Positions 1 through 64,000 of a stretch of 64,000 nucleotides of DNA are shown one piece after another. How positions within the stretch are numbered: position 1 is the first letter of the stretch; each line of letters starts with the position of its first letter. This stretch comes from an uncultured Aliivibrio sp. (lineage in GTDB: Bacteria; Pseudomonadota; Gammaproteobacteria; Enterobacterales; Vibrionaceae), in contig NZ_CAMLHO010000001.1 of NCBI RefSeq assembly GCF_946479765.1, forward strand, positions 124,001 through 188,000, in the 5' to 3' direction. Position numbers and translations under genes: made by a program. The notes beneath the pieces were generated by a model, which worked only from the letters and a program-made list of their open reading frames with translations, was not told where the DNA came from and did not search any database.

Positions 1-357
1 GTAAATTTTGCAGATAACTCAAAAAACAGACAAAAAAAAGCGACGACTTCTAAAAGAAGCGCCGCTCAGCAAAAAAGAATAATGGTAGCCGTTAACTTAG
101 GAACGTTCACCACTATTCATATAGCTGATGTACACTGGAAGCAATGTGAGCAATGTCGTGCCTTCTTGAAATGGTACAGAGTAAACTGCAATAGCATTAT
201 CCCCCGAAGACAACGTAATAATAACCATTCTCACTTACTTTGCAACAGTTAAATGAGAAAGAATCTCACCTAATTAGTAAATACTTTAAAATTCAATAAG
301 ATAGACCGCTAAAGAAGGCCAGCTAATTGCTGACCTTGTATACATTCTATCTTAACC
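1..357. other. Left-edge region without a clear gene
   Basis: No recognised gene lies here. One plus-strand frame is open from base 1 to a stop at 250-252 (an ATG at 82-84 would give 56 residues), so the 3' end of a gene beginning outside the window cannot be excluded. The translated residues are rich in Lys, Arg, Asn and Gln and resemble no family I know. The rest is AT-rich spacer ending in the yhhQ terminator hairpin. Confidence 0.4.
300..354 (-). terminator. Probable terminator of yhhQ
   Basis: Just past the yhhQ stop codon the minus strand forms a 9-bp stem (one G-U pair) with arms at 315-323 and 329-337 and a 5-nt loop. An outer AGATAG/CTATCT pairing extends it. The U tract is short, so this is a moderate call. 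Confidence 0.4.
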
Positions 358-1029
358 CTACGATTGAGAAGATTGAGTCGCTAATTGATGTCCTTCTGAT
401 GTTAATTTACGAATGAGATAATTCAGTAATACACCATATATAGGAACAAACAGACCCAAACTAATCACCAGTTTAACGCCATAATCCACAAGCGCTATTT
501 CCGTCCAATGCTCTGCCATGAAAGCATCTGGACTTTGATAGAAAGCAATGGCAAAGAACGCCAAGGTATCAATTGCGTTACCAAACAGAGTTGAACACGT
601 TGGAGCTACCCACCACTGTTTTAGCTGACGAAGACGGTTAAACACATGAACATCTAATATCTGTCCAAGCAAATAAGCCATAAAGCTTGCGATCGCAATA
701 CGTGCTACGAACAAGTTAAACTCACCAAGCTGTGAAAAACCTTGATACTGCCCTTCAAAAAAGACAACAGATAAAAAATAAGAGACCGCTAAGGCTGGCA
801 ACATAACAAAGAAGATAATGCTTCTTGCCATTTTTGCGCCAAAGATCCGAACCGTTAAATCTGTCGCTAAGAAAATGAATGGAAAGGTAAATGCACCCCA
901 AGTGGTATGAAAGCCAAACAAAGTGAATGGGATCTGAACCAAATAGTTACTTGATGCAATAATTACGAGGTGGAACACTACAAGGAAGGATAAAGCGTTG
1001 CGCTTTTGCGCGGGCGTAAATGTACTCAT
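358..1029 (-). CDS. yhhQ: Queuosine precursor transporter YhhQ (VUT family)
   Basis: A 223-residue inner-membrane protein with about six hydrophobic segments that matches the YhhQ/VUT (COG1738) family. In E. coli this protein imports the queuosine precursors preQ0 and preQ1. Visible family features are the polar DLTVRIFG segment near residue 57 and the FGNAIDT motif near residue 148. The ATG at 1029 follows an AAGG ribosome-binding sequence. That sequence is the last part of a preQ1-I-like aptamer, which fits repression by the imported or salvaged metabolite. The gene stands alone, and recQ upstream on the same strand ends 163 bases earlier. Confidence 0.9.
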   Translation of the reverse strand: MSTFTPAQKRNALSFLVVFHLVIIASSNYLVQIPFTLFGFHTTWGAFTFPFIFLATDLTVRIFGAKMARSIIFFVMLPALAVSYFLSVVFFEGQYQGFSQLGEFNLFVARIAIASFMAYLLGQILDVHVFNRLRQLKQWWVAPTCSTLFGNAIDTLAFFAIAFYQSPDAFMAEHWTEIALVDYGVKLVISLGLFVPIYGVLLNYLIRKLTSEGHQLATQSSQS

Positions 1030-1036
1030 ATAAGTA

Positions 1037-1068
1037 CCTTTTTGTCATTGGGGGCGAGGGAACCCAAA
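1037..1068 (-). promoter_or_regulatory. preQ1-I riboswitch aptamer of yhhQ
   Basis: Read on the minus strand, a 5-bp stem P1 (UUGGG, 1067-1063, with CCCAA, 1052-1048) encloses UUC, then CCU, then CGCC. It is followed by an A-rich tail UGACAAAA and AGG (1039-1037). CCU can pair with AGG to make the H-type pseudoknot of preQ1 class I riboswitches, and the C next to P1 is in the ligand-binding position. AGG is also the Shine-Dalgarno core 7 bases before the yhhQ ATG, so ligand binding should block translation. The architecture is read from sequence; function is inferred from the family and the downstream transporter. Confidence 0.72.
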
Positions 1069-1191
1069 TTAAACACAAAGCTAAAATCACCGTTTATTTA
1101 TATAGTGACTCTAGCCAATTTTCAGGGCGGTGATTATACATTAACCGCTTTTGCACACAAGACATAAAACCGACGGAAATAGACTTATGAC

Positions 1192-3027
1192 TTATCCTTG
1201 CCCGGTAATGTGCATTTCAATTAAATCTAAAAATGGATCGGCGTATTTTTCTAACTTCTTCTGCCCTACACCATTCACCGCTAACATTTCACCATATGAC
1301 GTTGGCGTAATATCGGCCATATCCATTAATGTGGCGTCACTAAAGACGACATAAGGCGGCAAGTCATCACGATCAGCAATCGATTTACGCAATTTCCGTA
1401 ATTTAGCAAATAACTGCTTATCATAATGACGATTATTTAATTTCTCTGACTTCGCCGTTTTCGCTGCGGTATCAAGTCGTGGAACCGCAAGCTCTAACGC
1501 TTCTTGCCCTCTTAGGATCGGACGCGCTTCTTCGGTTAATTGCAGCGTCGAATTTCGAGTAATGTTTTGCGCCAATAATCCTTTATGGATCAACTGACGA
1601 ATAATACTGACCCAATATTCATGACTGTGCTCTTTACCAATACCATAAGTCGATAATTTGTCATGGCCATGCTCTCGAATTCGTGCGATTTTCAAGCCTC
1701 GTAGTACTTCTACTACATAACCAATACCGAAACCTTGGTTTACTCGATAGACACATGACAAGGCTTTTTGTGCGGCTTCTGTCCCATCAAATTGCTTTGG
1801 TGGATCTAAACAGACATCGCAGTTACCACACGGTTTAGGGCTGTATTCTCCAAAATAGTTCAAAAGGACTTGGCGGCGACACGTCTGCGCTTCTGCAAAG
1901 GCGGTCATTGCATTGAGCTTGTGGCTTTCTACCAATTTCTGAGGCCCTTCAGGCTTTTCTTCTACGAGTTTACGTAACCACACAATATCAGCAGGATCAT
2001 AAAGCATTACGGCTTCTGCTGGCAGACCATCACGCCCTGCTCGTCCTGTCTCTTGGTAATAAGATTCGATGTTCTTAGGAATATCAAAGTGCGCCACGAA
2101 ACGTACATTTGATTTATTTATCCCCATACCAAACGCAACCGTAGCAACAACGATCTGAATGTCATCACGTTGAAACGCTTCTTGCACATAATTACGTTCA
2201 TCCAAATCCAGACCAGCATGATAAGACGCCGCTCGAATGTGGTTATTGCAGAGTTTTTCGGTCAGCATTTCTACTTTTTTGCGGCTACCACAGTAAATAA
2301 CACCACATTGGTTTTTCTGCGTCGCAAGATATCGAACTATTTGACTGACTGGTTTGTGTTTTTCTAACACGGTATAGCGAATATTTGGACGATCAAAACT
2401 GCCCAAATATTCATGAGGATTTGGTAGCGAAAGGCGACTTAAAATATCTTTACGAGTCGCGTCATCAGCCGTTGCCGTTAGTGCCATGATTGGTACATTA
2501 GGAAAGCGTTGTTTGATTTGGCCTAAAGATGCGTATTCAGGACGGAAATCGTGCCCCCATTGAGAAATACAATGCGCTTCATCTACTGCAATCATGCATA
2601 AGTTCAGAGACTCTAAACGCTCCATAAAATCACGCATCATCACGCGCTCTGGTGACACATACAGCATTTTTACTTGGCCAGAATTGACTCGGTTCCAGAT
2701 CGACACTTGAACATCACGATCAATCGTCGAGTTTAAGCATTCAGCTTGTACCCCATCGGCTTTTAATTGATCAACTTGGTCCTTCATTAATGAGATTAAT
2801 GGCGAAATAACCAAGGTTAAGCCTTCAAACACTAAGGCGGGGATCTGGTAGCACAGTGATTTACCACCACCAGTAGGCATGATCACTAAACTGTCTTGAC
2901 CTTCAAGCGCGGCATTAATGACTTCTTCTTGTCCAACACGAAATTCTTGATAACCAAAAACATCTCTTAAAACAGTTTGGCTCTGTGATACCTGTTTCAT
3001 TGGCTGTTCTGCTGTAATGCTGGACAT
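1192..3027 (-). CDS. recQ: ATP-dependent DNA helicase RecQ
   Basis: A 611-residue 3'-5' DNA helicase of the RecF recombination and repair pathway. The helicase core shows the Walker A motif PTGGGKS (residues 51-57), the DEAH box in [16 protein letters not shown], and motif [13 protein letters not shown] zinc-binding region follows ([12 protein letters not shown] ... CGNCDVC), then a winged-helix RQC domain and a C-terminal HRDC domain. The length matches E. coli RecQ. It sits between yhhQ and the divergent rarD, with no sign of truncation. Confidence 0.97.
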
Positions 3028-3208
3028 AAAACACTCATTAATAATACGGAAGTGTCATTCTACCTATCGTTATTGGTGAGGAAAAGAACAATAGGAAAAA
3101 ACTAGGCACATTCGACACCGCCCTCTATACTTCGTCGCATAACAACGCATACAAGGTGTGATCATAAAGACACCTTTCCCGTTACATTACTCCGTTAAGA
3201 ATCTACTT

Positions 3209-4120
3209 ATGCCAACCACTGAACTCGAACAACAGCGCACTCGTCAGGGGGTCTTTTTTGCCATTAGTGCCTATACCATGTGGGGCATTGCTCCTATTTA
3301 TTTTAAAACCATCAATGAAGTTTCCCCCTTTGAGATTTTAAGCCACCGTGTTATTTGGTCGTTCTTTTTTTTGGCTGGATTACTGTGTCTATCTAAAGGG
3401 TGGAAAACCGTTGCTAATACACTAAAAGATAAACGAAAAATGGGTTATCTAGTGACAAGTAGCGTATTGATAGGCGCGAATTGGCTAATCTTCATTTGGG
3501 CGGTAACGGCTGATCATATGCTTGATGCCAGTCTCGGTTATTTCATCAACCCTATTTTTAATGTCATGCTCGGAATGCTTTTTTTAGGTGAGCGATTACG
3601 AAAACTGCAATGGCTTGCGGTTGTCTTTGCAACCATTGGCGTACTTATTCAACTAATTACTTTTGGGTCTATCCCTATCGTTGCATTAGCCCTAGCTTGC
3701 AGCTTTGGTTTCTATGGCTTATTACGAAAAAAAGTCGCTATGGATGCACAATCAGGTTTATTCATTGAAACGTTAGTTCTATTACCAGTAGCGGCAACTT
3801 ACCTATTGTTTATTGCAGACTCTCCAACCTCTAATTTTGCAGAGAACTCAACCAACCTAAATTTACTACTCATTGCTGCTGGTATTATTACTACCGTTCC
3901 TCTGCTGTGCTTTACGGGGGCGGCAACACGATTGAAACTATCAACCTTAGGCTTCTTTCAATATATCGGACCAAGTTTGATGTTTATTCTTGCTGTGGGG
4001 CTATATGATGAGATTTTTAGTGCAGATAAAGCGATAACCTTTGCCTTTATTTGGGGAGCATTAATTATCTTTACGATGGATGCTTGGCTGTTTAACAAAA
4101 AGAAAAAAATGGCTGTTTAA
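3209..4120 (+). CDS. rarD: RarD-type EamA permease
   Basis: A 303-residue inner-membrane protein with about ten membrane segments, very similar along its length to E. coli RarD (for example SHRVIWSFFF, DASLGYFINP and GFFQYIGPSLMF). It belongs to the DMT superfamily; the natural substrate is not established. I chose the ATG at 3209 because the encoded protein then begins as RarD does. An in-frame GTG at 3158 would add 17 residues absent from relatives and lies inside a small inverted repeat. It is convergent with uvrD and shares a terminator with it. Confidence 0.9.
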   Translation: MPTTELEQQRTRQGVFFAISAYTMWGIAPIYFKTINEVSPFEILSHRVIWSFFFLAGLLCLSKGWKTVANTLKDKRKMGYLVTSSVLIGANWLIFIWAVTADHMLDASLGYFINPIFNVMLGMLFLGERLRKLQWLAVVFATIGVLIQLITFGSIPIVALALACSFGFYGLLRKKVAMDAQSGLFIETLVLLPVAATYLLFIADSPTSNFAENSTNLNLLLIAAGIITTVPLLCFTGAATRLKLSTLGFFQYIGPSLMFILAVGLYDEIFSADKAITFAFIWGALIIFTMDAWLFNKKKKMAV

Positions 4121-4123
4121 AAC

Positions 4124-4154
4124 AAAAAAGAGAGCGAATCCGCTCTCTTTTTTT
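4124..4154. terminator. Bidirectional terminator between rarD and uvrD
   Basis: A perfect stem of GAGAGCG and CGCTCTC with a 4-base loop AATC is flanked by A and T runs on both sides. It can therefore end transcription of rarD (plus) and of uvrD (minus). Confidence 0.9.
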
Positions 4155-4174
4155 ATACTCTACATAACTCGATG

Positions 4175-6379
4175 CTACATTGACTCTAACTTGGCATATT
4201 GAGTCACAAGCCACTTAATGCCTTCACCATTAAAAGCAACTTGTACTCGGCCTTGCGCACCTGCACCTTCAAAATTGATGATAGTACCTTCACCAAATTT
4301 AGGATGCCTCACTCGTTGGCCTAATGCATAACCGGTTTCATTAAAGTTATTATTAATCGCTTTCTGACCAAATCGACTTTCAGATGAACTCTCTTGAGAA
4401 CCATAACTACCGTAAGACCCCGTTCGGCTTACTTTCGCTTTCATACGAACTTCTTCAACACAGTTGGTTGGTAGCTCTTTAATAAAGCGTGACGGTTTAT
4501 GGTATTTCTCTTGGCCATACACTCGACGAGTTTCGGCATAAATGATATACAGTTTTTCCATCGCACGTGTCATACCAACATAACAAAGACGGCGTTCTTC
4601 TTCTAAGCGCCCGGCTTCTTCTGTTGACATTTGACTTGGGAACATGCCTTCTTCAACACCCACCATAAATACTAATGGAAATTCCAAACCCTTGGCACTG
4701 TGTAATGTCATCAGCTGAACGGCATCTTCAAATTCGTCAGCTTGACCTTCACCCGCCTCTAATGCGGCATGGGTTAAGAAAGCGGTTAAATCTGTCATTT
4801 CATCAGCTTCTTCCGGCTTATCAAACTGACGAGTTGCGGTAACCAATTCTTCCAAGTTCTCAATACGCGCTTTTGATTTTTCGCCTTTTTCTTGTTCATA
4901 CATCGTAAACAGACCCGAGCTTTTGATCACTTGGTCCGTTTGTTCATGTAAACGACAATCGCGCGTATCATCTTCTAATGCATTAATCAGCTCGATAAAA
5001 CGGCTTAATGCGCCAGCTGCACGACCCGGTAATACTTGCTCTTCAATCAAAGCAAGACTGGCTTGCCACATAGTAGCCCCGCGTTCACGCGCAGCAAAAC
5101 GTACGGTTTCTAGTGTTTTATCACCCAGACCACGTGTTGGCGTATTCACTACTCGCTCAAAAGCCGCATCATCATGACGATTGTTCATTAAACGTAGATA
5201 AGACAAGGCATCTTTGATCTCTTGTCGTTCGAAGAATCGCATGCCACCATAAATTCGATACGGCAGCCCTGCTTGAATTAAGGCTTCTTCTAATACACGA
5301 GATTGGGCGTTATTACGGTATAAAAACGCACTATCTTCTAATGCGCCACCGTTATCACGCCACTCTTTGATTTTCCCAACCGCAAAACGGGCTTCATCCA
5401 TTTCGTTATAAGCAGAGTAAATAGAGATCAGATCGCCATCAGCATCTTCAGTCCATAACTTCTTACCCATGCGTTCAGTATTGTTACTGATCAGTTCATT
5501 GGCGGCGTTTAGGATGTTAGCGGTTGAACGGTAGTTTTGCTCTAAACGAATGGTTTTCGCACCGATAAACTCATCTAAGAATTTCTGAATATTTTCGATC
5601 TGCGCACCACGCCAGCCATAGATAGATTGGTCATCATCACCCACAATCATCACTTTACAATCCGAACCCGCCATCATGCGTAACCAAGCGTATTGGATGT
5701 TGTTGGTATCTTGGAATTCGTCGACCAATATATGCTTAAAGCGTGCTTGATAATGTTCACGAACGTGTTTGTGATCACGCAGTAATTCATGTGCACGAAG
5801 TAGAATTTCAGCAAAATCGACCAAACCAGAACGATCACACGCCTCTTGATAAGCGGTATATACTTTTAGCCAGGTTTGCGCGATAGGATCGTTAAACGTA
5901 TTGATTTGATTCGGACGTAGCCCTTCATCTTTCTTACCATTAATAAACCAAGCCGCTTGACGTGCAGGCCAGTTTTTATCATCCAGATTTTGAGCTTTGA
6001 TCAAACGCTTTAGTAAACGCTGTTGATCATCAGAATCAATAATTTGGAAACCTTCTGGTAATTTAGCATCAAGATAATGCGCACGAAGAATACGGTGACA
6101 GATACCATGGAAAGTACCATTCCACATACCTCCAGCGCTGCCATGCATTAACTCTTCAATACGACCACGCATTTCTGCTGCCGCTTTGTTAGTAAATGTC
6201 ACTGACATAATAGAGAAAGGAGACGCTTGCTCGATTTGCATTAACCATGCGATACGATGAACAAGTACTCGAGTTTTACCACTACCGGCACCCGCAAGTA
6301 CAAGCATGTTTTCTAACGGAGCGGCTACGGCTTCGCGCTGTTTGTCATTAAGACCATCAAGAAGAAAAGAAACGTCCAT
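4175..6379 (-). CDS. uvrD: DNA helicase II UvrD
   Basis: A 734-residue SF1 3'-5' helicase for nucleotide excision repair and methyl-directed mismatch repair. It has Walker A AGAGSGKT (near residues 30-37), Walker B in LVDEFQDTN, the motif GDDDQSIYGWRGAQ, LEQNYRS, and the late motif LHSAKGLEFP. The C-terminal Tudor-like tail ends GIKWLVTQYAKLESM, as in E. coli UvrD. The ATG at 6379 gives the MDVSFLLDGLNDKQ start shared with the family; a GTG one codon upstream is less likely. In many Vibrio genomes uvrD, rarD and recQ are near neighbours, as here. Confidence 0.97.
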   Translation of the reverse strand: MDVSFLLDGLNDKQREAVAAPLENMLVLAGAGSGKTRVLVHRIAWLMQIEQASPFSIMSVTFTNKAAAEMRGRIEELMHGSAGGMWNGTFHGICHRILRAHYLDAKLPEGFQIIDSDDQQRLLKRLIKAQNLDDKNWPARQAAWFINGKKDEGLRPNQINTFNDPIAQTWLKVYTAYQEACDRSGLVDFAEILLRAHELLRDHKHVREHYQARFKHILVDEFQDTNNIQYAWLRMMAGSDCKVMIVGDDDQSIYGWRGAQIENIQKFLDEFIGAKTIRLEQNYRSTANILNAANELISNNTERMGKKLWTEDADGDLISIYSAYNEMDEARFAVGKIKEWRDNGGALEDSAFLYRNNAQSRVLEEALIQAGLPYRIYGGMRFFERQEIKDALSYLRLMNNRHDDAAFERVVNTPTRGLGDKTLETVRFAARERGATMWQASLALIEEQVLPGRAAGALSRFIELINALEDDTRDCRLHEQTDQVIKSSGLFTMYEQEKGEKSKARIENLEELVTATRQFDKPEEADEMTDLTAFLTHAALEAGEGQADEFEDAVQLMTLHSAKGLEFPLVFMVGVEEGMFPSQMSTEEAGRLEEERRLCYVGMTRAMEKLYIIYAETRRVYGQEKYHKPSRFIKELPTNCVEEVRMKAKVSRTGSYGSYGSQESSSESRFGQKAINNNFNETGYALGQRVRHPKFGEGTIINFEGAGAQGRVQVAFNGEGIKWLVTQYAKLESM

Positions 6380-6469
6380 CACATCACACTGGTTATTTAT
6401 ACATGTGAGTGAAGTATATACTGAAATGAGGTGAGACCCAACCTAGAGGCTAGATTTGCTTTTGAATTG

Positions 6470-6505
6470 AACAAAGCTAAGACAGAATAACCGCTTAGCT
6501 TTGTT
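6470..6505 (-). terminator. Likely terminator of cyaA
   Basis: A perfect 12-bp stem (AACAAAGCTAAG with CTTAGCTTTGTT) and a 12-base loop lie 32 bases after the cyaA stop. No long U run follows, so it may act as a weak terminator or a 3'-end stabiliser. Confidence 0.5.
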
Positions 6506-6536
6506 TATTTTAAAGTGTATTGAGATCGAATTATGC

Positions 6537-9053
6537 TTACTTTGATTTATACTGTTGCTGTCCACTACGATAAGAAAGCACTGACGCTTCTTTGGCTTCG
6601 CTGTACACGACATCATAGAACTGAGGCAAATTGAAGTTCACTTTATCTGGAGCGTCCAAATCAACATTGTTGCGACTTGACGTGTAATAATGGTTAATAC
6701 TGTTTACCATGTCATCTTTGCTGCCATAGCATTCATGATAAATCTCAACCTTATTCTCTTCGTCTAATACGTAGATATTAAAACCATCATCATTATACTC
6801 TGATGCATCAAAGAAAAATTGAATTAACCCTTCACTTGCAAACGAATCCACCACATCAGGGATCACTATACCGCTGCTGTCACCTAAAGGAATGGTCGTT
6901 GAGCCAATGGCTTTATTGGTTGAAATACTTGAGTAAAATTGTACTGAATCTTCTAGTTTTTGAATCGACACACCACGACGCTCAAAGAACAAACCATACA
7001 TGGTTGACCCAATTTTAATGCCTTTAAAACGACGACGTTTCTCGTTATTTTCAACTGGCTTTAAACGAAGTTCAATACACTCGGCCAATAACTGATAAAT
7101 GTTATTACGAATGATGCCACGCATTTGCTTGCTGTAGCAGAAAACATCGACAGACTCAGGACGCGCCGCATCTTTGTGCATTTTGCATAACACCGTTTTT
7201 AGCGCATCTAAAATTGCGGTCTCACCACTGAAGTTAAGTGTTCTCACTTCATGCCATGAATTTCGGTATACCAAATCCACACTGCCAATCAAATTATCCT
7301 GGCTACTGCCACAACTGAAAATATCCGCATCCACCTGATTCATGCGTTCAGGTTTTATCTTCAATGTCTCTGTCGGATCACTTTCTAAATTAATAAAAAT
7401 AGAGAGTTGGCGTACTTCACAAGGGCTACCTAGCTCTTCTTTGGTCGGCCGCGGCATATTAACAGAGAACGTATTTCTTAGATCGCTCACCATTTGATAG
7501 AACTTGTCGATATTCAGATCTGCTTGACGCACCACGGCATCCAAACGTGTCGATTCAGTGAGCAAACCATTAAAGAAAGCCCACGCTACCAATTTACTTA
7601 AATATCGATTGTGTTCTAAGTGCTTCGCACCCATTAGTTCTTTTGCGATTAATGGGTATTTATATACGTACCAACCCGCTTTATTAATGCCAGTATCTTG
7701 CACTTCAATAAAGCTTAAATCCGCTTCATGCAGATCTGGAGAAATTTGCGGGTTTAGTAAAGTAACCTTGCCTGGAAGCTCTTCAAACGCAGCGTAAAGT
7801 TTACGAGCAAGAATACTGATATCTTCAGGACTGATCGATGATGTTATGTCATTATTCCGCGCAAAACGGATCAAGTTACGGTAACTTTGCATCAAGGCTT
7901 CAAGCAAATCATTATGCGATTTTTTAACTTGTTCAACCTTCCAAGAACGACGAGAATCAAGCTCTACAATCGTAGCTTGCGACCATCCCCATTGTGACGT
8001 TAATTCTGTTAAGGCTTTACGACGCCACTCCACCGAATCTTGGCTTTGTTTACGAGATAATTTCTCATGCGTTTTTAAATAAAAGCTGCGACGTACCAGT
8101 TCTAAACGAGCCATATCATTGGTTCGCTCAAGATAACGCGTCACTTTTTCCAGCATTAAATAATACGCATCCATACCATAGAGATCAGGCTCTTCGGCAA
8201 AGAAACGACGTTTACTATCAATACTTAACAATTGAGTGTGCGGATATTCCCAAGAATACGCTTCCAATAATATCGCTTTTAAAACCGACTTAAAGGGTGA
8301 ATCAATACTCTTATAAAGCTGCCATAAACTCGAACCAAAATATTCTTCCGCAGGGATGTAATTTAACCGACCAAAGTCGATCCACTCTTCTTTACGGATC
8401 ACTCCACTCTGACAAAGCTGATCAACGTATTCATCATAGCTCTCTTCCATCTCTGGAGGAATAATCTGCCATAGTAGCTGCTGTCCGCCAAGACATACCG
8501 CAGTACGATAGAACTCATCCAATAACAAAAGATGCTGTGACGAACCACAGTTATCACCGGTCATTTCTTCAGAATAAGCGTCGCGGAAACGATTTTGTTC
8601 CATTAAGAAAAAGTTTGCTTCAATATAAAACTGCGCTGCCCATTCAGTTAGAGCATCGCACTTTTGTTGCAATAAGGCTTTTTTCTCAGCTGGCAGGCTT
8701 TCTGGGATACAGACCCAAATATCAAGGTCACTAGCGACAGTTTGGCCAATCGAAGAGGTACTACCCATAGAATACAAACCAAGAATATTGCCTTGGTTTG
8801 AGGTAGACAGAGGATAACGTAGCGTCAGTTGAGCCATCCACTCACGCTGCTTTTTATTTGCATGAAATTGTTTAATACCACTAGGTGCACCTTCAACAAA
8901 TCCCGGGAGTTCCGAGTGATTGAAATGCAATAGCAATGGCAATTGATGGAAGATCTCTTGCCCAAGTGGCTTCATTAATGCTAATGCGCGCTCGATACGT
9001 TGTTCGGTGAGACATTGCTGGCGCGTGATTAATGTTTCAATATAGGTTTGCAA
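6537..9053 (-). CDS. cyaA: Class I adenylate cyclase CyaA
   Basis: An 838-residue adenylate cyclase that makes cAMP for CRP. The N-terminal catalytic domain carries the nucleotidyltransferase signature GSTSSIGQ ... SDLDIWVC (near residues 97-115). The C-terminal half is the regulatory region by which the glucose phosphotransferase system controls the E. coli enzyme. It aligns with E. coli CyaA end to end. The start is TTG at 9053 (encoding MQTYIETL...), matching the unusual TTG start of E. coli cyaA and suggesting deliberately weak translation. It diverges from hemC, and a CRP-like site lies 77 bases upstream. Confidence 0.96.
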   Translation of the reverse strand: MQTYIETLITRQQCLTEQRIERALALMKPLGQEIFHQLPLLLHFNHSELPGFVEGAPSGIKQFHANKKQREWMAQLTLRYPLSTSNQGNILGLYSMGSTSSIGQTVASDLDIWVCIPESLPAEKKALLQQKCDALTEWAAQFYIEANFFLMEQNRFRDAYSEEMTGDNCGSSQHLLLLDEFYRTAVCLGGQQLLWQIIPPEMEESYDEYVDQLCQSGVIRKEEWIDFGRLNYIPAEEYFGSSLWQLYKSIDSPFKSVLKAILLEAYSWEYPHTQLLSIDSKRRFFAEEPDLYGMDAYYLMLEKVTRYLERTNDMARLELVRRSFYLKTHEKLSRKQSQDSVEWRRKALTELTSQWGWSQATIVELDSRRSWKVEQVKKSHNDLLEALMQSYRNLIRFARNNDITSSISPEDISILARKLYAAFEELPGKVTLLNPQISPDLHEADLSFIEVQDTGINKAGWYVYKYPLIAKELMGAKHLEHNRYLSKLVAWAFFNGLLTESTRLDAVVRQADLNIDKFYQMVSDLRNTFSVNMPRPTKEELGSPCEVRQLSIFINLESDPTETLKIKPERMNQVDADIFSCGSSQDNLIGSVDLVYRNSWHEVRTLNFSGETAILDALKTVLCKMHKDAARPESVDVFCYSKQMRGIIRNNIYQLLAECIELRLKPVENNEKRRRFKGIKIGSTMYGLFFERRGVSIQKLEDSVQFYSSISTNKAIGSTTIPLGDSSGIVIPDVVDSFASEGLIQFFFDASEYNDDGFNIYVLDEENKVEIYHECYGSKDDMVNSINHYYTSSRNNVDLDAPDKVNFNLPQFYDVVYSEAKEASVLSYRSGQQQYKSK

Positions 9054-9125
9054 ATAGAAAGCCTAACTCATCTTGTCATCAAGGATGACGGTTAATATTG
9101 GATAGGATTCGTCCAATACCGACTA

Positions 9126-9147
9126 AAAACGTGATCAAGATAACACT
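9126..9147 (-). promoter_or_regulatory. CRP-binding site in the cyaA promoter region
   Basis: On the minus strand the core TGTTATCTTGATCACG (9145-9130) followed by TTTTTAG closely resembles, from memory, the CRP site at E. coli cyaA P2, where CRP represses its own cofactor's synthesis. The right half-site TGATCACG is strong and the left half is degenerate. Negative autoregulation is inferred. Confidence 0.6.
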
Positions 9148-9308
9148 TTTCACTGCGGGCGTAAAGTTCATGCCTTTACTGAAAGTATAGGCATCCCTAC
9201 CATTTAAGGTGTCGTTTTTAACCTATAATCACACTGTTGTCATCCTGTATTTTCACCTCACCCTCAAGTAGTGGTAGGATAAGGTAATTATTTTAATCGG
9301 ATACTACT

Positions 9309-10244
9309 ATGTCACAGCAATTACCAGTTCGTATTGCCACTCGTAAAAGCCCTTTAGCACTATGGCAGGCTCATTTTGTTAAAGACGCACTACAGTCTCT
9401 TCACCCTGGTTTGGAAGTGGAACTTGTTACCATGGTAACGAAAGGCGACATCATTCTTGATACGCCATTAGCAAAAGTGGGCGGAAAGGGATTATTCGTT
9501 AAAGAACTTGAAGTTGCTATGCTTGAAGGCCGTGCTGATCTTGCGGTTCACTCAATGAAAGATGTACCTGTTGATTTTCCTGAAGGTTTAGGTCTAGTAA
9601 CGATCTGTGAGCGTGAAGATCCGCGTGATGCATTTGTCTCTAATACTTACACTTGTATTGAAGATTTACCACAAGGAGCTATTGTCGGTACCTGTAGTTT
9701 ACGCCGCCAATGCCAACTAAAAGAAGCTCGCCCTGATTTAATCATCAAAGATCTTCGCGGTAATGTAGGCACTCGCCTACAAAAGCTAGACGATGGTAAC
9801 TACGATGCAATCATTCTCGCTTGTGCTGGCCTTATCCGTTTGGGCTTAGAAGACAGAATTAAAAGCTCAATTGAACCAGAACAATCTTTACCTGCGGTAG
9901 GTCAAGGTGCAGTCGGTATTGAAACACGCCTCGATGATGATCGTATCCGTGCTCTGCTTGCGCCATTAAATCACCCAGAAACTGCACATCGTGTATTGTG
10001 TGAACGAGCAATGAATAACCGTCTTGAAGGTGGCTGTCAGGTACCTATCGGTAGCTATTCGTTAATTGATGGTGACCAAATCTGGTTACGTGCTTTAGTT
10101 GGTGAACCAGATGGCTCTATCATGGTACGCGGCGAGATCACAGGATCGGTTTCTGACGCTGAAGCCTTAGGGACTCAATTAGCTGAACAACTGCTTAATG
10201 ACGGCGCGAAAGATATTCTCGATCGCCTATACGCTGACGCTTAA
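9309..10244 (+). CDS. hemC: Porphobilinogen deaminase HemC
   Basis: A 311-residue cytoplasmic enzyme that joins four porphobilinogen molecules into hydroxymethylbilane. Seen in the sequence are [14 protein letters not shown] near the N-terminus, HSMKDVP (residues 81-87), [13 protein letters not shown], and the invariant Cys243 in [10 protein letters not shown] that carries the dipyrromethane cofactor. It is the first gene of a tight hemC-hemD-hemX-hemY operon; only 2 bases separate it from hemD. It diverges from cyaA, as in enterobacteria. Confidence 0.98.
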
Positions 10245-10246
10245 CG

Positions 10247-11008
10247 ATGACGATTTTGGTGACTCGCCCAGAGCAAGAGAGCCAAGCATTATGTGATGCT
10301 CTGAATCAATTAGGGCATCCTGCTATTTCTCACCCTCTACTTACGATTCATCCAGGTAAAGAGCTCTCTCAACTGCCTGCACTATTTTCCTCTCTCTCTG
10401 AGGGAGATTTTATTATTGCTGTCAGTCAACATGCCGTCCAACACTCACAAGATCACTTGCAATTGCAGCAAATTTCGTGGAAAAAAGGGATAAATTACCT
10501 TGCCGTTGGTCAAAAGAGCGCTCAATACCTCAGAACCTATATTTCAGATCCAGTACACTTTCCGACGCCTAGCGACAGTGAACATTTACTCGCGCTTCCT
10601 GTTTTAAAAAACGTGGCAGGAAAACAGGCCATTATTCTACGTGGTAACGGTGGACGAGACCTCATTTTCGACGCGCTTGAAGAACTCGGCGTAAAAGTCA
10701 CTTACTGTGAAACTTACCAACGAAAATCCACCCCATTTAATGGCTCAACAAAAACCAAAGAGTGGCAAAATAATAACGTAGATACATTAATTATCACCAG
10801 CGGCGAACAACTCTCTTTTTTCACTTCGCAATTTGCTGGTACCGATTTAGATTGGGTATTAAGTTGTCGCTTATTAGTACCTAGTGAACGAATTAACCAA
10901 CTTGGCCAACAACTTGGTTATCAACATATTGAAACGGTTGGCGGAGCCTCTAATTCCGACTTGCTGCACTATCTCAGTGAGCATCATCATGATGGGACTT
11001 TCAAATGA
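10247..11008 (+). CDS. hemD: Uroporphyrinogen-III synthase HemD
   Basis: A 253-residue enzyme that cyclises hydroxymethylbilane to uroporphyrinogen III. HemD proteins diverge strongly. The identification rests on the N-terminal LVTRPEQES segment, the conserved ILRGNGGRDL segment near residue 126, the YCETYQRK motif, the length, and the position directly after hemC. Its 3' end overlaps the hemX start by 4 bases (ATGA), suggesting translational coupling. Confidence 0.93.
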   Translation: MTILVTRPEQESQALCDALNQLGHPAISHPLLTIHPGKELSQLPALFSSLSEGDFIIAVSQHAVQHSQDHLQLQQISWKKGINYLAVGQKSAQYLRTYISDPVHFPTPSDSEHLLALPVLKNVAGKQAIILRGNGGRDLIFDALEELGVKVTYCETYQRKSTPFNGSTKTKEWQNNNVDTLIITSGEQLSFFTSQFAGTDLDWVLSCRLLVPSERINQLGQQLGYQHIETVGGASNSDLLHYLSEHHHDGTFK

Positions 11009-12240
11009 CACAAAATAATAATCAACCACCTGCTTCAAAAGAAAAAGCAGCACAGGTTACCCCTTCTTCTGCCACAGCAAAAGAACAGAAGAAAACAGAA
11101 CAAACAGCTACTTCAGCAACCACTCAAAAAGCAGAAGTACTGGTCGATAAAAAAGGCCGTCGTTTGGGCACTCTTGCCATTATCATTTCGATTCTATTAA
11201 GTGGCGGCAGTTTCTTAGCCTCGCAACACCAGACTACTCAACAACAAATTAAAATAGCACAGCTTGAACAACAACTAAAAAGTGCTGACAGTACCTTTGA
11301 TGCAAAATTAGTAACCGCAGAACAACGCATTACAGATAAAGCCGATGAGATTGTTCGTAAGGCTACCGTTTTAATGCAGCAGCAAGACAAAAGCATTGCT
11401 AGCCTTCAATTAGCTATTGCTGATGTTAAAGGTCGTCGCCCAAACGATTGGTTACTTGCCGAAGCTGACTACTTAGTAAAAATGGCGGGCCGTAAGTTAT
11501 GGCTTGAGCATGATGTGGTAAGTGCAACACGCTTGATGGAAAATGCTGATCAGCGTATTTCAGCATTAAACGATCCAAGCTTAATGCCATTACGTCGTGC
11601 AATGGCGAGTGATATCTCCACTCTAAAGGCGATCCCATTAATTGACCGTGACGGCTTGGTATTAAAACTAAACAGCCTTGAACAGCAAATCAATACCTTA
11701 CCTCTGGCTAGCGCAGTGCTTCCTGAAGCTGATGTGATTAAAAAGAAAGAAGTATCAACTAACATCAATGACTGGCAGTCAAACTTAATGCAGTCTCTGG
11801 ATGATTTTGCAGGTCACTTCATTACTTATCGAGTACGTGAAGGCAATGTCATTCCTTTACTTAGTCCTGAGCAGCACTTTTACCTAAAAGAGAACATTAA
11901 AGGTAAGTTACTGCTTGCTGCTACAGCATTATATCGCGAACAAAGTGAAGTGTATGCGACCTCATTAGAAAGTGCCAAGCTATGGTCTTCTCAATACTTC
12001 CAACAAGATGATCCTGCTGTTAAGAGTTTTATGGCTCAGCTAGACTCACTAGAAAAATTCAAAGTAGATGTACGTTATCCACAAAAAATGAAAACTCAAG
12101 CACTGTTGTCTGATTTAATTTCTGAGCGTTTACGTCGTAATATAGACGCAATTGGTGAAACATCTGTAAAAGCGAGTCCTGTAAAAGAAAAAGCAGCCCC
12201 AATGAAACAAGCTGAAGCGACAGAAGGAGGTAAATCATGA
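11005..12240 (+). CDS. hemX: HemX family membrane protein
   Basis: A 411-residue protein with a low-complexity N-terminus rich in Lys, Ala, Thr and Gln. One transmembrane helix follows (about residues 53-72), then a coiled-coil stretch and a large periplasmic domain. This is the layout of gammaproteobacterial HemX. HemX was once annotated as a uroporphyrinogen-III methyltransferase, but the sequence shows no methyltransferase motif. Its role in haem synthesis is unproven. Start and stop both overlap the neighbours by 4 bases. Confidence 0.88.
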   Translation: MTQNNNQPPASKEKAAQVTPSSATAKEQKKTEQTATSATTQKAEVLVDKKGRRLGTLAIIISILLSGGSFLASQHQTTQQQIKIAQLEQQLKSADSTFDAKLVTAEQRITDKADEIVRKATVLMQQQDKSIASLQLAIADVKGRRPNDWLLAEADYLVKMAGRKLWLEHDVVSATRLMENADQRISALNDPSLMPLRRAMASDISTLKAIPLIDRDGLVLKLNSLEQQINTLPLASAVLPEADVIKKKEVSTNINDWQSNLMQSLDDFAGHFITYRVREGNVIPLLSPEQHFYLKENIKGKLLLAATALYREQSEVYATSLESAKLWSSQYFQQDDPAVKSFMAQLDSLEKFKVDVRYPQKMKTQALLSDLISERLRRNIDAIGETSVKASPVKEKAAPMKQAEATEGGKS

Positions 12241-13421
12241 TCCGATTACTTCTTCTAGCCATTGTTTTAGTTGGTGGATTAATCGTAGGAACGACATTTG
12301 CCGATCAACAAGGGTATGTTCTTATCTCAGTCGCAGATACAACGATTGAAATGAGCTTAACAACATTGGTTATCTTTATCGGTGCCTTAATCGCTGGATT
12401 GTTTTTACTGGAGATAATCGTTAAACGTATTCTCTCTGTTAGCAACTTTACTCGTGGTTGGTTCAGTGCTCGCCATTTACGTAAAGCACGCTACAACACG
12501 TTTAAAGGTATGATTAAACTACATGAGGGTGAATGGAAAGAAGCTGAACGTCTAATAACTAAAGGCGGACGCCATAATGACTTTCCACTATTAAACTATC
12601 TTGCCGCAGCAGAAGCCGCTCAAGGTCGAAAGCAAATAGTACAGCGTGATAAATATTTGCAGTTGGCTTCTGAGCAATCAGACAGTCGATTGGCGGTCGC
12701 GTTAACCAGCGCTAAATTACAAATGCGCGAAGAGCAATATGAGTTTGCTCTTGCTACGCTGCAATCAGTTAAAGTCGATTATCCTCGTAACCCGGTATTA
12801 CTTGAGCTATTAAAAGAGTGTTATTTAGCACTTAACGAGTGGCAAGCGCTGAAACATATTATTCACCCTCTGACTAAAGCTAGCCTTATCTCTGATCAAC
12901 AAGCATTAGAGTTAGAAGAAAAAGCAGAGTGTGGATTAATGGAACTCATCGCAAGTAAACAAGGAACCGCTGGATTATTAGAGCATTGGAATGCGTTACC
13001 TAAGAAGTTAAAAAAACACGTTCCTGTATTGGTCTGTTTGATTAAACAATTACATTCACGTAAGGCGGATTCAGAAGCGTATATTATCTTGCGTGATAAT
13101 CTGAAAAAGTACAGTGATGACCGCTTAGTTGCGCTATTACCAACCTTGAATCTAGCGGATTATCACCCTGCGACGGTATTACTTGAAAGCATGGCGAATT
13201 ATGATGCTCGTAATCCTGTTATTCAAAGCACACTTGGTCAGTTGTATATGCGCGCCGAGAAATGGCAACCTGCTCGTGAGCATTTTGAGGCGGCATTAGA
13301 GGTTCGTGAAGATATGTCTGACTATGCTTACCTTGCTCGTGTATTGGATAAGCAAAACCGTAAACAAGCGGCGGCGGATCTTTCTCGTAAAGCCTTAACC
13401 ATGATGGGCTCTGATGCTTAA
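12237..13421 (+). CDS. hemY: HemY family TPR membrane protein
   Basis: A 394-residue protein with two N-terminal transmembrane helices (about residues 2-22 and 40-62), then a cytoplasmic domain of helical repeats of the tetratricopeptide type. The last repeat is AEKWQPAREHFEAALEVREDMSDYAYLARVLDKQ. It matches the enterobacterial HemY of the hemCDXY operon and is unrelated to the HemY protoporphyrinogen oxidase of Bacillus. Its exact function is unknown. It is the last gene of the operon and is followed by a strong terminator. Confidence 0.9.
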   Translation: MIRLLLLAIVLVGGLIVGTTFADQQGYVLISVADTTIEMSLTTLVIFIGALIAGLFLLEIIVKRILSVSNFTRGWFSARHLRKARYNTFKGMIKLHEGEWKEAERLITKGGRHNDFPLLNYLAAAEAAQGRKQIVQRDKYLQLASEQSDSRLAVALTSAKLQMREEQYEFALATLQSVKVDYPRNPVLLELLKECYLALNEWQALKHIIHPLTKASLISDQQALELEEKAECGLMELIASKQGTAGLLEHWNALPKKLKKHVPVLVCLIKQLHSRKADSEAYIILRDNLKKYSDDRLVALLPTLNLADYHPATVLLESMANYDARNPVIQSTLGQLYMRAEKWQPAREHFEAALEVREDMSDYAYLARVLDKQNRKQAAADLSRKALTMMGSDA

Positions 13422-13442
13422 TACTCTTTAGTTATAATCATA

Positions 13443-13475
13443 AAAAATGCCACTTCATAATGAGGTGGCATTTTT
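13443..13475. terminator. Terminator after hemY, also able to serve fre
   Basis: A stem of ATGCCACTTCAT with ATGAGGTGGCAT (one mismatch) is flanked by A and T runs on either side, between the convergent hemY and fre. Confidence 0.85.
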
Positions 13476-13510
13476 ATTGGTATTCATTTTATTGATATCA
13501 GCTAAGTGCT

Positions 13511-13540
13511 AAGTTTATAAGAGCCAAGTTTATAAGAGCC
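13511..13540. repeat. Exact tandem duplication of 15 bases
   Basis: AAGTTTATAAGAGCC occurs twice head to tail, just after the fre stop codon. It is probably a slippage product with no function I can see. Confidence 0.9.
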
Positions 13541-13544
13541 AAAC

Positions 13545-14255
13545 TTAAATAAAGGCGAATGCATCACCAAAAAGTTGTTCTTTCTTTGCTTGCTTCTTTG
13601 TCGTGAACTGCTCACGTGCTGCGCCTGCCATTTCAAAACGACCTGCAATGTAAATATCCATATCAGCTAATGAGCTAAAATCGGCTTTTACCGCTTCAAG
13701 TACATTACCAGTCTTTCCTGTCCAACCTGCAGTTTGCTCTACTACTGGTACAAAGGTAATGTGCTTATGTGCTGCTGCAATGGTTTCTATCTCTGCTTTT
13801 GCATACAGTTGATGCTCATCACGGCCACCCCAGTATAGGAAGATTGGTTTTTGGATGTTTTGACTGATGCAGTGATCTAAAATTGAGCGCACATAACTAA
13901 AACCTGTACCACCCGCAATCAACAACATTGAGCGCTCGCTGTCTTCACGGATCCACGCTTCACCATGAGGGGCATCAATTTGAATATCACCGCCATTTTC
14001 CAGTGCGGCTTTCATTGATTCAATCACTTCACCTGCGTAAGCATTATGTTCAGCCGCGCCGATATGAAGTTCTATTTCACCCTCATGACGACAAGGGCTA
14101 CTTGCGATTGAGAACGGACGCTTGTCTTTCTCTCCCATTACAACCATTAAGTATTGGCCCGCTTTGAACGCGACGGGCTGCTCTGGGTGAAGTAATATTT
14201 GAAAAGTATTACAAGCCAACGGCTCGATAGACTTTACTTTGCAATTGATTGGCAT
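13545..14255 (-). CDS. fre: NAD(P)H-flavin reductase Fre
   Basis: A 236-residue flavin reductase of the ferredoxin-NADP reductase fold. The flavin-binding motif RPFSIASSP sits near residues 66-74. The nucleotide-binding motif [16 protein letters not shown] is near residue 111, and the C-terminal GDAFAFI is typical of Fre/LuxG. It supplies free reduced flavin. In this gene order, next to ubiD, reduced FMN is plausibly used by UbiX for making the UbiD cofactor. In luminous Vibrionaceae Fre can also feed luciferase. A small ferredoxin gene lies 89 bases upstream on the same strand. Confidence 0.95.
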
Positions 14256-14344
14256 GACTTTCCTTTTTCAGCTAATACCTATTTTAAAATGGTACTTATA
14301 CGCTGTAATTATTATGTTGAGTAACGTTATTATAAAGGCTGGAT

Positions 14345-14608
14345 TTATTCTAACAACAGCACTAAATCACTTTTTGCTGTTGCCTGACACGCAAATACCC
14401 ACCCTTCTTGTTGTTCTTTGTCGGTTAGAAGTGGTTCTAAATCGTATTCAACTTCCCCTTCTAACTTTTTACATAAGCACATGGCACATGCACCTACTTG
14501 GCATCGATTTGGGTAATTAATGCCCGATTCTAATGCCGCATCAAGGATCGTTTGTCCTTCTTTGATGCTGAATTCTTTTTGCTGTGGGAGTAAGGTTATT
14601 TTTTTCAC
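14345..14608 (-). CDS. Small plant-type [2Fe-2S] ferredoxin
   Basis: An 87-residue ferredoxin. The cluster ligands are visible as C-x4-C-x2-C in [10 protein letters not shown] and a fourth Cys in VFACQA. The start is GTG at 14608, overlapping the ubiD stop by 4 bases (GTGA), which implies translational coupling to ubiD. It resembles YfaE and the ferredoxin domains of FNR-type reductases. Fre itself lacks a ferredoxin domain, so the pair could act as a split reductase. The electron acceptor is not shown by the sequence. Confidence 0.85.
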
Positions 14609-16452
14609 AAAATACCTAATTCATCCCAAATATAGTCAATTTTAGCGACGACTTCTGGGTCTTTTTTGATTGGAGTTCCCCATTCACGAAGGCATTCGTC
14701 TTCCCATTTATTGGTCGCATCTAGACCCACTTTTGAATGACTCGTTTCGCTTTTCAGGAATAATGTGTCTCTTGCTGGATCCATTCGCGTCGTCACAGCC
14801 CAAATAATGTCATTCCAATCACTCACATTGACATCACCGTCACACACGATAACAAACTTGTTCTCATCAAACTGAGACCAAACCGCCTCCATGATTTTCT
14901 TTCCATTACCAGAGACTTGTTTACTAATCGACACGACAACCATATTGGCATTGTCATTTTGTAAGTGAATATCGATAATTTCTGGAAATTCTTTCGTTAA
15001 CTCAGCTAAGCAGCCTTCAATATGCTCGCTACCTGTATCTATCGCTGACAATTCGACATTTGGTGACAGTGCTAATTCTGCGTCCCACTTCTTAGTAATG
15101 TCTAAGCCCATCTTTGAGCCCAAGCCAACTACTGGTGAGGCAAAATCTAGTGAGTCGATAGGCGTATTCTCTATCATCAAACTATCTCGAAACGGGTCCA
15201 TATGCTGAGACATTGCGGCTGTCACTTGTGACCAATCTCGTGCATTCACTTCTTCGTCGCATACCAAAACAAATTTAGTGTACATAAACTGACGCAAGAA
15301 CGACCATACCCCCATCATCACGCGTTTAGCATGACCAGGATATTGTTTCTTCATCGTCACTACTGCCATTCGATATGAACACCCTTCTGGTGGCAGGTAA
15401 AAATCAATAATTTCTGGGAATTGCTTTTGTAGAATTGGCACAAACACTTCATTTAATGCCACACCCAATACGGCAGGTTCATCTGGCGGACGACCGGTGT
15501 AGGTACTGTGATAAATAGGGTCTTTACGCATCGTAATGTGAGTTACAGTAAAGACATGATGCTTTTCAACTTCATTGTAGTAACCGGTGTGATCGCCATA
15601 AGGCCCTTCATCAGCGAACTCTGTTGGATCGATATACCCTTCAAGTACAATTTCAGCACTGGCTGGTACTTCTAACTCATTACTAATCGATTTGGTAATT
15701 TCAGTTCTACTGCCACGTAAAAGACCGGCAAAAGCGTATTCAGATAAAGTATCAGGAACAGGGGTAACGGCACCTAAAATAGTGGCAGGATCAGCACCAA
15801 ATGCGACAGAGATAGGGAAAGGTTCGCCCGGATTAGTTTCCATCCAGTCACGTAAGTCTAACGCACCACCACGATGAGCAAGCCAACGCATAATCACTTT
15901 ATTTTTACTGAGCTTTTGCTGACGATAAATACCCAAGTTCTGACGTTTTTTGTTTGGGCCTTTCGTGATAGTTAACCCCCAAGTTAATAGAGGTGCAACA
16001 TCATCAGCCCAACAACTCATTACTGGAAGTTTATCCAAATCAACGTCATCACCCTGCCATACGATCTGCTGGCAAGGTGCTTTACGAATTTTCTTGGTTG
16101 GCATATTCAATACTTGTTTGAATACCGGCAATTTATTAAGCGCGTCTTTAAACCCTTGTGGTGGCTCCGGCTCTTTTAGATAGGCTAATAATTTACCAAC
16201 TTCACGCAGTTCCAGAACGTCTTGACGCCCCATGCCTATCGCAACACGTTCAGCAGTACCAAATAAATTAGTGAGCACTGGCATGTCATAACCAATAGGA
16301 TTTTCAAACAGCAATGCAGGACCTCCAGCTCGTAAAGTACGATCGCTGATCTCTGTCATTTCATAATGAGGGTCAATGGGGTGTGAAATGCGTTTTAGCT
16401 GGCCAATCTCTTCTAAGTGACCGAGAAAGTCGCGTAAATCCTTATATTGCAT
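14605..16452 (-). CDS. ubiD: 4-hydroxy-3-polyprenylbenzoate decarboxylase UbiD with duplicated C-terminal segment
   Basis: A 615-residue member of the UbiD family, which uses prenylated FMN to remove the carboxyl group of polyprenyl-hydroxybenzoate in ubiquinone synthesis. E. coli UbiD is roughly 120 residues shorter. The core is intact, including NLGIYRQQ and the [16 protein letters not shown] segment (residues 278-293) with the catalytic Glu region. The extra length comes from an internal duplication: residues 343-456 and 487-583 repeat the same order of motifs (FPEIID, K.VM..VWS, KFV.VCD..VN..DW, MDP.RD.L, VGLD.T.KW). The normal UbiD tail, ending [11 protein letters not shown], follows the second copy. 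Confidence 0.95.
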
Positions 16453-16542
16453 CGCTATCTACATGTAGTGAAGTTTGGATAGATTATACCCAAACTATGG
16501 CATATCCCCAACCCACATCCATTAGAGTTGGATCAAATTACG

Positions 16543-17538
16543 TTAACGCTGTGATAGCGCTAAACCTACGTGTTGTTTACGTACTTTATTTCGAGTCGTT
16601 GACAAACTTTCTAACCAAGGCGCATGCCCATAATTAGCCAAATGCATAGCTACCGCACCACCGTCTTGAATATGATCTATCTTAGCAAGTAAGAACACCT
16701 GAACATTTTGAGGAAGCGGATGAAGCTGCGCGAGTGAGGCAAACGCATTCTGTTTTAAAGACGGGTTATTAGTGGCAGCCATTATTTGCTGTGTTGCAAA
16801 TGGGTCTGGCGCTACGGTCGATAGACGAGCAAGCTCAGCAATACTGTGCTGATCGGTGCGCATTTTCCATAAGATTTTATACACATCACTATTTTGAGAG
16901 AGCTGCGCCAAACGCACCATGACTTCTGTGGTTGGTAACCAAACAGACAATGGGTCATCGGTGATCTGAGAGACAAGATACTCTAAGGCTTCCGGTGTTA
17001 AGCTGTCTAATTCAGCCAATACAATGGATTGACGAACGCGAACTTCATGAGGTTCACCCACCAACCATTCCGATAACACTAAACGATGCTCTTCAGCCGC
17101 AAGAATAAAATCCAACACTTGTTGGTCTTTTGACATTTGGCTTAATACACGAGAAGCAATACTAGAATAATCAAAGGCCAGTTTAGTCACCACATAGCCA
17201 TTACCTTGCTCTTTAATCGTGTAGGTAGGGTGAATAGAAAGCTGCTGCTTTAACCAAATAGTTCCTTTAGGGTCTAGGATTAGTTGTTGCTGTTCTATCT
17301 GTTGCACGAGCATGAAACGTACTGCTTCTTGCTGTGGCATAGAGAGACGATCGAGAGAAAAATTAAGCGTGATGATGTCGCCATCAACTAAATATTGATG
17401 CAGTTCATCTACCTTCTTATTGAGTTGCTGATCACCCAATAAACTCTGTGCAAAGTTAGGTTGAATTTCAGAGGCTGATGCCTGACCAACCAGCAAACTT
17501 ACCGAGAGGAGGATTGATGCTAACAGTCCTTGTTGCAT
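16543..17538 (-). CDS. Secreted protein of unknown function, helical repeats
   Basis: A 331-residue protein I do not recognise. It begins with a clear signal peptide (hydrophobic core LLASILLSVSLLVG, likely cleavage after ASA near residue 22), so it should be periplasmic or secreted. The rest is alpha-helical and looks like degenerate HEAT or ARM repeats in the second half (residues about 180-310). There are no cysteines after the signal peptide and no catalytic motif. A good GGAGAG ribosome-binding site precedes the ATG. It lies between ubiD and rho, on the same strand but about 90 bases from ubiD, and seems specific to Vibrio-like genomes. Confidence 0.8.
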   Translation of the reverse strand: MQQGLLASILLSVSLLVGQASASEIQPNFAQSLLGDQQLNKKVDELHQYLVDGDIITLNFSLDRLSMPQQEAVRFMLVQQIEQQQLILDPKGTIWLKQQLSIHPTYTIKEQGNGYVVTKLAFDYSSIASRVLSQMSKDQQVLDFILAAEEHRLVLSEWLVGEPHEVRVRQSIVLAELDSLTPEALEYLVSQITDDPLSVWLPTTEVMVRLAQLSQNSDVYKILWKMRTDQHSIAELARLSTVAPDPFATQQIMAATNNPSLKQNAFASLAQLHPLPQNVQVFLLAKIDHIQDGGAVAMHLANYGHAPWLESLSTTRNKVRKQHVGLALSQR

Positions 17539-17630
17539 AGGTTACTCTCCTTAAATGAACTAAGTTGATACTCCTTATCAAGCCTAGTACAAATGATAAT
17601 GCAGTCAAGTTAACAGATAATCAACAAAAA

Positions 17631-17653
17631 ACGCCACCTAATAGGCAGCGTTT
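17631..17653 (-). terminator. Terminator of rho
   Basis: On the minus strand AACGCTGCC pairs with GGTGGCGTT (two G-U pairs) around a TATTA loop, followed by a run of T. It lies 45 bases after the rho stop. Confidence 0.8.
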
Positions 17654-17697
17654 CATTATTTATCGATCTTAGTACCAATAATTGAGAAAAATATCAG

Positions 17698-18957
17698 TTA
17701 CTGACGACGCATCGCATCAAAGAACTCATCATTAGTCTTCGTCATTGATAGTTTATCAATCAAGAATTCCATTGCATCGGCTTCACCCATTGGGTGAACA
17801 ATCTTGCGTAAGATCCACATCTTCTGTAGTTCATCAGTCTTCGTCAGTAACTCTTCACGACGAGTACCTGAACGCTTAAAGTCAATCGCAGGGAATATAC
17901 GTTTTTCCGCAATTTTACGGTTCAAATGCAATTCCATGTTACCAGTACCTTTAAACTCTTCGTAGATAACTTCATCCATTTTAGAGCCAGTATCAACCAG
18001 TGCCGTTGCAATGATAGTTAAACTACCACCTTCTTCAACGTTACGAGCCGCACCAAAGAAGCGCTTAGGACGATGTAATGCATTGGCATCAATACCACCA
18101 GTAAGAACTTTACCTGATGATGGAATAACTGTGTTGTACGCACGAGCAAGACGAGTAATTGAATCCAATAGGATAACCACATCTTTTTTATGCTCGACAA
18201 GACGTTTCGCTTTCTCAATAACCATTTCAGCAACTTGTACGTGACGAGACGCTGGCTCATCAAACGTAGACGCAATTACTTCACCTTTAACAAGGCGTTG
18301 CATCTCAGTTACTTCTTCTGGACGTTCATCGATAAGCAGAACCATTAACTCACACTCAGGGTAGTTATGAGCAATACTTTGGGCGATGTTTTGAAGTAGC
18401 ATTGTTTTACCCGCTTTTGGCGGAGCAACAATCAGACCACGTTGACCACGGCCAATCGGTGATGCTAAATCAAGAATACGCGCTGTAATATCTTCTGTTG
18501 AACCATTACCACGTTCCATGCGTAAACGATCGTTTGCATGTAAAGGGGTAAGGTTTTCAAAAAGGATTTTATTACGTGCGTTGTCTGGGCGGTCATAGTT
18601 AACGGCGTTTACTTTAAGAAGTGCGAAGTAACGCTCGCCATCTTTTGGTGGACGAATCTTTCCGCCAATCGTATCACCAGTACGTAAGTTAAAACGACGA
18701 ATTTGGCTTGGAGATACATAAATATCATCCGGGCCAGCCAAGTAAGAACAATCTGCTGAACGAAGGAAACCAAAGCCATCTTGAAGAATCTCAAGAACAC
18801 CATCTCCAAAGATGTCTTCACCGCTTTTCGCATGTTGCTTAAGGATGGAGAAGATGATGTCTTGTTTTCTTAGACGAGCTAGGTTTTCTAGGCCTAATGA
18901 TTCGCCAAGAGCAACAAGATCCGATACAGGTCGGTTTTTAAGTTCAGTAAGATTCAT
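17698..18957 (-). CDS. rho: Transcription termination factor Rho
   Basis: A 419-residue hexameric RNA-dependent ATPase. It has the N-terminal helical and cold-shock RNA-binding domains (with DGFGFLRS and [13 protein letters not shown]). The ATPase domain carries Walker [12 protein letters not shown], the [13 protein letters not shown] motif, Walker [17 protein letters not shown], and the Q/R loops. It is nearly identical to E. coli Rho. The ATG at 18957 gives the universal MNLTELK start; an upstream in-frame start at 18981 adds 8 residues not found in the family. The 170-base region upstream is a plausible long leader for Rho autoregulation. Confidence 0.98.
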
Positions 18958-19138
18958 AGTGGTAGGTAGTTGTTTAGTCAAAATCAGATTCTATCTTTAG
19001 TTGATTTAAGAATGGATGACCTTCGAGCTCGGTCAGAAATGAAATCGTATGAAATACGCCCGATAAACTATCACTTATTCGCATTTTAGTCTAGGGCTTG
19101 GCCCTGATTTCTAACCTTAGCTTAGCTCAGATAAAACA

Positions 19139-19175
19139 AAACCGCACATAATTTCTCATTATATACGGTTCTATC
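19139..19175 (-). terminator. Terminator of trxA
   Basis: On the minus strand a 12-bp stem (ACCGTATATAAT with ATTATGTGCGGT, two G-U pairs) has a 5-base loop and is followed by TTTTGTTTTAT. It lies just after the trxA stop. Confidence 0.75.
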
Positions 19176-19195
19176 TGACTTAATTGCACCCTATC

Positions 19196-19522
19196 TTATA
19201 GGTTTGCATCAAGAAACTCTTTAAGTTGAGTTTTAGAAAGTGCACCCACTTTCGTTGCAGCGACGCCACCATCTTTAAACAAAAGAAGTGTTGGAATACC
19301 ACGAATACCAAATTTTGGTGGTGTTTCTGCATTCTGATCGATATTTAATTTACCAATCGTTAATCGGCCTTCGTACTCATCGGCGATTTCATCCAGGATA
19401 GGAGCAATCATTTTACAAGGACCACACCATTCTGCCCAGAAATCTACTAGTACTGGGCCCGCTGCATTGATCACACTTTCTTCAAAACCGCTATCTGTAA
19501 GCTGCAAAATTTTGTCGCTCAT
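19196..19522 (-). CDS. trxA: Thioredoxin 1 TrxA
   Basis: A 108-residue thioredoxin with the redox-active motif [10 protein letters not shown] (Cys residues near 33 and 36) and the cis-proline segment RGIPTLLLF. It reduces disulfides in ribonucleotide reductase, methionine sulfoxide reductase and other proteins. The ATG at 19522 gives MSDKILQL as in other gammaproteobacteria; a longer frame upstream has no homology and runs into the rhlB promoter region. It lies upstream of rho on the same strand, as in E. coli, and diverges from rhlB. Confidence 0.97.
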
Positions 19523-19634
19523 CGTCAACTCCAACGTTAAATTTAAAGGCTGATTTGATGATAACCAGCAAATTGATGCTCTATTTGAATGGAATACGTT
19601 TCGTATTGCAAGCTTTAACTGATATTCTATAGCA

Positions 19635-20939
19635 ATGAAAAACACGCACATCACAGAGCAAAAGTTTGCCGACCTAGGTTTACAGCCTCAGGTCCTTGAT
19701 GGTTTGAATGCACAGGGGTTCATTAAATGTACTCCTATTCAAGCTAAGGCATTGCCGGTACTGCTCGCCGGCCAAGACATTGCAGGCCAAGCCCAAACGG
19801 GCACAGGTAAGACGCTAGCGTTCCTTACTGCTACTTTTAATCACCTATTAACGACACCTGCTCCTGAAGGTCGTAAAATTACGCAACCGCGTGCCATCAT
19901 CATGGCACCAACGCGTGAATTAGCGATTCAAATTCATAAAGATGCAGAGTCACTAATCGCAAGCACGGGTCTAAAAGCCGCGTTAGCTTACGGTGGCGAA
20001 CGTTATGAAAAACAACAACAAGTAATTGAGCAAGGCGTTGATATTTTGATCGGTACTACCGGTCGTATCATCGACTTCTATAAGCAAGGTCACATCGACT
20101 TTAAGATGATTCAAGTAGTTGTACTTGATGAAGCCGATCGTATGTTCGATTTAGGTTTCATTAAAGATATTCGCTTTATCTTCCGTCGTATGCCTGCGCC
20201 AACAGAACGCTTGAACATGCTGTTTTCTGCAACGCTATCTTACCGTGTACAAGAGCTTGCTTTTGAACACATGCAAGAGCCAGAACACGTTGTAGTAGAA
20301 CCGGACCAAAAGACAGGTCATCGTATTCAGGAAGAATTATTCTATCCTTCAAACGATCACAAAATGGCACTTCTTCAGACGCTAATCGAAGAAGAATGGC
20401 CTGACCGTGCTATCATTTTCGCCAATACTAAACACAAATGTGAATTAGTTTGGGGACATCTAGCGGCTGATAAACACCGTGTTGGTCTTCTTACTGGTGA
20501 CGTTCCACAGAAAAAACGTGAACGCATTTTAGAAGAATTTACTAAGGGTGATGTTGATATCCTTGTTGCTACCGATGTAGCAGCTCGTGGTCTACATATC
20601 CCACAAGTAACTCACGTATTTAACTTCGATTTACCTAACGAAGCCGAAGATTACGTTCACCGCATCGGTCGTACTGGTCGTGCAGGCGAAAGCGGTAACT
20701 CTATCAGTTTCGCATGTGAAGAATACGCAATTAATCTTCCAGCAATTGAAGAATACATTGAGCATTCAATTCCACAATCTGATTACGATACATCGGCACT
20801 AATTGAAGATTTACCAGCACCAATCAGACTTCAACGCCGTCCACCACAAAATCGTCGTAGCAATAACAATAATGGTCAACGTCAAGGCGGAAATCGTAAG
20901 TTTTCTCGTCCACGTCAGCCTCGTAGTCCTCAAGATTAA
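19635..20939 (+). CDS. rhlB: DEAD-box RNA helicase RhlB
   Basis: A 434-residue ATP-dependent RNA helicase that works with RNase E in the RNA degradosome. Visible are the Q motif ([13 protein letters not shown]), Walker [13 protein letters not shown] in [11 protein letters not shown], the SAT motif in LFSATLS, and [11 protein letters not shown]. The C-terminal tail (about residue 400 onward) is rich in Arg, Asn and Gln and probably binds RNA. It diverges from trxA and is followed after 34 bases by gppA, with which it likely forms an operon. Confidence 0.97.
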
Positions 20940-20973
20940 TTTGAGTTCTATGGTAAGAAGATAAAAGGATGTT

Positions 20974-22530
20974 ATGAAAAGTTCAACAGTATCACCTATG
21001 TATGCCGCCATTGATTTGGGCTCCAATAGCTTCCATATGCTTGTTGTGCGTCATATAAATGGTAGTGTGCAAACCATGGCTAAAATCAAACGTAAAGTAC
21101 GTTTAGCTGCGGGATTAGATGAAAACAACACACTGAGCCATGAAGCTATGCAGCGTGGGTGGGATTGTTTGAGCTTATTTGCAGAGCGTTTGCAAGACAT
21201 TCCTATAGAAAACATTCGCATTGTCGGAACCGCAGCATTGCGTGCCGCGATTAATGCGGATGTCTTCTTACAAAAAGCCAATCAAATCCTAGGTCATGAT
21301 ATTAATGTGATCGAGGGTGAAGAAGAGGCTTGTACTATTTATCAAGGAGTTGCACACACTTCTGGTGGAAGCGGACGTCGATTGGTTGTTGATATCGGTG
21401 GCGCAAGTACAGAGCTCATTATTGGTGAAGGTTTTGAAGCACAAGCGCTCACAAGTCTAAAAATGGGTTGTGTGACTTGGCTTGAAGGCTATTTTAAAGA
21501 CCGTGCATTAACCAAAAACAACTTTGATGCGGCGATTACTGGCGCAAAAGAGACGTTAGCTCCAATCTTACAACAGTATACCGACCTTGGTTGGCAGACT
21601 TGTGTTGGAGCAAGTGGTACGGTGCAAGCATTGCAAGAAATTATGTTGGCGCAAGGCATGGATGAGGTCATCACCTTAGCCAAGCTTAAGCGCCTTCAAA
21701 AACAAGCAATGCAATATGAACATTTAGAAGAATTAGATATTGATGGATTAACTCTGGAGCGCGCCTTAGTGTTTCCAAGTGGTTTATCCATTCTTATCGC
21801 TATATTTGAATTATTAGATATCGATTCGATGACATTGGCTGGTGGCGCTCTGCGTGAAGGTTTATGTTACGGTATGATCGAAGCCCTTCAGCACGATGAA
21901 GTATGCCAACGCACCATCTGTAGTGTGCAACAACGCTATCAATTAGATTGTGCTTATGCCGAACAGGTTACCGAATTAGCAGAACAACTTGTCGCACAAT
22001 GCGGCGCTGATTGGTTGAATGAACCTCAAGCTCTGCCATTGTTAAAAGCAGCAACTCAACTACATGAATTAGGAATGTGTATTGATTATAAAAAAGCAGG
22101 CGAACATTCTGCTTACTTAATTAATGCATTAGATTTACCCGGTTATACACGCGCGCAGAAGCACCTATTGGGTGAATTACTTCGTCGCTACCGTGAGCAA
22201 TTCTCAGCAATGCCAACCCAACACGCGGTTTCTGACTTATCCGCTCAACGTATGTTACGCATTTTACGCTTGGCGATTATTTTAACTCATCGTCGCGATG
22301 TATCTTTGGTTCCATCTATCACTCTTTCTGAAAAAGACGATGTTTTATCATTGTCGATTGATAAGAAATGGTTAGCGAAAAATCCTCTCACTAGAGCGGA
22401 GTTGGAAATTGAAGCAGATAAGCAGACAAATATTGGTTTGGATTTAGTTATAGAGGCTAGAACGCTTCGCTTCTATAAGAGCAAAAGCAAAAACCGGATT
22501 GGTACTTGTTTTAGGATTCAGGAAAAATAA
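20974..22530 (+). CDS. gppA: Guanosine pentaphosphate phosphatase GppA (Ppx/GppA family)
   Basis: A 518-residue enzyme of the ASKHA fold that converts pppGpp to ppGpp and can degrade polyphosphate. The N-terminal phosphate-binding loop [12 protein letters not shown] (residues 11-22) and the second loop [16 protein letters not shown] mark the family. A C-terminal HD-like helical domain follows. It is a little longer than the E. coli protein. Assignment as GppA rather than Ppx rests on its place directly after rhlB, the order found in E. coli. Confidence 0.9.
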
Positions 22531-22566
22531 AAGCATGATGATTAACTAAAATCATCATGCTTTTTT
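22529..22566 (+). terminator. Terminator of the rhlB-gppA operon
   Basis: A 13-bp stem (AAGCATGATGATT with AATCATCATGCTT) with a short loop is followed by TTTTTTATTTTTT, immediately after the gppA stop. Confidence 0.92.
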
Positions 22567-22598
22567 ATTTTTTAAATAAAGAGCTTACAACATTCAAG

Positions 22599-22647
22599 AT
22601 TCTCGCTCTTATAGCCTCTAGTTAGCTAAGCGATCTGAACCCTGCTT

Positions 22648-22650
<3 letters not shown>
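22599..22650. repeat. Dispersed repeat, copy 1
   Basis: The stretch CTCGCTCTTATAG, then CTAGTTAGC, then CGATCTGAACCCTGCTTTTA recurs near 24570-24680 and 25340-25460. It lies between the gppA terminator and hemB and overlaps the last codon of hemB. It is non-coding and of unknown function. Confidence 0.7.
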
Positions 22651-23679
<1,029 letters not shown>

Positions 23680-23796
23680 TTATGATGCATTCAATATATA
23701 CCCATCGTCTTTTGAATCCAAATTTTCTTAGAGATCTGATTTTTACGATTAACTTGGTATGATAGAAAATATAATTTTAATAAAAGAGCCTTAATT

Positions 23797-24558
23797 ATGA
23801 TTGATACCCACGCTCACATATACGCGAAAGAATTTGATGAAGACCGAGATTTGGTGGTTCAACGCGCCTTAGCACAAGGTATTGATCAAATTTTATTGCC
23901 GAATATCGATTTAGACTCTATCGAACCAATGTTAAAAACCGAAGCGGCTTATCCTGATGTTTGTCGCTCAATGATGGGCTTACACCCTTGCTATGTGAAC
24001 GCCGATGTTAAGCAAACCCTAGCAACTATCCACTCTTGGTTTGAGAAGCATAACTTCATTGCGGTAGGTGAAATAGGTATTGACCTATACTGGGATAAAA
24101 CCTTTAAAGCTGAACAAGAGATGGCTTTTATCACCCAATTAAACTGGGCAAAAGAGATGAAGTTGCCTGTTGTTATCCATACTCGTGATTCTATTGAAGA
24201 AACATTAAGCCTTCTAAAACAAGAACAAGATGGCTCGTTATCAGGCACATTCCACTGTTTTGGTGGCTCGGTTGACGAAGCTAAAGCAATCAATGATCTA
24301 GGCTTTCATTTAGGATTAGGCGGTGTTTCTACTTTTAAAAATGGTGGAATGGATAAAATTATTCCTCATCTGAATATGGATTATTTAATTCTAGAGACCG
24401 ATTGCCCATATTTAGCACCTGTACCTCATCGTGGTAAACGTAATGAACCAGCGTATACGCAATTAATCGCGCAACGTGTGGCTGATTTACGTGAAATGAG
24501 TTTGGCGGATGTGGATGCAATTACGACGGCGAATGCGAAAAGACTTTTTGGGATTTAA
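23797..24558 (+). CDS. tatD: TatD family metal-dependent deoxyribonuclease
   Basis: A 253-residue TIM-barrel hydrolase. Metal ligands are seen as HAH near the N-terminus (DTHAHIYAKEFDEDR), Glu in GEIGIDLYWD, His in VIHTRDS and FHCFGGS, and the C-terminal ETDCPYLAPVPHRGKRNEP motif. TatD nucleases act in DNA repair and degradation; the name comes from genetic linkage to tatABC and not from a role in export. It diverges from hemB. The tat operon is on the opposite strand beyond the two csrB RNAs. Confidence 0.95.
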   Translation: MIDTHAHIYAKEFDEDRDLVVQRALAQGIDQILLPNIDLDSIEPMLKTEAAYPDVCRSMMGLHPCYVNADVKQTLATIHSWFEKHNFIAVGEIGIDLYWDKTFKAEQEMAFITQLNWAKEMKLPVVIHTRDSIEETLSLLKQEQDGSLSGTFHCFGGSVDEAKAINDLGFHLGLGGVSTFKNGGMDKIIPHLNMDYLILETDCPYLAPVPHRGKRNEPAYTQLIAQRVADLREMSLADVDAITTANAKRLFGI

Positions 24559-24570
24559 GAGAAAACAATA

Positions 24571-24680
24571 GAGTTCAGATCGCTTCTATAAGAGAAAAAG
24601 CTGATTCTTTAACGCTGTTATTCCAACGTCACAATACTCGCTCTTATAGTATCTAGTTAGCGCAGCGTATAGGCTTTTAC
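24571..24680. repeat. Dispersed repeat, copy 2, with inverted half
   Basis: The right part (about 24634-24680) repeats CTCGCTCTTATAGTATCTAG and the following GTTAGCGCAGCGTATAG. The left part (24572-24595, GTTCAGATCGCTTCTATAAGAG) is an inverted version of the same element. Together they form a loose palindrome between tatD and the first csrB terminator. Confidence 0.65.
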
Positions 24681-24695
24681 TTTGTCCCAAACAAG

Positions 24696-25116
24696 AAAAA
24701 CCCCGCTAGACTCTCGTCCAACGGGGTTATAACTTTACTCGCAGCAATCCGGCTACTAATGGTGCTCCATGCATCAAATCCTTGATAGTATGCTGATTCC
24801 TTCAGCTTATTCCTTTCTCGCCATCCTAGCGGTGTCCTTGATCTTATCCTGATCCGTTAACAGTCCGTAGTTAACTCTCTTCACTTGTTCCTTGAGCGGT
24901 GTCCGTTACATCATCCTGATGTGCAATCCATTTTCCTCTATCCTAGAGGTGTCCATCATCTTTCCTTAGTAGCAACCATCTTAGTTACTATTGCGTCCAT
25001 TCAATGTCCATTTCGCTATCCATGCCGATTACTAATCCTAAGTAACCGAGTGCTTCATCCTGAAGCTTACCAAATCCTTGGTTAGTTCCTGTTCCGTGTC
25101 AGTATCCTTCCGACAC
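24696..25116 (-). ncRNA. csrB1: CsrB-type small RNA, copy 1 (sequesters CsrA)
   Basis: An untranslated RNA of about 421 nt. On the minus strand it contains about 29 GGA triplets, many as AGGA or GGACA in loops of short hairpins (for example ATCAGGATGAT, CTCTAGGATAGAG, GCTAGGATGGC). This is the hallmark of CsrB/CsrC RNAs, which bind many CsrA dimers and relieve CsrA control of mRNAs. It ends in a strong terminator. The promoter and GacA/UvrY-type box described below support transcription. A second copy differing at few positions lies 786 bases away, in tandem. Ends are inferred from promoter and terminator. Confidence 0.92.
24697..24730 (-). terminator. Terminator of csrB copy 1
   Basis: On the minus strand CCCCGTTGGAC pairs with GTCTAGCGGGG around a GAGA loop, followed by TTTTTCTTG. 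Differences in copy 2 keep the stem paired. Confidence 0.93.
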
Positions 25117-25121
25117 CAATA

Positions 25122-25149
25122 AGATTACGCTTTTCATTATTTTCAGCAA
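25122..25149 (-). promoter_or_regulatory. Promoter of csrB copy 1
   Basis: A -35 like TTGCTG (25149-25144) and a -10 like TAATCT (25127-25122) are separated by 16 bases. Both elements and the spacing are identical in copy 2, although most of the surrounding sequence has diverged. The start is predicted near 25116. Confidence 0.65.
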
Positions 25150-25281
25150 TAGACTAAATTCAAACTTTTGCAAAAATAATTATCGTCATTTTTTAAAAAC
25201 AGTGAATACCGATAAGTATCAACAAGTTAATTAAGTAATGGCTATATTTATCCATAAATAAAGCGAAAAATCGCACTTGTT

Positions 25282-25299
25282 TGTGAGAGATCTCGCACA
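25282..25299. promoter_or_regulatory. GacA/UvrY (VarA) box upstream of csrB copy 1
   Basis: TGTGAGAGATCTCGCACA is an imperfect 18-base palindrome closely matching the GacA/UvrY upstream activating sequence (consensus TGTAAGAGATCTCTTACA). It is centred about 174 bases upstream of the predicted RNA start, a typical distance for csrB genes. Confidence 0.85.
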
Positions 25300-25321
25300 C
25301 GGGTAATGGATTTTTAGTAAT

Positions 25322-25460
25322 AGGTTTCAGGAAAATACTCAACACTCGCTCTTATAGTATCTAGTTAGCGCAGCGTATAGTTTCTAGCTAGTATAGATAA
25401 ACTCATTACGCATACCCCTGAAACCTTTAAGGGAGCTTGCGACCGATCTGAACCCTGCTC
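25322..25460. repeat. Dispersed repeat, copy 3, within a 10-bp inverted repeat
   Basis: The core ACTCGCTCTTATAGTATCTA and following GTTAGCGCAGCGTATAG (about 25335-25380) is framed by AGGTTTCAGG (25322-25331) and its exact reverse complement CCTGAAACCT (25417-25426). After the right arm comes CGATCTGAACCCTGCT, also found in copy 1. The layout suggests a small mobile or palindromic element between the csrB genes. Confidence 0.65.
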
Positions 25461-25481
25461 TTTCACTTTGCCCCAAACAAG

Positions 25482-25516
25482 AAAAACCCCGCCAGACTCT
25501 CGTCTAACGGGGTTAT
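25482..25516 (-). terminator. Terminator of csrB copy 2
   Basis: On the minus strand CCCCGTTAGAC pairs with GTCTGGCGGGG around GAGA, followed by TTTTTC. Compared with copy 1, two changes swap a U-A and a G-U pair for a U-G and an A-U pair, so the stem is preserved. Confidence 0.93.
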
Positions 25517-25903
25517 AACTTTACTCGCAGCAATCCGGCTACTAATGGGGCTCCATGCATCAAATCCTTGATAGTATGCTGATTCCTTCAGCTTATTCCT
25601 TTCTCGCCATCCTAGCGGTGTCCTTGATCTTATCCTGATCCGTTAACAGTCCGTAGTTAACTCTCTTCACTTGTTCCTTGAGCGGTGTCCGTTACATCAT
25701 CCTGATGTGCAATCCATTTTCCTCTATCCTAGAGGTGTCCATCATCTTTCCTTAGTAGCAACCATCTTAGTTACTATTGCGTCCATTCAATGTCCATTTC
25801 GCTATCCATGCCGATTACTAATCCTAAGTAATCGAGTGCCTCATCCTGAAGCTTACCAAATCCTTGGCTAGTTCCTGTTCCGTGTCAGCATCCTTCCGAC
25901 ACC
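25482..25903 (-). ncRNA. csrB2: CsrB-type small RNA, copy 2 (sequesters CsrA)
   Basis: A second RNA of about 422 nt, a near-identical tandem paralogue of the copy ending at 24696. It keeps the array of GGA-bearing hairpins. Only a handful of single-base differences are visible, several of which are neutral to pairing. It has its own promoter, GacA-type box and terminator, so it should be made independently. A consensus-like CRP site lies further upstream. Aliivibrio fischeri is known to carry two CsrB RNAs. Confidence 0.92.
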
Positions 25904-25907
25904 AATA

Positions 25908-25935
25908 AGATTACGCTTTTGCCTTTTTTCAGCAA
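25908..25935 (-). promoter_or_regulatory. Promoter of csrB copy 2
   Basis: TTGCTG (25935-25930), a 16-base spacer and TAATCT (25913-25908) repeat the promoter elements of copy 1 exactly. The start is predicted near 25903. Confidence 0.65.
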
Positions 25936-26067
25936 TAGACTATTTTGCTATTTTTGCCAAAAATTATATTCAAATTTCACAATAAAATATCAAGTAGTTT
26001 AAATTCAACAACTTAGAATAAAACCACCGAGATTTAGCTATAAATAAAGCGTAAATTCTCACTCTCG

Positions 26068-26085
26068 TGTGAGAGATCTCGCACA
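26068..26085. promoter_or_regulatory. GacA/UvrY (VarA) box upstream of csrB copy 2
   Basis: TGTGAGAGATCTCGCACA is identical to the box of copy 1 and at the same distance from the predicted start. The nearby ATAAATAAAGCG is also conserved between the two copies, while the remaining upstream DNA is not. Confidence 0.85.
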
Positions 26086-26131
26086 CGGAGTTTCTACTTT
26101 CTCTCTTATTGCTTTGATGACATCAAAAAAC

Positions 26132-26153
26132 AACTGTGATCTCGATCACTTTA
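26132..26153. promoter_or_regulatory. Strong CRP-like site between tatC terminator and csrB copy 2
   Basis: The core TGTGATCTCGATCACT (26135-26150) in the context AAC...TTTA is close to the ideal CRP palindrome (TGTGATCTAGATCACA). It is about 50 bases upstream of the GacA-type box of csrB copy 2 and downstream of the tatC terminator, so csrB copy 2 is its likeliest target. Whether it activates or represses is not visible. Confidence 0.7.
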
Positions 26154-26202
26154 GATATCTAAGTAGTACGAGTAAGCCTAAATACTATCCCTATGAGAGT
26201 CA

Positions 26203-26231
26203 TAAAAAAAGCGCTGAAATTAATCAGCGCT
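26203..26231 (-). terminator. Terminator of the ubiE-ubiJ-ubiB-tatABC operon
   Basis: On the minus strand AGCGCTGA pairs with TCAGCGCT around a 6-base loop, followed by seven T residues. It lies 28 bases after the tatC stop. Confidence 0.92.
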
Positions 26232-26258
26232 CTTCAATTTTTAGTACTCAATCAAGCA

Positions 26259-27014
26259 TTATGCTTCGTCTTGTTCCATATCATCTTCATTTTTTTCTCT
26301 CACATAAAAACGAGAAAAGAACAGACCGATTTCAAACAGAATACACATTGGTATTGCAAGTAAAGTCTGAGAGATGATATCTGGTGGAGTCAGCATCATA
26401 CCCACAACAAACGCACCCACTACGATATATGGACGCTTTTCTCTGAGTATTTCAGGGGTTGTTGCACCCGTCCAGCACAGCAAAATAATGGCAACAGGTA
26501 CTTCAAAAGCAATACCAAAAGCCATAAATAAGGCTAGGACAAAATCAAGGTAACTGGAAATATCTGTCGCTACTTGTACGCCTTCTGGTGCAATGGTAGT
26601 AAAGAAACTAAACACCAATGGGAAAACGATGAAGTAGGCAAAAGAAACACCCGCATAAAACAGCATTGAACTTGAAAACAATAAAGGCATGACAAGTTTC
26701 TTCTCATGCTTATACAGTCCTGGCGCTACAAATGCCCATACTTGATAAAGTATCACGGGAACAGCAACAAATATCGACGCCACCAAAGTCAGCTTTATGG
26801 GCGTGAAAAAGGGTGACGCGACATCAGTTGCTATCATCGTGGCACCTGCTGGTAATCTTTCTACCAAAGGCGCAGATAAGAACTCATAAATGTCGTTAGC
26901 AAACCAAACCAAACCTAAAAACACCACGATCACGGCAATTAATGCCTTTAAAAGACGGTTTCTTAGTTCTAATAGGTGAGTTAACAACGGCTGAGAGTGT
27001 TCAACTGATGACAT
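26259..27014 (-). CDS. tatC: Sec-independent translocase subunit TatC
   Basis: A 251-residue inner-membrane protein with six transmembrane helices that recognises twin-arginine signal peptides. The conserved N-terminal [13 protein letters not shown], the periplasmic FFTPIKLTL segment and the [13 protein letters not shown] loop are present. The charged C-terminal tail is cytoplasmic. It is the last gene of the tatABC set; 2 bases separate it from tatB. Confidence 0.97.
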
Positions 27015-27016
27015 AA

Positions 27017-27394
27017 TTACTCTGCTTTTGTTTTAGAAGTTGAATCAGATACAACCGGAACCTCTGCATCCACCTTTGGAGTGTCTGCTGTTTTTTCTGG
27101 TTTTGCATATGGGCGAGTAACATCAGCTGCCGCTTGCTTTAACTCTTCAACTGATTTTTTAAGATCAGGTGCTAAGTCTTCCATATTCATCTGTTCTGCT
27201 TTACGCAAATTTTCTTGTAGCTCTTGTATTTTCAACTCTTGAGACAGCTCATCTTTGACGTTATTCGCCATGCTTTTTGCCGCACTCACAAATTGAACAA
27301 CCGAGCGGATCGCTTTTGGCAAACGCTCTGGCCCTAATACAACAAGCCCAACAACAGAGATCAGTATCAGTTCCCAAAAACCGATATCAAACAC
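27017..27394 (-). CDS. tatB: Sec-independent translocase subunit TatB
   Basis: A 125-residue protein with a single N-terminal membrane helix (about residues 3-21), the conserved [14 protein letters not shown] hinge and an amphipathic helix. A charged C-terminal tail follows. With TatC it forms the substrate receptor of the twin-arginine pathway. It starts 3 bases after the tatA stop. Confidence 0.95.
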
Positions 27395-27397
27395 GTG

Positions 27398-27649
27398 CTA
27401 TGCCTGCTCTTTGTCGTTTTGCTTTGGTTTTTCTACTGTTTCAGCTTCTTTTTTCTCTAAGTTTTGAGGTGCAACAAAGTCTGCGTCTTTTTTCGCATCT
27501 TTTGTTGTGTCTTCTTCACTTATCGCTTTTTTAAAGCCTTTAATAGCAGATCCTAAATCACTGCCTACACCGCGTAATTTCTTCGTACCAAATAGTAGAA
27601 TAATAATTACTGCAATAATAAGAAGTTGCCAAATACTAATACCACCCAT
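27398..27649 (-). CDS. tatA: Sec-independent translocase subunit TatA
   Basis: An 83-residue protein with one N-terminal membrane helix ([17 protein letters not shown]) and the amphipathic helix with the [10 protein letters not shown] motif, typical of TatA, which forms the transport pore. The acidic and lysine-rich tail is variable. It starts 55 bases after the ubiB stop and is likely cotranscribed with it. Confidence 0.95.
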
Positions 27650-27704
27650 GCTTATTTCCTCAGCGTGTTAGGGGTTAAAAAATTGCTAAATAGAGTAACG
27701 TTTA

Positions 27705-29336
27705 TTAACGATATGCTCGCCAGCTTAATAGCCAAAACGTAACTCCTGTAGCAGCACTAATTGATGCTAACACAGTAATGTTACTGGTTAATAACACCGC
27801 AGAACAAATCAACAGAGTTGATCCAACATTAAAGAGGAATTGTCCTTTTGCTTGTTGGCGCTTACTTTGACGATAACCTGCGTAAAGTTTATCCATTCGT
27901 TGATTGAGAACTTTGCCCTGGCGCAAACTGTCATAAACTAAGTCTGGCAGTTCTGGCAATTTTTCTGCCCAGAATGGCGCTTTCTCACTCAAAGCAGTCA
28001 TAAAGGCTGCTGGTCCAATTTGTTTTGCCATCCACGTTTCTAAAAACGGCTTGGCGGTTGCCCATAGATCTAATTGAGGATAAAGCTGTCGCCCCAACCC
28101 TTCTACGTACAATAATGTTTTTTGCAATAATACCAGTTGTGGTTGCACTTCCATATTAAATCGACGTGCAGTATTAAATAGATTCAATAACACATGGCCA
28201 AAAGAGATCTCTCCTAATGGCTTGGCAAAAATAGGTTCACACACCAGCCGAATGGCAAATTCAAACTCTTCGACATTAGTGTCTGCCGGAACCCAACCTG
28301 AATCAACATGTAATTGTGCGACTTTACGATAATCGCTATTAAAAAAGCCTAATAGGTTTTCAGCTAAGTAGCGTTTATCTTCTTTATTCAGTGTCCCAAC
28401 AATACCGCAATCCAATCCAATCCATTGTGGATTTTTCGGATTCTCCGGGTTTACAAATACGTTACCCGGGTGCATGTCCGCATGGAAAAAGCTATCACGA
28501 AATACTTGAGTAAAGAAAACTGATACTCCACGTTCTGCCAATAGCTTCATGTTGGTGCCATTTTTTTCTAGTTGCTCGATGTCTGATACTTGAATGCCAT
28601 AAATACGCTCTGACACCATTAGGTTTTCAGAACTAACATCCAATATCACTTCAGGCACATACAATTCTTCACTGCCTTCGAAGTTCTGACGCAGCTGCAT
28701 TGCATTGCTGGCTTCTCTTCTTAAGTCTAGCTCATCAAGTAAGGTTTTTTCGTATTCGTCAATGACCTCAACCGGCTTTAAGCGACGCGCTTCAGGAATA
28801 TGCCGCTCAACCAATTGTGCCATGCGATACATCAATCGAATATCCGCTTCGATAACTGGGCGGATATCAGGACGAATAATCTTAAGTACGATCTCTCGAC
28901 CCGATTCTTTTAACTTTGCTGTATGTACTTGAGCAATTGATGCTGACGCTAATGGAATAATGTCGAAATCAGTAAACCAATTTTCTAATGGCCCACCAAG
29001 CGCAAGTTCCATTTGGTCTTTGGCTAATTGACCATTAAATGGAGCGACCTGATCTTGTAATAATGCCAACTGGTCTGCTAAATGCGGAGGAAAGAGATCA
29101 CGACGAGTTGACATCATCTGACCAAACTTAATCCATACAGGGCCAAGCTCTTGCAATGCTAAACGTAAGCGCTCACCCAGTGGTTTTTCTGGATGTTTGT
29201 TTTTAATCCAAAAAAGGCCACGACGTAAACGCTTCGGTAATTGAGTTAACGCATGATCAGGCAGTAATTCATCCAATCCATATTCAAGTTGAACCTTGGT
29301 TATATGATATAGGCGTTTTAGCTCTGATGGCGTCAT
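27705..29336 (-). CDS. ubiB: Ubiquinone biosynthesis kinase-like protein UbiB
   Basis: A 543-residue atypical kinase/ATPase of the ADCK family needed for ubiquinone synthesis. Visible are the [14 protein letters not shown] motif (KxGQ), the Ala-rich loop ASIAQVHTA replacing the usual P-loop, [11 protein letters not shown] (catalytic loop) and GLDCGIVG (DFG-like). Two C-terminal membrane helices (about residues 495-540) anchor it in the inner membrane. Its start overlaps the ubiJ stop by 4 bases. Confidence 0.96.
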
Positions 29337-29959
29337 GCGCGCTCCATTGGATTATTGGCTAATAATCGTGTTAAACGTTCATCTAACTTTGCGAGTTGAT
29401 TTTCAACATCAGATACTTGATCACAAAAATGCGCAATTTCTAACGGCGCAGGGGTAATCTTCCACTCTTCAGTTAATACTTCAGCTGCATGACGAGTTTG
29501 GCGAGTAATTTGTTTTTTGACCCAGCAAGCACTGTTTTTAACGCCACTAACTAAAGTATGAGCCACAATATCACCCGTATATTGAGAAAGTTTTTCTTCA
29601 ACGTCAGGTTTTAATTCTTGAAGCAAAGCAGAGAATTGCTGAGCGAGGTTGAGATCCCCTTCAAGCACCAACTTATCCTGCTTAATTAATTGAGTGATAT
29701 TATTTTGCTCACGCAACTGCGGCAATACCGATAAATTTAACGCAAGATAACAATCTGCCTTACCTTCAAATTTAGACAATATATCGACTTGCTGCTGGCT
29801 AAAAACAAAATACAAATCTTTGTTCACTTCATTTAAGTGAACATGAATGATTTTTCCTTTTAATCGAAGCAGTGCGACTTTGCTTTCTGGCGATTCTTTT
29901 AACAGTGTATTTAACCCTGTTTCCATTACCCCTGTTACAAACGGTTCTAATGGCATCAT
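29333..29959 (-). CDS. ubiJ: Ubiquinone biosynthesis accessory factor UbiJ
   Basis: A protein of about 208 residues with an N-terminal SCP2-like lipid-binding domain and a C-terminal coiled coil (ending [19 protein letters not shown]). This is the composition of UbiJ, which organises the soluble Ubi complex together with UbiK. I place the start at the ATG pair 29959/29956 after AAGGATAAG, only 7 bases from the ubiE stop. A longer frame reaching back into ubiE has no family support. Confidence 0.9.
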
Positions 29960-29966
29960 CTTATCC

Positions 29967-30731
29967 TTAAAACTTGTAACCACGGTGCAAGGCAACAATA
30001 CCACCCGTTAGGTTGTAATAGTTTGCTTGCTCAAAGCCGGCTTCTTCCATCATGCTTTTCAATGTTTCTTGATCTGGATGCATACGGATAGATTCAGCTA
30101 GGTAACGGTAACTTTCCGCATCGTTAGCAATTAACTCACCCATTTTAGGTAATAGGTGAAAAGAGTATGCGTCATAGATTTTTGATAACGGCTCAAGAAC
30201 CGGTTTTGAGAATTCTAAAACTAACAGACGACCACCCGGCTTTAACACACGGAACATCGAACGCAGAGCTTTATCTTTGTCTGTTACGTTACGAAGACCG
30301 AAACTGATAGTAATACAATCAAAGAAATCATCTGGGAATGGTAATTCTTCGGCATTTGCTTGTACGTAACTTACGTTACCAACAATGCCCATATCACGTA
30401 ATTTATCACGACCTACATTCAACATAGAATTGTTGATGTCCGCTAAGATAACTTGACCAGAATCACCAACAATACGTGAGAATTTAGCGGTAAGGTCACC
30501 TGTACCTCCCGCTAAATCAAGAACTTTATGACCTGGACGTACGCCACTGCAATCAATCGTGAATCGTTTCCATACACGATGTACACCACCTGACATAAGG
30601 TCATTCATGATGTCGTATTTTGCTGCTACCGAGTGAAATACCTCTGCAACTTTCGCGACTTTCTCGTCTTTCGCGACTGTGGTAAAACCGAAGTGTGTTG
30701 TTTCTTCAGCTATTTGCATCTTGTCCGTCAT
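29967..30731 (-). CDS. ubiE: Ubiquinone/menaquinone C-methyltransferase UbiE
   Basis: A 254-residue SAM-dependent methyltransferase acting in both ubiquinone and menaquinone synthesis. The SAM-binding motif [15 protein letters not shown] (near residue 67), the acidic ADINNSML motif, and the family signature [34 protein letters not shown] (written in part) are clear. It is the first gene of ubiE-ubiJ-ubiB, with tatABC downstream. Confidence 0.97.
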
Positions 30732-30787
30732 TTTAAGTCCTCTAGAGATTGTTCGCTAAATACCGATACTCTGAATTCAGCAGCGCT

Positions 30788-32308
30788 CTAGTCTACTTTA
30801 TCCAAGCCGTTATCACCAAGCGTTTGCATCGTATCTGCTTCAAAAGATTGTTCAATAAACTTACGATTTATATCTCTCTTCACTTCAACACCTAGCTCTT
30901 TAAAGCTTTCAGCCTGACGAATAATATTCCCTCGCCCTGTGGCTAATTTATTCATTGCACCTTGGTAGCTTTGATTGGCTTTATCTAATGACCCACCAAC
31001 GGCCTCCATATCGTCTACAAACAACCGCATTTTGTCGTATAGCTTACTGGCACGATCAGCGATGATTTTTGCATTCTGATTTTGTCTTTCATTACGCCAT
31101 AAATTACTAATCGTTCTTAATGCCACTAATAATGTTGTTGGACTAACGATAATAATGTTCTGTTCCATTGCATCCGATATCAACGAAGGATCGGCTTCAA
31201 TCGCAACTTGAAAAGCAGGCTCAACAGGGATGAACATCAAAACATAATCTAAACTACGCAAGCCATTTAACTTGTGGTAATCCTTTTTACTTAAGCCTCG
31301 TAAATGCGCACGAATCGCCATTAGATGCTCATCAAGCGCTTGCTCTTTTTGGTTAAAATCATCGCTATTAAAAAATCGCTCATAGGCAACCAAGGTCATT
31401 TTTGAATCAACAACGACATCTTTATCATCAGGTAAGTGAACAATCACATCAGGATAAAAACGTTTTCCTTCGTCGTCATCCATACTGACTTGGGTATCGT
31501 ACTCATGGCCTTCTCGTAACCCTGATTCTTTTAGCACTCGAGCAAGGACGACTTCGCCCCAATTACCTTGCTGTTTGTTGTCACCTTTTAGTGCATTGGT
31601 CAGGTTTACCGCTTCCTGTGTCATTCGTTCATTCAGCTGTTGTAAGCTACGAATTTCATGCACTAAAGTGTGGCGTTCTTTGGCTTCAAAACCAAAACTG
31701 TCGTTAACCTGTCTTTTAAATCCTTCTAACTGTTCTTTTAATGGTGACAGCAATCCCTCTAAACTGACTTTGTTTTGTTCATCAACGGTTTTGGTTTTTT
31801 GTTCAAATAACTGATTGGCTAAATTTTCAAACTGCTGCTTTAAACGCAATTCTGCACGCTCTAGCATCTCAAGCTTTTCTTGGCTCGATTTACGTTCTTC
31901 TTCATGACGTGCTTCTTGCTCTCGCAGTTCCGCTTCTACATTAGAATTAGCTTGGCGTGAAAACTCTAATTGTTGAGTTAAAAATTCTTTCTCTTTTTGA
32001 ATCGCTTCAAAATAACGTAACTTTTCCATTGCTGCCATTAATCGACCATGAGATTGTTTTTGCTCTTGAGCAAGTTGACCTCTCTCACTATCCAACTCAT
32101 CTAATTCTGTTTGCTGTTTCTCTAGCTGCAGATTGAGTTGGCACAATTGACTATTGCTGAGCTTTTTTTCTGATTCTAATTCATGCTCTAACAAGGCTAA
32201 CTGTTGCTGATTACGACTTTTTGCTAAGACGTGTGCTACGGCATAAGCAATGCTTGCTCCCGCAAAACCAAACAATAAGTGCCCACCAAATTGATTAAAA
32301 AATTCCAT
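30788..32308 (-). CDS. rmuC: DNA recombination protein RmuC homologue
   Basis: A 506-residue protein with an N-terminal membrane anchor (about residues 8-28), a long coiled coil (about residues 35-190) and a nuclease-fold domain of the RmuC family. The domain includes GNWGEVVLARVLKESGLREG, YPDVIVHLPDDKDVVVDSKM and the YDKMRLFVDDM tail. RmuC limits inversions at short repeats in E. coli; its enzymatic activity is not well defined. It lies 56 bases upstream of ubiE on the same strand. Confidence 0.93.
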   Translation of the reverse strand: MEFFNQFGGHLLFGFAGASIAYAVAHVLAKSRNQQQLALLEHELESEKKLSNSQLCQLNLQLEKQQTELDELDSERGQLAQEQKQSHGRLMAAMEKLRYFEAIQKEKEFLTQQLEFSRQANSNVEAELREQEARHEEERKSSQEKLEMLERAELRLKQQFENLANQLFEQKTKTVDEQNKVSLEGLLSPLKEQLEGFKRQVNDSFGFEAKERHTLVHEIRSLQQLNERMTQEAVNLTNALKGDNKQQGNWGEVVLARVLKESGLREGHEYDTQVSMDDDEGKRFYPDVIVHLPDDKDVVVDSKMTLVAYERFFNSDDFNQKEQALDEHLMAIRAHLRGLSKKDYHKLNGLRSLDYVLMFIPVEPAFQVAIEADPSLISDAMEQNIIIVSPTTLLVALRTISNLWRNERQNQNAKIIADRASKLYDKMRLFVDDMEAVGGSLDKANQSYQGAMNKLATGRGNIIRQAESFKELGVEVKRDINRKFIEQSFEADTMQTLGDNGLDKVD

Positions 32309-32434
32309 AACTCACTCAATACAAAAACTTATTCTTATAGGATATTTTGATACTGGATAAATGTCCAGTTAACACTATTTTACAAGCACGGGTAAACTCA
32401 GCACTAAATGGACTTCTAACTGAGAATAATAACA

Positions 32435-33343
32435 ATGAACGAACGTCGTGCTTTAGGATTTGGCCTTGCTGCGGTTCTCTTATGGTCAACTGTCGCCACT
32501 GCCTTTAAGATCACTTTGGAGTATTTTACTCCCACTCAAATGCTGACGATTGCTAGCGCAGTGTCTATTCTTGCCTTAGTCGCTGTTGCCGCTTATCAAA
32601 AAACATTATCTAAACTGATCGATACTTTTGTTGCAAACCCTTTGTACTACATTTTACTTGGCGCAATTAACCCTCTGGCTTATTACTTAGTTTTGTTTAA
32701 ATCTTATGACTTGCTACCCGCTTCTCAAGCTCAACCTCTGAATTACAGTTGGGCAATAACCCTTACGTTAATGGCTGCGGTTTTTCTTGGTCAAAAAATC
32801 AGAAAACAAGATTGGATTGCTTGTGTGCTGGGTTATTTAGGCGTGATCGTGATTGCAACTAAAGGTAACGTCTTGGCTCTAGAGTTTGATAGTCCACTTG
32901 GTGTGGGATTAGCGTTATTTTCAACTCTACTTTGGGCGGGTTACTGGATATTAAATACCAAGAATAAAGCCGACCCAATTTTAGGCTTGCTGCTTGGCTT
33001 CTTAGTTGCACTTCCGGTTGCGGTTGGCTTAAGTATTTATGAAGGTGTTCCTTGGATGCATATCCCTATGAGTGGCTGGCTCGCAGTATCTTATGTTGGA
33101 TTATTTGAAATGGGGATCACCTTTGTTTTATGGTTATCTGCATTACGTTTAACTCAAAATACCGCGCGCATTAGTAACCTGATTTTTGCGTCTCCTTTTA
33201 TTTCATTATTATTGCTCGCAAATATTATTGGCGAAGAAATACACCCATCAACGTTGATCGGCTTAATCATGATTGTCTGTGGTTTATTGATACAACAATT
33301 CTACGGTAAGAACAAACAACAAGTAAAAACGGCTGAAAGTTAA
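32435..33343 (+). CDS. EamA/DMT family transporter
   Basis: A 302-residue inner-membrane protein with about ten hydrophobic helices and two EamA repeats (about residues 5-140 and 150-290). It is a member of the drug/metabolite transporter superfamily. The conserved LLWSTVATAFK start and the Glu-rich GEEIHPSTLIG segment before the last helix are typical. The substrate cannot be inferred. It diverges from rmuC and converges with tsrA. Confidence 0.85.
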   Translation: MNERRALGFGLAAVLLWSTVATAFKITLEYFTPTQMLTIASAVSILALVAVAAYQKTLSKLIDTFVANPLYYILLGAINPLAYYLVLFKSYDLLPASQAQPLNYSWAITLTLMAAVFLGQKIRKQDWIACVLGYLGVIVIATKGNVLALEFDSPLGVGLALFSTLLWAGYWILNTKNKADPILGLLLGFLVALPVAVGLSIYEGVPWMHIPMSGWLAVSYVGLFEMGITFVLWLSALRLTQNTARISNLIFASPFISLLLLANIIGEEIHPSTLIGLIMIVCGLLIQQFYGKNKQQVKTAES

Positions 33344-33372
33344 TCCTCATTCCTAACTCAAATTTCAGGCAT

Positions 33373-33404
33373 AAAAAAAGCAGCGATCATTCGCTGCTTT
33401 TTTT
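33373..33404. terminator. Bidirectional terminator between the EamA gene and tsrA
   Basis: GCAGCGA pairs with TCGCTGC around a 4-base loop, with runs of seven A and seven T on the flanks. It serves both convergent genes. Confidence 0.93.
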
Positions 33405-33420
33405 ATTTATACTAATGTAC

Positions 33421-33705
33421 TTATTTACTTGCTAGATAAGCTTGGAAGTCTTCTAAGGATACCCCTTCTTTTGCCATCTCTTCTGCTAATTTCTTTGTAG
33501 TTTCGCCTTTACGCTCTTCAATTACCACTTGGAATTGGTAAATAAGATCACGCAATGTTGGAACAGACACTTGGCGCGCAGCACTTCTTACGCGCTCTTG
33601 GCTTTGGTTTCCTAGTTCAGACAGAAGTTTACCAAACATGAGTTTTTCTGGTGACTCTTCCATCTGCTCTAGAACACGAGCCATTTCAATAATAGACATC
33701 GACAT
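33421..33705 (-). CDS. tsrA: TsrA-like small regulator related to the H-NS oligomerisation domain
   Basis: A 94-residue protein. Its middle (VPTLRDLIYQFQVVIEERKGE, about residues 48-68) and tail (EEMAKEGVSLEDFQAYL) resemble the dimerisation region and linker of H-NS ([20 protein letters not shown]). No H-NS DNA-binding motif follows. Size and gene neighbours (Bcr transporter, LysR, aminopeptidase P and thi operon on one side, rmuC/ubiE on the other) match TsrA of Vibrio cholerae, which represses type VI secretion and other horizontally acquired genes together with H-NS. Function here is inferred from that relative. Confidence 0.75.
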   Translation of the reverse strand: MSMSIIEMARVLEQMEESPEKLMFGKLLSELGNQSQERVRSAARQVSVPTLRDLIYQFQVVIEERKGETTKKLAEEMAKEGVSLEDFQAYLASK

Positions 33706-33823
33706 TGCGTGTTTTGCCTTTCAGTTATCAATATTAGTAATAATGCTGAATATACACTGAAAGTCGGATTAACTGAATATATTAAGAAACAAAACTGTTC
33801 TTTTTATGTTCAGTTTGCACAGA

Positions 33824-35053
33824 TCATTCCGTAATAACACCAGAATGCCAACGTTGCCCTGTTTTCGTTAATAGGATCAGCAAGCCAGGGATAAGAAGCC
33901 ACATCATTAAAGTTAAGAGCTGTGCAGAAGGGAGTGCTAATCTTTGCATTGTGCCAACAATGACGCCCGCACCACTCATTTGAAATAACCCTAATAATGC
34001 AGCAGCAGTACCCGCTCTATCACCAAAAGGTGCTAATGCTTTACCTGCCGCCGAACCCAGTACCCATGCGAAGCCTACTGACGAGAAGAAAATCGGGATC
34101 ATAAACGCCCAAGCTTGCTGAATATGTTGGAACCCAAGCATTAATCCACCAGCCGCAACAAGTATGCTTAGACCGAATAATAATGCATTTTTAGTTCCGA
34201 ATCTGACCATGAATTTAGGCGCAGCAAAACAAGCCATAATGTTAAGTACCGCATTTACTGCAAACCAATTGGTAAACTCTTGCATTGTTAACCCAAGCTT
34301 ATCAATAAGAAGCACAGGGGCTGATGTGACATAAGCCAAAATAACGCCCATCGCCAACATACATAGTGTGGCGTGGAATAAAAAAGTGGGATGTTGCAGT
34401 ACTGACCAATAACGAGATGGACTAATTAATCGCCCTGACTGTGCTGTATCTACTGGCTTTGTTTCTTTGTAACTCACCGCGATCAAAACAAAACTCACCA
34501 ACGCAAAACCGGCCATAAAGCTAAAGTTTGAACGCCAACCAAAATGAATCGTTAAGTAGCTACCTAAGATTGGGGCTAATGCTGGAATAAAACAAATTGC
34601 GCCATTAAGGTAACTGATCATTCGGCCACTTTTCTCAGCACCAAATGAATCACGAACCGAGGCAAATGCAGCAACTGACGTAGCACAAGCACCAAAGCCT
34701 TGTAATAAACGGGCAATTAATAGCATTTCCATTTCTTGAGCAGAATAAGCAAGGGCCGCACTCAAGCCATAAATAATGATACCTGTTAATGCAATTGGAC
34801 GACGACCATAACGATCAGCCAGCGGGCCTGCAAATAACTGCCCAAGGCCCATACTAAACATGAACCATGTAATCGTATCTTGACCTAATGTTGAGGCGAC
34901 TTGAAACTCACTAACCATCAAAGGTAAAGCGGGAAGATAAATATCAATAGCGAGGGGACTAAATAAAACCAAAACCACCATTAGGGCAATAATTTTTTTA
35001 TCTGATTGTTGCGTTAATGATGTTTCTGGTTGAACGGAAACTGGCGTGTGCAT
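33824..35053 (-). CDS. Bcr/CflA family multidrug efflux MFS transporter
   Basis: A 409-residue protein of the major facilitator superfamily with twelve predicted membrane helices. The N-terminal signature SPLAIDIYLPALPLM, the loop motif GPLADRYGRRPIAL (MFS motif A) and the helix-5 motif GSYLTIHFGWR identify the Bcr/CflA drug-resistance group, which exports compounds such as bicyclomycin, sulfonamides or chloramphenicol in relatives. It diverges from a LysR regulator, with 97 bases between them. Confidence 0.9.
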   Translation of the reverse strand: MHTPVSVQPETSLTQQSDKKIIALMVVLVLFSPLAIDIYLPALPLMVSEFQVASTLGQDTITWFMFSMGLGQLFAGPLADRYGRRPIALTGIIIYGLSAALAYSAQEMEMLLIARLLQGFGACATSVAAFASVRDSFGAEKSGRMISYLNGAICFIPALAPILGSYLTIHFGWRSNFSFMAGFALVSFVLIAVSYKETKPVDTAQSGRLISPSRYWSVLQHPTFLFHATLCMLAMGVILAYVTSAPVLLIDKLGLTMQEFTNWFAVNAVLNIMACFAAPKFMVRFGTKNALLFGLSILVAAGGLMLGFQHIQQAWAFMIPIFFSSVGFAWVLGSAAGKALAPFGDRAGTAAALLGLFQMSGAGVIVGTMQRLALPSAQLLTLMMWLLIPGLLILLTKTGQRWHSGVITE

Positions 35054-35150
35054 GTGTAACTCCTAAAATAGTTCGCGGAGTGTACCCAATTAGAGATATG
35101 AACAGAAATGGTTTATATTCAGATCTAACATTCTCATTTGGAATATCTCT

Positions 35151-36116
35151 ATGTTTTTTGAAAAACTGAGTAAAGTTGATCTGAACTTATTGCTTACCCT
35201 CCATTTATTATTGGAAGAAAAAAGCGTCACGCGCGCAGCTCAACGTCTCTGTTTAAGTCAATCTACTGTCAGTAAAAACTTAGCCAAATTACGAGAGCAA
35301 TTTAACGACCCACTCTTTACTCGAACGGCTTATGGTTTACAACCGACAGCTAAAGCTCGCAACCTTCAAAGTCAATTACAGACATTACTCAGTCATCTTG
35401 AAACCATAACCGAAGCCTCTACGTTTGACCCACAACACAGTCATTATCGTTTTCGTGCTGGATTAGTAGAAAGTACTTATCCACTACTTCTGCCACATTT
35501 TATGTCGTACATATTAAATGAAGCACCTAATGTAATGCTGGATACTCATGCTTGGGATACTGACACCTTAAAGAAATTACAATCTGGCGAAATGGACATC
35601 GGTATTACAGGGAAAGATTTAGACCCCAAATACGCCAATATCACCATGCAAACCCCTGCCGATATTCGTGGGCAAGAAATTTATCGAGACAGCCAAATGT
35701 GCTTGGTTCGTCCAGACCATCCAGTGTTAACTCAAGAATGGACATTAGATACCTACCTTGAGCAACGCCACGTACAAGTGCGTTGCGATGGTAAGGACCA
35801 ATGGCTATTAGATTATAAATTAGCAGAGCGAGGCCTTGAACGCAGCATTGGGATCATCGTACCTGATTTTAATAGCGCCGCTAGCTTATGTACTCATACC
35901 GACCTCGTTTTCACCGCACCCAGTCATTTCATTAAGCTTATCGCGAAACAACTCAATCTGGTGGTATTGCCATTACCTACCGAGTTGCCTCAAATGGCCT
36001 ACACTCTTTTCTGGCATCAACAAAAAGACAATGATGCTGCAAATTGTTGGTTACGCAATATCATAATCAGCCACTGTAAAAATTTATCAGTATCAACAAT
36101 TGCAGATATGGGATAA
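35151..36116 (+). CDS. LysR family transcriptional regulator
   Basis: A 321-residue regulator with an N-terminal winged helix-turn-helix (VDLNLLLTLHLLLEEKSVTRAAQRLCLSQSTVSKNLAKLR, described in part) and a C-terminal periplasmic-binding-protein-like effector domain. It probably controls the divergent Bcr-type pump, as is common for LysR proteins; this is inferred from position. The effector is unknown. The ATG has only a weak ribosome-binding site. Confidence 0.88.
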   Translation: MFFEKLSKVDLNLLLTLHLLLEEKSVTRAAQRLCLSQSTVSKNLAKLREQFNDPLFTRTAYGLQPTAKARNLQSQLQTLLSHLETITEASTFDPQHSHYRFRAGLVESTYPLLLPHFMSYILNEAPNVMLDTHAWDTDTLKKLQSGEMDIGITGKDLDPKYANITMQTPADIRGQEIYRDSQMCLVRPDHPVLTQEWTLDTYLEQRHVQVRCDGKDQWLLDYKLAERGLERSIGIIVPDFNSAASLCTHTDLVFTAPSHFIKLIAKQLNLVVLPLPTELPQMAYTLFWHQQKDNDAANCWLRNIIISHCKNLSVSTIADMG

Positions 36117-36180
36117 AAGCGCTAGGTTATAGCTCGGACAGAACCATAACTTCACGGATAGGACAATAAGGACACTCCAG

Positions 36181-37974
36181 ATGCATCCACATACTTCTCA
36201 ACGCATTGAGCAACTTCGCTCATGGCTTGCCAAACAAGATTTCGACGCACTTATTATCCCTCATGAAGATGAGTTTCTAGGTGAATACATTCCAGAACAC
36301 AATGAGCGTCTACTATGGGCAACAGGATTCACTGGTTCTGCCGGTGCTGCTGTTATCACTAAAGACAAAGCCGCTATTTTTGTTGATGGTCGTTACACTG
36401 TCCAAGTCCGTAAACAAGTACCTGCGGATGTATTTGAATATCGTCATCTTCATGAAGAACCATTATTAGAGTGGATTAAAGAGACACTAGCAACTAATGC
36501 AAAAGTCGCTATCGACCCTCGTATGCATACTACTCAATGGCTGAAAAGTGCCATCGCGACTGTTGAAGGTTTTGTTACTCTCGAAACAGTAAGCAATAAT
36601 CCAATTGATCTTGCTTGGGCAGATCGTCCAGAAGTAAAAGTCTCTGATGTTCGCTTAATGGAACTCAAATTTGTAGGCCAATCAAGTACTGATAAACGCA
36701 AAGAAATCGCTCAAGAAATAGCAAAGAAAAATGCTAATGCAGCCCTATTAACCCAATTAGATTCTATCTGTTGGTTATTGAACATTCGTGGTTTGGATGT
36801 CTCTCGCTTGCCTGTTCTTCTTTCTCACGCGATTATTCATGCAGACGAAACCGTCGACTTTTTCTTAGACCCTGCTCGTCTACCAGCTAATTTTAATGAG
36901 CATGTTGGTCAGGGTGTTCGAATACACAAACCAGAAGAATTAAAATCAGTTCTAGAATCACTTTCTGGTCAAAAAATACTGGTTGATTCTGCAACCTCAA
37001 ATGCATGGATGTCATTAGTACTAACTGACACTGGTGCAGAGATCATCGAAGCCGCCGATCCCTGTTTACTACCAAAAGCCGCAAAAAATGAAACCGAAAA
37101 AGCAGGCATGAAAGCGTGTCACATTCGTGATGGTGCTGCGATGGTGAAATTCTTAACTTGGTTTGATGCTGAAGTTGACGCTGGAATACTGCATGACGAA
37201 GCTGAGTTATCAGACAAACTTCAAGGCTTCCGTGAAGAAGATGAAACATTAGCTGACTTAAGTTTTGATACTATTTCAGCGGCGGCTGGCAATGCGGCAA
37301 TGTGTCACTACAACCATGAAAACCAACCTGAACCAGGTAAGCTACAGATGAACAGCTTATACCTCGTTGATTCAGGCGGCCAATACCCAGACGGGACTAC
37401 GGATATAACACGTACTCTTGCTGTTGGTACACCAAGTGATGATATCAAACAACAATTTACGTTAGTGCTTAAAGGTCATATTGGCTTAGCGTCTGCTCGT
37501 TTCCCTAAAGGAACTGTTGGTCATCAATTAGATATTCTTGCTCGCCAACATTTATGGGCACAAGGTTACGATTACGATCACGGAACTGGTCATGGTGTCG
37601 GTCACTTCCTAAGTGTTCATGAAGGCCCTCAGGGTATTTCTAAAAAAGTGAATACTACTGCATTACTTCCAGGCATGGTGTTGTCGAATGAACCAGGCTA
37701 TTACCGCGCTGATGAATTTGGTATTCGTATCGAAAACCTAGAGCTAGTGGTTGAAATTGAAACTAAGGGCGACTTCTCTGTTCTTGGTTTTGAATCGTTA
37801 ACTCGTTGCCCTATTGATAAACGCTTAATCAATATCGATATGCTAAATCGTCCAGAACTTGCTTGGTTAAACAATTATCATCAAAAAGTATGGGATGACG
37901 TTAGTCCATTAGTTGATGGTGAAGTGAAAGAATGGCTAAGAAAAGCAACGGTAGAATTAAGCTACGAAAGTTAA
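36181..37974 (+). CDS. Xaa-Pro aminopeptidase (M24B, three-domain type)
   Basis: A 597-residue cytoplasmic metallopeptidase that removes N-terminal residues before proline. Two creatinase-like N-terminal domains (about residues 1-310) precede the pita-bread catalytic domain. Metal ligands are visible as two Asp in LVDSGGQYPDGTTDITRT, His in GHGVGHFLSVHEGP, Glu in LSNEPGYY and Glu in IRIENLELVV. The length fits the larger APP1-like group; E. coli PepP is about 440 residues. A GGACA sequence precedes the ATG. Confidence 0.93.
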   Translation: MHPHTSQRIEQLRSWLAKQDFDALIIPHEDEFLGEYIPEHNERLLWATGFTGSAGAAVITKDKAAIFVDGRYTVQVRKQVPADVFEYRHLHEEPLLEWIKETLATNAKVAIDPRMHTTQWLKSAIATVEGFVTLETVSNNPIDLAWADRPEVKVSDVRLMELKFVGQSSTDKRKEIAQEIAKKNANAALLTQLDSICWLLNIRGLDVSRLPVLLSHAIIHADETVDFFLDPARLPANFNEHVGQGVRIHKPEELKSVLESLSGQKILVDSATSNAWMSLVLTDTGAEIIEAADPCLLPKAAKNETEKAGMKACHIRDGAAMVKFLTWFDAEVDAGILHDEAELSDKLQGFREEDETLADLSFDTISAAAGNAAMCHYNHENQPEPGKLQMNSLYLVDSGGQYPDGTTDITRTLAVGTPSDDIKQQFTLVLKGHIGLASARFPKGTVGHQLDILARQHLWAQGYDYDHGTGHGVGHFLSVHEGPQGISKKVNTTALLPGMVLSNEPGYYRADEFGIRIENLELVVEIETKGDFSVLGFESLTRCPIDKRLINIDMLNRPELAWLNNYHQKVWDDVSPLVDGEVKEWLRKATVELSYES

Positions 37975-38000
37975 TTAACTTAAGCTAATTATTAAAAATT

Positions 38001-38029
38001 AAAATGCCACGAATTAACGTGGCATTTTT
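38001..38029 (+). terminator. Terminator of the aminopeptidase gene
   Basis: AATGCCACG pairs with CGTGGCATT around a 6-base loop, followed by TTTTTG. A runs on the other side mean it could also act for thiH transcripts. Confidence 0.88.
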
Positions 38030-38058
38030 GTATTCAAAACCATTAAAGTTTAAAAATA

Positions 38059-38074
38059 GGTTTCACGTGAAACA
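38059..38074. other. parS site (centromere), site 1
   Basis: GGTTTCACGTGAAACA matches the bacterial parS consensus TGTTTCACGTGAAACA at 15 of 16 positions. It lies between the convergent aminopeptidase gene and thiH. ParB would load here. Confidence 0.88.
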
Positions 38075-38095
38075 CTCAATTTTAATGGAAACTAA

Positions 38096-39208
38096 CTATC
38101 CCGAATAACTTCGCTCCCAATCTTTCCACACTGGTTCAAATCCCCTAGCCTTAACCGCTTGTGCAACCGCAGACGCTGATCGCTCATCACTAATAGCAAA
38201 TTGCTCTAATGCATCTTCGTTATTTGCATAACCTCCAGGTTGAGTTTTTGATGCTGCAGAAACAGAGGTAATACCAAGCGGTAATACATTATCTCTAAAA
38301 TGTTCAGACTCACGAGTAGACAGTGACAATTCAACTTCCGAATTTAATAAACGGTATGCACAGATTAACTGCACAAGCTGCTTATCACTCATGATTGATT
38401 TGGGTTGCAAAGCGCCTTCACATGGACGCAAACGTGGAAAGGAAATCGAGTACCTTGTTTGCCAGTACGTACGCTCCAAGTAATCTAAATGCGCAGCCAC
38501 ATAAAAACAATCGGTGCGCCACTCTTCTAAACCAATCAAGGCACCAATGCCTATTTTATCAATCCCTGCTTTGGCTAATCGGTCCGGCGTTTCTAAGCGG
38601 TAGTTAAAGTCCGTTTTGTTACCTCGCAAATGATGTTCCGCATACGTCGATGGATGGTAAGTTTCTTGGTACACCATTACAGCATCTAAACCCAGTGTTT
38701 TTAGTTCTGCGTATTCGTGTTGATCTAATGGTTGAACTTCCATGGCCAAATAATTAAATGACCGCTTAATTTGAGGAACGGTATCACGGAAGTAATTCAT
38801 CCCAACTTTGGTTTCATGCTCTCCAGTCACCAAAAGTACACTGTCAAAATTCATCGCTTTAATCGCATCAATCTCGTTAGCAATTTCATCTTGATTCAAG
38901 GTCTTTCGTTTAATTCGATTCTCCATCGAGAACCCACAATAAGTACACGCGTTTGCACAGAGGTTCGAAAGATAAAGAGGAATATAAAACCCCATGGTAT
39001 GACCAAATCGCTGGCGAGTCAGTCGCGCGGATTCTTGAGCCATTTGTTCTAAATACCCTTCAGCGGCTGGTGAGATTAACGCTTTAAAATCGTCTAAATT
39101 ACGCTTTGGTTTGTTCAGCGCTCTTTCTACATCTTGCGCTGTTTTACTGTAGATGGAGAGTTTGACCTCATCCCAGTTCAGTTTTTTCCATTCATCAATA
39201 AACGTCAT
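38096..39208 (-). CDS. thiH: 2-iminoacetate synthase ThiH
   Basis: A 370-residue radical-SAM enzyme that cleaves tyrosine to give dehydroglycine for the thiazole ring of thiamine. The iron-sulfur motif CANACTYCGF (CxxxCxxC) is near residue 88, and the C-terminal half carries the ThiH/biotin-synthase-associated domain (SFPRLRPCEGA). It is the last gene of the thiCEFSGH operon, 22 bases after thiG. Its presence, instead of the glycine oxidase ThiO, fits anaerobic-capable gammaproteobacteria. Confidence 0.96.
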   Translation of the reverse strand: MTFIDEWKKLNWDEVKLSIYSKTAQDVERALNKPKRNLDDFKALISPAAEGYLEQMAQESARLTRQRFGHTMGFYIPLYLSNLCANACTYCGFSMENRIKRKTLNQDEIANEIDAIKAMNFDSVLLVTGEHETKVGMNYFRDTVPQIKRSFNYLAMEVQPLDQHEYAELKTLGLDAVMVYQETYHPSTYAEHHLRGNKTDFNYRLETPDRLAKAGIDKIGIGALIGLEEWRTDCFYVAAHLDYLERTYWQTRYSISFPRLRPCEGALQPKSIMSDKQLVQLICAYRLLNSEVELSLSTRESEHFRDNVLPLGITSVSAASKTQPGGYANNEDALEQFAISDERSASAVAQAVKARGFEPVWKDWERSYSG

Positions 39209-39230
39209 CGTCTTTCCTTAAACTGAATGA

Positions 39231-40001
39231 TTAATCCAGAAATGCCGTTAACGGACTCGATGCCACCGCTTGAGAACTCACAGACGCCAACCCATTTTCA
39301 TACGCTAACCGTCCAGACTGAACCGCCAACTTAAATGCTGTAGCCATCGCCACTGGATTTCTTGCTGCGGCAATCGCGGTGTTCACCAATACCGCATCAG
39401 CACCCAGCTCCATCGCAAACGCCGCATGAGATGGCGCACCAATCCCCGCATCAACCACAACCGGCACTCTCGCTTGGTCGATAATAATTTCTAAAAAATC
39501 ACGGCTCACAATGCCTTTGTTTGACCCAATAGGCGCACCCAATGGCATCACTGCCGCACAACCTACTTCTTCAAGTCGTTTGCATAACACCGGATCGGCG
39601 TGACAATAAGGCAATACAATAAATCCTTGGCGAACTAATTCTTCCGCCGCTTTTAATGTCTCAATCGGATCAGGCATTAGGTATTTGGGATCAGGATGGA
39701 TTTCCAATTTCAACCAATTAGTTTGCAACGCCTCTCTGGCTAACTGAGCCGCAAAAATCGCTTCTCGGGCATTTTTAGCTCCTGACGTATTAGGCAGTAA
39801 ATTAATGCCCGCCGTAATAATTGGCTTTAAAATGTCATCCTCAGGATTGCTCACATCAACTCGTTTCAATGCCATCGTTGCAAGCTCAGAACCTGATTCA
39901 ATTAATGCCTGCTGCATTATTAATGAATTGGGGAATTTTCCTGTTCCAGTAAACAAACGAGAAGAAAATGGTGTATTTGCGATAATCAATGGTTGTGTCA
40001 T
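39231..40001 (-). CDS. thiG: Thiazole synthase ThiG
   Basis: A 256-residue TIM-barrel enzyme that builds the thiazole phosphate from DXP, dehydroglycine and ThiS thiocarboxylate. The start region [12 protein letters not shown], the substrate Lys in [16 protein letters not shown], and the phosphate-binding [15 protein letters not shown] and [15 protein letters not shown] segments are present. I chose the ATG at 40001 (MTQPLIIA), one base after the thiS stop; a longer upstream frame lies within thiS. Confidence 0.97.
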
Positions 40002-40002
40002 A

Positions 40003-40215
40003 TCAGCCTCCTGCAATGGCTTGGAATAAAGAAATCGATTCACCGTCAGATAAACCACGTTGCTGCCACTCACTTCTAGGGATAACCTGCTGTTCAATCG
40101 CTAAAGCGCACCCCTGAGTCTCTATTTTCTGATGAGATAAAAACGCAAATAACGAGAATCCCTTCTCAACCCGATACTCCACACCATTTAACACCACACT
40201 AATTAAATTACTCAC
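40003..40215 (-). CDS. thiS: Sulfur carrier protein ThiS
   Basis: A 70-residue ubiquitin-fold carrier whose C-terminal Gly-Gly (FQAIAGG) is adenylated by ThiF and turned into a thiocarboxylate. The body matches E. coli ThiS ([29 protein letters not shown]). No ATG fits. The best start is GTG at 40215, inside the last codons of thiF (8-base overlap), preceded by GAGAGAG. The stop is 1 base from the thiG start. Longer readings with an upstream ATG fall entirely within thiF and are rejected. Confidence 0.9.
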
Positions 40216-41059
40216 TGACCAGTACTCTCTCTTTATGATGATGGGTTTCACGTGAAACACCTTGTAAATCACTTGGTGACTGACAGACAGGGCAACAATG
40301 GTCTTTGGGAATACCCATCGTCGACCAAGATAATGACTTACCATCAAATTGATGAAGTGAACTCCATTTCATCCATTCTGGTTGAGTTAAATATTTGATG
40401 GTTTCTAAGGCTTGTAGATTACCTATCATGCCAACCACTGGCCCAACAATTCCGAAAGATTGACAGCTCTTCGTTTGCTGGCTTTCAATAAAAGGGAACA
40501 GACAGTGATAACAAGACGACGATGTATTACCTAACTCATCACTCTTATTTGAAAACAACATCAATTGCCCTTGCCAACCAATCGCCGCGCCAGAAATTAA
40601 AGGCACCTGATGTTGAACACAGGCGGCATTAATATTGTGGCGTGTTATTAAGTTATCAGTGCAATCCAGAACAACATCGACCTGAGTAATGAATCGTGAA
40701 AGCGCAGGTTCTGTTAGATGCTTCGTTATCACCTCAATCGTGATCGTCTTGTTTATCGATTGCAGTTCTTGAGCCATCGCTAACGCTTTATTCTGTTTTA
40801 TACTCTGCTCACGATAAACCACTTGCCTCTGTAAGTTACTAAGATCAACGTCATCGCCATCGGCAATAATTAACGTTCCCACACCAGCAGCAGTCAAATA
40901 CATTCCAACAGATGATCCCAACCCTCCGCAGCCAACCATTAGCACGGTGCTATTTCGAAGAGACAACTGTCCTCGCTCACCAATATCAGGCAACATGATT
41001 TGTCGGCTATAACGAAGGAAATCTTGATCATTTAATCCTTCCATCAATAAATTACTCAT
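40208..41059 (-). CDS. thiF: ThiS adenylyltransferase ThiF
   Basis: A 283-residue E1-like enzyme that adenylates the ThiS C-terminus. It shows the ATP-binding [13 protein letters not shown] motif, the Arg/Asp-rich [10 protein letters not shown] segment, DVVLDCTDN and zinc-binding CxxC pairs (CYHC, CPVC). A parS site lies inside the 3' coding region and dictates the GVSRETH residues. The start overlaps the thiE end by 8 bases. Confidence 0.96.
40244..40259. other. parS site (centromere), site 2, inside thiF
   Basis: GGTTTCACGTGAAACA is again 15 of 16 to consensus, embedded in the coding sequence of thiF, where it encodes V-S-R-E-T. It is identical to site 1. Confidence 0.85.
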
Positions 41060-41732
41060 CCATCACCTCCAGTGTATTTTGCGATTTAATAAGGTAATCG
41101 GATGTTCTTGGTTGGGCTAAAATCGCAGAAAACTGATTGACTACTTTTTCTATATTGTCGGCTTGAGTGATAGCTCGAACGACCGCAATGCTATCAACTC
41201 CGGTTTGCCACACTTGCTCAGCCACCGTTAAATCAATACCACCGATAGCAACGGTTGGTGTTTCACCCGCTAATTTTCTGTTGTTCGCTAAGTTAACTAG
41301 GCCTTGAGGTTGTGATGGCATCTCTTTAGTTGGCGTTGGGAAAATATGACCTAGGGCTAAATAGCTAGGGTTAAGCGCTTTTACGTTTAATAATTCATTG
41401 TCATCATGAGTGGATAATCCTAAACAAATACCGGCATCCGATATTGCCTTTAGATCAGCTATCTCTATATCTTCTTGTCCAAGATGAATCCCAAACGCTT
41501 GGTGCTTAATTGCCAGTTGCCAATAATCATTAATAAATACTTGTGCATTGTATTGACGACCAAGCTCTATCGCTTTGATCACTTGCTGTTCTAAATCCGG
41601 TTGTTCTGTATTTTTAATACGTAACTGAACAGTCTGAACGTTGAGTTTTAATAACGTTTCAATCCAGCTTACATCATCCACTACGGGATAAAGCCTAAAC
41701 TTATTTATATCAATAGCAGGGAAAGCAAACAT
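41052..41732 (-). CDS. thiE: Thiamine-phosphate synthase ThiE
   Basis: A 226-residue TIM-barrel enzyme that couples HMP pyrophosphate and thiazole phosphate to thiamine phosphate. Motifs include QLRIKN near residue 36, [44 protein letters not shown] and VAIGGID. The ATG at 41732 is preceded by a perfect AGGAGG with 5-base spacing, which outweighs the longer frame starting at 41789. Confidence 0.95.
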
Positions 41733-41766
41733 ACTTACCTCCTTTATTTTTAGGACATACAGGTGG

Positions 41767-41782
41767 TGTTCCACGTGAAACA
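41767..41782. other. parS site (centromere), site 3
   Basis: TGTTCCACGTGAAACA is an exact match to the degenerate consensus TGTTNCACGTGAAACA. It lies in the short gap between thiC and thiE. Confidence 0.92.
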
Positions 41783-41819
41783 CCACCATTCATGATTAAA
41801 ATAATAATGGTAACTGTCG

Positions 41820-43832
<2,013 letters not shown>

Positions 43833-43970
43833 TTAGTTTGAGATACAACAGAGAATAAACCTGCATACCTATATACTATGAATTAGACAAATAAATTAAA
43901 GCTAAAATTCAGCTACGATTTATCATTACATAATTCGAGTAGTACTAACAAACTAAGATAAAAATTATCT

Positions 43971-44065
43971 CTTGTTCCCTTCGCAGGTATTAGCCTGATC
44001 AGGTTCTACGGATCCCGCAATGCGGTCTCAGCTCGTACTATAAAAGTACTAAGCACTCCGACAAG
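43971..44065 (-). promoter_or_regulatory. TPP riboswitch (THI element) of the thi operon
   Basis: On the minus strand the element starts CTTGTCGGAGTGC and contains the core CTGAGACCGC, then GGGATCCG, GAACCTGATCAGG, and TAATACCTGCGAAGGGAACAAG near its end (quoted in part). These are the universally conserved thi-box segments, and CTTGT with ACAAG closes stem P1. Binding of thiamine pyrophosphate should shut down thiCEFSGH. The expression platform lies within the roughly 200 bases before thiC, but I cannot define it. Confidence 0.96.
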
Positions 44066-44341
44066 TTTCTTTCAGATTGTCTTAATAAGAATCTGAACGT
44101 AGTCGGAGTATAAAGAAAGAGCTGAAGAAATGAAATGGAAGAAAAGGAAGTTATGAAGTGGTTGGCTGAGTTTGTGAGTGAACGCATATTAGGTTTATTA
44201 ATATGAACCTAATATGCTTCTCCGTAAAAAAGAACGATGTAATTGACGTTGTAACACATCGATGACAAAGTGTTTTTTTACTGCAAAGCACACTAGGTTC
44301 AACTTAAGTAACACGTTATAAACTACATGTTTCACGTGAAA
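44066..44341. other. Intergenic region between the thi operon leader and the CLC gene
   Basis: It should contain the thi operon promoter next to the riboswitch. Visible structures are a perfect 12-bp inverted repeat (44184-44195 and 44206-44217, GCATATTAGGTT) with a 10-base loop and the fourth parS site at its right end. No coding potential seen. Confidence 0.6.
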
Positions 44342-44343
44342 CT
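44328..44343. other. parS site (centromere), site 4
   Basis: TGTTTCACGTGAAACT matches consensus at 15 of 16 positions and overlaps the stop codon of the CLC gene. Confidence 0.88.
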
Positions 44344-45721
44344 ATTTGTCTTTCTTAGTTAGTTTCTTCGCTAAATGTTTTAACCATGACGAATTATAAT
44401 CACGGTAAGAACCAATTTTATTCGAACCATCATGATCGCGGCCATGCTCAAGTGTTTTAGATACCGCTACACGTTGAGAAGAATAAATACCCGTATGACC
44501 ACTAAAGTAATACGCCGTATAACACGCTAGCGCAAAGTAAGGTAAGTAATCCGCACCAAACAATTCAACCCCCATGATGGTACACGCTAAAGGTGTATTG
44601 GTTGCTGCCGCAAATACTGCTAAGAATCCTAATGCCGCAAACAGATCAACTGGCGCACCCATCACCCACGCCAAGAAGTTACCTAAGGTTGCACCAACAA
44701 AAAATAATGGAGTTACTTCACCGCCTTTATAACCCGCCGCCAAAGTAATTGCCGTTAATAGCAGTTTCAAAATCCAACTGTACCATTCAGCACCACCCGC
44801 ACTAAACGCCGAGGTAATACTCACACCACCATCTCGACTTGGATATACGCCGATACCAATGTAATCGTAGTTACCAATAAGTTGAGTAATTGCAATGACC
44901 ATTAAGCCACCAACAACCACTATTAAATATGGATTTTTAAGCGTGGCATTGAATACGTCTTTAAATCCATGAGTTAATTCACCAAATAAATAGCCCGCTA
45001 AACCAAACGCAATCGCGGCCACAATTACCTTAGCCATTAGTACCAAGTCAATATCTACCGCATGACCAAATAACGTGCTGACTTGATCAAAACTAATTAG
45101 GTAATGGGTATGATGAGCCCCCCAAGCAGAAGCAACGACGTTCGCTAGAATTGCGGCCAATAACGCTGGAATAATGGCATTGAATTTAATACGTCCAATA
45201 AACAACACTTCAAGCGCAAAGATAGCCCCTGTAAATGGAGTTCCAAAGATAGACGCAAACCCTGCGGCAACACCCGCGGTTAGCATCATTCGTCGGTCAT
45301 CTTCAGATAACTTAAATACTCTTGATAATAAATCCGTCGTTGCGCCACCAATCTGAACCGCTGTACCTTCTCGACCCGCCGAACCACCAAATAGATGCGT
45401 GATAACCGTGGTAAGCAGTACTAATGGTCCCATTCTGACAGGGATACCCTCACCCGCTTGGTGAATTTCATCCATGATTAAATTGTTACCACCGGCAGAG
45501 TTTTTACCCCAGTTACGATAGCTATAAACAATAACTAAACCCGCCAAAGGCAATAAGTAAATCAACCAAGGATTATCAATTCGAGTTTGAGTTGCCTCAC
45601 TTAATAGCCATAGAAAGAAGGCGTTGAATGAACCAACCAATAGCGCTACAGGGATCACAAACAGTGTCCATCTGAACATTTGGTAAAAATTTTGCAGATT
45701 ACGATTAAGTGGGTGTGCCAT
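44342..45721 (-). CDS. CLC-F type fluoride/proton antiporter
   Basis: A 459-residue CLC-family membrane protein with about ten or more helices. It carries the GREGTAVQ motif (residues 116-123) in place of GREGPTVQ, with the gating Glu118. The chloride-selective GSGIP motif is replaced by a GGNNL sequence, and it has [11 protein letters not shown]. These substitutions mark the CLC-F clade, which exports fluoride. A fluoride riboswitch-like element 129 bases upstream supports this. Generic annotation as a chloride channel (ClcA) would therefore be misleading. The ATG at 45721 has a weak ribosome-binding site. Confidence 0.88.
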
Positions 45722-45849
45722 AAGTTCTATCTTTTAATATATGGTTAATCAAAAGGATAGACTATCTTAGGAGAGAAGAGAAATAACAAACGGCTCTACT
45801 ATAGACGGATCTACCCCATAATGATAGAGTCATCCGATCGGGTACGCTA

Positions 45850-45904
45850 CAGTAGGAATCATTATCTCTAAATTAGAGCGGTTAAAGGTGGGAATCCATC
45901 ACCC
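45850..45904 (-). promoter_or_regulatory. Fluoride riboswitch (crcB motif) of the CLC-F gene
   Basis: On the minus strand the element reads GGGTGATGGATTCCCACC, then TTTAACCG, a CTCTAATTTAGAG hairpin, and AATGATTCCTACTG. This follows the crcB/fluoride aptamer layout: GGNGAUGG, first hairpin, CUC..GAG stem, then AUGAnnCCUAC forming the pseudoknot. Flanking CCGATC and GATCGG (45913-45835) can close an outer stem. The downstream gene is a CLC-F exporter, so fluoride should switch on expression. Confidence 0.85.
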
Positions 45905-45970
45905 GTGATCGGTTCTAAAACCAATCAACCTATGAAATGCTACTCCTATCATTTATAAATGGCAAATAAA

Positions 45971-45995
45971 AAGGCGCTAAATTTAAGCGCCTTTT
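45971..45995. terminator. Terminator after the 64-residue orphan gene
   Basis: AAAAGGCGCT pairs with AGCGCCTTTT (loop TAAATTTA region), lying 21 bases after the orphan stop. It also separates that gene from the fluoride riboswitch unit. Confidence 0.85.
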
Positions 45996-46015
45996 AACGT
46001 ATTCAGTAAAATCAC

Positions 46016-46210
46016 TTACCAAGTTAATACAGGTGTATAGCCACTTACCGCTTTCACCATTTTAGTATTAATACTTTCGAATCCTTTCCAAAGTTTTTTC
46101 GTTACTGCTGTTTTTTTGTTTCTTGGTTGTTGCTTGCCATACATAGCTTCATTCAGCATGTTCTTTGCCGCAATTTGACCAAGATAAACAGAACCTAAAT
46201 CGTAACTCAT
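46016..46210 (-). CDS. Small orphan protein, 64 residues
   Basis: I do not recognise this protein. It is basic and soluble, with a central stretch rich in Lys, Arg, Gln and Asn (residues 26-40) and no membrane segment. It begins MSYDLGSVYLGQIAAKN and ends SGYTPVLTW. It is followed by a strong terminator, which supports a real transcription unit. A CTAGAG sequence before the ATG is a weak ribosome-binding site. Confidence 0.6.
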   Translation of the reverse strand: MSYDLGSVYLGQIAAKNMLNEAMYGKQQPRNKKTAVTKKLWKGFESINTKMVKAVSGYTPVLTW

Positions 46211-46484
46211 TTTTATAAAACCCTAGAGATTAATTAAGCAGCAGATTTTACTATCTACGCCTCAAAAAACAAGACATAGATCACATTAATTAACTACTTT
46301 AACGTCTAAACCATTTTTAACAATAAATAGTAACTTCAAATAACAGTCATACAGAGCATTCCATCACACCCATAAGTCTTTGAGATCAATGAACCAACCC
46401 CACTTGCTTTTCTTTTAAGTATAGATTCAGAACACTAGAAAAACATTTCCAACCTATTTTTTCTTTTCCAAATGCCAGATAGCA
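46211..46484. other. Upstream region of the orphan gene
   Basis: AT-rich spacer between the orphan gene and the tRNA-Trp terminator. A half CRP-like sequence (AGATCACATT at 46278-46287) is visible but its partner half is poor. Nothing else seen. Confidence 0.4.
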
Positions 46485-46486
46485 AA

Positions 46487-46514
46487 AAGGCTCATACCTT
46501 TCGATATGAGCCTT
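46487..46514 (-). terminator. Terminator of tRNA-Trp
   Basis: AAGGCTCATA pairs with TATGAGCCTT around an 8-base loop, followed by TTTG on the minus strand, 9 bases beyond the tRNA 3' end. Confidence 0.88.
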
Positions 46515-46523
46515 CTCTAAATA

Positions 46524-46600
46524 TGGCAGGGGTGGAGAGATTCGAACTCCCAACACGCGGATTTGGAATCCGCTGCTCTGCCAGTTGGAGCTACACCCCT
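46524..46600 (-). tRNA. trpT: tRNA-Trp (anticodon CCA)
   Basis: A 77-base tRNA read on the minus strand. The acceptor stem is AGGGGTG with CACCCCT, then discriminator G and an encoded CCA end. The anticodon arm is GCGGA-TTCCAAA-TCCGC with anticodon CCA, and the T arm has GGGAGTTCGAATCTCTCC. Sequence and anticodon agree with enterobacterial tRNA-Trp. It has its own terminator. Confidence 0.97.
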
Positions 46601-46718
46601 GTTATGCGTGCTATTGTAATGACTTTTACAAGAAAATCCATAGCTAGTATGCTAAAAAATAGCATCTAAACTAAAATTTCTACTTCTATCGCACAATTTC
46701 ATCAAAAACGGATAAAAC

Positions 46719-47243
46719 TTAACCTTTTTTAATCTTTTCAACAAATTGATCAACGCGTTGCCAATTCGTATATTCAACTTCTTTGGTTGGATCTGTCTCT
46801 CCACCCGTCATTCTCATGATTAATTGAATCATAAAGCGGTCAAAGAAATTATAACGTGGGTAAAACAACGCACCGGCAAAGGTATCTTGCAATTTAGGAA
46901 CCCAAGGCGATTTAAGTAAGAACTTCTTAAAGTACGCACTGGTTTCTGGTGTATCTTTCCCCTCTTTACGAGCAGTAAGATTGACGATAAAAAATGAAGC
47001 GTTCGCTTGCTCTAAATCAGCTTGGTTCTGAGCGATAAATTGATACAGCTTTTTATTCAAGTGACCATAACGAATAGAAGCGCCAATCACTACTCGATCA
47101 TAATCTGACAATGACACCGTTAATGGTTGATGTACATCCACCAACTGACAATCAACATCATCGCCGAACTTAGTCGCAATATAATCCAATATCTTAATCG
47201 TTTGACCTTCACGGCTTGAGTGAAGAAGTAATACTCTTTCCAC
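46719..47243 (-). CDS. hemG: Menaquinone-dependent protoporphyrinogen IX dehydrogenase HemG
   Basis: A 174-residue flavodoxin-like enzyme that oxidises protoporphyrinogen to protoporphyrin using quinones. The FMN-binding loop HSSREGQTIKI near residue 8, RVVIGASIRYGHLN, and RYNFFDRFMIQLIMRMTGGETDPTKEVEYTNW (in part) match E. coli HemG. It follows trkH by 32 bases in the yigZ-trkH-hemG order found in E. coli. Confidence 0.96.
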   Translation of the reverse strand: MERVLLLHSSREGQTIKILDYIATKFGDDVDCQLVDVHQPLTVSLSDYDRVVIGASIRYGHLNKKLYQFIAQNQADLEQANASFFIVNLTARKEGKDTPETSAYFKKFLLKSPWVPKLQDTFAGALFYPRYNFFDRFMIQLIMRMTGGETDPTKEVEYTNWQRVDQFVEKIKKG

Positions 47244-47275
47244 AGTAACCTCTTAAAACTTTTTAATACTAAAAA

Positions 47276-48733
47276 CTAACTACGCCAAAACGTCGGCGTG
47301 AATAAAATAAGTAAGGTAAATACTTCCAAACGACCAAATAGCATTGAGATAATTAAAATCCATTTTGCTGAATCATTTATCTCACCAAAATGCACCGCAA
47401 CCTCGCCTAGGCCTGGACCTAAGTTATTTAATGTCGCCGCTACCGCAGAGAAAGCAGTTAACTCATCAATGCCCGTCGCAATTAATGCCAACATACAGAT
47501 GACAAACACCAAGGCATAAGCAGAGAAGAAACCCCACACGGCATCAACCACTCGTTGAGGTAATGCCTTTGTACCAATCTTTATGGTAAATATAGCCCTT
47601 GGGTGAATAAGGCGCTTTAACTCACGCATGCCCTGAAGTGACAATAATAAAATACGAATGACTTTCATACCGCCACCGGTTGAGCCTGCACAACCACCGA
47701 TGAACGAAGAAAACAATAATAAAACAGGTAAAAATAATGGCCACTCAGAAAAGCTAGTGGTTGTGAAACCTGCCGTTGTCGAAATCGATACGGTTTGGAA
47801 TAACGCTTGATCTGCCGCTGCGCCAATTGAATCGTAGGTACTGTGCTTTAATAACAATAAGAAGGTCACTAAAAACAGTAGCACTTGGATAAAGATAAAC
47901 GCTCTAAATTCTGGGTCTTTCCAATAATATTTAGGGTGCACACCGCCTGAGGCAAATGCGGCAAAATGCAATGAGAAGTTACAGGCAGAGATAAGTAAAA
48001 ATACCACTGTAATTCCATTAATTACTGGGCTATTAAAATAGCCCATACTCGCATCATGGGTAGAGAATCCACCAATCGCAATGGTTGAGAAACTATGAGA
48101 AATAGCATCAAACCAATCCATTCCGGCAGCCCAAAACGCTAAAGTACAAGCAATCGTTAAGGTTAAGTAGATATACCAAAGTACTTTTGCGGTTTCTGCA
48201 ATTCGGGGGGTCATTTTAGTATCTTTCACAGGACCAGGAATTTCAGCACGATAAAGCTGCATACCACCAATGCCTAGCACTGGCAGAATAGCAACAGCCA
48301 AAACGATAATACCCATACCACCAAACCATTGCAGGAGTTGTCGGTAGAATAAGATCGCTTTAGGTAAATGATCTAACCCAGTAAGAACTGTAGCCCCTGT
48401 TGTTGTCAAACCAGAGAAGGACTCAAAAAATGCATTGGTTATCGAAATATCAGGAGAGCCAGAAAGCAAAAATGGCAGCGCTCCGGCACTGCCGATTACC
48501 ATCCAAAAAAGTACAACGATGAGGAAGCCATCGCGAGATTTTAATTCGCGTTTATGCTGTCGGTTTGGAAACCAAAGCGCACCGCCTCCAGCCAATAATA
48601 AGAAAAAGGTAATAACAAACGGAACACCTGCACCATCACGATAAATAAACGCGACAAGAGCTGGAGCCAGCATAAAAAAACTAAAAACCGCGAGTAAAAT
48701 ACCCACGATTCGAATAATTGAACGAAACTGCAT
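47276..48733 (-). CDS. trkH: Trk system potassium uptake protein TrkH
   Basis: A 485-residue inner-membrane protein with about ten helices and four pore-loop repeats of the KtrB/TrkH superfamily. Selectivity-loop segments include GLTTTGATVLTG, FSTIAIGGFSTHD, STTAGFTTTSF and TLNNLGPGLGEV. TrkH takes up potassium together with the cytoplasmic TrkA, which is not in this window. It lies between yigZ and hemG in a likely operon. Confidence 0.96.
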   Translation of the reverse strand: MQFRSIIRIVGILLAVFSFFMLAPALVAFIYRDGAGVPFVITFFLLLAGGGALWFPNRQHKRELKSRDGFLIVVLFWMVIGSAGALPFLLSGSPDISITNAFFESFSGLTTTGATVLTGLDHLPKAILFYRQLLQWFGGMGIIVLAVAILPVLGIGGMQLYRAEIPGPVKDTKMTPRIAETAKVLWYIYLTLTIACTLAFWAAGMDWFDAISHSFSTIAIGGFSTHDASMGYFNSPVINGITVVFLLISACNFSLHFAAFASGGVHPKYYWKDPEFRAFIFIQVLLFLVTFLLLLKHSTYDSIGAAADQALFQTVSISTTAGFTTTSFSEWPLFLPVLLLFSSFIGGCAGSTGGGMKVIRILLLSLQGMRELKRLIHPRAIFTIKIGTKALPQRVVDAVWGFFSAYALVFVICMLALIATGIDELTAFSAVAATLNNLGPGLGEVAVHFGEINDSAKWILIISMLFGRLEVFTLLILFTPTFWRS

Positions 48734-48786
48734 GATTTATTGAACGCTTCGCGTCACTCACATCCTAATGGTTTATATGAACTGAA

Positions 48787-49401
48787 TTACTGGGTTGGAA
48801 ATTCAATTTTGGCACCGCTTTTATTAATTACTGCGGTTTTAAATTCAGTAATGACACGTTTCTCTAGCTCTAACGTCATAACAACTTTATCACTATAGTC
48901 GGCACTTACTTGTTGTCCTTCGTATTGGTGAAGCAATGTTTCGACCAAACTAACTAAGTTATAGTCACAATGCAAAATAACATGAGCCGTAATGCGTTTT
49001 TCTTCCGTTTCAATTAGCTTTAATGCTTGCTGAACCCCGCCGCCATAAGCTTTTACTAGACCACCAGTACCAAGCTTGATACCACCAGAATACCGTGTAA
49101 CCACAGCAGTAATTTCACCAATTCCACAACCACTCAATTGAGCAAGTATTGGCTTACCTGCGGTACCAGAAGGTTCGCCATCATCACTGAAACCCCACTT
49201 CATAGAATCTTCAGGTCTTCCTACAACAAATCCCCAGCAGTTATGCCTAGCATCAGAATGTTTCGCTTTTATTTCTGCCACAAACGCTTTGGCTTCATCA
49301 ATCGATGATGTTCTGGCGAGATAGGTAATAAAGACGCTTTTTTTTATCTCTTCCTCAAATACCGCCATCGCTTTTGGCACTTGATATGGCTGATCATTCA
49401 T
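48787..49401 (-). CDS. yigZ: IMPACT family protein YigZ
   Basis: A 204-residue protein with the N-terminal UPF0029/IMPACT domain (RHNCWGFVVGRPED, SDDGEPSGTAGKPIL, VVTRYSGGIKLGTGGLVKAYGG in part) and a small C-terminal ferredoxin-like domain. Its function is not firmly known; eukaryotic relatives regulate translation. It is divergent from fadB and is the first gene of yigZ-trkH-hemG. Confidence 0.94.
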   Translation of the reverse strand: MNDQPYQVPKAMAVFEEEIKKSVFITYLARTSSIDEAKAFVAEIKAKHSDARHNCWGFVVGRPEDSMKWGFSDDGEPSGTAGKPILAQLSGCGIGEITAVVTRYSGGIKLGTGGLVKAYGGGVQQALKLIETEEKRITAHVILHCDYNLVSLVETLLHQYEGQQVSADYSDKVVMTLELEKRVITEFKTAVINKSGAKIEFPTQ

Positions 49402-49576
49402 AGACTACACTGATACTAGAAACGGAACCTTAAAGTGTATCACTTATAACTACATTTACGCTTTCTATGCTGATATTTATTCGCCAACCGAAGAAAGTAA
49501 ATTTGTGATCAACCAAGATAAACGTAAATAAAATGTTAAATTTAGTTTGATATCTGTTTACTTTAGCACCACTATT

Positions 49577-49593
49577 AACTGGTCAAACCAGAT
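49577..49593. promoter_or_regulatory. FadR-like operator upstream of fadBA
   Basis: AACTGGTCAAACCAGAT is a near-palindrome fitting the FadR consensus (ANCTGGTCYGACCAGNT) except for one central base. It lies 52 bases before the fadB ATG. Repression of beta-oxidation genes, relieved by long-chain acyl-CoA, is expected. Confidence 0.75.
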
Positions 49594-49644
49594 TATTATA
49601 ATAACGAATACTCGGATCTGGTTCTTATTTCATGGAGATAGAAA

Positions 49645-52999
<3,355 letters not shown>

Positions 53000-53023
53000 A
53001 AATAAACCGATACGCGAGAAACT

Positions 53024-53053
53024 AAAAAAGTCGCCTTCTTGGGCGACTTTTTT
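53024..53053. terminator. Bidirectional terminator after fadA
   Basis: AAAAAAGTCGCC pairs with GGCGACTTTTTT around a 6-base loop. Oligo-T runs exist on both strands, so it can also end the minus-strand transcript of the short gene at 53090-53164. Confidence 0.93.
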
Positions 53054-53089
53054 CGAGTTGATACCTAATTTGGTATCGCTTTTATCATC

Positions 53090-53164
53090 TTATTTTTTTG
53101 AGATGATTTTTGTATCACGCGCTTGGTGGAACCAAAAACGCTTTCTGCCTGTTGATTTAGACAT
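53090..53164 (-). CDS. Candidate 24-residue basic protein
   Basis: A short frame on the minus strand starts ATG at 53164, preceded by AAGAAGGATATATC with a good Shine-Dalgarno, and stops TAA at 53090. The product begins MSKSTGRKRFWFHQ and ends KIISKK; it is very basic and has a Trp-Phe-His core. A strong terminator lies 37 bases beyond the stop. I do not recognise it. Ribosome-binding site plus terminator around a frame this short argue for a real small protein, but chance cannot be excluded. Confidence 0.5.
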   Translation of the reverse strand: MSKSTGRKRFWFHQARDTKIISKK

Positions 53165-53477
53165 GATATATCCTTCTTAACTTTAGTATAAACATGCATC
53201 AATACGATGCGCTTGTTTAGCCTGAGAAGAGATATTTATCTTATGTAATTTATACATAGAGAAGTTGTACGTTCTTTACCTTATCCATCTATTTATTCTT
53301 TAAAATCGTTCTTTAAAAAATAAGCAGGTAGCCTAATAACGATATTAGGTATAAAGCCAACGTATTTCACAACTTCGACAGCACACGGTCGTATTACATT
53401 ATAAATAGATCCAGTTAGGCTTATTCGTTGCTAACGATCTGCTGAAATGTTCAATTATTAATGATTGGAAAAGTGAA

Positions 53478-53585
53478 ATGAAACACGGAGATAATAGCTT
53501 TTGCGAAGATATTTTTCTGAGGGTTTTACTGTACTTATTGCTTGTATTAATAACTCTGTACATCAGAGCAAGATGTGCAAAATAA
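53478..53585 (+). CDS. Candidate 35-residue membrane protein
   Basis: A short frame with ATG at 53478 and TAA at 53583-53585. The product has a hydrophilic start (MKHGDNSFCEDIF), one predicted transmembrane helix (VLLYLLLVLITLYI, residues 16-29) and a basic tail RARCAK, fitting a single-span small membrane protein. GGAAAAG precedes the ATG at a reasonable distance but is weak. No family recognised. Confidence 0.35.
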   Translation: MKHGDNSFCEDIFLRVLLYLLLVLITLYIRARCAK

Positions 53586-53723
53586 CATGATCCTATAAAA
53601 AGTAAAGATCTTATTTGTTATTTTTAAAATTTTTTTATAAAAGGATCTATGCAAAAAATGCATATTACTCATGTTTAAGTATCATTTTTTTTCTAATAAA
53701 AACTCACCTACACTTACCAAATC

Positions 53724-53744
53724 AATCAAACGCTTGGTTTGATT
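53724..53744. promoter_or_regulatory. Inverted repeat (possible operator) before the acuI-type gene
   Basis: AATCAAAC and GTTTGATT are perfect 8-base arms with a 5-base spacer GCTTG, ending 27 bases before the ATG. The form is that of a dimeric repressor operator (CAAAC...GTTTG as in TetR-type fatty-acid regulators). The regulator is unknown. Confidence 0.5.
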
Positions 53745-53771
53745 CACTTATTCTCGTCATTGGAGTTTGTT

Positions 53772-54752
53772 ATGTTTAAAGCATTAGTTCTGAATCAAGA
53801 AGAAAGAAATACCATTGCAGCAATTACTGAGATCGATGAATCTCAACTTCCTGAAGGTAATGTAAAAGTTGATGTTAGCTACTCTTCTCTTAACTACAAA
53901 GATGGCTTAGCAATTACTGGTAAAGGGCGCATTGTTCGTAACTTCCCAATGGTTCCAGGTATTGATTTAGCGGGTGTAGTATCTCACTCGGATGATGCTC
54001 GTTACCAAGCCGGCGATGAAGTGGTTCTAACTGGTTGGGGCGTAGGTGAAGGTCACTGGGGCGGCATGGCTGAAAAAGCGAGCCTAAATGGTGATTGGTT
54101 AGTTCCTATGCCAAAAGGCCTAGACGCTAAAAAAGTAATGGCAATCGGCACCGCTGGTTTTACTGCCATGCTATGTGTTCAAGCGATTGTTGATGCGGGG
54201 ATCAAACCAGAAGATGGAGAGATCCTAGTAACTGGAGCAAGTGGCGGTGTCGGTAGTGTATCTATCACTCTTCTTAACCAATTAGGTTATAAAGTTGCTG
54301 CGGTAACTGGCCGAGCTTCTGAAAATGGTGAGCTGCTTAAATCATTAGGCGCATCACGCATTGTTGAGCGTAGCGACCTAGAAGAACCAGCAAAACCATT
54401 AGAAAAACAACTATGGGCTGGCGCAATTGATACCGTTGGTAGCAAAGTACTGGCTAAAGTATTAGCACAAATTGATTACAACGGTGCGGTTGCAATGTGT
54501 GGTCTGGCAGGTGGTTTTGATTTGCCAACAACAGTAATGCCATTCATTTTACGTAATGTTCGCCTACAAGGTGTAGATTCAGTGATGTGTCCTCGTGAAA
54601 AACGCATCAAAGCATGGGAACAGCTGTCAACTCTTCTACCTGACTCATTCTATGCTCAAGCAACAAAAGAAGTAGCATTAGATGATGCGATTCAAGCAGC
54701 AGAAGACATTACAAACGGTAAAATCACAGGTCGTGTGGTAATCAAAATTTAG
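53772..54752 (+). CDS. acuI: Acrylyl-CoA reductase-like quinone oxidoreductase (AcuI/YhdH family)
   Basis: A 326-residue medium-chain dehydrogenase/reductase without the catalytic zinc ligands. The NADPH-binding motif reads VTGASGGVGSVSITLLNQLG (near residue 151). The N-terminal MFKALVLNQEE and the LNYKDGLAITGKG segment match YhdH/AcuI, which reduces acryloyl-CoA to propionyl-CoA. I chose the ATG at 53772, the family start. Whether it serves acrylate detoxification from DMSP or a general role is open. Confidence 0.88.
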   Translation: MFKALVLNQEERNTIAAITEIDESQLPEGNVKVDVSYSSLNYKDGLAITGKGRIVRNFPMVPGIDLAGVVSHSDDARYQAGDEVVLTGWGVGEGHWGGMAEKASLNGDWLVPMPKGLDAKKVMAIGTAGFTAMLCVQAIVDAGIKPEDGEILVTGASGGVGSVSITLLNQLGYKVAAVTGRASENGELLKSLGASRIVERSDLEEPAKPLEKQLWAGAIDTVGSKVLAKVLAQIDYNGAVAMCGLAGGFDLPTTVMPFILRNVRLQGVDSVMCPREKRIKAWEQLSTLLPDSFYAQATKEVALDDAIQAAEDITNGKITGRVVIKI

Positions 54753-54825
54753 TCTTATCAACTAAAAAATAATTTAACACTGAGCCCTACCTAGCTTAGC
54801 GTTAATGTGAAAACATCAGTAAACC

Positions 54826-54850
54826 AAGGCAGCCTAATCGCTGCCTTTTT
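54826..54850. terminator. Terminator after the acuI-type gene
   Basis: AAGGCAGC pairs with GCTGCCTT around a 6-base loop, followed by TTTTTCTT on the plus strand. It lies between convergent genes. Confidence 0.88.
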
Positions 54851-54870
54851 CTTATCTAAACAACAATAAA

Positions 54871-55812
54871 TTAAACGAACCCAATGTCTTCAATGCGTTT
54901 TTCTATTAACTTACCGCACTCTTCTTTTACGACACGTCGAAGCCAGGTTTGTGCTGGTGAAGAATCACAACGAGAATGCCAAATTAAAGAATAATCAAAC
55001 GGAGTAAATTCAAACGGTAAGGGTTTAATCACTAAGTCATAACGATCAGCCATTAAATAAGCAAGATCCGCAGGAACAGTGATCACTAATGGCATTTTAT
55101 CAACGATCGCTAATGCCGCTTCTAAATGGTACGCCCTCAATACTTGTCTTCTTTCTCTTTGCCCTAATAACGCATTATCCAATAACGCTTTTACCCCATC
55201 GCTAATCGCAATCATGGCGTGAGGTAATAATAAATAATCATCTAAGGTTAAACGAACACCTGCAAGTGGGTGGTTTTTAGAAAGCAGGCACAATACCCCT
55301 ACTTGCCCTAATACCTCTTGCTTCAATGGCGTCACCGATCCAATAGGACGACAGATCGCCATATCCACTTTTTCAGTACTTAATTGTTTAAACAAGTTTT
55401 CATGATTTAGAGAAGTGAATTCCAATGAAATATTCGGTGCTTGCTCATAAATCTTAGGTAACGCGTAAGGTAAGATGGTTTGCATTGCGTAGTCAGTAGT
55501 TGCAATCAAAAAGTGTTGATCGCAATGCATCGGAGTAAAGTCACTTGGGGTGAGCAATTGACGAAGCGACTCTAAAGGTTGATTAATTTGAGCATTAATC
55601 TCCAATGCTTTTTGTGTGGGAACTAAATGCTGGCCCTGACGAGTAAATAATGGATCACCAAGTAAGTCACGTAATCGGCCTAATACACGACTCATTGCCG
55701 ATTGACTCAAATTCAATCGGATCGCCGCTTGGCTTACGCTGTTTTCTTCTAGTAATACTTTTAAGGCAATGAGTAAATTTAAATCACGACGATAAACTTC
55801 TTCGAGTTCCAT
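54871..55812 (-). CDS. LysR family transcriptional regulator
   Basis: A 313-residue regulator. The N-terminal winged helix (DLNLLIALKVLLEENSVSQAAIRLNLSQSAMSRVLGRLR, given in part as the helix-turn-helix SQAAIRLNLSQSAMSRVLG) precedes an effector domain typical of LysR. It resembles the LeuO/YafC-like or NodD-type group with the TQKALEINAQI linker. It is convergent with the acuI-type gene, so its target cannot be deduced from position. Confidence 0.87.
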   Translation of the reverse strand: MELEEVYRRDLNLLIALKVLLEENSVSQAAIRLNLSQSAMSRVLGRLRDLLGDPLFTRQGQHLVPTQKALEINAQINQPLESLRQLLTPSDFTPMHCDQHFLIATTDYAMQTILPYALPKIYEQAPNISLEFTSLNHENLFKQLSTEKVDMAICRPIGSVTPLKQEVLGQVGVLCLLSKNHPLAGVRLTLDDYLLLPHAMIAISDGVKALLDNALLGQRERRQVLRAYHLEAALAIVDKMPLVITVPADLAYLMADRYDLVIKPLPFEFTPFDYSLIWHSRCDSSPAQTWLRRVVKEECGKLIEKRIEDIGFV

Positions 55813-55877
55813 TATCTAAACCTATATCTGAAATAACCTAAACGGTTTTTATTAGTGTAACGGTTTTTAAGATAAAA

Positions 55878-55915
55878 AAAATCCCGCAATTTATACACTT
55901 CTTAATTTGGGATTA
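55878..55915 (-). terminator. Probable terminator of the 63-residue gene
   Basis: On the minus strand AATCCC pairs with GGGATT, with inner A/T pairing, followed by eight T. It lies 63 bases after the stop of the small membrane gene. Confidence 0.6.
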
Positions 55916-55978
55916 AGAATGATAAAGAGACGGGAAAGCTAGAGCGTGTGTGTTATCTGTTATTGTATTCATTTTGAG

Positions 55979-56170
55979 TTAGTAATCTTGCTCTTCTGCT
56001 GCTTCACTTTCTGACCATGTTTTTAGTTCGATAGTAAGTGCAACCATAACGGAGGCAAGGCTAATTAAAGGGAAAAGGTTAATGTTTTCTGGTGTACGCA
56101 GAACTAGTGAGCAAATCGTAACAAAGCAAAGAACACAATAAATAGTTAAGCGATCTATTTGAGTAAGCAT
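55979..56170 (-). CDS. Small membrane protein of unknown function (63 residues)
   Basis: Not recognised. It has two predicted membrane helices (about residues 8-24 and 30-48) and an acidic C-terminal tail (ELKTWSESEAAEEQDY). It is divergent from tusA and has its own terminator. The ATG at 56170 follows AAGGATCGCC, a good ribosome-binding site. Confidence 0.65.
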   Translation of the reverse strand: MLTQIDRLTIYCVLCFVTICSLVLRTPENINLFPLISLASVMVALTIELKTWSESEAAEEQDY

Positions 56171-56353
56171 AATGGCGATCCTTCTATTACTTTCTTTCTA
56201 TGACCAAGAACATTTAAAACAATACGTTAACCATTCGATGTTAATGCATTGTTAATAAATAAATTACTCTCTTTTCAGTTCTTTGCCAATGTGTATTGAT
56301 TATTTTTTTTACAGCAGTATGATCTTGGTCGCCTTTAATTGTAAAGAGATACA

Positions 56354-56608
56354 ATGATGACCATCAACTTTGATACAGCAACCCAAACACTAGAAGCGGA
56401 AGGCTTACGCTGCCCTGAGCCTGTCATGATGGTTAGAAAAACAATCCGACAGATGCAAGATGGTGAGACTCTACTAATTAAAGCAGACGATCCATCAACG
56501 ACTCGTGACATCCCAAGCTTTTGCCGTTTTATGGATCATGAGTTACTTGCAGAAGACACAGATACGCTCCCTTATCGATTTTTAATCCGCAAAGGGCTTC
56601 CAGCTTAA
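56354..56608 (+). CDS. tusA: Sulfur carrier protein TusA
   Basis: An 84-residue protein of the TusA/SirA family. The N-terminal signature [20 protein letters not shown] holds the catalytic Cys (near residue 20) that accepts persulfide from IscS and passes it on for 2-thiouridine in tRNA. The Pro-rich CPEP motif and the length are typical. It is a single gene with a strong terminator. Confidence 0.95.
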
Positions 56609-56654
56609 AAATAGAATAAAGGCGACCAATGTGGTCGCCTTTATTCTATTTTTC
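56606..56654. terminator. Bidirectional terminator after tusA
   Basis: A long palindrome: AAAATAGAATAAAGGCGACC and its complement around AATGT. It serves tusA on plus and the 83-residue gene on minus. Confidence 0.92.
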
Positions 56655-56678
56655 ATTATAAACAAACAGCTACTGCGT

Positions 56679-56930
56679 TTATGTGCTGATATCTCGAACT
56701 TGCTTCTGGATGCTTTCTATTTCGTGCTGCAAATTACGCATTTCTTTTTTCATTGGTAATACATAGTGAACTCGAACCCAAGCATCAACAGACAGTCCTG
56801 TTGTCACAATGGCTCCAACCACCATAGGTACCCACATATCTGTTAGTACCATACCCAATAAATTAAGCGCTAATGCCACAGTAAATAGATAACATTGACT
56901 TTGCGGTGAGATAGCTAAAAAACGAGTCAT
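56679..56930 (-). CDS. Small membrane protein with coiled-coil tail (83 residues)
   Basis: Not recognised. Two predicted membrane helices (about residues 14-31 and 33-50) are followed by a C-terminal coiled coil (MKKEMRNLQHEIESIQKQVRDI). It is convergent with tusA. The ATG at 56930 follows AGGAGC. The product may form oligomers in the inner membrane; no function can be assigned. Confidence 0.7.
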   Translation of the reverse strand: MTRFLAISPQSQCYLFTVALALNLLGMVLTDMWVPMVVGAIVTTGLSVDAWVRVHYVLPMKKEMRNLQHEIESIQKQVRDIST

Positions 56931-57082
56931 GATAAGCTCCTATCCTTTAAAGAAACATCTACCAATACAACTAATTCTAGCTCTAGATTATCACCTCTAC
57001 ACCAAAACCTATGTGTCTAGTATCACACTCTTATTCTGATGTGATTAAACTTTGATGACACAAGAAATAGAGCTTAAAAACG

Positions 57083-58714
57083 CTATTCTCCGGTATAAAC
57101 AACCATTACTTTATCAATTCCATTTTTATGTATAACAGCATAGTAAGGTTCCTGATTAATCACTTGGATCTCACCTTGAGAAACAGAGGAGTGATCCCCT
57201 CTAAAAGTAAGCAGCGTCTTCCAATGAGCTGATAGTGACCAATGTTGCCCTGTCATATCATCCCAATTCATCACACTATACCGATCACCAGCCTTGCCGC
57301 TTTCATCGCCATACCACACAAAAATACTTCCTTTAGATAATAACAATGCTGAGGCCGCATCACGATATTGAGCGTAATTATCCGAACTTAACTCTGGTTT
57401 TCTCTCTTTACCAAACCAGGTTAGTGCCGATAAAGGGTTCTCTATCGATGTATCAAACTGGTGACTTAATGACGTTAAACACTTTTTTTCAGTTAAATTA
57501 ATTGGACGAACTTGAGGAATAAAGTGATTATTATTCTCTAAATCAATCACCAAAAATGAAGCATCTTCAAACGCTTTGTATTGATTGTCTTTTTTCCATT
57601 CTTCAAAAACTTTACTACCGGTTTGTTCTAATTGTTCAATTAACGGTGGAGTAGATTGAGACAGAACAACCCCATCAATACCAAATTTAGCGATCCAGGT
57701 TGTGATCCATCCGGTTAATAATTCATTCTTATTATCACTGACCTGAGTAACCGCCGTTATTGGTTTATTAGTAAAGAACGTTGGCGTTGTCACATCAATA
57801 GAACCATCAAACCAAGCTTCAGACCACCACTGTGGGATCTCGCCTTTTTCATTTTTAAAGTCATCAAGGTAGTTTGTCAGGTTTTGGCCTTCTTTAGGAT
57901 GCCAGTCACTCCAATAACTCGGAAGATTTTTATCGGAGTTTGGTTGAATGCCAAACTGTTGTAGATCAGATAAACTCGGTTGGGATGGCGTGCTATCGAT
58001 ACTCCACACCACTCTCATTCCTAGTTGGTGCGCTAAATCAACGAGGGCTTTCATCTCTTGCTCGCTACCCATATTAGTATCAAGCTGAGTCCAATCCAAG
58101 GTTGCACCGCCTGCATATGGATATTCTGGTGTATTACCATCTTTACCAGGAAGCCAACCATGTACTTGCTCTAATGGTGTCGAAATCCACAATACATCAA
58201 CACCTAACTCAGCCAAATAATCTAGTTTTTTGGTTAAGCCTGCAATATCGCCACCTTTAAAGCCTTGAGCTGATGCCTGACGACCATAACTATGGTCATT
58301 CCAACTGTTACCGTTATAAAAACGATCGGTGGCGATATGATAAAATGTCGCGTTCTGCCATTGGAAATCAATCTTCTCTTCTGTTGATTCCGATACCGCT
58401 CTTGATTCTAATAATAACAAACCACCACTATGACGACTTGGTGTTAACGTTATTTGCCCATCTTTTACCTGAGCAATATTGCCAGAATAAGCATCAGTAA
58501 CCACCTCGCCTTCAGACCACAAATCAGAAACAGTTACCGTAACAGGTCGTATTCCTAATGAAGGGCATACCACTTCTTTATTAACAGATTGATTCGATGA
58601 AGTAAGCTCAGTGGTGATAGAAGCGTTTGAATTATCCGTAGATGGTAACGAGGTACTTTGACACCCGACCAAAAAAGAAAGAGAGATAAATGTTGCACAC
58701 ACAGATAATTTCAT
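57083..58714 (-). CDS. MalS-like GH13 lipoprotein lacking catalytic residues (probable pseudo-amylase)
   Basis: A 543-residue lipoprotein. The signal peptide ends in the lipobox LVGC (Cys18), so it is lipid-anchored in the envelope. The N-terminal part of the alpha-amylase barrel matches periplasmic MalS (FYHIATDRFYNGNSWNDHSYGR, given in part; FKGGDIAGLTKKLDYL; LWISTPLEQVHGW). The catalytic regions are altered. Region I reads VVWSIDSTPS instead of DVVxNH. Region II reads GIDGVVLSQ instead of GxRxD. Region III reads LVIDLENN, with no clear Glu after Gly. Hydrolase activity is therefore doubtful. The ATG at 58714 is chosen because it starts the signal peptide; a TTG 36 bases upstream is less likely. 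Confidence 0.85.
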   Translation of the reverse strand: MKLSVCATFISLSFLVGCQSTSLPSTDNSNASITTELTSSNQSVNKEVVCPSLGIRPVTVTVSDLWSEGEVVTDAYSGNIAQVKDGQITLTPSRHSGGLLLLESRAVSESTEEKIDFQWQNATFYHIATDRFYNGNSWNDHSYGRQASAQGFKGGDIAGLTKKLDYLAELGVDVLWISTPLEQVHGWLPGKDGNTPEYPYAGGATLDWTQLDTNMGSEQEMKALVDLAHQLGMRVVWSIDSTPSQPSLSDLQQFGIQPNSDKNLPSYWSDWHPKEGQNLTNYLDDFKNEKGEIPQWWSEAWFDGSIDVTTPTFFTNKPITAVTQVSDNKNELLTGWITTWIAKFGIDGVVLSQSTPPLIEQLEQTGSKVFEEWKKDNQYKAFEDASFLVIDLENNNHFIPQVRPINLTEKKCLTSLSHQFDTSIENPLSALTWFGKERKPELSSDNYAQYRDAASALLLSKGSIFVWYGDESGKAGDRYSVMNWDDMTGQHWSLSAHWKTLLTFRGDHSSVSQGEIQVINQEPYYAVIHKNGIDKVMVVYTGE

Positions 58715-58812
58715 CGAAATCAGCAGCCTAATAAAAGAGAAGAGAGCCAATTGTAGACACTGTTATGAATATAATTAACCTCTAATTTACGAAAATACGA
58801 TATTTTGACAAA

Positions 58813-58842
58813 AAAATACCCCGCAAAGGCGAGGTATTTTAT
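58813..58842 (-). terminator. Terminator of glyQS
   Basis: On the minus strand ATACCTCGC pairs with GCGGGGTAT (one G-U) around CTTT, followed by seven T. It lies 17 bases after the glyS stop. Confidence 0.92.
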
Positions 58843-58858
58843 TAAATAAGGCTATTTC

Positions 58859-60940
58859 TTATTTTTGAAGAAGAGAAATATCAGCAATATCTAAGAATAA
58901 GTTACGTAGCTTGTTAAGCAATGTTAGACGGTTAATTTTAAGCGCTTCATCATCAGCCATAACCATAACACCGTCAAAGAAGGCATCAACAGGTTCACGT
59001 AGCTCAGCTAGGCGGCTTAATGCTTCTTGATAATTACCAGCAATAAATACAGGTTCTAGTGCTTCAGCTAGGATCTCAACTTTCTTAGCCAATACTTTCT
59101 CTGCATCTTCTTGTAGAAGAGCTAGATCGATTTCTTGAGCCAGTTCACCATCGAATTTCGCAAGGATATTACCTACACGCTTATTCGCAGCCGCTAGAGA
59201 TTCAGCAGCGTCTAGTTCACGGAAGTGAGATACCGCTTTCACACGCTTATCAAAATCAGCAGGCTTCGTCGGACGACGAGCTAGTACCGCTTGGATGATG
59301 TCTACGCTGAAACCTTCATCTTGGTACCATGCACGGAAACGACCTAGCATGAAATCAATCACGTCAGTGTCTACATTTGCATTCGTTAGCTTAGTTGACC
59401 CATCTTCTAGAGCAAATAGAGACTGCGCTTTAGCCACTAAATCAACTAGGTCTAAGTTGTAATCTTTTTCAACGATGATTCGTAGGATACCCAGTGCAGC
59501 ACGACGAAGTGCAAATGGATCAGAGCCTTTTGGTGCTTGACCAATGCCGAAGATACCCACAAGTGTATCTAGTTTATCTGCCATTGCTACTGATGCAGAT
59601 ACATCAGTACTTGGTAGATCATCACCAGCGAAACGAGGCATGTATTGCTCGTAAAGCGCTAATGCAACTTGTGCATCTTCACCATCGTGAGTTGCATAGT
59701 GCATACCCATAACACCTTGAGTATCTGTAAATTCAAATACCATTGATGTCATTAAGTCACACTTAGCTAAAAGACCAGCACGTTGAGATTTCTCAACATC
59801 CGCACCGATTTGCTCAGCGATGTAGCCAGCAAGCTCAGTAATACGGTCTGTTTTGTCTTTAATTGTGCCCAATTGCTTTTGGAAGATAGCTTGCTCTAGT
59901 TCAGGCAGACGGTCGATAAGCGGACGCTTACGGTCTGTATTGAAGAAGAACTCAGCATCAGCAAGACGCGGACGAACCACTTTCTCATTACCTTCGATAA
60001 TGTGACGAGGCTCTTTAGATTCGATGTTAGTAACAAAGATGAAGTTAGGAAGTAGGTTCTTCTCTTGATCATATACTGGGAAGTACTTTTGATCGCCCTT
60101 CATTGTGTAAACTAGCGCTTCAGACGGAACGTTTAAGAACTCTTGTTCGAACTTAGCGGTTAATACCACAGGCCATTCAACTAGAGACGTTACTTCTTCA
60201 ACTAACTCGTCTTCTAGATCCGCAATACCGCCAACCGCTTCTGCTGCTTTTTTAGCACCAGCAAGGATGATCGCTTTACGCGCATCGTAGTCAGCCATTA
60301 CTTTACCGCGCTCTTCTAAGATCGCAGGGTATTGGTCAGCAGAATCAATCGTAAAATCGCTTTCACCCATGAAACGGTGACCACGGATAGTACGAGCAGA
60401 AGCAACACCTAGGATAGTACCTTCAACTAATTCATCACCTAATAGGATAGTCAGTGTTTTCACTGGACGAATAAATTGAATGTCAGAGTTACCCCAACGC
60501 ATTGCTTTAGGAATTGGTAAGCCAGCGAGTGCTTTTGCTGCTAATTCAACAACAATTTCTTGTACCGGTTGGCCTTTAACTGCTTCTTTATGAAGTAGCC
60601 ATTCGCCTTTGTCTGTTTTTAGGCGCTCAGCCTGCTCAACCGTAATACCGTTACCACGAGCCCAGCCTTGAGCTGCTTTAGTCGGATTACCGTCAGCATC
60701 AAATGCAGACGCGATAGCTGGACCACGTTTTTCAACGATTTTGTCTGCTTGGCCTTCATCTAATTCAGCGATTTTAAGCGCTAAACGACGAGGAGTTGCG
60801 TACCATTTAATGCCTTGGTGTGCTAAATCAGCCGCTTTAAGACCTGCTTCAAAGTTAGCAGCAAATGCTTCAGCTAATGAACGAAGTGCTTTTGGTGGAA
60901 GCTCTTCAGTACCTAATTCGATTAGAAAATTCTTCGCCAT
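58859..60940 (-). CDS. glyS: Glycyl-tRNA synthetase beta subunit GlyS
   Basis: A 693-residue beta subunit of the alpha2beta2 bacterial glycyl-tRNA synthetase, responsible for tRNA recognition. The N-terminal [20 protein letters not shown] (in part), [24 protein letters not shown] (in part) and the HD-domain region [35 protein letters not shown] (in part) are typical. A C-terminal DALR-like anticodon-binding domain ends the protein. It starts 2 bases after glyQ. Confidence 0.97.
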
Positions 60941-60942
60941 GA

Positions 60943-61875
60943 TTACTTCTCCTCAGTTGCTGTCGGTTTATTAGAACGACACATAGGGAAGCCTAGCGCT
61001 TCACGTGATGCATAGTATGCTTCTGCAACCGATTTAGTTAGGTTACGAATACGAAGAATGTAACGCTGACGCTCAGTTACTGAGATCGCTTTACGAGCAT
61101 CTAACAGGTTAAATGCATGACCTGCTTTTAGAATGCGCTCGTACGCTGGAAGAGGTAGCGGCTTTTCAAGCTCAAGCAATTCTTTACACTCTTTCTCACA
61201 CTGATCGAAGAAACCAAATAGGAAATCAACGTCTGCGTGTTCAAAGTTGTAAGTCGATTGCTCAACTTCGTTTTGGTGGAAGATATCACCGTAAGTAACC
61301 ACACCTTGAGGGCCATGGTTCCATACAAGATCGTAAACAGAATCTACTTCTTGAATGTACATAGCAAGACGTTCGATACCGTAAGTGATTTCACCAGTAA
61401 CAGGTTTACACTCAAGACCACCCACTTGTTGGAAGTAAGTAAATTGCGTTACTTCCATGCCGTTTAGCCAGATTTCCCAGCCTAGGCCCCAAGCGCCCAA
61501 TGTTGGGTTTTCCCAGTTGTCTTCTACGAAACGAATATCATGAACAAGTGGATCGATACCAAGCACTTCTAAAGAACCTAAGTACAGCTCTTGAATATTA
61601 TCTGGAGAAGGCTTTAACGCTACCTGAAATTGATAGTAGTGCTGCAGACGGTTAGGGTTTTCACCATAACGGCCATCCGTAGGACGACGAGATGGTTGAA
61701 CATAAGCGGTAGCCATTGGCTCTGGGCCAAGCGCTCGCAGACATGTCATTGGGTGAGATGTACCTGCGCCCACTTCCATATCTAATGGCTGTACAATCGT
61801 ACAACCCTGTTGTGCCCAATAATCCTGCAGCGCGAGGATCATTCCCTGGAAGGTTTTGATATCGTATTTTTGCAT
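60943..61875 (-). CDS. glyQ: Glycyl-tRNA synthetase alpha subunit GlyQ
   Basis: A 310-residue class II catalytic subunit that makes glycyl-adenylate. Conserved blocks are [27 protein letters not shown] (in part), [19 protein letters not shown] (motif 2) and [15 protein letters not shown] with [15 protein letters not shown] (motif 3). Length and order with glyS are as in E. coli. Confidence 0.98.
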
Positions 61876-62093
61876 AATTTAATTCGCGCGATGGTTGATA
61901 AATATAACCAAGAAGTATACCTCGCTGACCCCTCCGGGAGTAGCAAAAATAAGCACTTTATGAAAATTCACTTTGAGTTTATGGTCTAAGTAATAAAATA
62001 AGGGCTTATCTTGGCTCTTTATCTCTGTTTGGTGTTGAGGTATGTTGTTAAAACAATCAATACATCCACTCTCTAATTATCACGGTAGTCGTA

Positions 62094-63341
62094 ATGAAGT
62101 TTACTCAATTTGGCGAAAAATTTACTCGTTACAGCGGGATCACCCAGTTAATGGATGATTTAAATGATGGCTTGCGTACCCCAGGTGCAATCATGCTCGG
62201 TGGCGGTAATCCTGCGGGCATTCCAGCTATGCTCGACTACTTTAAAGATGCCTCACAAAAAATGCTCGATTCGGGTGAGCTGATCGCAGCCATGGCAAAT
62301 TATGACGGTCCACAGGGCAAAGACAGCTTTGTTAGAGCCTTAGCTAAGCTACTTAAAGAGACCTATGGTTGGAACATAAGTTCCAAAAACATCAGCTTAA
62401 CCAATGGCTCCCAAAGTGCGTTTTTTAGCTTATTCAATTTATTAGCGGGTACTTATTCTGATGGTTCTAAAAAGAAAATTTTATTGCCTCTGACACCTGA
62501 ATACATTGGTTATGCGGATTCTGAATTAGAAGTTGATAGCTTTATTTCTTACCGTCCAGAAATTGAATTACTCGATAATGGTCTGTTCAAATACCATGTT
62601 GATTTTAGTCAACTGAAAGTTGATGACTCGGTTGGCGCTATCTGTATTTCTCGTCCAACAAATCCAACAGGTAATGTGATCACCGACGATGAAGTGATTA
62701 AACTGGATAAATTGGCACGCGATAATAATATTCCATTAATTCTCGATAATGCTTATGGCACCCCTTTCCCAAATATTATCTTTGAAGAAGTCACTCCATT
62801 TTGGAATGAAAACACCATTCTATGTATGAGCCTTTCTAAATTAGGTTTACCGGGCTTACGCTGTGGCATTGTGATTGCCAATGAAAAAATGACGGAAGCG
62901 ATGACCAATTTAAACGGCATTATCAGTTTAGCGCCGGGAAGTATGGGACCAGCTATTGGTTTGCACATGATTGAGTCGGGTGATTTATTGCGTTTAAGTG
63001 AAGACGTAATTCAACCCTTCTACCGTCATAAATCTCAAGCTGCCGTTAAGATGCTACAAACGGCGATTACCGATCCTCGTTTTCGTATTCATAAACCTGA
63101 AGGCGCGATTTTCTTGTGGCTATGGTTTGATGAACTGCCAATCACAACCATGGAACTGTACAAACGCTTGAAAGCTCGCGGTGTCTTAATTGTCCCTGGG
63201 GAATACTTCTTTATTGGCCAAGATGACAGCTGGGATCATGCTCATCAATGTTTACGTATGAACTATGTACAAGATGAAGTCATGATGCAAAAAGGCATCG
63301 ATATCATTGCAGAAGAAGTGCTGAAGGCGTATTCAGAGTAA
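62094..63341 (+). CDS. avtA: Valine-pyruvate aminotransferase AvtA
   Basis: A 415-residue PLP enzyme of fold type I that transfers the amino group of valine to pyruvate, giving alanine. The PLP Lys is in SLSKLGLPGLRCG. Other class I/II aminotransferase motifs are NYDGPQGK, SRPTNPTGNVI and DNAYGTPFP, and the sequence follows E. coli AvtA closely from the first residue (FGEKFTRYSGITQLMDDLNDG, in part). It is divergent from glyQ. Confidence 0.95.
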   Translation: MKFTQFGEKFTRYSGITQLMDDLNDGLRTPGAIMLGGGNPAGIPAMLDYFKDASQKMLDSGELIAAMANYDGPQGKDSFVRALAKLLKETYGWNISSKNISLTNGSQSAFFSLFNLLAGTYSDGSKKKILLPLTPEYIGYADSELEVDSFISYRPEIELLDNGLFKYHVDFSQLKVDDSVGAICISRPTNPTGNVITDDEVIKLDKLARDNNIPLILDNAYGTPFPNIIFEEVTPFWNENTILCMSLSKLGLPGLRCGIVIANEKMTEAMTNLNGIISLAPGSMGPAIGLHMIESGDLLRLSEDVIQPFYRHKSQAAVKMLQTAITDPRFRIHKPEGAIFLWLWFDELPITTMELYKRLKARGVLIVPGEYFFIGQDDSWDHAHQCLRMNYVQDEVMMQKGIDIIAEEVLKAYSE

Positions 63342-63346
63342 ATAAA

Positions 63347-63372
63347 AAGCACCGCTAATTAGCAGTGCTTCT
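63347..63372 (+). terminator. Possible terminator after avtA
   Basis: AAGCAC with GTGCTT plus an inner GCTAATTAGC palindrome, close to the stop codon. The T run is interrupted, so strength is uncertain. Confidence 0.5.
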
Positions 63373-63407
63373 TAATATTCAACTTAAGCATTTATGATTC
63401 TAGATGA

Positions 63408-63492
63408 AGTCAGTTCGTTCTAATTCAAGAAGAAGGCGCGGAGCTTATGAACATAAGTGAGCACCTTCGACGCAGAAGTAGGACTAACTGGC
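63408..63492. repeat. ERIC-like imperfect palindromic repeat
   Basis: An 85-base imperfect palindrome: GTCAGTT...TAACTGGC at the ends and GGAGCTTATG-AA-CATAAGTGAGC at the centre. The central part resembles the core of ERIC/IRU elements (GGAGCTTAC..GTAAGTGAC) known from enterobacteria and Vibrio. It lies between avtA and gyrB. Confidence 0.5.
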
Positions 63493-63512
63493 AAAATATA
63501 GAATTATAAAAT

Positions 63513-64000
63513 TTATACGTCTAGGTTAGCTACACGTAGTGCGTTCTCTTCAATGAAGTTACGACGCGGCTCAACATGATCACCCATTAGCGTAGTAAAC
63601 AACTCATCCGCACTTACTGCGTCGTTAATCGTTACTTGCATCATACGGCGAGAATCAGGATCCATCGTGGTTTCCCAAAGCTGCTCAGGGTTCATTTCAC
63701 CCAGACCTTTGTAACGCTGTAAATAAACGCCACGACTAGAGTCTTTAATTAACCATGCAATCGCTTCATCCAATGTTTCTACTGGTTGCTTACGCTCACC
63801 ACGTTGTGCGTAAGCACCTTCTTCAATCAGACCATTAAGCGTTTCTGATAAATCAGCGATACGACCGTACTCTTTCGAGTTAAGTAGATCTGCACTTAAT
63901 ATGTGCTCATGTTGAACACCGTGAGTACGAACAACAAGTTTAGGCTGATGAATATTTAACTCTTCATTAAACTGCAGCGCTGATGTGTACTGGCTTGCAC
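63513..64000 (-). CDS. gyrB: DNA gyrase subunit B GyrB (C-terminal part; continues past window)
   Basis: The last 162 residues of GyrB; the 5' part lies beyond the right edge. The family tail is clear: [21 protein letters not shown] (in part), [37 protein letters not shown] (in part). GyrB is the ATPase subunit that introduces negative supercoils with GyrA. Its orientation implies recF, dnaN and dnaA and the replication origin lie to the right, as in other Vibrionaceae. Confidence 0.97.

Follow-up and report, generated by a model that had tools for sequence, protein, structure and literature searches.

In E. coli, a UvrY inverted repeat of 18 nt lies far upstream of csrB, with an IHF site placed between this repeat and the promoter, and both binding and IHF dependence were demonstrated there; full csrB expression needs IHF, whereas that of csrC does not (PMC4682653). 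The CsrB family likewise includes csrB, csrC and csrD of Vibrio and csrB1 and csrB2 of V. fischeri, a species for which a role of IHF was suggested (PMC4573307). PMC6262261 poses as a central question why bacteria keep many CsrB sponges, places the Vibrio and the Aliivibrio copies in separate synteny groups, and describes csrB2 and csrB3 of A. salmonicida as neighbouring genes that arose by a recent duplication. Neighbouring csrB genes in Aliivibrio are already in print in that work, and what we add is the history of such a pair.

The pair analysed here belongs to the same genus as that of A. salmonicida and lies between tatC and tatD in a 64,000-nucleotide stretch from an uncultured Aliivibrio sp., which as a whole we call the window. 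In A. salmonicida LFI1238 the only neighbouring csrB pair is the one at the tatC–tatD locus. Like E. coli csrB, both genes of the window have an 18-base inverted repeat far upstream and an IHF-like site before the promoter, with the difference that binding and IHF dependence, experimentally established in E. coli, are predicted for the Aliivibrio pair.

Results

Two CsrB-family RNA genes between tatC and tatD

A previous, sequence-only reading of the window had proposed a tandem pair of CsrB-type RNAs, each with roughly 29 GGA motifs, in a protein-free region, and had suggested running the Rfam CsrB model over it. The covariance model RF00018 matches the minus strand twice, at 24690–25006 (88.7 bits) and 25476–25792 (87.0 bits), both above the gathering score of 71 and offset by 786 bases, in agreement with that proposal. 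We designate the proximal gene, on the tatC side, P and the distal gene, on the tatD side, D (Table 1; the ends of both transcripts are estimates from promoter and terminator sequence). P and D differ at 7 of 430 positions and contain 28 and 29 GGA motifs per 430 nt respectively, no other 430-nt segment of the window (step of 10, both strands) having more than 10. The earlier description of these motifs as lying in small hairpins was right for a part of them and too strong as a whole, because 13 of the 28 and 14 of the 29 are wholly in hairpin loops in the minimum-energy folds; 18 and 19 are fully unpaired in the same folds.

The fold of D beats 100 of 100 shuffles (z −3.5), and RNAalifold on 10 relatives gives 112 pairs, five of them with changes on both sides, of which four are in the terminator stem; differences between terminators were found to preserve pairing in the 10-relative alignment, as had been claimed. 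A protein-coding reading was rejected: Pfam gave no match to any of three ORFs located in or next to the gap, two of which run antisense to the RNAs. The ORF list contains no sense-strand ORF of 60 aa or more for either gene. The covariance score, the many GGA motifs partly in hairpin loops and a terminator without a protein product are features that both genes have in common with the CsrB/RsmB family (RF00018), and from the family we infer that P and D would be functional CsrB-type sponge RNAs titrating CsrA.

The 3.8-Mb source genome (120 contigs) has a single csrA gene, a response regulator of the GacA/UvrY/SirA family (NF007018, 431 bits with a cut-off of 280) and three csrB-like genes: the tandem pair and an unlinked copy (L003), which scores 55.4 bits with RF00018, below the gathering score, and is 87–88% identical to the pair. 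The sequence-only reading had added that A. fischeri has two such RNAs; csrB1 and csrB2 are indeed the names of V. fischeri genes (PMC2330054), but two csrB genes per species need not mean a tandem pair, because four Aliivibrio genomes are single-copy at the tat locus.

Other elements of the window include a TPP riboswitch (43959–44070) and a fluoride riboswitch (45846–45912), both on the minus strand and over their gathering scores. Moreover, a dispersed repeat, CTATACGCTGCGCTAACTAGA, lies downstream of both csrB terminators, at 25360–25380 and 24652–24672; it has 26 genome copies at up to 2 mismatches (including L161; reversed control, 0), some of them inverted pairs 36–216 bases apart that resemble MITE ends.

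Table 1. Positions in the window of the csrB-type genes, their predicted control elements and the flanking tat genes.
Feature	Position	Strand	Basis or remark
tatD	23797–24558	plus	
csrB-type RNA gene D (distal, tatD side)	24694–25117	minus	~424 nt, 29 GGA, RF00018 88.7 bits
Intrinsic terminator of D, with D-type letter	24696–24728	minus	hairpin and T run; pairing kept across 10 relatives
−10 of D, TAATCT	25122–25127	minus	sequence
−35 of D, TTGCTG	25144–25149	minus	sequence
IHF-like site of D, −112, 9/9 consensus letters	25217–25229	minus	upstream alignment and motif scoring
AT element GCTTTATTTAT of D (transcribed strand)	25254–25264	minus	upstream alignment
GacA/VarA/UvrY-type box of D, TGTGCGAGATCTCTCACA	25282–25299	minus	exact 18-mer, same as P
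csrB-type RNA gene P (proximal, tatC side)	25480–25903	minus	~424 nt, 28 GGA, RF00018 87.0 bits
Intrinsic terminator of P	25482–25514	minus	hairpin and T run; pairing kept across 10 relatives
−10 of P, TAATCT	25908–25913	minus	sequence
−35 of P, TTGCTG	25930–25935	minus	sequence
IHF-like site of P, −112, 8/9 consensus letters	26003–26015	minus	upstream alignment and motif scoring
AT element GCTTTATTTAT of P (transcribed strand)	26040–26050	minus	upstream alignment
GacA/VarA/UvrY-type box of P, TGTGCGAGATCTCTCACA	26068–26085	minus	exact 18-mer
tatC	26259–27014	minus	

Both genes have the same predicted control elements, including an IHF-like site

The elements upstream of P and D had been read as identical −35 and −10 hexamers, an identical GacA-type palindrome of 18 bases and a conserved AT element, and all of these were found in both copies, with 16 bases separating the two hexamers; the palindrome, in which 8 of 9 positions pair, lies at −182 to −165. 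The view of the upstream region as a conserved footprint thus stands for promoter, AT element and box, and is incomplete in that it missed an IHF-like site. The box matches TGTG[AC]GAGATCTCT[TC]ACA exactly, at −182 in both copies, and fits the VarA site given in PMC6262261, a site that csrB copies of V. tasmaniensis share with one or two mismatches (PMC6262261). In the whole genome the 18-mer occurs at three places, each upstream of a csrB-like gene, and a search at up to 3 mismatches revealed no further place, the reversed control pattern giving 1 match. The box alone is no proof of VarA/GacA dependence, because the level of V. tasmaniensis csrB1 was unchanged in a varA mutant despite its box (PMC6262261).

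The distance from the core of the box to the start is 175–178 in 22 of 22 tat-locus copies, though much of the spacer has diverged; the start was found by pattern in 16 of these copies and read from promoter strings in the other six (script default 177), a default that misses the start by 1 base in G007P and by 2 in G010P. Within this spacer, candidate sites were scored against the nine letters of the IHF consensus. At least eight of the nine letters were present in 8/9 P, 9/9 D, 4/4 single and 3/4 third copies (ten third-copy loci were looked at and four used), and at −115 to −110 in 21 of the 22 tat-locus copies, with a mean of 0.43 of 26 and a maximum of 4 in the shuffled control. Sites of this quality turn up fairly often somewhere in the spacer after shuffling (9.3 of 26), and the rows share ancestry; what carries weight is therefore the common position of the site. 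All nine D copies, and no P copy, have all nine consensus letters.

D promoters average 98.9% identity among the nine species with a tandem pair and P promoters 85.7%, transcript identity being near-equal (D, 96.5%; P, 96.7%). The D promoter may be under tighter constraint than that of P, or may have been shared between species. The two promoters may be regulated differently, as the earlier reading had inferred.

The upstream regions point to one old duplication

Our Aliivibrio sample comprised 14 genomes, of which 13 contain csrB (G009, in 790 contigs, gave no match); at the tat locus, nine of the 13 have two copies and four have one. In the tree of upstream regions the nine D copies form one clade (100/100), and the duplication is therefore old: the tree places a single tandem duplication ahead of the split of at least nine Aliivibrio species, provided that the D region has not passed from one species to another. 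The tatC and tatD trees conflict among Aliivibrio species (L114–L126), so recombination between species acts around the tat locus. A search of 80 tatC loci in named genomes, using a profile from three Aliivibrio csrB genes, identified csrB beside tatC in three Aliivibrio records and, within the stretches examined, neither in the fourth Aliivibrio-labelled record (a metagenome bin) nor in other genera.

Had tandem duplications instead occurred recently and independently in each species, the RNAs would be alike because they are young, which would account for same-genome transcripts often being nearest each other and for the published csrB tree, where A. salmonicida csrB3 stands beside csrB2 (PMC6262261). 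The upstream regions largely refute this: identity between P and D within a genome is only 58–63%, as against 75–95% among D copies across species, and, with test groups chosen after the trees were seen, sister P and D upstream regions were rejected for A. salmonicida (G005) with p-AU 6.6e-58. Given the single D clade, D upstream sequence would need to have been swapped between species each time, and we regard such repeated recent duplication as highly improbable. The published recent duplication in A. salmonicida thus appears unlikely; in our trees the event would be common to nine genomes, consistent with an old tandem duplication.

The single copy of G013 groups with the P copies in the upstream tree (88/82), which means that one csrB copy has presumably been lost from this genome. 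This single copy (L126) combines P-like upstream sequence with the D-type terminator letter, as in a P–D recombinant, and the loss may therefore be a P–D recombination.

Transcripts of a pair are on average more alike than their age predicts

Unlike the upstream regions, the transcribed parts of paralogues within a genome are on average more alike than their age predicts, though this does not hold for every genome. Over 36 species pairs, quartet sites in the transcript supported within-genome, by-position and cross groupings 199, 39 and 20 times, as compared to 74, 1046 and 120 times upstream. The within-genome count for the transcript was largest in 29 of the 36 genome pairs and the other seven were without a within-genome excess; for G006 with G007 the sites favour position by 7 to 0. 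In a permutation test, where D labels are exchangeable if there is no conversion, all 362,880 permutations were run: the transcript gave 62 as extreme as the real labels, the upstream region 347,085 and the promoter part 120,960, and the terminator yielded the same value for every permutation and hence had no power. With p-AU groups again chosen after the trees were seen, holding all D together was rejected by the transcript data (p-AU 0.001) and placing P and D of the source genome together was rejected by the upstream data (p-AU 0.002). P and D of A. salmonicida LFI1238 (G005) form no supported transcript pair, and their pairing was not rejected (p-AU 0.277).

Only 62 transcript columns vary among the 22 copies, and columns 275–349 alone contain 100 of the 199 within-genome sites. 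Bin 225–249 favours position (6 to 3), bins 350–399 have zero informative sites, and bin 400–424 is positional (15 to 0), with one terminator letter found in six of nine D copies and in none of nine P copies. The putative homogenised tract has a clear upstream end near the promoter, and a tentative 3′ end is set by that one terminator column.

Purifying selection, with no conversion, could hold both RNAs near one optimum, their likeness within a genome then being due to chance or parallel change; that transcripts at the same position across species are also 93–100% identical, and that some genome pairs are without a within-genome excess, would fit. Exchangeability of the D labels is nonetheless rejected in Aliivibrio, as well as in the Photobacterium subset described below, P and D share one 7-site haplotype in nine of nine tandem genomes, and the unlinked third copy of the source genome is only 87–88% identical to the pair. 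An explanation by selection without conversion therefore seems very unlikely to us, and we favour gene conversion between the neighbouring copies.

Internal csrB deletions lie beside repeated GGACAC in the P copy of A. salmonicida (L119), which is without 119 nt between internal GGACACC repeats, and in the D copy of G011 (L124; 51 nt). The third copy of the source genome (L003:1481–1853) has lost internal hairpin units, also beside GGACAC direct repeats. The GGACAC repeats that build the sponge probably also promote its recombination.

Photobacterium arrays at another locus

Among 197 Vibrionaceae genomes surveyed, csrB matches were found in 188, and neighbouring csrB genes occur outside Aliivibrio in at least 41 genomes, counted by eye among the matches listed, most of them Photobacterium. 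A Photobacterium array consists of two or three consecutive csrB genes, and tatC is on another contig or far from the array in 22 of 22 genomes searched, so these arrays sit at another locus. Of 20 arrays, 15 were used in trees and five were left out (box core missing for at least one copy); for G106P and G037P the start motif by itself defined the start, and for G128D and G029P the usual spacing did. In the transcript tree, P and D are supported sisters in seven of the 15 arrays (G033, G114, G128, G069, G122, G102 and G049). The P transcripts of G029, G090 and G053 form a separate clade (100/100), and these three arrays are therefore not homogenised. Grouping by position was seen for G094D with G060D and for G106P with G037P, the other copies having no supported grouping.

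Permutations were run on 11 of the 15 arrays, in which positions could be matched between genomes. G033, G029, G090 and G053 were left out, since their upstream regions fall outside the P and D groups shared by the others; G029, G090 and G053 oppose homogenisation and G033 favours it. Across the 11, permutations reaching the observed value numbered 2 of 5040 and 1 of 24 for the transcript, as compared to 3912 of 5040 and 9 of 24 for the upstream region. Quartet sites (within-genome, by-position, cross) were 336, 33 and 7 in the transcript and 78, 1358 and 102 upstream. Thus, in many Photobacterium arrays transcripts are homogenised as in Aliivibrio, albeit at another locus, and in three of 15 they clearly are not. 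In one genome (G126), the reversed stretch L127 has, from about base 1943 onward, a third box core with GGA-rich sequence behind it, suggesting a diverged third csrB in this array, past its two Photobacterium copies.

Short-read assemblers can blend near-identical repeats, and a likeness of assembly origin has to be weighed here: many of the genomes are drafts, the source genome (120 contigs) included, and those few that have 10 contigs or fewer show a weak effect. Nonetheless, P and D differ at seven positions in the source genome and also differ in every tandem genome compared, and the direction holds, though with little statistical power, when only genomes of up to 10 contigs are used, both in Aliivibrio (2/24 permutations; quartet sites 25 to 14) and in Photobacterium (1/6 permutations; quartet sites 42 to 1). 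We therefore consider an assembly artefact unlikely, and retain gene conversion as the reading of the homogenised transcripts.

Discussion

We conclude, with a probability of roughly 0.8, that P and D are two functional sponge RNAs descended from one old tandem duplication, with gene conversion acting largely within the transcript. By analogy with the family, phosphorylated GacA would bind the box at −182 when a GacS/GacA-type system is active, and an IHF bend near −112 would bring GacA to RNA polymerase at the sigma-70-type promoter; each RNA would then offer up to ~29 GGA sites, drawing CsrA off its mRNA targets. A single tandem duplication would have given rise to the pair before the divergence of at least nine Aliivibrio species, and gene conversion between the neighbours would repeatedly have overwritten the transcribed part, where the informative sites lie at about +1 to +350. 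The two RNAs would in this way be kept interchangeable, with promoter and spacer retaining position-specific sequence. Homogenisation of the RNAs would make the pair look younger by RNA than it is. The words ‘gene conversion’ and ‘concerted’ are absent from the main text of PMC6262261, and among the matches listed in the open-access literature we found no paper on homogenisation of csrB genes.

More tentatively, and at somewhat less than even odds for the reading as a whole, the promoter, and perhaps the terminator as well, may set the limits of conversion, with the sponge dose held while the promoters diverge and specialise, D with its perfect IHF consensus and near-invariant promoter and P with looser ones. 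On the same reading, csrB genes of Vibrionaceae would commonly evolve in this way, and trees built from the RNA only would be misled.

For the family, csrB trees built from transcripts can misdate duplications. Homogenisation offers an explanation of where A. salmonicida csrB3 was placed in print, and the same may apply to V. nigripulchritudo csrB2, which stands beside csrB1 despite csrB2 synteny (PMC6262261). For the bacterium, near-identical RNAs behind long-diverged promoters would separate dose from control, such that deleting either gene would alter the input and not the product.
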